Part shown: in pieces, positions 1 through 34,492 of the stretch
Position numbering within the stretch: the stretch's first letter is position 1
Layout of the letters: the number at the start of each line of letters is the position of its first letter
DNA from: a virus
DNA length: 34,492 nucleotides
Direction: 5' to 3' (one strand)
Virus record (IMG/VR): IMGVR_UViG_3300032304_000308
Coordinates: 1 to 34,492 of that record
Program-made: the position numbers and the translations under genes
Notes under the pieces: generated by a model
Databases searched by the model: none
What the model was told of the DNA's origin: nothing
Seen by the model: the letters and a program-made list of their open reading frames with translations, nothing else

Positions 1-3
1 AAC

Positions 4-129
4 ATGGAACGCAAGAATAATGAAGAGTTCCAGCACGATTTAAGGGCAGTAAGGCGAGTACAGTTTTATTGTTTTGTTGCCGCATTGGTAGTAACCCTGT
101 GGCTTAAGTTTATTTTAGGAGCTTTTTAA
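4..129 (+). CDS. Small single-pass membrane protein (possibly 5'-truncated)
   Basis: The frame is open from the first base, and the first ATG is at base 4, giving 41 residues; the true start could lie upstream of the window. The N-terminal half is charged (MERKNNEEFQHDLRAVRR). Residues about 20-38 form one hydrophobic segment ending in a stop one base before the holin ATG. The holin's Shine-Dalgarno (AGGAG) lies inside this gene, so the two are probably co-translated. Small membrane proteins beside holins are often antiholins or spanin components, but no lipobox or other diagnostic motif is seen here. The function is therefore inferred only from position and topology. Confidence 0.55.
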   Translation: MERKNNEEFQHDLRAVRRVQFYCFVAALVVTLWLKFILGAF

Positions 130-537
130 ATGTTTCCATTAGGCGCGTTACTTGATATTGGCGGCAAGATACTAGACAAGGTATTCCCAGACCCAGCACA
201 GGCTGAACAGGCTAAGTTAAAACTGCTAGAAATGCAGCAAAACGGTGAATTAGCTAAGATTAACGCCGACGCTGCAGAGCAACACGAGCTAACCGCAAGG
301 CTTCAAGCTGACATGGCTAGTGATAGCTGGCTGTCTAAAAACATTCGCCCAATGACGCTTGTCTTTATTTTGGTTGTTTACACTAGTTTTGCTGGTTTAT
401 CTGCTGCCGATATTGAAGTAAACAATAACTATGTAGAACTGCTTGGTCAGTGGGGTATGCTTATTATGAGTTTTTACTTTGGTGGTCGCACCCTTGAAAA
501 GATTATGGACATGAAAGCTAAGGAAAAGAAAGAATGA
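130..537 (+). CDS. Holin, GTA three-helix type (putative)
   Basis: This 135-residue protein has a short N-terminal hydrophobic patch (about 1-12), an amphipathic charged region beginning FPDPAQAEQAKLKLLEMQQ (19-37), then two clear membrane helices (about 75-92 and 103-118) and a Lys-rich tail. A Pro-Asp-Pro-Ala start to a charged helix, followed by W-L-S-K-N-I-R-P just before the membrane helices, is the layout of the 'holin of 3TMs, for gene-transfer release' family. Holins form lesions in the inner membrane that let the endolysin reach peptidoglycan. The gene ends in an ATGA overlap with the endolysin gene, which fits a lysis cassette. Start ATG has AGGAG about 9 bases upstream. Confidence 0.75.
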   Translation: MFPLGALLDIGGKILDKVFPDPAQAEQAKLKLLEMQQNGELAKINADAAEQHELTARLQADMASDSWLSKNIRPMTLVFILVVYTSFAGLSAADIEVNNNYVELLGQWGMLIMSFYFGGRTLEKIMDMKAKEKKE

Positions 538-1121
538 CGTACGACCAATTAGACGCTTTGGGTATTGACCATAAATGGCTAGGCCCATTAGAAGAAACCT
601 TTGCTAAGTACGATATTTCTACACCTGCCCGTCAGGCTTGTTTTATTGGTCAATGCGCTCATGAGTCTGGTAACTTTAAAACCTTGCAGGAAAACCTCAA
701 TTACAGCGCTGAAGGTCTAATGAAGACTTGGCCCAGCCGTTTTGCTACTAAAGAAATAGCGGACCAATATGCTCGTCAGCCAGCTAAGATTGCTGGTAAG
801 GTCTACAACGGGCGTTTAGGTAATACCTCTGAGGAAGAGGCTTCTATGTATTTGGGAAGAGGGTTGATTCAATTAACCGGCAGGGAGAACTATGCAAACT
901 GCGGAACTGCTCTTGGTATTGATTTTATTGGAAATCCTAATCTTTTAATTGAGCCTAAGTATGCGGCTTTAAGCGCCGGCTGGTTCTGGAATAAGAAGGG
1001 CTTAAACAGTTTAGCTGATGCCGCAGATATAGAAACCATGACTAAACGCATTAACGGCGGGCTTATTGGTTTAGAAGACCGAAAAATTAAAATAGCTAAA
1101 GCACTTGCAGTATTAGGATAA
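534..1121 (+). CDS. Endolysin, glycoside hydrolase family 19 (chitinase-like)
   Basis: The 195-residue product has the GH19 lysozyme/chitinase fold signatures. The CAHESGNFKTLQENLNYS stretch (41-58) carries the likely catalytic acids Glu44 and Glu53, and GRGLIQLTGRENY (108-120) forms the conserved substrate-cleft loop. A GWFWN motif follows, and NGG near the C-terminus is also typical. There is no signal peptide or separate cell-wall-binding domain, so export should depend on the upstream holin, whose stop codon overlaps this start (ATGA). Its role is to cleave peptidoglycan at lysis. The length is typical of single-domain phage GH19 endolysins. Confidence 0.93.
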   Translation: MTYDQLDALGIDHKWLGPLEETFAKYDISTPARQACFIGQCAHESGNFKTLQENLNYSAEGLMKTWPSRFATKEIADQYARQPAKIAGKVYNGRLGNTSEEEASMYLGRGLIQLTGRENYANCGTALGIDFIGNPNLLIEPKYAALSAGWFWNKKGLNSLADAADIETMTKRINGGLIGLEDRKIKIAKALAVLG

Positions 1122-1124
1122 CCT

Positions 1125-3329
1125 ATGCCATTACAGAAACTACAATTTAGACCCGGGCTTAACCGAGAAGGTACTGACTACTCCAACGAGGGCGGTTACT
1201 TTGACTGCGACAAGGTGCGTTTTCGTTCTGGCTACCCTGAGAAGATTGGTGGCTGGATTCGCTTATCTAACGAGACGTTTCTGGGCATAGCCCGTGCGCT
1301 GTGGAACTGGGTTACTTTAAACGGTGCTAACTTACTTGGTATTGGCACTAACCTTAAATACTACATCGAGCAGGGCGGCGACTACAACGACATTACGCCT
1401 ATTCGAGTTACGTTTACTACTGCGTCTACGCCGACAACAAATAACATTATTACAACTACCAACGGCTCAAACGTTATTACAGTTGACTACGCCAATTATG
1501 GAGGTCTGACTAATGACTTTGTGACTATTTCTGGTGCTACAACCGTGGGTGGTATACCTGCCACGGAGTTAAATGCAGAACATCAGATTACGTATGTGGA
1601 CCTAGATACCTTTACGTTTACCGTAGCAAGCAATGCAACCTCAACCGCTACTGGCGGCGGTACTTCTATTACAATGGCTTTTCAAATAAATACCGGCTTG
1701 GATACCTTTATTGTCGGCACAGGTTGGGGCGCAGGATCTTGGCCTTCTTATGTAAATACAACCTTAACAAACCCATTTACGGCTGCTGGTATTGGCGTTT
1801 CAGTCCTTACGGTTACTCAATCAGCGCATGGTTTAACTAGCGGCGACTACGTGTATTTTTCTAGTATTTCTGCCGATGCTTGCGGAATTAATCGCTTAGT
1901 CTTACAAAAGGCGTTCCCAGTTACCGTAACAAGCCCAAGTACTTACACTATTTCTACCGTTATTGGTGGCTTTACGTACTTAACTACCTCTACTGCGGCT
2001 TCGGGCGGTACAGTTGTGGTTTCTACGCCTGTTGCTCCTGTACGGGGCTGGGGCACTGCAGCGGCTGTGGGTATTGGTCAGCAGTTACGCCTTTGGACAA
2101 ACGACAACTTTGGTCAAGACTTATTGATTGCCCCTCGTGGCGGTTCAATTTACTACTGGGATGCCACTACAGGCACCAGCGTACGGGCGCTATTACTAAA
2201 TACAGCCTCAACCAATGCAGGCTTTGCCGGGCAGTTTGTGCCTAACACAACCAACCAGATTATTGGCTCGTCAATTCAGCGTTTTGCTATTTGTTTTGGC
2301 GCTAACCCATACGATCCAGCAGTGCCTAATACACAGTTTGACCCCCTATTAGTTCGCTGGTCTGACCAAGAAAACCCGTTTGACTGGGTACCAGCTGCCA
2401 CAAACCAATCAGGTGAGTACCGCCTAAACATTGGCTCGTTCATTATGTGCGCCCGTTCAACCCGTCAGGAAATCTTGGTTTGGTCTGATGCGGCTGTTTA
2501 CTCTATGCAGTACTTAGGACCACCGTACGTCTGGGGCTTTCAGTTGTTGCAGGACAACATATCTATGATGTCGCCTAATGCCTCAATTACGGTAAACAAC
2601 GTAACTTACTGGATGGGTACAGATAAGTTCTTCTCATACACAGGTCGTGTGGAAACTCTGCCCTGTTCGCTGTGGCAGTTTGTATTTGACGATATTAACA
2701 AAGACCAAGCATTCCAAGTGTTTGCCGGGTCAAATGAGTCTTACAACGAGGTATGGTGGTTCTACTGCTCGCAAAACAGCAATGCAGTTAATAAGTACAT
2801 CATTTACAACTACCTTGAGCGAGTATGGTCGTACGGCACAATGAACAGAACAGCTTGGCTAGATTCCGGTTTGCGCCAATACCCCATGGCTGCGTACCCA
2901 ACAGGCAATAAGATCTTGTTCCACGAAGCCAACGTAGATGACGTATCAGGGTTAACCCCAGTACCGATTGAGGCGTATATCCAGTCGTCTGACTTTGACA
3001 TTGGTGACGGGCATAACTTTGGTTTTGTATGGCGCATCCTGCCAGACATTACGTTTAACGGCTCTAATGCAAACCAGCCCTCGGTTACGATGACCTTGCG
3101 CCCACGGCAAAACTCAGGAGCGCCTTACGGTACGGCAGATAGACCGCAAGTTCAAAGTACGCAGAATTACACCAGCCGCAATACCTACGAGGTTCAGGAG
3201 TTTGATGGGCAGGTATACACCCGCCTGCGGGCTCGCCAAATGAGCTTTCGGATTGAGTCAAACGGCTTAGGGGTGGCTTGGCAGCTAGGTAGCCCACGAA
3301 TTGATATTAGACCAGACGGACGCAGATAA
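1125..3329 (+). CDS. Large virion protein, propeller-like head/tail connector candidate
   Basis: This 734-residue protein opens with LQFRPGLNREGTDYSNEGG followed by DCDKVRFRSGYPEKIGGW. I recognise this opening from predicted podovirus structural proteins of the P22 gp10 / tail-nozzle kind. Residues about 90-300 are Thr/Gly/Val-rich beta repeats. Residues about 310-600 contain repeating W/Y-D-rich strands consistent with a beta-propeller (for example QEILVWSDAAVYSMQYLGPP). No signal peptide or enzyme motif is seen. The stop codon shares one base with the next start (TAATG). It probably belongs to the tail or head-completion structure; the P22 gp10 assignment is an inference from resemblance only. 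Confidence 0.65.
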   Translation: MPLQKLQFRPGLNREGTDYSNEGGYFDCDKVRFRSGYPEKIGGWIRLSNETFLGIARALWNWVTLNGANLLGIGTNLKYYIEQGGDYNDITPIRVTFTTASTPTTNNIITTTNGSNVITVDYANYGGLTNDFVTISGATTVGGIPATELNAEHQITYVDLDTFTFTVASNATSTATGGGTSITMAFQINTGLDTFIVGTGWGAGSWPSYVNTTLTNPFTAAGIGVSVLTVTQSAHGLTSGDYVYFSSISADACGINRLVLQKAFPVTVTSPSTYTISTVIGGFTYLTTSTAASGGTVVVSTPVAPVRGWGTAAAVGIGQQLRLWTNDNFGQDLLIAPRGGSIYYWDATTGTSVRALLLNTASTNAGFAGQFVPNTTNQIIGSSIQRFAICFGANPYDPAVPNTQFDPLLVRWSDQENPFDWVPAATNQSGEYRLNIGSFIMCARSTRQEILVWSDAAVYSMQYLGPPYVWGFQLLQDNISMMSPNASITVNNVTYWMGTDKFFSYTGRVETLPCSLWQFVFDDINKDQAFQVFAGSNESYNEVWWFYCSQNSNAVNKYIIYNYLERVWSYGTMNRTAWLDSGLRQYPMAAYPTGNKILFHEANVDDVSGLTPVPIEAYIQSSDFDIGDGHNFGFVWRILPDITFNGSNANQPSVTMTLRPRQNSGAPYGTADRPQVQSTQNYTSRNTYEVQEFDGQVYTRLRARQMSFRIESNGLGVAWQLGSPRIDIRPDGRR

Positions 3330-3610
3330 TGGCTGTTACCCCACTACGTCCTTCTAAAGCACCCAACTTACTGGTTGCGCCGATTGTTTATGACCAACGC
3401 TACATTGACCAGCTTACTAATGCCTTGCGCTTGTACTTTAACCAGATTGATAACTTTACCCAGAACGTCACTGTGCCTCCGGCTGGCACTACAGCAAACA
3501 GACCAACCGAGCGCCGAGAAGTAGGACAGTATTACTTTGACACAACTATCGGCAGGCCAATTTATTGGAACGGAACAAACTGGATAAACGCTGCTGGAAC
3601 AGTGGTTTAA
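3329..3610 (+). CDS. Small virion-associated protein with C-terminal NGTNW motif
   Basis: The 93-residue product has a predicted helical middle (about 22-45, QRYIDQLTNALRLYFNQIDN) and a C-terminal GQYYFDTTIGRPIYWNGTNW segment. That tail resembles the short beta motif found at the ends of phage tail-fibre and tail-tip proteins. It starts at an ATG overlapping the preceding stop by one base, so it is translationally coupled to the large structural gene. A role as a head-closure or tail-needle accessory is possible. Nothing in the sequence decides this, and I do not assign a function. Confidence 0.7.
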   Translation: MAVTPLRPSKAPNLLVAPIVYDQRYIDQLTNALRLYFNQIDNFTQNVTVPPAGTTANRPTERREVGQYYFDTTIGRPIYWNGTNWINAAGTVV

Positions 3611-3659
3611 AAGACTATAACATGATAAACTTGACACCAAATAACCCCAAGGGGCACGT

Positions 3660-5234
3660 ATGAGCCTTAAAATTGCAGCTGAACACTTAAAATCTAAGGG
3701 TCGTGGACCCGACACCGAACTCGTCCATATGACCAAGGGCGAGATTAAAGGCTTGCGTCAGCTTGCTATGGCCCAAGGCGGAGACCTAACTATTAACCCA
3801 GAAACAGGGCTATACGAAGCTGGTTTCTTATCTAAAATTCTACCTATTGTAGCTGCCGGTGCGGCTACTTATTTTACGGCTGGTGCTGCTGCTCCTGCTC
3901 TTAGTGCTGCTCTATCAGGTACAGCTTTAGCGGGGGCTGGTGGTATCTTGGCTGGTGCCGGTGCCGGTGCCCTTATAGGTGGTATTTCTTCCGGGATACA
4001 AGGCGGAGATGTAGGCAAAGGCGCTTTATTTGGCGGTATTGGCGGTGCTATTTCTGGCGGTCTCGGTGCTTATGACGCAGCTCCTGCTGTTGACGCACTG
4101 GTTCCGGCAGGCGCTGAAGCGGTAGCCCCTACAAATGCAATGTCGTTTACTCCGTCTGGGGAAATGACGTCTTCTGCATATAACCCAGCAATTACTGGCG
4201 CTGCTAGCCCAACTACAGGGTTTGTACCACCTTCACCTTCAGGTATTGGGGCGGGCGCTTTACCTACACCTACGCCTAATGCAAGTTACTACAGCGGTTT
4301 AGGTTCTGGCATGACCGACATAGCTAAAAAAGCAGCTATACTCGGCGCTCCTGGAATTGGTGCTCAAATGGGTGTAGGCCCAGAAAACCTAGAGGCGCCA
4401 GCCGAAGAAGAGTCTACATTAAATAGAATTTCTCCAGACTTCCGTGCTCAAGAACCATCGCAGCCAAACCCATACTACACAGCAAACTATCCTGATTATA
4501 AGAAAAACCCATATACTGGTATGGCTGGTGGTGGTGCCGTAGCTTTTGCAAACAGAGGCATAGTCCAAGACCTCCCAAGAAGTTCTGGCGCAGACGTAGG
4601 TACTTATAGCGACTCTGACCCTAATACACGAAATTTAGACGCATACAACGCAGCTCTATATCGTTTTAACAAGGCTAACAAAAAAGCGGGTATTAAAGCC
4701 CCAGTTCAGTTTAAGCAGGCTCAAGCTTTAGGTGACGTCGAAGAAGCTGCTGCTGGCGGTTTAATGAGCACATACCAAGCAGGCGGCCCAGTTGAGCGCA
4801 TGAGTCAGATGAACACGGCTATTAACCCACAGGGTGGTCTGTACCCACAAGGTATGATTGATAAAACCCAATACGCTACGCCGATACAACGCCCAACCAG
4901 CATGGAAGTATTAGATGCAGGTGCTCAAAGAACGTTTGCTAATGGCGGAATTATGCGTGGTATAGGGGGATATTCAGATGGTGGGCGTATGCTTAAAGGT
5001 CCTGGGGACGGTATGTCTGATTCTATTCCTGCCGTTATTGGTAGTAAGCAGCCTGCTCGTTTGGCTGATGGGGAATTTGTTGTTCCTGCGGATGTGGTTT
5101 CTCATCTCGGTAATGGTTCTACTGATGCTGGCGCAAAACGGCTTTACAGCATGATGGATAAGATTCGTAAAGCAAGAACTGGCAAGAAAAAACAAGCGCC
5201 GCAAGTTAAAGCCCATAAATTTTTACCTGCATGA
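3660..5234 (+). CDS. Gly/Ala-rich internal virion protein (putative)
   Basis: The 524-residue protein has a charged N-terminus and then a long Ala/Gly-rich hydrophobic stretch (about 60-150) that could insert in membranes. A Pro/Ser/Thr-rich linker follows, then several short glycine motifs such as MAGGGAVAFANRGIV, AAGGLMSTYQAGGPV and FANGGIMRGIGGYSDGG. The C-terminal block, starting GPGDGMSDSIPAVI and including ARLADGEFVVPADVVSHLGN, is a module I know from predicted phage structural proteins; it ends in a Lys-rich tail. The start follows an AAGGGG ribosome site. Position between structural genes and the amphipathic composition suggest an ejection or core protein. Its stop overlaps the next start (ATGA). 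Confidence 0.65.
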   Translation: MSLKIAAEHLKSKGRGPDTELVHMTKGEIKGLRQLAMAQGGDLTINPETGLYEAGFLSKILPIVAAGAATYFTAGAAAPALSAALSGTALAGAGGILAGAGAGALIGGISSGIQGGDVGKGALFGGIGGAISGGLGAYDAAPAVDALVPAGAEAVAPTNAMSFTPSGEMTSSAYNPAITGAASPTTGFVPPSPSGIGAGALPTPTPNASYYSGLGSGMTDIAKKAAILGAPGIGAQMGVGPENLEAPAEEESTLNRISPDFRAQEPSQPNPYYTANYPDYKKNPYTGMAGGGAVAFANRGIVQDLPRSSGADVGTYSDSDPNTRNLDAYNAALYRFNKANKKAGIKAPVQFKQAQALGDVEEAAAGGLMSTYQAGGPVERMSQMNTAINPQGGLYPQGMIDKTQYATPIQRPTSMEVLDAGAQRTFANGGIMRGIGGYSDGGRMLKGPGDGMSDSIPAVIGSKQPARLADGEFVVPADVVSHLGNGSTDAGAKRLYSMMDKIRKARTGKKKQAPQVKAHKFLPA

Positions 5235-5665
5235 ATCTAGACATTTCTTTAACTCCTATTGGAAAAGTAAGCGAAACCGTAATAGCAATATTTCCGTACC
5301 TTAAAGAGTCTGAGTCTTGGACTAGGGGGCGGTCTACAGTTGACGATATAGTGCGGCTTATTATTAATGGGCAAATGCAGTTATGGGTGGTTTTTTCCCC
5401 AGAAGAACAAAAAGCATATGGGCACGTTATAACGGAAATAAAACAGTATCCGCAGTGTAAAATGTTAGTTATTCAGTATTGTTGTATTGAAGCAAATAAT
5501 ATGCAGTACGTAGAAGACAAAATGCAGGAAGTAGCCGAGCGTTTTGCCAAAGACATGCAGTGCGTTGGAATTGAGTTTACAGGGCGCCCTGGCTGGGGCA
5601 AACATATTAAAAAGTACGGATATGACGTGCAAAGCGTTTCGTACCAAAGGTTTTTTAAGGATTAA
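5231..5665 (+). CDS. GNAT-like acetyltransferase-fold virion-module protein
   Basis: This is a 144-residue protein with a GNAT-like order of elements. An N-terminal helix pair is followed by strands (QLWVVFSPEEQKAYGHVITE, about 53-72), a strand LVIQYCCIEAN, and a long helix (YVEDKMQEVAERFAKDM). It finishes with GRPGWGKHIKKYGYDVQSV, matching the usual final 'neighbour became hard-to-tell peptide' region of GNAT enzymes. The canonical acetyl-CoA loop (Q/RxxGxG/A) is not evident. Proteins of this kind often sit between ejection-protein genes in T7-like phages, where they may be structural rather than catalytic. ATGA overlap with the upstream gene indicates coupling. Confidence 0.6.
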   Translation: MNLDISLTPIGKVSETVIAIFPYLKESESWTRGRSTVDDIVRLIINGQMQLWVVFSPEEQKAYGHVITEIKQYPQCKMLVIQYCCIEANNMQYVEDKMQEVAERFAKDMQCVGIEFTGRPGWGKHIKKYGYDVQSVSYQRFFKD

Positions 5666-5668
5666 ATT

Positions 5669-8044
5669 ATGTTCTATTTGAAAAGAAAATTGTTTGCCGA
5701 CGGCGGTGTCCTTAGAGATATGGGGGGTGGCGGTGGTGGGGGTCAACCCACTCAATCCACTGCGTATAACACAAACGTTCCAGAATACGCTCGTCCATAT
5801 GTAGAGAATATGCTTCAATCTGCGCAAAAGCAGATTTATAACGACGACATGACAACGTTTCGTCCGTATACACCATATAGTACCGACGTTAATAACTACT
5901 TTGCAGATTTTTCTCCGATGCAAAGATACGCCCAATCTGAAACTGCAAATATGCAAACTCCCGGGCAATACGGTGCCGCTACTGGAATGACCGGTTTAGC
6001 TGGCCTTGGTTCTTTAGGTTTAGCTGGCCAAATGGCCGGTGCGGGGCAGCAATTCAATCAAATGGCGCAAGATCCAAGCTCTATGCAAGGGTTTATGTCG
6101 CCTTACATGCAAAACGTGGTTGACTATCAAAAGTCTCAAGCACTACGTGACTATGGTATTGGTTCTCAAGCATTAAAAGCGCAAGCTTCTAGGTCCGGTG
6201 CTTTTGGTGGTAGCCGTCAAGCTATTCAAGAATCAGAAGCCCAGCGTGCTTTAGGTAGCCAACTGCAAGGCATTACAGCTCAGGGTTCGCAAAAAGCATT
6301 TGAAGATGCGCAGCGCCAGCAACAATTTGGTGCTCAATTAGGCTTACAAGGACAACAAGCTGGATTGCAGGGCTTAGGTCAATTTGGTCAAATGGCTAAT
6401 CAGTTAGCGTCTATTGGTGGTCAAGAACAAACTTCTAATCTTGCACGTTTGCAAGCCCAGTACGGTATGGGTAAAGAGCAACAGACCATGGAGCAGAACA
6501 AGATTAATCAAGCTATTAGTAACTACGCTACGGCTCAGCAGTATCCATTTATGCAGTTGGGTATTATGAACTCTATGTTGCGTGGCTTACCATTGCAACA
6601 AACAACAACTTCTACCTATCAGCAGCAACCAAGTACAACCCAACAACTTGCCGGTTTGGCGGGCGCAGGTATGTCTTATTTTGGTGGGGGCAAAAAAGAA
6701 GGCGGTATTATTGGGATGAAAGAAGGCGGTACGGTTCCGGGCTATAAGTATGGTGCTTTAATCAATGGCCCACAGTTGGAAAACATGTCCGAGAATTTAA
6801 GCCCAGACCAAATTCAAGGTCGCATTGCCGACCCGCAAGTAACCCAAAATGAACGTGGCATTTTCCAAGGCACTCAACAAGCCCAGCAGCGCATGGCAAG
6901 TAACCCGATGGCTGCGCAGCAAATGGCACAAGCTGCCCCACCCCCACAAATGGCACAAGCTCCGTCTGATTCTGCAAGAATGGGTGGTATTGCCCAAGCT
7001 GGCGGCGATATGTTTAATACTATGGGCTATGCTGGTGGCGGTATTATTGCGTTTTCTAACGGAGACTTAATAGAAGAACAACGTCTAAAAGCAGAAAAAG
7101 AAGCCGCAGAACAAGACGCTACCGCTAAAGAGAAAAAAGCACCGACTAAGACAGCTGCTAAAGATACAAAAGCTGCTCCAAAAGAAACAACGCCAAGCGG
7201 TAGAGAAGCTTACTTAGCGCAAACACAAGCTATGATGGAGAAGCAAGGCTTTAAACCCGGTGCTACTGCGGATGAGCAAGCTTACGCCGACATGGTTGCA
7301 AGACAGCAAGCTGGTTTGGGCGAGGCAACTTCTGCTAAAGAGCGGGCTAATATGGCTAAGGCATTCTTGAAGATGGGTTCTAATGCTCGTGGCTTCCTAC
7401 CCGGCGCTATTGAGGGTGCGGAGTCTTACCTTACTGGGGCGGGAGAAATTGCTGCTGGTAAAGAAACTAGAGAAATGGCTTTGGCTGAAGCTAGGGCTAA
7501 ATACGCTGCTGGTCAACGTGCTCGTGCTGCTGGCGATATTACTGCTAGTGATAAACTGTTTAGCGACGCCGCACAACTTGAGAACCAAGCTAACATCGCT
7601 AGAAATAGGGATGCTACGTCAATACGAACTGCTGAAATTTCGGCAGGTGCCGCAGGTCAAGCTGGTAGACAAGAAGAAGCTAAAGTTGACGCTTACATGA
7701 GAGACAACCCGGGTGTTACACGGTCACAAGCTTATGCTGCTGTTGCACAATACTCTCGTGGTGAGGCTAATGAACTTAACCGTATGCGCTATGCTGATGC
7801 TGCTTTAGCTGATAACATGGAATACATAAACTTAAAGAATAGCAAAAAACCTGAGGATCAAGCTAAAGCCGCAGAAATTAAACGCACAACGTATCAGCGG
7901 TATGGCGTCACTCAAAGTGCAGCTGCTCCAACAGGCCCAGTACCGGCAGAAGTATCTGTCGGCGGAAAAACGTATAATAGGAAAGATTACCCACAAATGA
8001 CCGATCAACAGTGGGCAGATTACGCACGACAAACTAAAGGTTAA
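5669..8044 (+). CDS. Gln/Gly-rich internal (ejection) virion protein, putative
   Basis: The 791-residue product starts MFYLKRKLFADGGVLRDMGG and has a poly-Gly run of seven. Residues about 90-330 are Gln/Ala/Gly-rich helices with repeated QLGLQGQQAGLQGLGQ-like segments. The middle carries glycine hairpins (GGGKKEGGIIGMKEGGTVPG; YAGGGIIAFSNGDLI) like those in the 524-aa protein upstream. A Lys/Ala-rich charged region (about 470-515) follows, then helices rich in Ala, Arg and Glu. The composition fits an alpha-helical protein stored in the capsid and injected with DNA. It lies directly before the giant internal protein gene, as the ejection protein genes do in T7-like phages. The start has AAGGAT 8 bases upstream. 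Confidence 0.65.
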   Translation: MFYLKRKLFADGGVLRDMGGGGGGGQPTQSTAYNTNVPEYARPYVENMLQSAQKQIYNDDMTTFRPYTPYSTDVNNYFADFSPMQRYAQSETANMQTPGQYGAATGMTGLAGLGSLGLAGQMAGAGQQFNQMAQDPSSMQGFMSPYMQNVVDYQKSQALRDYGIGSQALKAQASRSGAFGGSRQAIQESEAQRALGSQLQGITAQGSQKAFEDAQRQQQFGAQLGLQGQQAGLQGLGQFGQMANQLASIGGQEQTSNLARLQAQYGMGKEQQTMEQNKINQAISNYATAQQYPFMQLGIMNSMLRGLPLQQTTTSTYQQQPSTTQQLAGLAGAGMSYFGGGKKEGGIIGMKEGGTVPGYKYGALINGPQLENMSENLSPDQIQGRIADPQVTQNERGIFQGTQQAQQRMASNPMAAQQMAQAAPPPQMAQAPSDSARMGGIAQAGGDMFNTMGYAGGGIIAFSNGDLIEEQRLKAEKEAAEQDATAKEKKAPTKTAAKDTKAAPKETTPSGREAYLAQTQAMMEKQGFKPGATADEQAYADMVARQQAGLGEATSAKERANMAKAFLKMGSNARGFLPGAIEGAESYLTGAGEIAAGKETREMALAEARAKYAAGQRARAAGDITASDKLFSDAAQLENQANIARNRDATSIRTAEISAGAAGQAGRQEEAKVDAYMRDNPGVTRSQAYAAVAQYSRGEANELNRMRYADAALADNMEYINLKNSKKPEDQAKAAEIKRTTYQRYGVTQSAAAPTGPVPAEVSVGGKTYNRKDYPQMTDQQWADYARQTKG

Positions 8045-8046
8045 AA

Positions 8047-11000
8047 ATGAGTCCAGATCAATGGTTAGCTAGTCAACCAAAGAAAGAAAAGGCTCAAGCT
8101 GGATTAAGTCCTGACCAATGGCTAGAGCAGCAAAAGGAAAAGCCTAGTGTTGCTTTAAGTCCTGACCAATGGTTGAAGCAGCAAAACACTACCCCACAAC
8201 CGGAAGGGCAAGAGGCTAAAACTTCTAACCCACTTGTGGGCCTTGCTGGTCGTGCTGCTGACCTTGCAGGCGAAGGTATTGAGGGTATTGCTCGTGTTGC
8301 AGAAAGAGTTGGAGATAAGTTAGAAACTGCAATCCCTCTAACTAACTTAACGCCCGAACAAATTCAACAAGAGAACCAGCTACAGCCTCTGTTTAATTTC
8401 TCTAAGAGCCTTAAAAATTGGAGTAAAGATCTCGGCTACGCCCCATCTACGCAACTAGGGGAACTTCCGGGTAAACCCTTATTGTTAGTGCCTTTTATTG
8501 CTGAGCGTGTTATTGCATCATCTCCTGATATGGTAGCTGCAGTGGCTGTAGCTCCTGCGTATCTTGTTTCTTTAACCAACGAAATTCTTAATACCCGCTT
8601 AGAAAACGACAACAAATCTTTAGAAGAAGCAACTGCAGCAGACGTTGCCGCCGCTACGGGCGCCGCTATATTCCAAACTTATGTAGAAAGATTTGCTACT
8701 AAGCGTTTACTTCCAGGTGGTGGAGGTGTTGGTTCTACAGTAGGGAAACGGATTGGTAAAGAAACAGCAGTACAGTCTGGTACAGAGGCAGTTGAAGAAG
8801 GCGTTGGGTATTTAGGTGGTGCTGCGGGCACTGAAAAAGGTATTGACCCATACCAAATGGCCCAGCAAATGATTGAAGGTGCTATAGTCGGCGGCGGTTT
8901 GGGTGCGGCTGTTCAAGGAGGAAAAGAATATGTATCAAGACCTAGAGCTAACGATGGAACAAGTGAGCCAGGCATTTCGGGTGATCGCACTGAAGGAGAA
9001 GCTCCCGGAGGAACTGGAAGACTTGACGAGGAAAGACTGGATGTTTTTGGCAAACGCACTAGAATTATTAATGGAAGAGAAGAGAGTGTCTACAATCAAC
9101 TAGAAGAAATTGATTTACAACTAAAAGGGTTAACAGAACAGCGTAATCAAATACAAGACCCTAATGACCCTGCTATTGGCGAAATAGACCAAGAAATAGC
9201 CCAGTTAAATCAAGCTAAAAAAGATATAGACAAACCTGCACCAATACCAAAAGCTGGGGATACCGTAGTTTTAAACTATGAAACTGAAGCTGGAGTAAGA
9301 CAAAAAGACGCTACAGTCGGTGAACCTGTTTATGTAGACGCCGACGGCAATTTAGTTAAGAAGAACCAATTTGGTAAGTTTCCTAAAGGCACTAAAAATC
9401 CTGAATTAATGGTGCCGTTGACGTTTGATTTTGACGGTCAACCTACAACTACTATGATGTCGCCGACTGAGCTAAGTGCCCGCACGGCTGAGATTATTGA
9501 GCCCACAGCTACAGCTAAAGAAAAAGCTTATAACGCTCCTGGGCAAGAAGGGTTTGACTTTACCGAGCCAGATGAGAACACGCAGCGTATATTAAGCACT
9601 ACGCAAGAGTTTGGTTTGACTGCCCCTGAGGGTAAGGTTGACGTATCTAAGCCGCTTGAAAAGCTAGAAACACCAGACTACGAAACCAGTAAGATGATGC
9701 TGGTAGATACGGGTGCTAAACCTACAAACCGTCTGTTTTCTTTTATTAGAAGTTTAGTACCAAACACCCAAAGCGAATCTGAGGCTAAGGCATATGGTGC
9801 CGAGCTTGAAAACATTGTTAGTGAGATTGAAGAGTTTCACCGAGACGCGCAAGGGCAAGAACGCACAAACCGTTTACGCTGGTTAAATAACTTCTTTGAT
9901 GCTTTTAGTATTGCCCCAATAGCTAACCAAGGTGATACTTCTCGTTTACCCGAACTTATCAAAAACCGTACCCCACAAGAGCAAGAAGCCCTTTTATCCG
10001 CCGCAACTCAGTTCCCTAAGTTAAATACTGCTCGTGGGCTCGACAAGTTCCGTGAGATGCTATCTGAGCACATGATGGACTACACCGAGGCTAAACTCGG
10101 TCGTTCTAGGGGCTATGCAGTTCTACCGTTTGACGCCGACACGGGTGTAGATTTAGTCCCAACACAGGACCAAAAAGCTCTATCTCAGTTAACTAAGGAT
10201 AGCAAAGACCCTAAAGAGCGTGCAGCATATAACTACTTTAGCAGCTACTCCGACTACTTCTCTCCATATATTATGGCAATGCGGTCGGCGGCGTATGACC
10301 TAGGTACTAGCACTGCTGTTAAACAAGGCGAGCTATATAAGGGTCAGAATCGTGATACTGCTAAGCTATTTAGAGATTGGATTGCTGAAAACTTGGGTCT
10401 TAATACATTAGCCCGCTTTGATGCGACTGTAGAAGAGTTCCGCAAGCAGAATGACCGCTCTAGCAAACTAGATAAAGAAGCGCAAGCAATTGAAGACCGA
10501 GGCCCTATCGATAAGAAGGCCCCTATATTGCAGTCGTTGTTTAGGGCGCCTAGCGGTAAAACACTTAAAACACTACCTATAAGGGTTGGTAAGAAATTAT
10601 CTAGGGGGTTGACGCAGTTTATTAACCCTAAGCGCTTTGACGTAATGCACCCAGCTATCCAAGAAAAGATCAATCAAAACGATATCCAAGGTGCTTTAAA
10701 ACTTATTTCTAGCGCTAAATACGGTAACGTGTTCCAACAAAATTTAGCTAAGCGTTTAGCAGAGATTAAATTAAACACGACTATTATGTTTGATGCGCAG
10801 GAATTATACGCTCAAAAGCTTGTCGATAAAAACACCGCCGTAGAACGTCTTGAGCTAGTCAGTTTCTTAAAAGCAGCATACCCCGAAGTAGCTAAAAAAT
10901 ACTTTAATAACTTAACCAATATTAAAGAAACCTTTAATTCAATTAGCCAACTACGTGAAGGCAAGCTAGGCATCGACGCCGAGGGGTTAAAAGCCTACGT

Positions 11001-14000
11001 CGGTCAAATTGAAACAGTATATGAACAGTATCAAGCTGGTGTAGCCGTATTGGATGCCAGCGGTACTTACTTCCCATATATAGATACCATTACTTTAAAC
11101 AAAAAACGTGGTGGTAATAGCGTATTTACATTCTTGCATGAGGTATCGCACGCTGCTTCTCATTGGGCTTTAAACCCGGCTAACTACGATAAGTTAACTC
11201 CCTCACAGAAAAAAGCAGTAGACGACCTTAAAGAAATGCATCGCATCGTCAAAGGTCTTAAGGGCGGGTTTTACGCCGAGTACGACATCGATGAGTTTGT
11301 TGCCGAAGCTTTCTCTAATCCAGAGTTCCAAGCATTTTTAAAAGACATACCTTACGAGGGGGCTAAAGAACAGTTCCGTGGGTTAGATGTGCCTATCGAA
11401 TACGCTAGAAATAGCAAGTTTATGAATAAGCTTAAACAAGCTAAAAACAATGGCGACTTAACGTTTGAGTTTGACGAGTCCGCAGAAGAAGCCGTTGAGC
11501 GAAACATTAAAGAAGGTAAAGAAATTGCAAGGGGCGAAGGCGTTATATATAACGACAAAAACGTCATTATTACGGGTGTTGTCCAAGAAGTTACTTACGC
11601 AACAGCAAAAGGTGTCTCCAAAAAACTAAAAGAAAAAGCATTTGCTGAAGCCTATAACAATGCTAAAGCCCGAGGCACAAAAGTATTTACTTGGGAAGGT
11701 GTTAAGTATTTTACTAGCTTTGACGCTAAACCTAACAAACGAACCATGTGGGATGAGTTCACTAGGTTTGTAGCTAAAGTAATTGGTATGGATAACATGT
11801 TGGGGTATACCCTAGCTAATGCTAATGCTATTTTACAAGCACCTCCTGCACTATCTACTGAAGCTTACAGCTTAAATGCTAAAGGTAAGAGTGGCAGTTA
11901 TGTTTTAGACCAAACTTTCCGCACTGCACCGACAGATAAAATTGCGTCTTTTGATGCCATATTTGCTGGACGTCCGTCATGGGGCAGCGTAAAAAACGGC
12001 ATGTTTGATTTTTTAAACAGCCAAAAAGAATCTAAGCGAAAGTATTTGCTTAACGGTTTAACCTTGCGTATGTTGCAAGACATGGTCGGTAATAAAGTCC
12101 CTCAGTTAAAATCCTTCATAGAAGAAACTGAAAAGATGGCTACTATGCGGGATAGTATCCTCAACGACGTGGGTAAGATTGCTAAAGACTGGACTCAATG
12201 GCAGAAAGACAACCCACAATTAATAAACACCCTTAATGCTTTAATGATTGATAGTTCACGTCTATTTATCGATCCTGAGTTTAATAAATCTGACCCCAAG
12301 TTAAACGCTGCTTGGGATGCTATTGGCCCTAAAGGGCAAGATATTTATAGACGTGCAAGAGACTTCTTCGAAGCACGTAAAAAAGCTTTTGACAAGAGCA
12401 CGTTAGACAACATTGAAAAACATTTAATTAATAAAGGTTTAACCCCAGCTGAGGCCAAATCGCACCCTGATTATATAGGTATGCAAAAACGCCAAGCTAA
12501 ACACACTGTTACTCCGTACTTCCCATTTAGGCGTAACGGCGAGTTTTGGTACCAAGTAACTTCTTCCGGGGGCAAAATAGAAGAGTTTGTGCAGTTTGAA
12601 ACCGAAAAAGAACGTACTGAAGCCTTGAGAGAGCGTCAAGCTGAATTAGACAGCCAAGGCTCTAGTAGCACTATATCTCAAGGTAACTCTATTCGCCAAG
12701 CTGTAAATACTAACCTGCAAAGTCTAGAGTTTTTGGAGACTATTAAAAAGATGATTGGCGCAGGGCAGGGAGCAGGAAACGCAAAACTCAAAGAAAATTT
12801 AATCGCCAGCGTTGAAGATTTGTATTTAAGCGTGCTCCCAGACCAAAGCGTGCGTAAGTTGTTTAACCGTAAAGGCACTCCAGGTATGAATCCGGATATG
12901 CTTCGTGCGTTTACAGCTACGGGTTTCCGCATGGCTTATCAACACGCCCGGTACGAGCATACTAGTAAGTTGTTTAAAACCCTTGAAGCGGCGGAAGCTC
13001 GCCTAAAAGGTATGGAGCCTAAAGAAGCTGGGCAACTACGTGACTATATTAATCAGTTCTACAAAAACTTAGACAAGATTTTAAATCCACCTGACACCGA
13101 CCCCATTGTAGGAAAAATATCTGACATATCTTTCTTATGGTATTTGAGCGGCCCTGCATCGGCTTTTGTTAACATGCTCGGCGTGCCTGCGGTGTCGTTC
13201 CCTGTAGTGGCTGCTAGATTTGGTCCTGCTAAAACTGCAGCTAAAATGCTCGCTGAGTATCCCGCTAAATTCTTAAAAGCTGGCTTTATAGGCCCAGACG
13301 GCAAAATTGCATTCCCTTCTTTAGAAAACAACTTAAAGGACTTAACCCCAACACAGCAAAAAGCGTTTAAAGAATTAGGTCCTTTATTCAACCTTACTCT
13401 TACTCATGACGTAGCCGGATTATCTTCTGTGCCATCTATGCAATATACCGGTGCATGGAAAAAGACTATGGGTGTATTTACCGCTTTGTTCCACGGCGCC
13501 GAGAAGTTTAACCGTGAAGTAGTTGGCATGTCTGTTTTTGATATGTCCTATGAGCGCAATATTAAAAACGGTATGACTGAAAAGCGTGCATTTGAAAAAG
13601 CTATTTCAGAAACCAAAGATTTAACTTATAAGTCTATGGGTGACTATTCTACTGAGAATAAACCGTTAATTTTACAAAATCAATACTCTAAGGTTATATT
13701 CCAGTTTAAACAGTTCCCATTGACTATGACCTACCTACTTACCCGTAGTGGTATTGAAAGTTTTAGTGGTGACTATAAAAAAGGCGACACAAAGGCTAGC
13801 CTGCAAAAAGAACTAAGCACGCTTCAAGCTGCACGCTCAAACGCAAACAAAGACGAAATAGATCAAATTAAACGTAACATAGAAGCGGTGCAAAAACGTA
13901 TAAACGCACGCCAAGACACCGCTACTGATATTAACGCCGAGCGTACGCTAGATGGACTACCCGATTTAACCGGTGATAAGCTAGATGAGGCTGTTACCAA

Positions 14001-14916
14001 GCAATTAGCAGCGTTTAAAAAAGAGGGTATGGATCGCCTTATGGGCACCCTAGGCATGACTTTCATATTTGGCGGCGCAACCGCTATGTTTGGCTGGTCG
14101 GCGTTCTCTACCTTAATGGAAGTTATGCATTATATGTGGGCTGATGAGGACGAAAAAGACGAGCCATTTAGCTTTGACAACTGGTTTAAAAACTGGACAA
14201 ACGAGACCTTTGGCGGGTTTATCGGAGACTCTATCTCCCGTGGTATTGTTTCTCAAGCAACAGGACTAAACGTTGCCGACCGTATGACTTTAGATGGTAT
14301 GTGGTTTAGAGACAATAGAAATAGTCCAGATGCAAAATCAGCGTTAGAAGCCTATATCGTTAGCTTGCTGGGCCCTACAGCTGGTCTATTAGTAAGCGGA
14401 GCTAGTGCCGTAGATTTATTAAACCAAGGCCATTACGGACGTGCATTAGAAACAGCATCGCCAGCATTTGCTAGAAACTTCTTAAAAGCTAATCGTTTTG
14501 CGGATGAAGGCGCACTTTCTTTAAGCGGTGACGAATTAATTCCAGACTTTAGCGCAGGGGAAATTGCTGGTCAGGCACTTGGCTTTAGCCCAGAACGACT
14601 TGCACAAAGACAAAAATCTAACATTGAAATGAAAGAGGCTGAGCAGAAAATACTTAAAAAGCACCAGCGCTTGATGAATGCTTACTTTATGGCCTTTGAT
14701 ACCAATGACGCCGACATGCAGGAAAGAGTTTTCAATAAAATTATGAGGTTTAACAGCGCTAACCCTGGCTCAGCTATTACGGCAAAAGCCTTACGTGAGT
14801 CCATCAAGCGTCGGTATAAACAACGTGCTCTCGCCGAGGGAACTGGTGGCGCCCGCATCAACAAAAAACTTATTGGGCAGCTTGGTGGCATGAACGACTA
14901 CGGCGATATAGACTAA
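8047..14916 (+). CDS. Giant internal virion protein with HEXXH metallopeptidase site and LPD38-like C-terminus
   Basis: At 2289 residues this is the largest gene. It starts with three copies of an LSPDQWL motif (residues about 2-7, 21-26 and 38-43), then helical and coiled-coil regions; about 295-345 is a low-complexity linker. Residues 1031-1035 are HEVSH, an HEXXH zinc site, followed about 48 residues later by EFVAEAF (Glu1083/Glu1087), a likely third metal ligand. The region around 1870-1905 (ENKPLILQNQYSKVIFQFKQ, then FPLTMTYLLTR) resembles the large polyvalent-protein domain LPD38. A hydrophobic stretch at about 1995-2030 could cross a membrane. Size and position match the last ejection protein (T7 gp16-like). 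A cell-wall transglycosylase motif was not seen; the peptidase may replace it. Confidence 0.8.
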   Translation: MSPDQWLASQPKKEKAQAGLSPDQWLEQQKEKPSVALSPDQWLKQQNTTPQPEGQEAKTSNPLVGLAGRAADLAGEGIEGIARVAERVGDKLETAIPLTNLTPEQIQQENQLQPLFNFSKSLKNWSKDLGYAPSTQLGELPGKPLLLVPFIAERVIASSPDMVAAVAVAPAYLVSLTNEILNTRLENDNKSLEEATAADVAAATGAAIFQTYVERFATKRLLPGGGGVGSTVGKRIGKETAVQSGTEAVEEGVGYLGGAAGTEKGIDPYQMAQQMIEGAIVGGGLGAAVQGGKEYVSRPRANDGTSEPGISGDRTEGEAPGGTGRLDEERLDVFGKRTRIINGREESVYNQLEEIDLQLKGLTEQRNQIQDPNDPAIGEIDQEIAQLNQAKKDIDKPAPIPKAGDTVVLNYETEAGVRQKDATVGEPVYVDADGNLVKKNQFGKFPKGTKNPELMVPLTFDFDGQPTTTMMSPTELSARTAEIIEPTATAKEKAYNAPGQEGFDFTEPDENTQRILSTTQEFGLTAPEGKVDVSKPLEKLETPDYETSKMMLVDTGAKPTNRLFSFIRSLVPNTQSESEAKAYGAELENIVSEIEEFHRDAQGQERTNRLRWLNNFFDAFSIAPIANQGDTSRLPELIKNRTPQEQEALLSAATQFPKLNTARGLDKFREMLSEHMMDYTEAKLGRSRGYAVLPFDADTGVDLVPTQDQKALSQLTKDSKDPKERAAYNYFSSYSDYFSPYIMAMRSAAYDLGTSTAVKQGELYKGQNRDTAKLFRDWIAENLGLNTLARFDATVEEFRKQNDRSSKLDKEAQAIEDRGPIDKKAPILQSLFRAPSGKTLKTLPIRVGKKLSRGLTQFINPKRFDVMHPAIQEKINQNDIQGALKLISSAKYGNVFQQNLAKRLAEIKLNTTIMFDAQELYAQKLVDKNTAVERLELVSFLKAAYPEVAKKYFNNLTNIKETFNSISQLREGKLGIDAEGLKAYVGQIETVYEQYQAGVAVLDASGTYFPYIDTITLNKKRGGNSVFTFLHEVSHAASHWALNPANYDKLTPSQKKAVDDLKEMHRIVKGLKGGFYAEYDIDEFVAEAFSNPEFQAFLKDIPYEGAKEQFRGLDVPIEYARNSKFMNKLKQAKNNGDLTFEFDESAEEAVERNIKEGKEIARGEGVIYNDKNVIITGVVQEVTYATAKGVSKKLKEKAFAEAYNNAKARGTKVFTWEGVKYFTSFDAKPNKRTMWDEFTRFVAKVIGMDNMLGYTLANANAILQAPPALSTEAYSLNAKGKSGSYVLDQTFRTAPTDKIASFDAIFAGRPSWGSVKNGMFDFLNSQKESKRKYLLNGLTLRMLQDMVGNKVPQLKSFIEETEKMATMRDSILNDVGKIAKDWTQWQKDNPQLINTLNALMIDSSRLFIDPEFNKSDPKLNAAWDAIGPKGQDIYRRARDFFEARKKAFDKSTLDNIEKHLINKGLTPAEAKSHPDYIGMQKRQAKHTVTPYFPFRRNGEFWYQVTSSGGKIEEFVQFETEKERTEALRERQAELDSQGSSSTISQGNSIRQAVNTNLQSLEFLETIKKMIGAGQGAGNAKLKENLIASVEDLYLSVLPDQSVRKLFNRKGTPGMNPDMLRAFTATGFRMAYQHARYEHTSKLFKTLEAAEARLKGMEPKEAGQLRDYINQFYKNLDKILNPPDTDPIVGKISDISFLWYLSGPASAFVNMLGVPAVSFPVVAARFGPAKTAAKMLAEYPAKFLKAGFIGPDGKIAFPSLENNLKDLTPTQQKAFKELGPLFNLTLTHDVAGLSSVPSMQYTGAWKKTMGVFTALFHGAEKFNREVVGMSVFDMSYERNIKNGMTEKRAFEKAISETKDLTYKSMGDYSTENKPLILQNQYSKVIFQFKQFPLTMTYLLTRSGIESFSGDYKKGDTKASLQKELSTLQAARSNANKDEIDQIKRNIEAVQKRINARQDTATDINAERTLDGLPDLTGDKLDEAVTKQLAAFKKEGMDRLMGTLGMTFIFGGATAMFGWSAFSTLMEVMHYMWADEDEKDEPFSFDNWFKNWTNETFGGFIGDSISRGIVSQATGLNVADRMTLDGMWFRDNRNSPDAKSALEAYIVSLLGPTAGLLVSGASAVDLLNQGHYGRALETASPAFARNFLKANRFADEGALSLSGDELIPDFSAGEIAGQALGFSPERLAQRQKSNIEMKEAEQKILKKHQRLMNAYFMAFDTNDADMQERVFNKIMRFNSANPGSAITAKALRESIKRRYKQRALAEGTGGARINKKLIGQLGGMNDYGDID
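8930..9103 (+). CDS. Overprinted small gene (57 aa) inside the giant virion gene
   Basis: In the +1 frame relative to the giant gene there is an ATG with an excellent Shine-Dalgarno (AAGGAGG at 8915-8921, 8-base spacing). It opens a 57-codon frame ending TAG. The product looks like a real folded helical protein: MYQDLELTMEQVSQAFRVIA, then LPEELEDLTRKDWMFLANAL and ELLMEEKRV. The LT-x-DW-x-x-L pattern resembles small hypothetical phage proteins I know. The giant protein's frame over the same bases is linker-like (RPRANDGTSEPGISGDRTEG). Codons here are richer in CTG, GAG, CTC and CCG than in the neighbours. Function is unknown. The main doubt is that nested frames can arise by chance. Confidence 0.6.
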   Translation: MYQDLELTMEQVSQAFRVIALKEKLPEELEDLTRKDWMFLANALELLMEEKRVSTIN

Positions 14917-14943
14917 AAAAATCCCGCTTTTTACGGCGGGATT
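14915..14943 (-). terminator. Rho-independent terminator ending the minus-strand operon
   Basis: A perfect 8-bp stem (AATCCCGC 14920-14927 with GCGGGATT 14936-14943) and 8-base loop is followed, on the minus strand, by a run of seven T (14921-14915). It ends transcripts coming from the primase-helicase operon. On the plus strand there is no T-run after the stem, so it is not a good terminator for the late genes, whose last stop codon overlaps its T-run. Confidence 0.88.
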
Positions 14944-14996
14944 CAAAGTATTACCAGAAAGGAGTAGCTAATGAATGCAGCTACGGTTCTATGATA
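14944..14996. other. 3' untranslated strip with second hairpin
   Basis: This strip lies between the last minus-strand stop and the terminator. It holds a 6-bp stem (GTAGCT 14964-14969 with AGCTAC 14979-14984, 9-base loop). The plus strand also reads AAAGGAG, a short spacer and an ATG opening a 7-codon frame (14971-14994). In the minus-strand mRNA the same bases read as a pyrimidine tract, CTCCTTTC. No convincing gene is present. Confidence 0.4.
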
Positions 14997-15194
14997 CTAC
15001 CTAAGTCGCCAGACACGCAACCCATAGATACCCTCGTCTACGCTAACTTGGGTTTTTACCCTATAGCCTAGCCTTTTTGTAACCGTAGTTATCTCAGCCA
15101 GCGCAGCTTCCGTATCTAAACAAGGGATAAAGAAAGATGCGCCGACTGCAAACTTAGCCCAATTAATCCTGAAGCTCAGCCCGTGGATCAACAT
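14997..15194 (-). CDS. Conserved-looking hypothetical protein (65 aa)
   Basis: This short protein contains WAKFAVGASFFIPCLD (about 12-27), a helix (TEAALAEITTVTKRLGYRV) and the C-terminal motif EGIYGLRVWRLR. The alternating strand-helix-strand pattern and the strongly patterned ends look like a real folded domain. The gene starts 32 bases inside the end of the primase-helicase gene, with AGGTG five bases upstream of the ATG, and is the last gene before the terminator. I recall similar small proteins downstream of phage primases but know no function for them. Confidence 0.75.
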   Translation of the reverse strand: MLIHGLSFRINWAKFAVGASFFIPCLDTEAALAEITTVTKRLGYRVKTQVSVDEGIYGLRVWRLR

Positions 15195-18006
15195 CTGGCA
15201 CCTGTTTAACGGATTCTATAAAGGTATCTGTATCGAGGAAGTTCCCTTTGCTTAGGTCAAACTTATAGGCATCGACGGGAGAAGAAGGGATTTTAGTGCC
15301 TTTAGACAGCCGCTTCTTAACTAACCCAAGGTAGATAGCATTGGATTCTAGGTCCTTTAGTATCTCTTTTAAGGTTATTTGGTTCTTAGAACAGTAGGCT
15401 CTTAGCTGCTTGGCGTTGATATAGAGTAGCTTATCATCCGGTTCTATGCGAACAAACAAGTCATTAAACTTAGGCTCTACGATTGGTAGCTGTTCCATCC
15501 CCGTACGTCCATCAACCTTAGCGTTAATTACTAAAGTCGACGCGCGGTTCTCGTTCATAAACTCACCTATTACGCTAGCCTGACTATTGGCAGTCGGTGC
15601 TTTAATGTCGGCACGCATTGCTTTAACTTCGTTAATAGCCCAGCGGTATACCCGCCCAATATCAAAGTCAGGGATAATACCTAGGTCTTTAGCCATCAAT
15701 GCACCAGCAATGTTACATGCAACAACCGCAGACCAGAACCGCTCACGGTTAGTTAGCCCAATCGCCGCATCAATCTTTTGCTGCACTTGCAATACTGTAT
15801 TAATAGCATCTTCTAGGTTGCCGACTAGGTACTTAATATACTCTTGACCTGCATGACCGTAGTTAGAATATAGCTTGTTAAATATAATGTCGGCGTCTTC
15901 CTTCGAGATCTTATCTGTCATCTCAATGCGGTATTCAAACAAACGCATAAACTCGCCATCGGGTGTAGCTTTTAGCGCAGCTAACTTATCTTGGAAAGAA
16001 GCATTGGAAGAAGCCAAAGCCATCGCAGCCCACTTCGTTAGGTTGACCCGCTCGGCGTTAGAATGCTGCTGCATACGGTTCTTACCACGCCCTTGCGAGA
16101 TGCCATAAGCTAAGTCTGAGAAGTTGTCTCCGGATAACTTAGTAATCTCATCGATCGTAACCGGTAAATTGTTCATAACCCCCAAGCGATGGATCATAGC
16201 GTTCTGTGTGTCTTTCCATTGGAGCATTAACTCATCGGGGTGACCGTATACGCTGTTACACATTTTAAGGATTGTGGACTTACCTGTGCCAGATGTGTTG
16301 TTTACCAAGTTAATGATCGCACCACGCAAGTTTAAATGCTTGAGCAGTGGGGAGCCAAAAGCGGTAAAAAACCCAAACGCATGTGGCTCAAACCCTTCTT
16401 GGTTGTATATGTTTGCAACTTCCTGCCATTCTTCTAAAGAACCTTTTGGATCCATCCAGGTAGCTAAGTTCCCTGTTGAAGTTGACGGCGGGCTATAGGT
16501 GTCCCCACCTGCTGTAATCTCTCTATCGCCAAGGATAAATGCTTTGTTATCCTCAGTCCAACCAAATTGTGTACGCATAATTTCTGTCCTTTGTTTATGC
16601 TGGAGTTCTTTAGCTGCGGTAATTAAGTAAGACATGACGTTTTCCATCTGCTTCTTAGGCCCGTATATGCTATGAAAGCCAAGCTTTTCTTTTAGTTTAT
16701 CTAGCGCCATTAGCTCAGTAGCTGGCAGCGCAAATTCTTTTACTCCGTCTTGGGGGAAATGTGCCCTAATCCAAACCGACTCGCCTTTAGCGGGGTCATA
16801 CAGACGCTTCACAATATACAAATCGTGTTCATATATTAAGTCGGCGCCGTCGTCCTCATCTATAGGCTGTCTGTAAACCCCACCGTTTTTGCCTCTAAAG
16901 TACGGGAAAGGAAACTCTGGAACATGGTAAGTCTCCGTTGTACCTTGAGGTGTTTCTTCAATGATAGGAGCATCCTTGGGAGCGGCGGCAATTTCAGAAC
17001 CGAGCAATATCGGAGACGATATCGAGCCCTTATGCGGGCATTCCGCACACCCCGATGGGTTAAGCTTTTCAAAGGTTGCACAGGTGTAAGGGCCTTTTGT
17101 CGAGAGTGCTTTTCTCTCAGTTTCCTGCGCCGAGTATTGTGGGTGGTTACTCGAGATAATGTGTATTGCTTCATCTGCGTCCACACAATGGGCGGCAATA
17201 GATAGTCCTGCTCTCCATAATGGCTCCTCTATATCTGCTTGGTTAATCGCAATGTTTTCTAACTGTGGGCATCCGTTGCCTTCTGTAGTCTTCATCATGA
17301 TGGTGCGGAACCGACTTTGACGATTGCTCATCGCAGCTTGGGTCATAGCACTTAACTGACGTGGGATATAGTCAGGGGCAATCAAGACTCCAATGGCGGC
17401 TTTTATATCCTCGTATGGTGTCTCAGGTGCGATGTGAATAATACTTACAGGTAGCGGCGGGTCTTGCTTAAAGTTAAGCGTCTCAGGCACTCGTAGGATT
17501 GATGCGCTCTCTGCGGTGCGTGATGGGTCACCCCTAAAGTTATGCTCTTCGCACAAAGCTTTAAGGCGGTCGGCGACGGGCTTCCATTCGGCACGACTAA
17601 TTGTCTCTGCCAATCTCCAATAAGCATGGATACCACGACCCGAATTTACTATTGTTGGTAGCGGTAGCAGTATGGCTTCACAAAACTTTTTGAGTTCTGT
17701 TAAACCGGTGGCTTGATCTATATAACCTTTGCCAGCTAAATCCTTGTCGATACCACAATCAATATCTAACCAAAAAGATTTAAAGTATGCGCTGTTCTTT
17801 TGCGTGCGACCATCTTCGTCGTTTTCATATTTGGCACAAGCAAAGTAAACATCGTATTTTTCTAGTAACAGATTTGCTATTTCTTCGTCGGCTTCTACCA
17901 ACGTCTTAACAAAGATCTGCCTTGGTCGCCCCTCTTGATTCAAACCGACAATGCAATACCACCCTTCTGGGGGGAGCACTGCATTTAATAAATCTGTCGT
18001 TGCCAT
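15163..18006 (-). CDS. Primase-helicase (AEP primase fused to DUF927-type ATPase)
   Basis: The 947-residue protein joins two enzymes. The N-terminal third has archaeo-eukaryotic primase motifs: FWLDIDCG with Asp81 and Asp83 as metal ligands, and SGRGIHAYW (122-130) with the conserved His. A Cys cluster (CATFEKLNPSGCAECPHKG, about 305-325) probably binds zinc. The C-terminal half has a Walker A (NNTSGTGKST, about 565-575) and Walker B (LPVTIDEIT, about 613-621) in a DUF927-like helicase ATPase. It should prime and unwind DNA at the phage fork. GAGGTGAT precedes the ATG. An unusual hairpin (18033-18084) stands just upstream of that ribosome site. Confidence 0.88.
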   Translation of the reverse strand: MATTDLLNAVLPPEGWYCIVGLNQEGRPRQIFVKTLVEADEEIANLLLEKYDVYFACAKYENDEDGRTQKNSAYFKSFWLDIDCGIDKDLAGKGYIDQATGLTELKKFCEAILLPLPTIVNSGRGIHAYWRLAETISRAEWKPVADRLKALCEEHNFRGDPSRTAESASILRVPETLNFKQDPPLPVSIIHIAPETPYEDIKAAIGVLIAPDYIPRQLSAMTQAAMSNRQSRFRTIMMKTTEGNGCPQLENIAINQADIEEPLWRAGLSIAAHCVDADEAIHIISSNHPQYSAQETERKALSTKGPYTCATFEKLNPSGCAECPHKGSISSPILLGSEIAAAPKDAPIIEETPQGTTETYHVPEFPFPYFRGKNGGVYRQPIDEDDGADLIYEHDLYIVKRLYDPAKGESVWIRAHFPQDGVKEFALPATELMALDKLKEKLGFHSIYGPKKQMENVMSYLITAAKELQHKQRTEIMRTQFGWTEDNKAFILGDREITAGGDTYSPPSTSTGNLATWMDPKGSLEEWQEVANIYNQEGFEPHAFGFFTAFGSPLLKHLNLRGAIINLVNNTSGTGKSTILKMCNSVYGHPDELMLQWKDTQNAMIHRLGVMNNLPVTIDEITKLSGDNFSDLAYGISQGRGKNRMQQHSNAERVNLTKWAAMALASSNASFQDKLAALKATPDGEFMRLFEYRIEMTDKISKEDADIIFNKLYSNYGHAGQEYIKYLVGNLEDAINTVLQVQQKIDAAIGLTNRERFWSAVVACNIAGALMAKDLGIIPDFDIGRVYRWAINEVKAMRADIKAPTANSQASVIGEFMNENRASTLVINAKVDGRTGMEQLPIVEPKFNDLFVRIEPDDKLLYINAKQLRAYCSKNQITLKEILKDLESNAIYLGLVKKRLSKGTKIPSSPVDAYKFDLSKGNFLDTDTFIESVKQVPDVDPRAELQD

Positions 18007-18032
18007 ATCACCTCAAAATCCGAAGAAAGGAA

Positions 18033-18084
18033 GGGCAGCAGGGGGGTCGGCATCCCCCTTTTCGTTCCGTCAAACTAGCTGCCC
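18033..18084 (-). promoter_or_regulatory. Nested intercistronic hairpin before the primase-helicase gene
   Basis: Outer arms GGGCAGC (18033-18039) and GCTGCCC (18078-18084) enclose an inner G5/C5 stem (within 18041-18058, 7-base loop). It lies between the HTH stop (18095) and the primase ATG (18006), about 26 bases before that ATG in the mRNA. On the plus strand the inner stem is followed by TTTT; on the coding minus strand it is not, so it is not a normal terminator for this operon. It may control primase expression or protect the mRNA. Confidence 0.55.
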
Positions 18085-18094
18085 CGGGGGTAAA

Positions 18095-18322
18095 CTATTT
18101 AGCTAATAGCTTCTCTATCTCAGTAGCCGTAGTCTTGTGCGGGGTCACGGTACCTGTAAACCAGTTGTAAACAGTCATTCGAGATACACCAAACTTCTCG
18201 GCAATCTGCGCAACGGGAATATCAAGAGCAATACAGTATCTGCCTAACTTCACTCCAATATGCTTAGAGTCGGCAGCTTTGTTTGCCTTTACAAGACGAT
18301 AGCTATAGCCTCTTAGACTCAT
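18095..18322 (-). CDS. Helix-turn-helix DNA-binding regulator
   Basis: The 75-residue protein has a clear HTH at about 37-57 (VAQIAEKFGVSRMTVYNWFTG), with the turn Gly-Val and a recognition helix SRMTVYNW, as in XRE/Cro-like or transposase-type HTH proteins. I chose the ATG at 18322 because it overlaps the preceding stop as ATGA and has AAGAGAAC upstream. A start six codons earlier would run further into the SSB-like gene. It may regulate its own operon: a perfect dyad overlaps the promoter at 19610-19639, although that link is an inference. The alternative is a replication-associated HTH protein. Confidence 0.8.
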   Translation of the reverse strand: MSLRGYSYRLVKANKAADSKHIGVKLGRYCIALDIPVAQIAEKFGVSRMTVYNWFTGTVTPHKTTATEIEKLLAK

Positions 18323-19176
18323 ACGTTCTCTTGACCCCAACTACCCATGATGGCTGCTAAGTCTTTTTTGGGCGTAGGTTCTGCAGCCTTTTTCTCAGGA
18401 CGTTTCTTTGGCTCTTCAACTTCAACTGCCGCAGCTTGCTTTGGTGCTGCTAACGCTGGTGCTTTGTCAGTTTTGTTAAATGTAAACTCGATTGCCCGTT
18501 TAGCTGCTGGAGTTTCGCCTTGACGCTTAGCAACTTCCCACTGCTCTTTAGACAAGAACTTCAACGGTTTAAAGAACAACTTGGCAGTATCGCTGTCGGA
18601 GTCAAAACGCATTTCAGTAGTAAGCGTATTTAAGTTATAGCCTTGTGAGCCAACATACTTAACATACTGCTCAAACGGCATATGGGTTAGGTCCCCTTTA
18701 CCGAAGATAGACTTAGATGCAAGTTGTAACTGATAAACATCTCCACCAATATCGTCAGCAAGAGCAACAGCAACCCGGCGGAAATGACGACAAGCACGAC
18801 CTCCACCAGCACCGGATCCCTTAACGTTTTGCGGACATTCTGTGCAGTTGTGGTGCTGAGGTGCTTCCACTGTTGCGTCAGGTGTAACACCATTATTAGA
18901 CCAGCAATCTGGAGGTGTAGCATCTTCTTTCGGGTTATAAACTTTAGCATAAAATGTCCTCGAAACGTCTTTTGCTGCGTTCACAATAACTACATTTAAC
19001 GCATCGCTATTACTTGTTAATACTTCTTCCCCATTTACAACCATACGGAATTTGCCGCCCCGTAGTGAGATACGCTTGCTGCTGTTGTTGCCTACCAACG
19101 CTTTAGTTACTTCATCTAACTGTACGTTTTTTAGGTAGTCGGGTAAATCTTGATTAAAAAGAGTGATTTCACTCAT
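18319..19176 (-). CDS. Putative single-stranded DNA-binding protein with Cys cluster
   Basis: The 285-residue protein has an N-terminal beta-rich domain (SSKRISLRGGKFRMVVNG) and four cysteines spaced like a metal site (Cys91, Cys111, Cys114, Cys129). A strand region FGKGDLTHMPFEQYVKYVG follows, then an Ala/Pro/Lys/Glu-rich flexible tail. A zinc-containing core and a disordered tail, in a gene directly upstream of primase-helicase, fit a phage ssDNA-binding or recombination-mediator protein. The tail is not as acidic as in classical SSB, so the call is inferred from layout and context. AAGGAG precedes the ATG, which overlaps the upstream stop. Confidence 0.55.
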   Translation of the reverse strand: MSEITLFNQDLPDYLKNVQLDEVTKALVGNNSSKRISLRGGKFRMVVNGEEVLTSNSDALNVVIVNAAKDVSRTFYAKVYNPKEDATPPDCWSNNGVTPDATVEAPQHHNCTECPQNVKGSGAGGGRACRHFRRVAVALADDIGGDVYQLQLASKSIFGKGDLTHMPFEQYVKYVGSQGYNLNTLTTEMRFDSDSDTAKLFFKPLKFLSKEQWEVAKRQGETPAAKRAIEFTFNKTDKAPALAAPKQAAAVEVEEPKKRPEKKAAEPTPKKDLAAIMGSWGQENV

Positions 19177-19568
19177 TTGCTTCTCCTTACTGTTATTGAA
19201 TGCTCTGCTTCCACATTTAACCCGAGCGGAAGCATATCGGGGTTCTCTTCTAAAAACTGCTTAATATTTGTCTGATGTATACGTCTTTCTAATAACTCAG
19301 GAATGTTGTGCTCAAACATAAAAGCGTAAAACTTTTCCCAATCATTAGTCCAGTAACGTTTTTTAACAGACTGTATAACTGTACCGTGTGGGGTTTTAAG
19401 ACTTGTAGCCCCAGTGTTTTTGCATACATCAAGCATTTGTTGCTCAAGAACTTCTAGCTGAGATTCAAAGTCGGCTTCAATCCTGTCGGCTTCTTTCCTA
19501 GCTTCGTCTCTTGCGTCTCTAATCTTTATATAGACTTCGACGATTTGATCGACTGTTATATCTGGCAT
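19173..19568 (-). CDS. Coiled-coil protein, Gam/Gp157-like layout, function unknown
   Basis: This 131-residue protein starts with a charged coiled coil (about 10-50, EVYIKIRDARDEARKEADRI then FESQLEVLEQQML). A small domain with TPHGTVIQSVKKRYWTNDWE follows, ending LGLNVEAEHSITVRR. A long N-terminal coil with a short beta domain is also seen in Gam and Gp157 phage proteins, which interact with nucleases or DNA, but there is no family-defining motif. It is the first gene of the operon driven by the promoter at 19611-19639. A strong AAAGGAAGG site precedes its ATG. A replication or recombination accessory role is an inference from the neighbours. Confidence 0.65.
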   Translation of the reverse strand: MPDITVDQIVEVYIKIRDARDEARKEADRIEADFESQLEVLEQQMLDVCKNTGATSLKTPHGTVIQSVKKRYWTNDWEKFYAFMFEHNIPELLERRIHQTNIKQFLEENPDMLPLGLNVEAEHSITVRRSK

Positions 19569-19609
19569 ACCTTCCTTTCTTTATGTTTACGAATCTTTGT
19601 TCGTTAAAT

Positions 19610-19639
19610 AATATTACTACTAATATTTTAGTTTGTCAA
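19610..19639 (-). promoter_or_regulatory. Sigma-70 promoter with overlapping operator-like dyad
   Basis: On the minus strand there is a perfect -35 TTGACA (19639-19634), a 17-base spacer and a -10 TAATAT (19616-19611; 4 of 6 consensus). A perfect dyad, AATATTA / TAATATT with a 4-base centre (19610-19627), covers the -10 and part of the spacer, as a repressor operator would. The -35 overlaps the stop codon of the SNF2 gene. It would drive the five-gene operon from 19568 down to 14997. Confidence 0.7.
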
Positions 19640-21018
19640 GTATCTTCTTCAACTTCATTTTTGTATAAGTCAATTAGTTTATCATGAACGTCCAGTTTAT
19701 TTTGCAGCATAGCGTACAGTCTTGTCTCTACGGGAGAACCCTTAATATGCACGATTGTCATCGGGTTCTTTTGCCCTTGCCGATCAATACGAGCATTGGC
19801 TTGCAGATATGTTTCGATTGATGTAACGGGTGCATACCAAATAATTGTATCGGCTGCAGTTAGGGTAACCCCGTGTGCCGCAGATTGTGGCTGAATAATC
19901 AAGACCTTAGGGTATGGTGTCTCTTGAAATCTTTTAAATATTTCCGTCCGTTTATTGACGGGAACGGCCCCGTTTATGATATCGCAGACAATACCTACCC
20001 CTCTCAAATGCTCACTGAGTAACTCTATTGTATGAGTAAACGGTACAAACACAAGGACTTTTTGACTTGACTCGTTTATAACTTCTTCGATAACTTTAAG
20101 GCGGTTAGACACATCAAACTCAATAACAGCACCGGTATCAGAGTAGACAGCCCCACCAGAAATCTGCAATAATTTATTAATGTTGACGGCAGCGTTGACG
20201 GTACTGACCTCTTCCCCCGCAGCCACCATGAGCATTTCTTTCTTGAGGAGTCTGTAGAATTTTTCTTGTTGCGGCGTGAGTGGTGCGTCTCTGTATACAT
20301 GGGTAACATCCGGCAGGTCTAAACATTCTTTTTTGGTAAAGCGAATAGCAGGTTGTAACGCTCGGTAAACTACTTCGCTTGCGGTTGGTTTTGGCATCCA
20401 CTTAAACTTGCTAATGTTAATCATGGTCTGATCTCTAAAAGCCCCAAAGAATCTTGGCACGTTATCAGGCACGCACATCTTGGCTAAGCCGTAGGCATCG
20501 GTCGGACTTTGAGCTGCTGGTGTTCCAGTCATCATCCATAGCCATGTGCTTGGTGTTATTAGCTTATGGAGAGTCTTCCATCGCTGTGTGGTCGGCGTCT
20601 TGTATGCGTTAGCTTCGTCAATCACAATTAAATCGAACCCGCCATTTGCAATGCTGTCGGCGACGATTTCAACCCCGTCATAATTGATAACAACGAACTC
20701 AGCGTCACTTTCTATGATAGCTTTGCGCTTGAGTCTATCGCCGTATGCTATGGCTACTTTACGGTGAACGGCAAACTTGAACAAATCCGCTTGCCATGCT
20801 GACTGCATAATTGACAAGGGGCATATGATTAAAACCCTGTTGATTACTTCTTGTTCTAATAAACAATCTGCTGCCCATATAGCTGATGCAGTTTTGCCTG
20901 TGCCTTGTTCATTAAAACAAAAAGCTCTTTGGTTTGTTGCTAAGAATATTGCCGTTTCTTTTTGATGCTTCATGGGTGGGTAAACCCCAGGCCATGAATA
21001 TGCTTTAGGTTTTTCCAT
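19636..21018 (-). CDS. SNF2-like superfamily 2 helicase/ATPase
   Basis: Numbered from the ATG at 21018 (460 residues), the protein has motif I QGTGKT (38-43), motif II DEAN (134-137) in place of DEAH, motif III TGTP (164-167) and motif VI QANARIDRQGQ (about 400-410). PPMKHQKETAIF near the start is the Q-motif-like entry of SNF2 proteins. It should translocate on double-stranded DNA to remodel or assist replication/recombination. The frame is open 43 codons further up (to 21147), but that stretch lies under the HNH gene and reads like a frame shadow. The later ATG leaves a 14-base overlap and is preferred, although its ribosome site is weak. Confidence 0.85.
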   Translation of the reverse strand: MEKPKAYSWPGVYPPMKHQKETAIFLATNQRAFCFNEQGTGKTASAIWAADCLLEQEVINRVLIICPLSIMQSAWQADLFKFAVHRKVAIAYGDRLKRKAIIESDAEFVVINYDGVEIVADSIANGGFDLIVIDEANAYKTPTTQRWKTLHKLITPSTWLWMMTGTPAAQSPTDAYGLAKMCVPDNVPRFFGAFRDQTMINISKFKWMPKPTASEVVYRALQPAIRFTKKECLDLPDVTHVYRDAPLTPQQEKFYRLLKKEMLMVAAGEEVSTVNAAVNINKLLQISGGAVYSDTGAVIEFDVSNRLKVIEEVINESSQKVLVFVPFTHTIELLSEHLRGVGIVCDIINGAVPVNKRTEIFKRFQETPYPKVLIIQPQSAAHGVTLTAADTIIWYAPVTSIETYLQANARIDRQGQKNPMTIVHIKGSPVETRLYAMLQNKLDVHDKLIDLYKNEVEEDT

Positions 21019-21289
21019 TCTTAGGTTTATTTCGCTTGACGGTGTGGTCTGAGTTTCGGCTAAAAGACCTGTTGGCACTTTTTGATTTAAGTTTAAGGTT
21101 GCTGGGGGCGTTTGTGCCACCTTTTGAAAGAGGGATAACATGGTCAATATCCTTCCCCGCTCTGTCTACGCCCTTCTTGTCCATCGCATAGCGTGCTCTC
21201 TCCCGAGCATTGCGGGCGGGCTGTTCCCCCCGCTCCTGCTGCTGTTGGTATTCCTTCTTGTATGGGCGTGGTTTGTTCACATAAGGCAT
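21005..21289 (-). CDS. HNH endonuclease
   Basis: The 94-residue product has the HNH core DIDHVIPLSKGGTNAPSNLK, in which the Asp-His pair and the downstream Asn are the usual metal and catalytic residues; the last H/N position is less clear. The N-terminus is basic (MPYVNKPRPYKKEYQQQQER). I chose the ATG at 21289 because AGAGGAAG lies seven bases upstream. Earlier in-frame starts fall well inside the preceding gene. It overlaps that gene by 146 bases and the SNF2 gene by 14. HNH proteins in phages act in packaging, as homing enzymes, or in recombination. The position beside a helicase favours recombination or homing. Confidence 0.8.
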   Translation of the reverse strand: MPYVNKPRPYKKEYQQQQERGEQPARNARERARYAMDKKGVDRAGKDIDHVIPLSKGGTNAPSNLKLKSKSANRSFSRNSDHTVKRNKPKNGKT

Positions 21290-21458
21290 AGCGGTCTTCC
21301 TCTTTATGGAATATGTAGAGACTTCCATCTCCTAATACTATGTATTTTGGCACATTTTCGGGATTTTTACCATACATTTCCGCAACAATAGCGTCCAAAT
21401 AAGCTATTTCTGGGTCAGTTTCTACTATACCTGCAAATGGAATAGGCTCTAAAGACAT
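21144..21458 (-). CDS. Hypothetical protein with long HNH overlap
   Basis: The 104-residue frame begins MSLEPIPFAGIVETDPEIAY and continues IVLGDGSLYIFHKEEDRY, which looks like a real alpha/beta domain. AAAGGAG precedes its ATG, and the start overlaps the preceding gene by ten bases. The last 45 or so codons coincide with the HNH gene in another frame and read as low-complexity Gly/Arg/Ser, so the C-terminus may be a tolerated by-product of the overlap. No function is recognised. Confidence 0.6.
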   Translation of the reverse strand: MSLEPIPFAGIVETDPEIAYLDAIVAEMYGKNPENVPKYIVLGDGSLYIFHKEEDRYALCEQTTPIQEGIPTAAGAGGTARPQCSGESTLCDGQEGRRQSGEGY

Positions 21459-21802
21459 GGGGGCGGCTCCTTTGGTTTGCCTGGGACATAATCGTACTCT
21501 GGGTTATCCCAAAATCTACTGTTATTTGATATGCCAAGAATGTCTGGTGTGTCTAAAACTCCCCCTGTTGGCATATCTTTTTTATGCGAACTTCTCCACA
21601 CCACAAAAATAGTCTCAGGATGCTCGCACTTCTTTTGCTCAAGCATTTTTATCTTGTACTCACGGGTGCAGTCTAAACAATAATTTAAGGGGTCGTGCGG
21701 TTGATTAGTCCTGTACGACTGCCACATGTAGTCTTTATGGTGTTGTTTGCTTTCAAAACAAGGCGGATACCAGTCAGGGTTATAAGGCGTTATCTTATCC
21801 AT
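21449..21802 (-). CDS. Hypothetical protein with CxxC-type Cys motif
   Basis: From the ATG at 21802 the product is 117 residues. It contains NYCLDCTREYKIKMLEQKKC followed by EH, a likely zinc site, and a Pro/Asp-rich tail ending GKPKEPPPCL. TGGAGAAA lies just upstream of this ATG, which overlaps the DUF3310 stop by eight bases. The frame is open nine codons further, but those codons overlap DUF3310. The YCLDC-x-REY-x-C-EHPE pattern occurs in small phage proteins near replication genes; no role is known to me. Confidence 0.7.
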   Translation of the reverse strand: MDKITPYNPDWYPPCFESKQHHKDYMWQSYRTNQPHDPLNYCLDCTREYKIKMLEQKKCEHPETIFVVWRSSHKKDMPTGGVLDTPDILGISNNSRFWDNPEYDYVPGKPKEPPPCL

Positions 21803-22007
21803 TTTGTTTCTCCAATCTAGCAATTTCACGGTTGATGTACCACACCGCTTTTTTTAAGTCTTCTAAATGTTTACCCTTTAATCCAGCACGCCATACATAC
21901 TTAATAGCATTACCAAGATTAAAGTTCATATGTTCGGTGATCTGAATGCACTCTATACCCGATGGGTGGTCGGTGTAGTGAACTGGATGGTTAACTGGGT
22001 CGATCAT
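21795..22007 (-). CDS. DUF3310 family protein
   Basis: From the ATG at 22007 the product is 70 residues. It has DPVNHPVHYTDHPSGIECIQ, GNAIKYVWRAGLKGKHLEDL and KKAVWYINREIARLE. These are hallmarks of DUF3310, a small phage family sometimes annotated as a nucleotide-kinase-like protein without firm evidence. GGTGGAG stands seven bases upstream. The frame extends 27 codons further up, but that part is a Leu/Lys-rich shadow of the sigma-like gene, so I rejected it. It overlaps both neighbours by a few bases, consistent with coupled translation. Confidence 0.88.
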   Translation of the reverse strand: MIDPVNHPVHYTDHPSGIECIQITEHMNFNLGNAIKYVWRAGLKGKHLEDLKKAVWYINREIARLEKQNG

Positions 22008-22206
22008 TTTTCTCCACCAAATCTTCAAAAGTAATACCTTTTTCTTTAAGAGCAGCCTTAAACTTTTGCATAGCTCTTTTCTCAACAACAGATATATATT
22101 CTCTTCTCGAATTTAATACTTGCGCCACTTCTTCTTGTGTCATGTCAAACAAAGCGTTATCTTTTGTTTCCGGTACAACTTCGTTAATATACTTTTCTTT
22201 ACGCAC
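21991..22206 (-). CDS. Sigma-70 region 4-like DNA-binding protein
   Basis: The 71-residue protein contains MTQEEVAQVLNSRREYISVV then EKRAMQKFKAALKEKG. This matches the helix-turn-helix of sigma-70 region 4 (the RE-x-x-x-x-x-E-x-RA-x-x-K recognition-helix pattern that binds the -35 element). The start is a GTG at 22206 with AGGAGG seven bases upstream, overlapping the preceding stop by eight bases; the frame is open nine codons further. Phages use stand-alone region 4-like proteins as transcription switches or anti-sigma partners. It might connect early to late expression here, but no target site is shown. Confidence 0.75.
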   Translation of the reverse strand: MRKEKYINEVVPETKDNALFDMTQEEVAQVLNSRREYISVVEKRAMQKFKAALKEKGITFEDLVEKNDRPS

Positions 22207-22399
22207 CCTTCTTCCTCCTAGGCTTAGCCGCAACTATGCCAACTTCCTGTTCGGGCTCTTTGTTCCGTGCTCTTAACATAGCATCTGCGTACTCATAAGC
22301 GGTCAATGAAGCTGATTCTGAATCTTCTCCTTTGTGCGCAAATACAATACCTAGCAAAGCAAACATCGCAAAGCAATCCCTCAAGTCTTCATCGTTCAT
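22199..22399 (-). CDS. Small acidic-start hypothetical phage protein
   Basis: The 66-residue protein starts MNDEDLRDCFAMFALLGIVF and continues with a helix SLTAYEYADAMLRARNKEP; the tail is Lys/Arg-rich (KPRRKKGA). I recognise this order (MxDEDLRDxFAMxA, then a YxxADAMLxAR helix) from small hypothetical proteins of many tailed phages. Its ATG overlaps the nuclease stop (ATGA). No function is known. The last codons overlap the GTG start of the sigma-like gene. Confidence 0.8.
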   Translation of the reverse strand: MNDEDLRDCFAMFALLGIVFAHKGEDSESASLTAYEYADAMLRARNKEPEQEVGIVAAKPRRKKGA

Positions 22400-23070
22400 C
22401 TGTACTGCCCTTTCCCGTTATGCTCACAAGTTAATACCTTGCAATAACCTCTGCAAGTAAAGTTTGGTTTGGGATTCCACACCCCTGTTTTATGTGCGGC
22501 CTCTAAACGGTTAGTTTCTTCTATCCAACGCATCCAAAATAATGGGGCATCTTCTGCGGAATACTTAGCCTTAACAAAATCATCACACACAACAAACGCT
22601 AGCCCCGCCTTTACTTTCTGTACTCTAGGGAAGTGCTTAAATATTGCTAATGCCATAAGCTCTAACTGTTTAGTGTCGGCGTACTTACTTGACTTGCCCG
22701 TCTTGTAATCAACCACATGAGCAGAATCTTCGTCAATAATTAACAAGTCAGCTACGCCTCTAAACCAAACGTCCTTGTCAAAAAACCCACATGCTTCTAA
22801 GTCCTTGGTCAAACCCATGCGGTGCTCAACAAATTTCTCTCCTTGTATATTCTCTAGTATCTTGAGAACTGGCTCGATAAACTTATATTTCGCAGGGATT
22901 GGCACTCCTTGCCCGATGTAATCCTCAGCCGCTTTATGCACTTCCTTGCCGAACATAATAGCTTCTGTCTCAGGCTCTTGTATATCCTTGATTACCCTTA
23001 GATGGTAATATTTTCTAGGGCATTGTTGGAATAATCCAAGCGAGGAGTACGACCAAGTTACAGGTTTCAT
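22396..23070 (-). CDS. Cas4/RecB-like PD-(D/E)XK exonuclease
   Basis: The 224-residue product has the RecB-family nuclease core: an EVHKAAED helix with His45, RGVADLLIIDED with Asp108, VVDYKTGKS with Asp121 and Lys123, and QLELMALA with Gln135. One cysteine near the start (Cys17, FQQCPRKYY) and three near the end (Cys206, Cys210, Cys215, within CRGYCKVLTCEH) match the iron-sulfur layout of Cas4 and AddB nucleases. It likely resects DNA ends in phage recombination or host DNA breakdown. ATGA overlaps link it to genes on both sides. No Cas1 or CRISPR array is near, so a CRISPR role is not supported. Confidence 0.9.
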   Translation of the reverse strand: MKPVTWSYSSLGLFQQCPRKYYHLRVIKDIQEPETEAIMFGKEVHKAAEDYIGQGVPIPAKYKFIEPVLKILENIQGEKFVEHRMGLTKDLEACGFFDKDVWFRGVADLLIIDEDSAHVVDYKTGKSSKYADTKQLELMALAIFKHFPRVQKVKAGLAFVVCDDFVKAKYSAEDAPLFWMRWIEETNRLEAAHKTGVWNPKPNFTCRGYCKVLTCEHNGKGQYR

Positions 23071-23228
23071 TCGGACTTTTCTTTAGCTATCAGGCACAAC
23101 AGTCGGGCTTCAACCAATGCAGATTCAGCATGTAATTGGGCTTCTTTAAAATTTCTTTTTAGCATATTATCTTCGAAGTCTTTTAGGTTCTTCCGTATAT
23201 CTAATAAGAACTCAGCGTAATCTATCAA
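23067..23228 (-). CDS. Small helical protein, TTG start (53 aa)
   Basis: A 53-codon frame begins with TTG overlapping the upstream stop (TTGA) and ends overlapping the nuclease start (ATGA), so it fills the gap exactly. The product is helical and charged: IDYAEFLLDIRKNLKDFEDN, then FKEAQLHAESALVEARLL. A GAGGA sequence lies about 12 bases before the TTG. Precise coupling on both sides and amphipathic periodicity argue that it is real despite the rare start codon. Function unknown. Confidence 0.7.
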   Translation of the reverse strand: MIDYAEFLLDIRKNLKDFEDNMLKRNFKEAQLHAESALVEARLLCLIAKEKSE

Positions 23229-23464
23229 TGTTCCCATTCCTCATCATCCAAGTCAGCGTGTTCAAGTATTGTTTTCTTAGCCCGTTCTAGTAACCACACC
23301 ATAAGAGCGGAGTCTCCTGTGCTAGAAACTAATCGTTCTGCACCCATCTTTGTGTAACCTATAATAACGACGCACTCATACTCGCCCATATTATTTTCTA
23401 ATACGGTGTCGGCGTTGATGTCTTCAGTCGTCCCGCCTGTGAAGGGTAGTATTTTACCTGTCAT
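23225..23464 (-). CDS. Hypothetical protein (79 aa)
   Basis: This protein has a strand-rich middle (GEYECVVIIGYTKMGAERLV) and a C-terminal helix DSALMVWLLERAKKTILEH, ending acidic (DLDDEEWEH). I recognise the 'vVViGy...sS..d..lWLLErAK' pattern from small phage proteins of unknown role. ATGA overlap with the upstream 86-aa gene places it in the same coupled string. Confidence 0.75.
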   Translation of the reverse strand: MTGKILPFTGGTTEDINADTVLENNMGEYECVVIIGYTKMGAERLVSSTGDSALMVWLLERAKKTILEHADLDDEEWEH

Positions 23465-23721
23465 TTTTTACTCGCTTTCTTGATGGCTGCTCTAGTGCGC
23501 TTAGTAGCGACTTTGCTACTTTTCTCGGGCTTAACTCGATACTCATCAATTGCTGCGGTAAGCAGAGCAACAACACCCCACTGCACGAGCGTTTGTAGTC
23601 CTTGTTTACTAAACGTAACTTTAGCGTCGGCTGAGCCATCTTTGTTCTCCTTAATAATTTCTATACTAATACCGCACCCGTCAACATGCTTAGAACTTAT
23701 GTCTTTTGGTTTTAATGCCAT
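23461..23721 (-). CDS. Hypothetical protein with basic tail (86 aa)
   Basis: The product begins MALKPKDISSKHVDGCGISI and has a helix LQTLVQWGVVALLTAAIDEY, then a Lys/Arg-rich tail (KSSKVATKRTRAAIKKASKK) that could bind nucleic acid. AAGGAG precedes its ATG by nine bases. No family is recognised. The basic tail is a visible feature, not proof of DNA binding. Confidence 0.75.
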   Translation of the reverse strand: MALKPKDISSKHVDGCGISIEIIKENKDGSADAKVTFSKQGLQTLVQWGVVALLTAAIDEYRVKPEKSSKVATKRTRAAIKKASKK

Positions 23722-23722
23722 C

Positions 23723-23884
23723 TTATTGCTCCTTAGTTGCTAATTGAACAGCGTCATAAACTTGTTTAGTTGCTTTTAAAACATACTCAATATCGTTAGG
23801 GGTTAACTGCCCCATCAACTGCATTATCTTCATAACTGCAACATCGTTGTCCAAAGACTGCGGTTTAATTAAAGTTTCAATCAT
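23723..23884 (-). CDS. Small helical protein (53 aa)
   Basis: A 53-codon frame starts at an ATG overlapping the upstream stop (ATGA) and ends one base before the next ATG. The product, starting MIETLIKPQSLDNDVAVMKI and including LTPNDIEYVLKATKQVYDAV, is predicted to be two or three helices. Its start and ribosome site lie in copy 1 of a 25-bp direct repeat. Function unknown; the coupled placement and regular helical pattern support it as real. Confidence 0.7.
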   Translation of the reverse strand: MIETLIKPQSLDNDVAVMKIMQLMGQLTPNDIEYVLKATKQVYDAVQLATKEQ

Positions 23885-23905
23885 TTCTCTTGTGCCTTTC
23901 TTAGT
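23881..23905. repeat. 25-bp direct repeat, copy 1
   Basis: This copy is identical to 24120-24144 over 25 bases. On the minus strand it encodes the C-terminal KAQEK of the 80-aa protein, its stop, and the overlapping ATGA start and GAGAA ribosome site of the 53-aa gene at 23723-23884. Confidence 0.9.
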
Positions 23906-24123
23906 ATTGCTCTAGCAAATTCAATCCAGCCTTCATTGGAATCAATAAGATTTGTAACTGCATTGCCTATTTCTATTATTTCCTCATCTGTTAGTGTCTT
24001 TGCTGGATGGGTGTAAAGTGGAATATCAACCCATTTTGATTTTTCACCATTTACCCAACAATCATTGAGTGGTAAGCGTTCTAAATCGTATGGGTCAATC
24101 CACGCTACTGGTTCATTGTTCAT
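23881..24123 (-). CDS. Hypothetical protein, EPVAWI...PLYTHP type (80 aa)
   Basis: From the ATG at 24123 the product is 80 residues. It contains EPVAWIDPYDLERLPLNDCW and VDIPLYTHPAKTLTDEEIIE, a pattern frequent in small hypothetical phage and prophage proteins, and ends AILRKAQEK. The frame is open 39 codons further up, but those codons lie over another coupled gene (24120-24212), so the later ATG is preferred. This gene is exactly bounded by the two copies of a 25-bp direct repeat, so it behaves like an inserted or removable unit. Function unknown. Confidence 0.78.
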   Translation of the reverse strand: MNNEPVAWIDPYDLERLPLNDCWVNGEKSKWVDIPLYTHPAKTLTDEEIIEIGNAVTNLIDSNEGWIEFARAILRKAQEK

Positions 24124-24144
24124 TTCTCTTGTGCCTTTCTTAGT
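24120..24144. repeat. 25-bp direct repeat, copy 2
   Basis: This copy is identical to 23881-23905. On the minus strand it encodes the C-terminal KAQEK of the 30-aa membrane protein, its stop, and the overlapping ATGA start and ribosome site of the 80-aa gene. Recombination between the copies would remove exactly one gene and leave the coupling intact. Confidence 0.9.
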
Positions 24145-24212
24145 CGCAATCCAACGGCAATAACCAATATCGTCAAATACATCCCAGCTAACATTCCGTA
24201 AGCAAAGTCCAT
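24120..24212 (-). CDS. Tiny membrane protein (30 aa) after DNA polymerase
   Basis: An ATG shares one base with the polymerase stop (TGATG) and opens a 30-codon frame that ends in the ATGA start of the next gene. The product is one hydrophobic helix (FAYGMLAGMYLTILVIAVGL) with a basic end (RLRKAQEK), typical of tiny phage membrane proteins. Perfect coupling on both sides supports it. The role is unknown. Confidence 0.62.
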   Translation of the reverse strand: MDFAYGMLAGMYLTILVIAVGLRLRKAQEK

Positions 24213-26008
24213 CAACATTCTCCGTAAGATTTACCAACACCTATTTCACAAGCAAGGGGAAGAGTTAATGCCCACGACGGCCGGTAATTCATGCACTCCT
24301 CTATGTAAGCTAATGCCTCGTCCTTCTCTTCTTCTTTAACTACTGCCATCACCGCATCGTGCACAGTTAAGGCGACCTTGTACTTCCTACTAATCTTTAG
24401 CATCTGCTCACCAATTACACAACGAGCCAACGCCTGACACAAATTCTCCACAACTTTACCGCCGTAAATCTTAATGCGACCACGACGGCTAGCGTAGGTA
24501 TAGCCATCTTCGCCTTCTTGTAAGTCTTTATAGTTTAAATAAAGCCCGCTAGGGAGTAAAAAACCATGCTCCGTAAGGGTAAGTGCTTGCGCTTGATTCC
24601 CAACTTGCGCAGTTTTTTTAGTTCGGAGCGCTTCAAGGGAACTATTAGCTTGTTTCCAAAGTAAGGGGATATGTGGGTAGGTATCACGGTAGACTTGTAC
24701 AATCCTAACCGCCTCCTCGTCCGCAATTTCCACCCCAAAAGTTCTGAGTTGTACCCCAAACTTGGTAGAACCCATGCCATACCCCGCACCGAGGATTGTC
24801 GTCTTACCCACGAACCTCTCTCCATCCGTGATTTCTGCTTCCGCCTTATTGTAAATAGACGATGCCATGATTTTGTACACATCTTCTTTCCTTTCAAAAG
24901 CATCCACGAGGTCATGCTGTCCACTTAGCCACGCAACGATTCTAGCCTCAATCTGAGAGGAGTCGGCGTCGATTAAAACATATCCTTTAGGGGCAATAAT
25001 AGAATCTTTAAGAAGAGATTTTCTTGGAAGGTTTTGAAGATTAAGCTTGTCGTCACCTCCCCAGCGTCCAGTATGAGCAGCGTAATACCTAAGAGGAACA
25101 GGCATCTTGCCCCGTAGCGATATACTAATGAATCTTTGCGTGCGGGTTTCTTCAAGGGTGCTTTTAGTTCCGAGTCGTGCGGCGATAATGGCTTGAACCC
25201 TTTCATCAGGGTGCTCCATAAGGGCTTTAAACTCTTCATCATTCTTGGCAAAAGCGTAGGTAAGCTTTCCATTTGCAGGGCTCTCCTTCATCGGCGGCTC
25301 TACCCCCATACTTATAAGCAATTCTGCTAGCTTGGGGTTTGACATTAGTGTTTCTTTGTTAGCAACACATTGAGCCAGTAGTTTTTCTTTTCGGGCTTGA
25401 ACTTGCATCAGGTGTTGCTCAAGCAAAGGCGTGTCTAGCTGGAGAACTGGTTCGGAAAACATCTTAATCGTAAGGCTAATGAGCTCGAGCTCCGACCTAG
25501 AAAAGCGTTGTACCAGCACATGGAATAAGTCGTAAGTTAACTTAACATCGTTCTTGCAATACTCGCCATACTTAGCAAGCCATTCGGGTCTAAAGTCCGT
25601 TCGCCTTCTATCCATAGCGTCGACTACCTCTGTGCCTTTGACACCTAGGTTGTAGCGTATAGCTAATTTAGCTAAACTATTTCCCGCTTCCAAACCATCT
25701 GTTGCTCGAGCCATGCTAAGCGTGTCTAGCCAAGCCATCGGTTTAATACCAAACCGCCAAGACAAAATAGCACCATCAAACATAGCGTTGTGGGCAAGAG
25801 CAAAGGAATGACACCAATCAAACTTATACAAGAACTCAGAAATCTCGTCATGCGTTCCACTAAACCATTGAGGCTCGTCGTCATTGACTTGCACGGCAAC
25901 TCCGATTACTTCAAACCTATCGTCACGCACATACTCTTCCGTTGTGGACTTAGTTAAGCTAAAGTCACGGCTATAATATGTTTCGAAATCTATGGTGAGT
26001 ATGTTCAT
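24212..26008 (-). CDS. DNA polymerase, family A, with 3'-5' exonuclease
   Basis: The 598-residue protein has an exonuclease start motif (LTIDFETYYS, Asp7 and Glu9) and then the polymerase palm motifs. Motif A is LIDADSSQIEARI (about 345-357), motif B is RFVGKTTILGAGYGMGS (finger helix), and motif C is LTVHDAVMAVV (His-Asp at about 551). It copies phage DNA, probably with the primase-helicase and SSB-like protein of this arm. It is about 100 residues shorter than T7 polymerase; the thioredoxin-binding loop is not obvious. ATGA overlap with the upstream gene; downstream it is coupled to the tiny membrane protein. Confidence 0.95.
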   Translation of the reverse strand: MNILTIDFETYYSRDFSLTKSTTEEYVRDDRFEVIGVAVQVNDDEPQWFSGTHDEISEFLYKFDWCHSFALAHNAMFDGAILSWRFGIKPMAWLDTLSMARATDGLEAGNSLAKLAIRYNLGVKGTEVVDAMDRRRTDFRPEWLAKYGEYCKNDVKLTYDLFHVLVQRFSRSELELISLTIKMFSEPVLQLDTPLLEQHLMQVQARKEKLLAQCVANKETLMSNPKLAELLISMGVEPPMKESPANGKLTYAFAKNDEEFKALMEHPDERVQAIIAARLGTKSTLEETRTQRFISISLRGKMPVPLRYYAAHTGRWGGDDKLNLQNLPRKSLLKDSIIAPKGYVLIDADSSQIEARIVAWLSGQHDLVDAFERKEDVYKIMASSIYNKAEAEITDGERFVGKTTILGAGYGMGSTKFGVQLRTFGVEIADEEAVRIVQVYRDTYPHIPLLWKQANSSLEALRTKKTAQVGNQAQALTLTEHGFLLPSGLYLNYKDLQEGEDGYTYASRRGRIKIYGGKVVENLCQALARCVIGEQMLKISRKYKVALTVHDAVMAVVKEEEKDEALAYIEECMNYRPSWALTLPLACEIGVGKSYGEC

Positions 26009-26355
26009 AATGTTTGTGTTACTCCAGCAATAGGAGTTAGCCCTAGAGCTTCTAGCTTATCTGCCGTATATTGTATGGGGGTCTGAGTACTTAAACGAGT
26101 AACGCTCGGTATTACTAGCTGCGGATTTTTTAACTTTGGGTCAATCAACTCTTGCATCACTTGCTCAGTAAAGCGTTGCTGCATGAGTTTATCCATACCT
26201 TCGTTAAGTGCATCACGATCTTCTTTTTCTAAGTGCATGATGTAGCTGTTAATAAGTGAAGACCATTTGGCGTCTCTTACCCCAAATTCTTCGGGGTTGG
26301 TTTTCATACGCTCTAGCAACATGGCAACGCCGTCATTCATAGGGGAACTGGTCAT
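26005..26355 (-). CDS. Helical hypothetical protein upstream of DNA polymerase
   Basis: From the ATG at 26355 the product is 116 residues: helical (GVAMLLERMKTNPEEFGVRD, then LINSYIMHLEKEDRDALNEG) with a Pro/Thr-rich end. GTG at 26364 and ATG at 26340 are also possible starts, and none has a strong ribosome site, so the start is uncertain. The gene is tied to polymerase by an ATGA overlap, suggesting a replication accessory role, but no family is recognised. Confidence 0.65.
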   Translation of the reverse strand: MTSSPMNDGVAMLLERMKTNPEEFGVRDAKWSSLINSYIMHLEKEDRDALNEGMDKLMQQRFTEQVMQELIDPKLKNPQLVIPSVTRLSTQTPIQYTADKLEALGLTPIAGVTQTL

Positions 26356-26357
26356 TT

Positions 26358-26669
26358 TTAGCACCGCCCATCATCGTCAAGTAGTGGGTCAAAATAAGAT
26401 TCAAAGAAGGAAATGTTATCTTCATTGGCAACGAAGGCGTGACCCCCCGCAGTCATGATGTTTTTGAGTTCTCGTTGTTGTAGTGCGGTAGGTTTGTTAA
26501 GTCCCGCTTTACACTCAATAGCAACGAACTGTCCACGGAAACACGCTATAATATCGGGTACGCCTGAGCGACCATAGCCATGCGTGGCAGGGAAGAAATA
26601 GTAGACACCGTACTTCTTTAGTATCTTAACTATCTTGTCTTTAACTTTGGATTCGGGTGTAGTAGCCAT
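26358..26669 (-). CDS. VRR-NUC family nuclease
   Basis: From the ATG at 26669 the product is 103 residues. It shows the VRR-NUC core: GRSGVPDIIACFRGQFVAIE with catalytic Asp39, then ECKAG (Glu52, Lys54) and a helix TALQQRELKNIM. Small VRR-NUC proteins in phages are predicted structure-specific endonucleases that may resolve branched DNA. The start at 26669 was chosen over 26687 because it lies directly downstream of an extended -10 promoter element. That element would make the mRNA begin at or near the ATG (leaderless). Confidence 0.9.
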   Translation of the reverse strand: MATTPESKVKDKIVKILKKYGVYYFFPATHGYGRSGVPDIIACFRGQFVAIECKAGLNKPTALQQRELKNIMTAGGHAFVANEDNISFFESYFDPLLDDDGRC

Positions 26670-26675
26670 TGACAA

Positions 26676-26703
26676 AGTATAGCACATACAAAGTCAAACG
26701 CAA
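26676..26703 (-). promoter_or_regulatory. Extended -10 promoter giving a possibly leaderless mRNA
   Basis: The minus strand reads TGCTATACT, an extended -10 (hexamer 26681-26676), six bases before the VRR-NUC ATG. Transcription would then start at about the A of that ATG. A weak -35 (TTGCGT, 26703-26698) has a 16-base spacer. No Shine-Dalgarno lies between. Confidence 0.5.
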
Positions 26704-26740
26704 GAAATATTTTAGCTATTTTATAGGTGTTTTCCCCTGT

Positions 26741-26767
26741 AACATTCTTACAATCCGTTAGATTGTT
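26741..26767. repeat. Dispersed palindrome, copy A
   Basis: Arms AACATTCTTAC (26741-26751) and GTTAGATTGTT (26757-26767) surround a 5-base centre, with two mismatches. It is one of five related palindromes in the right arm. Unlike the others it lies about 70 bases ahead of the VRR-NUC ATG, between the terminator of the upstream operon and the VRR-NUC promoter. Confidence 0.7.
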
Positions 26768-26770
26768 TCA

Positions 26771-26796
26771 ATAAAAAAGCCACCCGAAGGTGGCTT
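26771..26796 (-). terminator. Rho-independent terminator with UUCG loop
   Basis: A 7-bp stem (AGCCACC 26778-26784 with GGTGGCT 26789-26795) has the very stable loop TTCG on the minus strand and is followed there by TTTTTTAT. It ends the operon whose last gene is 26960-27829. Confidence 0.92.
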
Positions 26797-26959
26797 AGTG
26801 TTGCTTTGGAGGTGAAATGTATTCAGACATTCCCTAGGTTCAGCAGATTACGCCCTAGTGCGTTTGAGTAGCTACTGCGGGGTACATACATCTGCCATAT
26901 AAATATCCCCAGCGTGTGAAAGGAGGTCACCATGCGGATCACTCACTTATTAGTATACC
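26797..26959. other. Non-coding strip / long 3' untranslated region
   Basis: This stretch lies between the stop of the 289-aa gene and its terminator; no recognisable gene fills it. The minus-strand RNA holds two CCUCC tracts (reverse of GGAGG at 26808-26812 and AGGAGG near 26921-26926). The plus strand therefore shows two ideal ribosome sites, each followed by an ATG (26817, 7 codons; 26932, 28 codons). A minus-strand frame of 36 codons (26933-26823) also exists without a good ribosome site. It may be a regulatory 3' region. Confidence 0.4.
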
Positions 26960-27829
26960 TCAACTTACGACAAAAGCAAAACCTTCGCCGTAATGACAGC
27001 CGATTGTTGCGATAGCTTCACCTTCCGCTAGCACCTTGAACATAGCGTACTTCTGTTGTATGTTCTCAGGCAGTTCGCTAAACGACTCATACCTTTGCAC
27101 AGTACCAGTAGCGTAGCTATACACAACCAAGCTTTTGTCGACATTGAGCTTTACACCATAGCCTTGCTTTGCCCCGACCATATCTTTAAGGTGCTTTGCT
27201 ACTTCAAACTTTTCGCACTTTTCGTCATGGTTAGCAATGTTACTGATACTGGCAGGCTTGGCTGGCATAGTACACGCAGCGTCCCCCCGCCGTCTTGCTT
27301 TGTATGCTTGCATAGCATAGAGGGTTAGCTCACCGTCAACGCTGAAATCCCACCGCAACTGATTGGATAGCGTGTCGTGTGCACCCCTCACAAACCCAGT
27401 AACTTTGTTGCCTATCAAGTCCGCTAGCTCTGTGTCCTGCCTTGGAGTAAACATTTTCTTAGCTATGCTAACAGCTTTCTTCATGTCACTTGTCGTAGCC
27501 ATGTTGCGGTTACCCTTAGCTTTATTGATGCGGAAACTCTCTATACCATAGGCGTCCTCGTTCATCCCGTTTCTCCAACGGCTAGTAATACTAATAGAGC
27601 CTAGCCTTTCGCCGTTCTCATACACACGGACATTGTTTATGGTGTAGCGGATTTTTGTTTCTTTGTCGGCATCATCTCTGTACCGTTCTGTCCGCACACA
27701 CTTGTCCGATACTGAAAACTTAGCAAGGGGCTTTATCATTGCGACCTTCTCTAAGAACTCTTCCAAGTTCGGTGCGTAGTCAAGGTTACGCCACTCGGTT
27801 TTTAGTCTTGTTCTATCTACTACAATCAT
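26960..27829 (-). CDS. Hypothetical protein of the MoxR-VWA module (289 aa)
   Basis: The protein has an N-terminal alpha/beta region (TEWRNLDYAPNLEEFLEKVA, then TINNVRVYENGERLGSISIT), a central SDMKKAVSIAKKMFTPR helix and a beta-rich C-terminus (YGVKLNVDKSLVVYSYATG). No enzyme motif or membrane segment is seen. AAGGAG stands before its ATG, nine bases after the DUF3150-like stop. It is the last gene of the block that ends at the terminator 26771-26796, so it is probably expressed with the MoxR/VWA genes. Function unknown. Confidence 0.75.
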   Translation of the reverse strand: MIVVDRTRLKTEWRNLDYAPNLEEFLEKVAMIKPLAKFSVSDKCVRTERYRDDADKETKIRYTINNVRVYENGERLGSISITSRWRNGMNEDAYGIESFRINKAKGNRNMATTSDMKKAVSIAKKMFTPRQDTELADLIGNKVTGFVRGAHDTLSNQLRWDFSVDGELTLYAMQAYKARRRGDAACTMPAKPASISNIANHDEKCEKFEVAKHLKDMVGAKQGYGVKLNVDKSLVVYSYATGTVQRYESFSELPENIQQKYAMFKVLAEGEAIATIGCHYGEGFAFVVS

Positions 27830-27838
27830 GGGATCTCC

Positions 27839-28705
27839 TTAGAAACTGAATTTAGAAAGTATTGCGTCAACCTTAGTCTTTACTGCTTCTCTAGCCATAT
27901 GACTTTCTCTGAGGTCGTCGGCGTCGTGGTTCTTAATAGCGTTCTCCAACTCGGTACGAGCCGTCTCCATATTAGAGTCACCTGTGAGATTAAAATGTTT
28001 CAGGAGAGAAGTTAACTCAACAGCATTCTCTACCAATGTGTCGTGTATTCGCTTGCGGTCCCCGTTTTCATTATCGGAGAGTCTTTCACTCATACGCAGT
28101 AAGCAATCGTGCAGGCGAGTCCACGCATCTTTCATTGCGTTGTCCAAGCGTTCTTTGTACAGACCTTCGCAACTCATGATGATCTCCGCTTTAGCTTCTT
28201 CGTTGATGTCCACACGGAAATCCCCTGCCATTGGCACAGGCAAGTAGTTAACTCGGAACTTAAACTTCCTAGCTACTGTTTCGGGTTCGGGGTACTCGCT
28301 ACGATCAAACAAATCACCAAGCTGAAACGCCGCCGCACTTACTAGGTTAGGATAAGCAACGATGAACTTGTCCACCAATGCCTGATAGTTTTTCTCAAGC
28401 GTGACTAGGTTCTCTTTGTAAGCTAGGAAGTTGCTCATTGGCAATAAACGCAACCCATTGTCAGACCAAGGTAAAGTCTGAGTCGAGTGCCAATGCCTAG
28501 CCGATGCGGCATACTTGTTAATAGTATCTAAAAACCCAGTACCCGCCAAGAGGTTCTTGTTGTAATTGCCTGCCCTTGTCTTGGTCTGTTTATCCAAGTC
28601 CACCTGAGTGGATACCTTCTTGTCTAGCTTACGAGCAGTCCACGCACTAATAGATAACTCTACTAACATGGCTGATGATGCGATTGATATGCTGTTCTCT
28701 TGCAT
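27839..28705 (-). CDS. DUF3150-like companion of MoxR/VWA proteins
   Basis: The 288-residue protein starts MQENSISIASSAMLVELSIS, followed by AWTARKLDKKVSTQVD and KTRAGNYNKNLL. It also has HWHSTQTLPWSDNGLRLLP and long helices to the end. This resembles DUF3150, which I know from phages and plasmids where it often accompanies a MoxR-type AAA ATPase and a VWA protein. It is predicted soluble and mostly helical, with coiled stretches that may contact the ATPase. AAAGGTAG precedes its ATG, just downstream of palindrome B. The assignment is from pattern memory, not a profile search. Confidence 0.65.
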   Translation of the reverse strand: MQENSISIASSAMLVELSISAWTARKLDKKVSTQVDLDKQTKTRAGNYNKNLLAGTGFLDTINKYAASARHWHSTQTLPWSDNGLRLLPMSNFLAYKENLVTLEKNYQALVDKFIVAYPNLVSAAAFQLGDLFDRSEYPEPETVARKFKFRVNYLPVPMAGDFRVDINEEAKAEIIMSCEGLYKERLDNAMKDAWTRLHDCLLRMSERLSDNENGDRKRIHDTLVENAVELTSLLKHFNLTGDSNMETARTELENAIKNHDADDLRESHMAREAVKTKVDAILSKFSF

Positions 28706-28726
28706 GATTAACTACCTTTCTTTGTT

Positions 28727-28757
28727 GGAACATCCTAACGCTTTGTTAGAATGTTCC
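28727..28757. repeat. Dispersed palindrome, copy B
   Basis: Thirteen-base arms GGAACATCCTAAC (28727-28739) and GTTAGAATGTTCC (28745-28757) have one mismatch and a 5-base centre: the best copy of the family. It fills most of the gap between the VWA and DUF3150-like genes and lies 21 bases before the latter's ATG, next to its ribosome site. Confidence 0.9.
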
Positions 28758-28767
28758 GTTGGTTTAA

Positions 28768-29958
28768 CTACTCGACATGAACTACTTTACCTACAACTGA
28801 ACTACTATCAAAGCGTGAGTTGCCTTTGATGCACCACATGGTAGGCATGGTGACTGAACTCCAATTACCTATATCTGAATTGATATACCCGTCGGTGAGC
28901 ATAATGACGCACTCAGGGACTAGGTTCTCTTTCTTCATATAAGCAGGTACGCAGTCAGGGTCAGTACCGCCCCCGCCTTTGGCTTGCGTTGATTCCACTA
29001 GGTTGCATAACTCTGCCCCTTGGTAGGTTTCATGCCCAGCCACACGAGTGTCCCAATACAACAGATCGATCTTTTCGGGACAGACTTCGTCGCAAATTGA
29101 CTTGACTTCGGACAAGAATCCCGCCAGTTCCTCGCCACCAATAGAGCCTGAGGTGTCGATACCAACAAGGATTGCCCCTACCTTTTCATCGTAAGATGAT
29201 GGCATGATTAAGTCCGATGCGATATACCGCTTATGCAAGCGACGCCATGTAGTTTGATCCTTGCCTTGAGTGGTCGTCTTAACAAAGTCACGCAATGCCT
29301 CCTTCCAATCAATCTTGGGAGTCATGAGGTCTTGCAGTTCTCTAGAAACATTACCGCCCATCTTACCTGCTAGGATAGAACCTTGACGCAATGCTCTCTC
29401 GATCTCGTTGGCGATCTCTGCCTGTTCCTCAGGCGTTGCTTCCTTCGCCCCTTCCCAATCGTGTTCGTCAAAGCCTTTCTCGCCACCACCTCCGCCACCG
29501 CCGTGCTCTTCGTATAGCAATGCAAAGACTTGTGCCGTATCCATACCCCGATACTTTTCATCGATCAAGCCCATCACATTACCATCAGCATCGACTGGCA
29601 TCTCAACATCGTGACCCTCAGGATCATAGTCACGGATCTGTAAGTTAATCACATAGTCGCAAGCAGCGTTAGCTAGCTGTGCATTTTTCTTATGTAAGTT
29701 CTCCCACACAACCAAGTGGCGGTATGCCTTGTGCATATTCTCATGCAAGATAACAAAAGCCAAAGCCTTGTCAGTCAAGCTATCCACAAAGGCACGACCA
29801 TAGACAACATCTAAACCGTTTGTCTTAGCAGTCGGCGTATCATCATCTACTGATACCTTGCCCACCATAAACAAACCCGAGAACAAACAGAAGTTCCTGT
29901 GTTTCATCAACTGCACATGAGTGCGTTCAATGCGTTGTTCCGCTGATAACTTGCTCAT
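28768..29958 (-). CDS. VWA-domain protein with N-terminal metallopeptidase-like domain (DUF2201-like)
   Basis: From the ATG at 29958 the product is 396 residues. The N-terminal part has ILHENMHKAYRH with HENMH (72-76), an HEXXH zinc motif. A linker with seven Gly follows, and then a von Willebrand A domain with MIDAS residues DTSGS (268-272), Thr332-Asp333 and LTDG (Asp356). This is the layout of the putative metallopeptidase plus VWA-like (DUF2201) family. VWA partners of MoxR ATPases act as client adaptors in metal insertion or chaperoning. The ATG was chosen because GGAGGAAG stands six bases upstream. It overlaps the upstream 83-aa gene by 32 bases. Confidence 0.88.
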   Translation of the reverse strand: MSKLSAEQRIERTHVQLMKHRNFCLFSGLFMVGKVSVDDDTPTAKTNGLDVVYGRAFVDSLTDKALAFVILHENMHKAYRHLVVWENLHKKNAQLANAACDYVINLQIRDYDPEGHDVEMPVDADGNVMGLIDEKYRGMDTAQVFALLYEEHGGGGGGGEKGFDEHDWEGAKEATPEEQAEIANEIERALRQGSILAGKMGGNVSRELQDLMTPKIDWKEALRDFVKTTTQGKDQTTWRRLHKRYIASDLIMPSSYDEKVGAILVGIDTSGSIGGEELAGFLSEVKSICDEVCPEKIDLLYWDTRVAGHETYQGAELCNLVESTQAKGGGGTDPDCVPAYMKKENLVPECVIMLTDGYINSDIGNWSSVTMPTMWCIKGNSRFDSSSVVGKVVHVE

Positions 29959-30178
29959 CATCTTCCTCCATTTCTTTGATATGTTCTTCATACTTCTCTA
30001 CTGCTTGGCTAAGCAAGCGGAGTAACTGCACCCCTGTCATGTTTGCTTGACCCATTGCCGTTGACACTAACATAGACACGAGTACAGACAACACTACCTC
30101 GAGTTCTATCTTTTCCTCGGTAAGTAAGTCACCCACCTTATCCGCCAACTGCTCGGCTTTCTCTTTTACATCCATCAT
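29927..30178 (-). CDS. Helical hypothetical protein in the MoxR-VWA module (83 aa)
   Basis: The product begins MMDVKEKAEQLADKVGDLLT. A central stretch (IELEVVLSVLVSMLVSTAMG) is hydrophobic but interrupted by Glu, so it may be an amphipathic or membrane-associated helix. It ends in an acidic helix (EKYEEHIKEMEEDDEQV). ATGATG marks the start, overlapping the stop of the tiny membrane protein upstream, with GGGAG before it. It sits between MoxR and VWA and may be an assembly partner; no family is recognised. Confidence 0.72.
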   Translation of the reverse strand: MMDVKEKAEQLADKVGDLLTEEKIELEVVLSVLVSMLVSTAMGQANMTGVQLLRLLSQAVEKYEEHIKEMEEDDEQVISGTTH

Positions 30179-30273
30179 TTACTCTCCCACAATAAGTTAA
30201 TTAAAACATAGGCAATAACGCCCCATGCAAACACACCACTTAACACAAAAAATACAGTTAGTATTCCTAACAT
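30175..30273 (-). CDS. Tiny membrane protein (32 aa) in the MoxR-VWA module
   Basis: A very strong ribosome site (AAGGAGGG) stands before an ATG at 30273 that opens a 32-codon frame. The product starts MLGILTVFFVLSGVFAWGVI and continues AYVLINLLWESK: one membrane helix with hardly any loop. Its stop overlaps the next start, so it is coupled to the 83-aa gene. It might anchor the MoxR/VWA complex to the membrane; that is an inference from position. Confidence 0.75.
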   Translation of the reverse strand: MLGILTVFFVLSGVFAWGVIAYVLINLLWESK

Positions 30274-30282
30274 AAACCCTCC

Positions 30283-31377
30283 TTAGAACAAATACTGATT
30301 AGTACGCATCCAATCAACAAACGATTGGCTTGTCAAGAATAGCTTCTTCTTCTCGTCGTTCTTCATACCAGTCAAGCAGAACACAGACTGCAACTCTTTC
30401 GGTGTACGCTTGAGATACTCAAAGAACTTACCAATAGATTCTCTATCCACACGCTGAACCGCAGAGAAAGCTAGCAGGCACAGAGCCGCAGGACTTGTCG
30501 GAACTTGAGCCGTTGCGGGGGACTTGCATATCTCCTCCCAACTTGGGAGGGAGTCGGCGACTTCCACAAAAGACATAAGATCCCTAGCGGCAGGTGCTCC
30601 GATCGTACCTTCCAATGCACAGATGGTCGTGTTAGTAGTGATGCCTGCTCGAGCCTTGAGGATATTACTTGCCCTTACTAGAGAACGAGGACTAACAAAA
30701 GACTTCTGTGCTTCCTTGGGGTTGAAGATATACTTATTGCCAGCCTGTGCTGAGTCAAGATAAGATGCCAAGCAATGCGGACTATTCTTTACCCATGCTA
30801 GAACCTCAGGTGCAACATCATTATCGACAGCCCATGCACCCCATGAGTCAGCATCAATAGAGCCGTCAGGGTTAAAGCCTGCGTGTGGTTTCTTTACAGT
30901 CACGACGGATACTCGGTTGCGAGTATGTGATCTCATGTTGTCACCAACGCCGTCGCTTGTGAAGTTGCCCGCAGTAATAACGATCGTGTCTTTATGCAAA
31001 GGTATGCCCATGATCTGCCGTGGCTCGTTAAGCATGGGGTGTAGCATATTCTGCACAGACTGATGACCCTTCGTAATCTCGTCACAGAAAATAACCAATG
31101 GCTCATTAAGATGAAAACCCCATTGCTCATTCGGATAGATACGCGTGGTCTTGGTTGTGTGGTCGGGGATCGGGATACCTAGCTCGCCTAGCTCTACATT
31201 GGGTACATCAATATAAATACCCTTGAACCCTGTGCGTCGTACTATGTTCTTAAACATAGCGGTTTTGCCAACCCCGGGCTCGCCCATAAGGTGTACTGTT
31301 CCGTTGCTACCCAGAGCGACGATTTGATCCTCTGCCTCTTTGAGAGTTGCAGACTTATTTAGAAATACTTCAGACAT
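30283..31377 (-). CDS. MoxR-family AAA+ ATPase
   Basis: The 364-residue protein has Walker A GEPGVGKT (32-39), Walker B LVIFCDEITK (94-103), sensor region ITAGNFTSD (about 134-142) and an Arg-rich SHTRNRV segment that could hold the arginine finger. The MoxR group works with a VWA protein to remodel or insert metal into clients, as in RavA-ViaA and NorQ-NorD. Here the VWA partner lies downstream in the same direction, separated by two small genes. AAGGAAG stands eight bases before the ATG, just after palindrome C. Confidence 0.92.
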   Translation of the reverse strand: MSEVFLNKSATLKEAEDQIVALGSNGTVHLMGEPGVGKTAMFKNIVRRTGFKGIYIDVPNVELGELGIPIPDHTTKTTRIYPNEQWGFHLNEPLVIFCDEITKGHQSVQNMLHPMLNEPRQIMGIPLHKDTIVITAGNFTSDGVGDNMRSHTRNRVSVVTVKKPHAGFNPDGSIDADSWGAWAVDNDVAPEVLAWVKNSPHCLASYLDSAQAGNKYIFNPKEAQKSFVSPRSLVRASNILKARAGITTNTTICALEGTIGAPAARDLMSFVEVADSLPSWEEICKSPATAQVPTSPAALCLLAFSAVQRVDRESIGKFFEYLKRTPKELQSVFCLTGMKNDEKKKLFLTSQSFVDWMRTNQYLF

Positions 31378-31403
31378 AATGAACTTCCTTTCGTTGTTGT
31401 TGA

Positions 31404-31431
31404 GAACTTTCTAACGGTTGTTAGATTGTTC
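31404..31431. repeat. Dispersed palindrome, copy C
   Basis: Arms GAACTTTCTAAC (31404-31415) and GTTAGATTGTTC (31420-31431) have two mismatches and a 4-base centre. It lies 26 bases before the MoxR ATG, immediately ahead of its ribosome site, and 12 bases after the stop of the upstream 308-aa gene. Confidence 0.8.
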
Positions 31432-31443
31432 GGGGTACTGCGA

Positions 31444-32370
31444 TTAAATATACTTAGCGTTGCGGTCATAGAAAGCGTTGCCAATTTCAATCGGCTCGGC
31501 GGTGAAAACTTCGTCTTTAAATCTATACTTGACTATCTCGGTAAAGCCGTTGAGAAAGTCGTTCGTATTGCAACAGCCCATCCAACCAAAGCCATGACCC
31601 AATTCCGTTGCGGCTTGGTATGCTACCTCTAGGTCTCCAGAGTCAATAAAAGAATCTATTAACTTAAACACACGAGCACGGTTATGTATTGCCGCTTCTT
31701 TATTCCAGCCACGATTAGTAAAGTTATAGTAATACCAAGAATCTGAACCTTTCTTGTCTTTGTCGGGTAACTTAGTGTCGATACTGAACATAGCTATGCC
31801 GTACTCAATAAACTTAGCGTAACGCTTGCGGACTGCGTTCATCGCCCTGCGGTTTGCTTTGTACTTGTGCTCTTGCTTCGGGTTAGTCGGTCGCATTACT
31901 CTAGCCATGACTCCGCCGTATTCAGACTTCCCCTCGCCTGTTGGCTCTAACATCAATCCCTCGTGGGTCATGATATAAGACTTGCCGTCCTTGGTTTTAA
32001 AGTAAGGCTTGCCGTTGAACGAATAGATTTCTCCGTAGGTGTCCGAGATCGAATAGTTGACCGTTGAGTTGATCGTGGGGTTAGAATACCCGCCAGTTCC
32101 TACCCAAATACTGCCGTCGGGAAACCACTCGACCCTATCCTTACCCCACACATTGGCAGAGTAAGTGACAACCCATTGACCCACACCGCCATCATCGACG
32201 GATCTCCAATTCTTCTTGATAGTGCGGTCGCTATGTTGCCGTTGCGAACCCAAGGGGCGACACTCTTCCTTCCTACCCCTGATTGGCGTTGTGTTGTCAA
32301 ACTTAATCTTGGCTTGCTCGTAGCTAGCAAGTTGCTTGACCCCTGCGGTATTTCCAAATCCCCATGACAT
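31444..32370 (-). CDS. Hypothetical protein (308 aa) upstream of the MoxR-VWA module
   Basis: The product has a beta-rich N-terminal half (VGQWVVTYSANVWGKDRVEW, then DGSIWVGTGGYSNPTINST) and a helical C-terminal half (RRAMNAVRKRYAKFIEYGIA). A Gly/Cys patch GHGFGWMGCCNTNDFLNG occurs near the end. No membrane segment or known catalytic motif is apparent. AAAGGAG precedes its ATG at 32370. It is separated from MoxR by palindrome C, so it may be a separate transcript unit or the first gene of the same block. Function unknown. Confidence 0.75.
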   Translation of the reverse strand: MSWGFGNTAGVKQLASYEQAKIKFDNTTPIRGRKEECRPLGSQRQHSDRTIKKNWRSVDDGGVGQWVVTYSANVWGKDRVEWFPDGSIWVGTGGYSNPTINSTVNYSISDTYGEIYSFNGKPYFKTKDGKSYIMTHEGLMLEPTGEGKSEYGGVMARVMRPTNPKQEHKYKANRRAMNAVRKRYAKFIEYGIAMFSIDTKLPDKDKKGSDSWYYYNFTNRGWNKEAAIHNRARVFKLIDSFIDSGDLEVAYQAATELGHGFGWMGCCNTNDFLNGFTEIVKYRFKDEVFTAEPIEIGNAFYDRNAKYI

Positions 32371-32371
32371 A

Positions 32372-32626
32372 TTAAATCTCCTTTAGAATTAAATAACAGA
32401 TATAAACAAGAAACCCAATGGCAGGTGCTATCCACACCAACCCACCTAAAAACTCTACGCAGTCGTCCCACTCAGACTTATGCCGTTGTATTGCTATAGC
32501 GTAGTCGGCGTCTCTAAAAGCCTCGCTTGCTGAGCGGTGCGTTTTATTACTCCATATAAACTGAGCAGGGTCTGTTTCCCCTAGGTAAAGCGTCTTTACC
32601 GCTTTCTTTTTAGTATTCTTTGGCAT
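32372..32626 (-). CDS. Small membrane-anchored hypothetical protein (84 aa)
   Basis: From the ATG at 32626 the product is 84 residues. It has a basic start (MPKNTKKKAVKTLYLGETDP), a charged middle and one C-terminal membrane helix (FLGGLVWIAPAIGFLVYICY, then LILKEI). This makes it a tail-anchored type of protein. The frame is open further up, but that part overlaps the next gene, so the later ATG is favoured; its ribosome site is weak. Role unknown; it is one of several small membrane proteins in this arm. Confidence 0.65.
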   Translation of the reverse strand: MPKNTKKKAVKTLYLGETDPAQFIWSNKTHRSASEAFRDADYAIAIQRHKSEWDDCVEFLGGLVWIAPAIGFLVYICYLILKEI

Positions 32627-32960
32627 AGTCTTCGTCCCATTTGTTGTCAAAGTCGGTAGTAGCGTTGAGGATAGGTAATTTAAGGCACTCGGCAAATCTC
32701 TCCACTTGCAGAGCAACACCCTCTATCGTTTCGCTACCAACAGTAGCGTTGCAGTACCCACATGGCTCACCCTTGTCGTTGTAATAAACTTCTTGGATCT
32801 CGAGCCAATCCCCATCAAGCCCATCGTCAGGCATACGAACTAAGCGGTGATTCCAAAAGCTTCTTGGTTCTTTGTCCTGTTGCTCTTGTTCCTCGGTCAG
32901 CTTTTTAAAAGCCTCATCTTCCTCGGGGGTAGATAAGTCCTGCAATGTCCATGTTGTCAT
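32610..32960 (-). CDS. Hypothetical phage protein (116 aa)
   Basis: The ATG at 32960 overlaps the preceding stop (ATGA). The protein has an acidic coiled N-terminus (STPEEDEAFKKLTEEQEQQD) and a C-terminal strand-helix unit: EIQEVYYNDKGEPCGYCNAT, then ETIEGVALQVERFAECLKLP. The 'YYNDKGEPxGYC...QVERFxxCLxxPIL' pattern is common in small phage proteins of unknown role. Palindrome D lies 33 bases upstream of its start, inside the end of the preceding gene. Confidence 0.75.
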   Translation of the reverse strand: MTTWTLQDLSTPEEDEAFKKLTEEQEQQDKEPRSFWNHRLVRMPDDGLDGDWLEIQEVYYNDKGEPCGYCNATVGSETIEGVALQVERFAECLKLPILNATTDFDNKWDEDYAKEY

Positions 32961-33235
32961 TTGCCACACTCGCTTTCTTGGTTAGTTTCGGTTGGAACAT
33001 CCCTACCATCTGTTAGATTGTTCCGTTCCATGTCTATAAAAATATTTACTGCCTCGTCCATCTTTTCCCCATAAATGCGTTTGAGGTCAACGATGGTTTT
33101 GGTGTTTTTTGCGTCAAGCATAGCTTTTGCCCCACCAGTTTTTACATCTAAATACATACGCACCAATGCCTCCTGATCCTCTAGGTTATCTATTAGGTGT
33201 GCTATGTTCAGTTGCATCTGCTTTAATTTACTCAC
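32957..33235 (-). CDS. Helical hypothetical protein (92 aa) with repeat-derived tail
   Basis: The product is helical (LKQMQLNIAHLIDNLEDQEA, then TIVDLKRIYGEKMDEAVNIF). Its last 20 or so residues (RNNLTDGRDVPTETNQESEC) are encoded by palindrome D and flanking bases and look disordered. ATGA overlaps tie it to the genes on both sides. Function unknown. The tail may have been added when the palindrome entered the 3' end of the gene. Confidence 0.7.
   Translation of the reverse strand: MSKLKQMQLNIAHLIDNLEDQEALVRMYLDVKTGGAKAMLDAKNTKTIVDLKRIYGEKMDEAVNIFIDMERNNLTDGRDVPTETNQESECGK
32994..33024. repeat. Dispersed palindrome, copy D (inside a coding end)
   Basis: Arms GGAACATCCCTAC (32994-33006) and GTTAGATTGTTCC (33012-33024) are separated by 5 bases. 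The outer six positions match and the middle has four mismatches, so this is the most decayed copy. It is the only copy within a reading frame, the 3' end of the 92-aa gene. Confidence 0.72.
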
Positions 33236-33426
33236 AGCTTCTCCTTCTGTAATGCAGTTAACTTCGCTTTTGCGAGGGCAAGCGAGGTATAGCCCTGTGC
33301 TACTTCTTCATACTGTGCAAGCGAGAATGGGTCGGAGTCTGCTGTTAATAGCTTAAGGCGTCCCTCCATCTCCGTTATCAGCTCGAGCAATTCGCTAATG
33401 CGTTGCCCCTTGTAGTGCGTTTTCAT
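33232..33426 (-). CDS. Small coiled-coil hypothetical protein (64 aa)
   Basis: The product begins MKTHYKGQRISELLELITEM and is helical throughout (SLAQYEEVAQGYTSLALAKA), likely one or two coiled coils. AGGAGATA precedes its ATG, which overlaps the upstream stop (ATGA). No function recognised. Confidence 0.7.
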   Translation of the reverse strand: MKTHYKGQRISELLELITEMEGRLKLLTADSDPFSLAQYEEVAQGYTSLALAKAKLTALQKEKL

Positions 33427-33617
33427 TCTGTATCTCCTGTAAATTTGTAGTTAAACCCTGCCAAGAACCCATCGACATAGCCCTGCTTTAGAAACCTACC
33501 CCCGTGGCGTTCCTCGATCGTACCTGTTGCGGAGTTGTATTCCTCGATATAGTTCCAGCTTTTTAATAGGGCGATGTTGATTACGCTATCCTCGACTGGC
33601 GGATCTTTACTGTTCAT
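33423..33617 (-). CDS. Hypothetical protein (64 aa)
   Basis: From the ATG at 33617 (GGAGGTGG just upstream, strong) the product is 64 residues, with IALLKSWNYIEEYNSATGTI and GGRFLKQGYVDGFLAGFNYK. The Trp/Tyr/Phe-rich ends suggest a small folded domain. The frame is open ten codons further, over the preceding gene, and I did not use that start. Unknown function. Confidence 0.7.
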   Translation of the reverse strand: MNSKDPPVEDSVINIALLKSWNYIEEYNSATGTIEERHGGRFLKQGYVDGFLAGFNYKFTGDTE

Positions 33618-33795
33618 AAGCCACCTCCAGCTTCTCCCCGAACACATACAGGTACGGATTGCTCTCGGCGACTAACGCTCTCTTTTGTTCCACGGTCGGT
33701 GCTTCCCTTAGTTTTTGGAGAAAGTCGTTGCCCCGCAGGAAGGCGTCCGATGGTATCCCCTTGTTTAGTGGTGCGGCAAATAGTGTGCGTGTCAT
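33607..33795 (-). CDS. Small early protein (62 aa)
   Basis: The product is MTRTLFAAPLNKGIPSDAFL then RGNDFLQKLREAPTVEQKRA and an acidic/aromatic end. It is helical and soluble, with AGAGGAC before its ATG. It overlaps the next start by eleven bases and the upstream gene by four (ATGA), so it belongs to the early coupled string. No family recognised. Confidence 0.68.
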   Translation of the reverse strand: MTRTLFAAPLNKGIPSDAFLRGNDFLQKLREAPTVEQKRALVAESNPYLYVFGEKLEVAYEQ

Positions 33796-33992
33796 GTTGT
33801 CCTCTTTGGGTTAAGTTGCTTTAGTAGCTCAAGGTCGGTGATGAGCATATAGTTGGATTTGTTGATCGGGGCGATTGTTCTGCTTAGGCTTTTGGCTTGG
33901 GCTTCGATATCTCCACAGGCTAGGCAATACTTGTAACCCAAGGCGGATCTGCCCTTGCTTACTGATGCCCCGCATCTCATACATATCTTCAT
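33792..33992 (-). CDS. Small zinc-ribbon-like protein (66 aa)
   Basis: From the ATG at 33992 the product has two CxxC pairs in MKICMRCGASVSKGRSALGY then KYCLACGDIEAQ, a probable zinc ribbon. The C-terminal part reads IAPINKSNYMLITDLELLKQ and ends NPKRTT. I recognise this Cys-x2-Cys, 'NKSNYxxITDxxLLxxLNPKRT' pattern from small phage proteins. AAGGGGAA precedes the ATG. The frame is open further up into the next gene, which I consider a shadow. Possibly an early nucleic-acid-binding protein. Confidence 0.78.
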   Translation of the reverse strand: MKICMRCGASVSKGRSALGYKYCLACGDIEAQAKSLSRTIAPINKSNYMLITDLELLKQLNPKRTT

Positions 33993-34002
33993 CGTTTTCC
34001 CC

Positions 34003-34224
34003 TTAGTTGGTTTCTGTGTATCGTAGCCCTGTGTTGGCGTCAATAGTGTTTGGCTCAGGGGGTGTGGACTTAGCTACGATTGCTTTGATAACCTCGATGA
34101 CTTCGTAGTCGGTCATGAGTCCGCCCTTGTATAGCGGATCTTCAAATGCGTCTAGGATATTCCCGAGGGTTGTGGAAGACTTGATGTCTTCTTTGTATTT
34201 ACTCCATTGGCTGATGTCTTGCAT
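34003..34224 (-). CDS. First early gene: hypothetical protein (73 aa)
   Basis: The ATG at 34224 has AAGGAAG upstream; the product is helical, starting MQDISQWSKYKEDIKSSTTL and including DYEVIEVIKAIVAKSTPPEP. A frame open to 34353 would start inside the promoter and was rejected. It is the first gene downstream of the strong promoter 34325-34353 and lies 19 bases after palindrome E. Products made first after infection often counter host defences or take over the host, but nothing in this sequence shows which. Confidence 0.7.
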   Translation of the reverse strand: MQDISQWSKYKEDIKSSTTLGNILDAFEDPLYKGGLMTDYEVIEVIKAIVAKSTPPEPNTIDANTGLRYTETN

Positions 34225-34243
34225 GGTTTGCTTCCTTTCGTTT

Positions 34244-34274
34244 GGAACATTCTTACTTGCTGTTAGTTTGTTCT
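34244..34274. repeat. Dispersed palindrome, copy E
   Basis: Arms GGAACATTCTTAC (34244-34256) and GTTAGTTTGTTCT (34262-34274) surround a 5-base centre. It lies 19 bases before the first early ATG, immediately upstream of the ribosome site, in the untranslated leader of the transcript from 34325-34353. Confidence 0.8.
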
Positions 34275-34311
34275 TGGTTGGTTGATAAAGCGGTGGATAA
34301 GTTTTGCCCGA

Positions 34312-34326
34312 CTGGACTTCGTCCAG
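34312..34326. promoter_or_regulatory. Dyad over the start site of the right-end promoter
   Basis: CTGGAC / GTCCAG with a 3-base centre forms a perfect dyad that touches the -10 element and covers the expected transcription start. It could be an operator. As RNA it would form a hairpin at the very 5' end of the early transcript. Confidence 0.5.
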
Positions 34327-34353
34327 TATACCACAATAAGCTAACAATGTCAA
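34325..34353 (-). promoter_or_regulatory. Strong sigma-70 early promoter
   Basis: On the minus strand: a perfect TTGACA (34353-34348), a 17-base spacer and TATACT (34330-34325; 5 of 6), with TGG just before the -10 (extended -10). It points into the right-arm genes, starting with 34003-34224. This is the best promoter in the window and is consistent with use by host RNA polymerase for early expression. Confidence 0.85.
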
Positions 34354-34492
34354 GTTTTTGTTCTAGGCTTCTGGGGCTGGGTAAAGCGTTGTATTGTTCG
34401 GGTTATGTGGCGGGTAATGGTGAGAGCGGTGAAAGCTTTGTATTGTTCTAGATTTGCGTGGTTTAGCTAGGGGGAGCTTTGTTCTAGATTTG
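34354..34492. repeat. Iterated TTGTTC elements upstream of the early promoter
   Basis: No gene is seen here. TTGTTC occurs at 34358, 34394, 34443 and 34479 (spacings 36, 49 and 36). The last two are part of a longer near-repeat (34434-34456 and 34475-34492) that reads AGCTTTG, then TTCTAGATTTG, differing by a 5-base TATTG. TTGTTC is also the outer end of the right arm of the dispersed palindromes. This could be regulatory sites, origin iterons or terminal repeats; the window ends inside the last copy. Confidence 0.55.

Follow-up and report, generated by a model that had tools for sequence, protein, structure and literature searches.

What role might be played by a set of related palindromes that punctuate the right arm of an uncultivated phage genome, and which factor might read them? 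The window analyzed here, meaning the whole stretch of DNA, is a 34,492-base virus record from IMG/VR with unclosed ends, which we take to be a fragment; no terminase, portal or capsid gene was seen in it. A sequence-only reading of this DNA had pointed to five inverted repeats and had offered three roles for them, namely operators through which a phage regulator controls the gene blocks together, RNase III-type processing sites, or 5′ stabilisers. All five repeats are present (Table 1) as a family of related palindromes of 28–31 bp, and, with copy C as the query, a search of the entire window returned exactly these five and no copy in the left arm, as had been claimed. The placement of copies B, C and E just before a start codon was likewise borne out (20–26 nt by our measurement), and so was that of copy D, which additionally reaches into an upstream ORF. 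A seed-free search for palindrome families counted four members in the window against two in shuffles, the count being four and not five given the shorter centre of copy C. The Rfam search of the right arm returned no family at the palindromes.

Table 1. Palindrome copies and neighboring features in the window.
Feature	Coordinates	Strand	Remarks
Early promoter-like TTGACA-17-TATACT	34325..34353	-	TG before -10; 11/12 matches; unchanged in L126; -10 ends ~51 nt ahead of copy E
Copy E	34244..34274	-	Follows the early promoter-like sequence and precedes the block's first gene; in-place inversion in L126
73-aa ORF	34003..34224	-	Start 20 nt past copy E
Copy D	32994..33024	-	Overlaps 3′ end (last codons) of 92-aa ORF 33235-32957; next start 34 nt on; same orientation in L126
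Copy C	31404..31431	-	26 nt ahead of MoxR-like gene; centre shorter by one base
MoxR-like AAA ATPase gene, 364 aa	30283..31377	-	Downstream of copy C; query for finding relatives
Copy B	28727..28757	-	Ahead of 288-aa gene
288-aa gene	27839..28705	-	Downstream of copy B; found in 25/25 genomes compared
Intrinsic terminator	26777..26796	-	8-bp stem and T run; directly before copy A
Copy A	26740..26768	-	~8 nt after terminator, upstream of promoter-like sequence; no start codon nearby
Promoter-like TTGCGT-16-TATACT	26676..26703	-	After copy A, ahead of Hjc-like gene; moderate score of 8.2

The collection of relatives through the MoxR-like gene yielded 60 loci, and the inspection of 56 loci, the window included, revealed a palindrome within ~90 nt upstream of this gene in 54, with a sequence specific to each phage; four of the 54 (L057–L060) carry a shorter palindrome, and L061 and L062 carry none. 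Examples from this site are GGACAAACTTAG-n6-CTAAGAATGTCC, GGACATAGTGTCA-n3-TGACACTTTGTCC and TACTTGGCGACA-n3-TGTCGCTAAGTA, and at least 15 palindrome types were counted. Scans of 24 records found 3–10 copies of the own type in the early block of each, summing to 157 distinct copies, while the seed-free search detected up to 11 like palindromes per relative against 2–4 in shuffles. The copies of each phage are spread over an early block of roughly 10–11 kb, and their length, mostly 27–31 bp overall, is nearly constant inside one phage. Type switching is evident even among close relatives. In G001, the closest relative from the MoxR search (MoxR protein 97% identical, DNA mostly 75–89%), the palindromes are of the CACTACCTGACA kind and unrelated to the GAACAATCTAAC kind of the window, so that around copy C the flanks of the two genomes align and the palindrome does not; similarly, G004, G007 and G024 have core proteins 88–91% identical and three different palindrome types. 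Genes kept with the palindrome lost, the case which the sequence-only reading had named against itself, is not the pattern at the MoxR site, where the site is retained and its sequence replaced. The suggestion that the repeated unit is specific to this genome came close, since one other public viral contig (L126, obtained solely by searching viral contigs with the palindrome of the window) matches it, and the remaining relatives carry other units, each its own. In DSL-LC04 and HTVC027P, phages related by terminase only, the first 50 kb showed no palindrome family exceeding shuffles; among named phages, neither a close relative of MoxR nor a match to the single fam18 member (see below) tested was found, and the cellular genome collection gave no MoxR relative.

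The gene products that might change together with the palindromes were examined by relating palindrome distance to protein identity in each shared gene family, with core-gene identity controlled. By these comparisons, palindrome type follows fam18, a single fast-evolving early protein of ~200 aa that is often present twice per phage and whose genes lie near the beginning of the early block, mostly ~3.5–6 kb upstream of MoxR. The first scan, covering about 40 families, was exploratory, and fam18 was picked from it because it stood out there (partial r 0.64); the larger set, the test based on the MoxR site alone and L126 came later, and the sets overlap. Across 31 loci, the partial r was 0.81 for the N-terminal and 0.77 for the C-terminal part of fam18, with 0/1000 permutations for each, although permutations overstate independence because the loci share ancestry. 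Control families exhibited values near zero (MoxR 0.02, the 288-aa protein 0.04, hjc 0.08 and polA -0.08), and vWA reached 0.18. When type was taken from the MoxR site alone, the correlation with fam18 was still 0.78, and as this site lies ~3.5–6 kb from fam18, linkage through neighboring DNA is an unlikely cause. The signal is carried by same-type pairs: among pairs with core identity below 0.80, the median fam18 identity was 0.68 for the same type versus 0.19 for different types, and the L126 fam18 compared with unlike types only gave no gradient (rho 0.14, p 0.42). A counter-example is provided by L047 and L048 versus L053, which have similar palindromes and fam18 proteins only ~25% identical. 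For the window itself the argument goes through L126, because the window ends before the fam18 gene; in L126, fam18 (10138-10842) stands behind a window-type palindrome at 10087-10115.

Another phage regulator, either one of the small HTH proteins or a 308-aa protein, might bind the sites instead, with fam18 following by linkage or partnership. Small HTH-like proteins are indeed encoded in most genomes, and the 308-aa protein has a partial r of 0.54. That value, however, falls to 0.18 with fam18 controlled, whereas fam18 keeps 0.73 with the 308-aa protein removed, so the correlation of the latter is mostly explained by fam18. The small HTH proteins that the sequence-only reading had proposed as readers do not track palindrome type, and the protein that does is encoded outside the window: an 81-aa HTH protein is 97–98% identical between the window and G001, yet their palindromes are unrelated, and small sigma-r4-like proteins differ among phages of one palindrome type (T4). 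Linkage is improbable too, because MoxR, which is located between the sites, does not track type. Taken with these observations, binding by another regulator appears very improbable. A fast-evolving 289-aa protein was also considered as a reader and rejected on its weak correlation (0.16); both it and the 308-aa protein are no more alike between G014 and G017, which share type T1, than between phages of different types. Pfam and PHROG searches on 82 early proteins produced scattered HTH matches, none of them common to all.

The positions of the copies relative to predicted transcription signals were then compared over the whole set, all promoters being sequence predictions. Out of 163 copies, 102 sit 9–47 nt before a start codon, and 27 of these 102 have a predicted sigma-70-like promoter with a score of at least 10 within 75 nt upstream, against a background of 3% of random early-block stretches. 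Many of these upstream promoter-like sites read TTGACA-17-TATACT, with the -10 ending ~28–51 nt before the palindrome. Among the 61 copies away from starts, 17 have a promoter-like site downstream and 23 follow a terminator. The last copies of a block are typically ordered terminator, palindrome, promoter; this order, seen at copy A in the window, recurs in most relatives, many of which have a promoter counterpart scoring 11–14 against 8.2 in the window. No promoter was found inside a palindrome, and of 61 copies that have a promoter-like site nearby, 59 have it wholly upstream or downstream of the palindrome. A search with PF00940 (T7-like single-subunit RNA polymerase) matched nothing in 11 records, in which the control likewise matched nowhere.

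The comparison with L126, which at the DNA level is ~93% identical to the window over the early block's first kilobase, revealed how individual sites can change. The two sequences have nearly identical flanks at site E, including the promoter, but the palindrome is inverted, and nearby an extra palindrome of L126 forms a clean 33-bp insertion that is absent from (or was lost in) the window. Such an inversion and such a clean presence/absence, together with the further differences in orientation at corresponding sites of type T1 phages, would be expected if the palindromes were small mobile or recombining elements that spread without a regulatory function. Against this, their positions are retained across phages despite the replacement of the sequence, their geometry to promoters recurs, and they co-vary with one distant protein, which together make non-regulatory elements a very unlikely explanation.

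We next consider whether the palindromes act as DNA or as RNA. As RNA hairpins in 5′ leaders they could be targets of fam18 or of some other phage-encoded protein, either in antitermination like that of N/boxB or in translational control. N/boxB pairs are phage-specific as well, and the location of most copies shortly before a start codon would suit such a role. The sequence-only reading had expected an RNA hairpin of up to 13 bp at each copy, which was confirmed for copy B only (-18.6 kcal/mol, z -7.7); copy C also folds strongly (z -6.2), and folding is weak for copy A (z -1.3) and for copy E (-4.7 kcal/mol). Over the 157 copies, pairing comprised 1477 Watson–Crick, 71 G–T and 58 A–C positions, so that there is no G–T excess (p 0.29) of the kind expected for RNA stems. 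Positions in the middle of the half-sites usually differ between the two halves and thereby mark orientation, which relative to the MoxR copy was the same in 56 copies, flipped in 58 and undecided in 29; no orientation is fixed. There is a sense-strand bias in mismatches (120 A·A against 53 T·T) that speaks for RNA and that free orientation alone does not explain. However, copies upstream of a promoter lie outside the transcript begun there, as do those right after terminators with respect to the transcript that follows, which argues against a role confined to RNA. The missing G–U excess, the occurrence in either orientation with inversions in place, the near-constant length and the positions at terminators and promoters favor double-stranded DNA operators over RNA hairpins, and we regard the latter as unlikely.

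Much the same evidence bears on RNase III-type processing sites or 5′ stabilisers, for which the location ahead of ribosome sites was the attraction. Besides the copies outside transcripts, the inversions, the lack of G–U excess and the two window copies that fold poorly, a phage-specific sequence requires a factor that reads sequence, and stems of ~12 bp are shorter than those of typical RNase III substrates. We consider these two roles extremely improbable; of the three initial proposals, operators for a phage regulator that controls the gene blocks together is the one to which site context, orientation and co-variation point.

We therefore favor, as the likely reading of these sequence comparisons, a phage-specific network in which the palindromes serve as double-stranded DNA operators, most likely bound by fam18, probably as a repressing or roadblocking dimer. 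Each palindrome consists of two half-sites of ~12 bp (the outer part near ACAAA, the inner part variable) facing each other across a centre of 3–6 bp, to which this phage-encoded early protein would bind, and bound fam18 would probably repress or roadblock early transcription, both at promoters and in the intervals from gene to gene, in the manner of mycobacteriophage stoperators. Several fam18 genes stand directly behind a palindrome, and the protein would probably limit its own synthesis as well. The location of sites shortly after predicted transcription starts favors repression, and an activating or anti-silencing role would also fit the co-variation with fam18. Because 11 records yielded no tyrosine integrase, a role in immunity is uncertain; our simpler guess is that the early genes are shut off in the course of lytic growth.

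Dispersed repeats of comparable organization occur in other phages. In phiC31, the phage repressor binds conserved inverted repeats (CIRs), operators that are scattered among the early genes, and the palindromes resemble them, by general description, as dispersed inverted repeats at early genes. The ESAS of cluster K mycobacteriophages are described, in the passages of the reports concerned with them, as imperfect inverted repeats that immediately precede many non-structural genes, composed of 17-bp repeats with spacers of ~4–14 bp and tied to the 13-bp SAS motif GGGATAGGAGCCC, with a consensus that varies among phage subclusters and a promoter-like sequence in the unit (PMC3203893, PMC11373665, PMC12699233). 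The palindromes likewise are imperfect inverted repeats upstream of starts in the 102 copies above. Unlike the ESAS of those passages, they have the promoter before or after the palindrome and not within it, and SAS is not enriched in the window (4 matches at 3 mismatches versus 5.3 expected, none near palindromes); the same passages name no co-varying reader, whereas here fam18 is a candidate. In cluster A mycobacteriophages, stoperators (L5 Rep) are many dispersed intergenic sites, some at promoters, whose sequences are phage-type-specific and vary with the repressor; they are 13-bp asymmetric sites oriented with transcription, are recognized by an HTH repressor of temperate phages that has two domains and binds as a monomer, and block transcription elongation when occupied (PMC6550527, PMC9283540). 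The palindromes share with them the dispersed, phage-type-specific sites that co-vary with a protein, here the putative regulator fam18, but are ~29 bp long, occur in either orientation, and have a candidate reader in which no HTH is recognised, in phages of which 11 records gave no tyrosine integrase. Our best reading is a network similar to stoperators and ESAS that, by the features tested, belongs to neither, with a new candidate regulator family. If so, it would join cluster A as a further natural example of many dispersed operators switching specificity in concert with their reader, in this case among uncultivated phages and through a candidate reader lacking a known fold match. Close pairs with switched type would make testable both the joint change of a regulator and its many sites and whether types set the compatibility between phages in one host population, and the system bears on the unexplained ESAS elements.

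With regard to the protein, we lean slightly towards fam18 representing a new class of sequence-reading DNA-binding proteins, with the palindromes at all sites replaced together with the protein and at least 15 operator codes within one phage group. No Pfam or PHROG family matched fam18, and the lack of a match does not prove that a fold is absent; the best hit of a fold search with its model was VIA, whose Z of 7.1 lies in the chance range for helical proteins, and no HTH relative was listed. A recognised DNA-binding motif was likewise not detected, and none of the three members examined has a net basic N domain. In the AlphaFold models, with a mean pLDDT of 91.6 (T1 member) and 84.8 (L126 member), the protein is helical throughout, a helical N-terminal domain being followed by long helices. 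The stretch of fam18 that correlated best with palindrome type, residues 73-88, matches a predicted helix at 76-90, a hint only, since all stretches correlate.

Evolution has been far faster in the 308-aa and 289-aa proteins than in the MoxR/vWA/288-aa group that lies between them, and neither of these two proteins has a match in PHROG or Pfam.

Upstream of MoxR, at a distance of ~3.3-5.2 kb, a GGGAACTGGTTGTAAGCGACGC..TAGCC stretch is kept in twelve related phage records and loci (G008, G009, G013-G017, G023, G024, L007, L031 and L035), often near a palindrome and preceded by a T-rich or terminator-like stretch; in several of the genomes, TGTTCTA-like repeats come after it. The GAACAA-containing repeats of the window (34360-34492) are perhaps the same repeat region as that of the relatives.

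The int-alpA RNA of the window is located immediately 5' of a 947-aa ORF, and the related loci L069, L078 and L097 likewise carry this RNA; despite its presence, a tyrosine integrase was not found in the 11 records searched. Relatives of the sigma-70 region 4-like small protein are encoded by many of these phages in a comparable position.

Additional features of the window
Feature	Position	Strand	Remarks
308-aa protein	31444-32370	-	flanks MoxR/vWA/288-aa group
289-aa protein	26960-27829	-	flanks MoxR/vWA/288-aa group
GAACAA-containing repeats (n=4)	34360-34492	-	ahead of early promoter
int-alpA RNA	18019-18085	-	Rfam RF02996, 49.7 bits
Small protein with sigma-70 region 4-like domain	21991-22233	-
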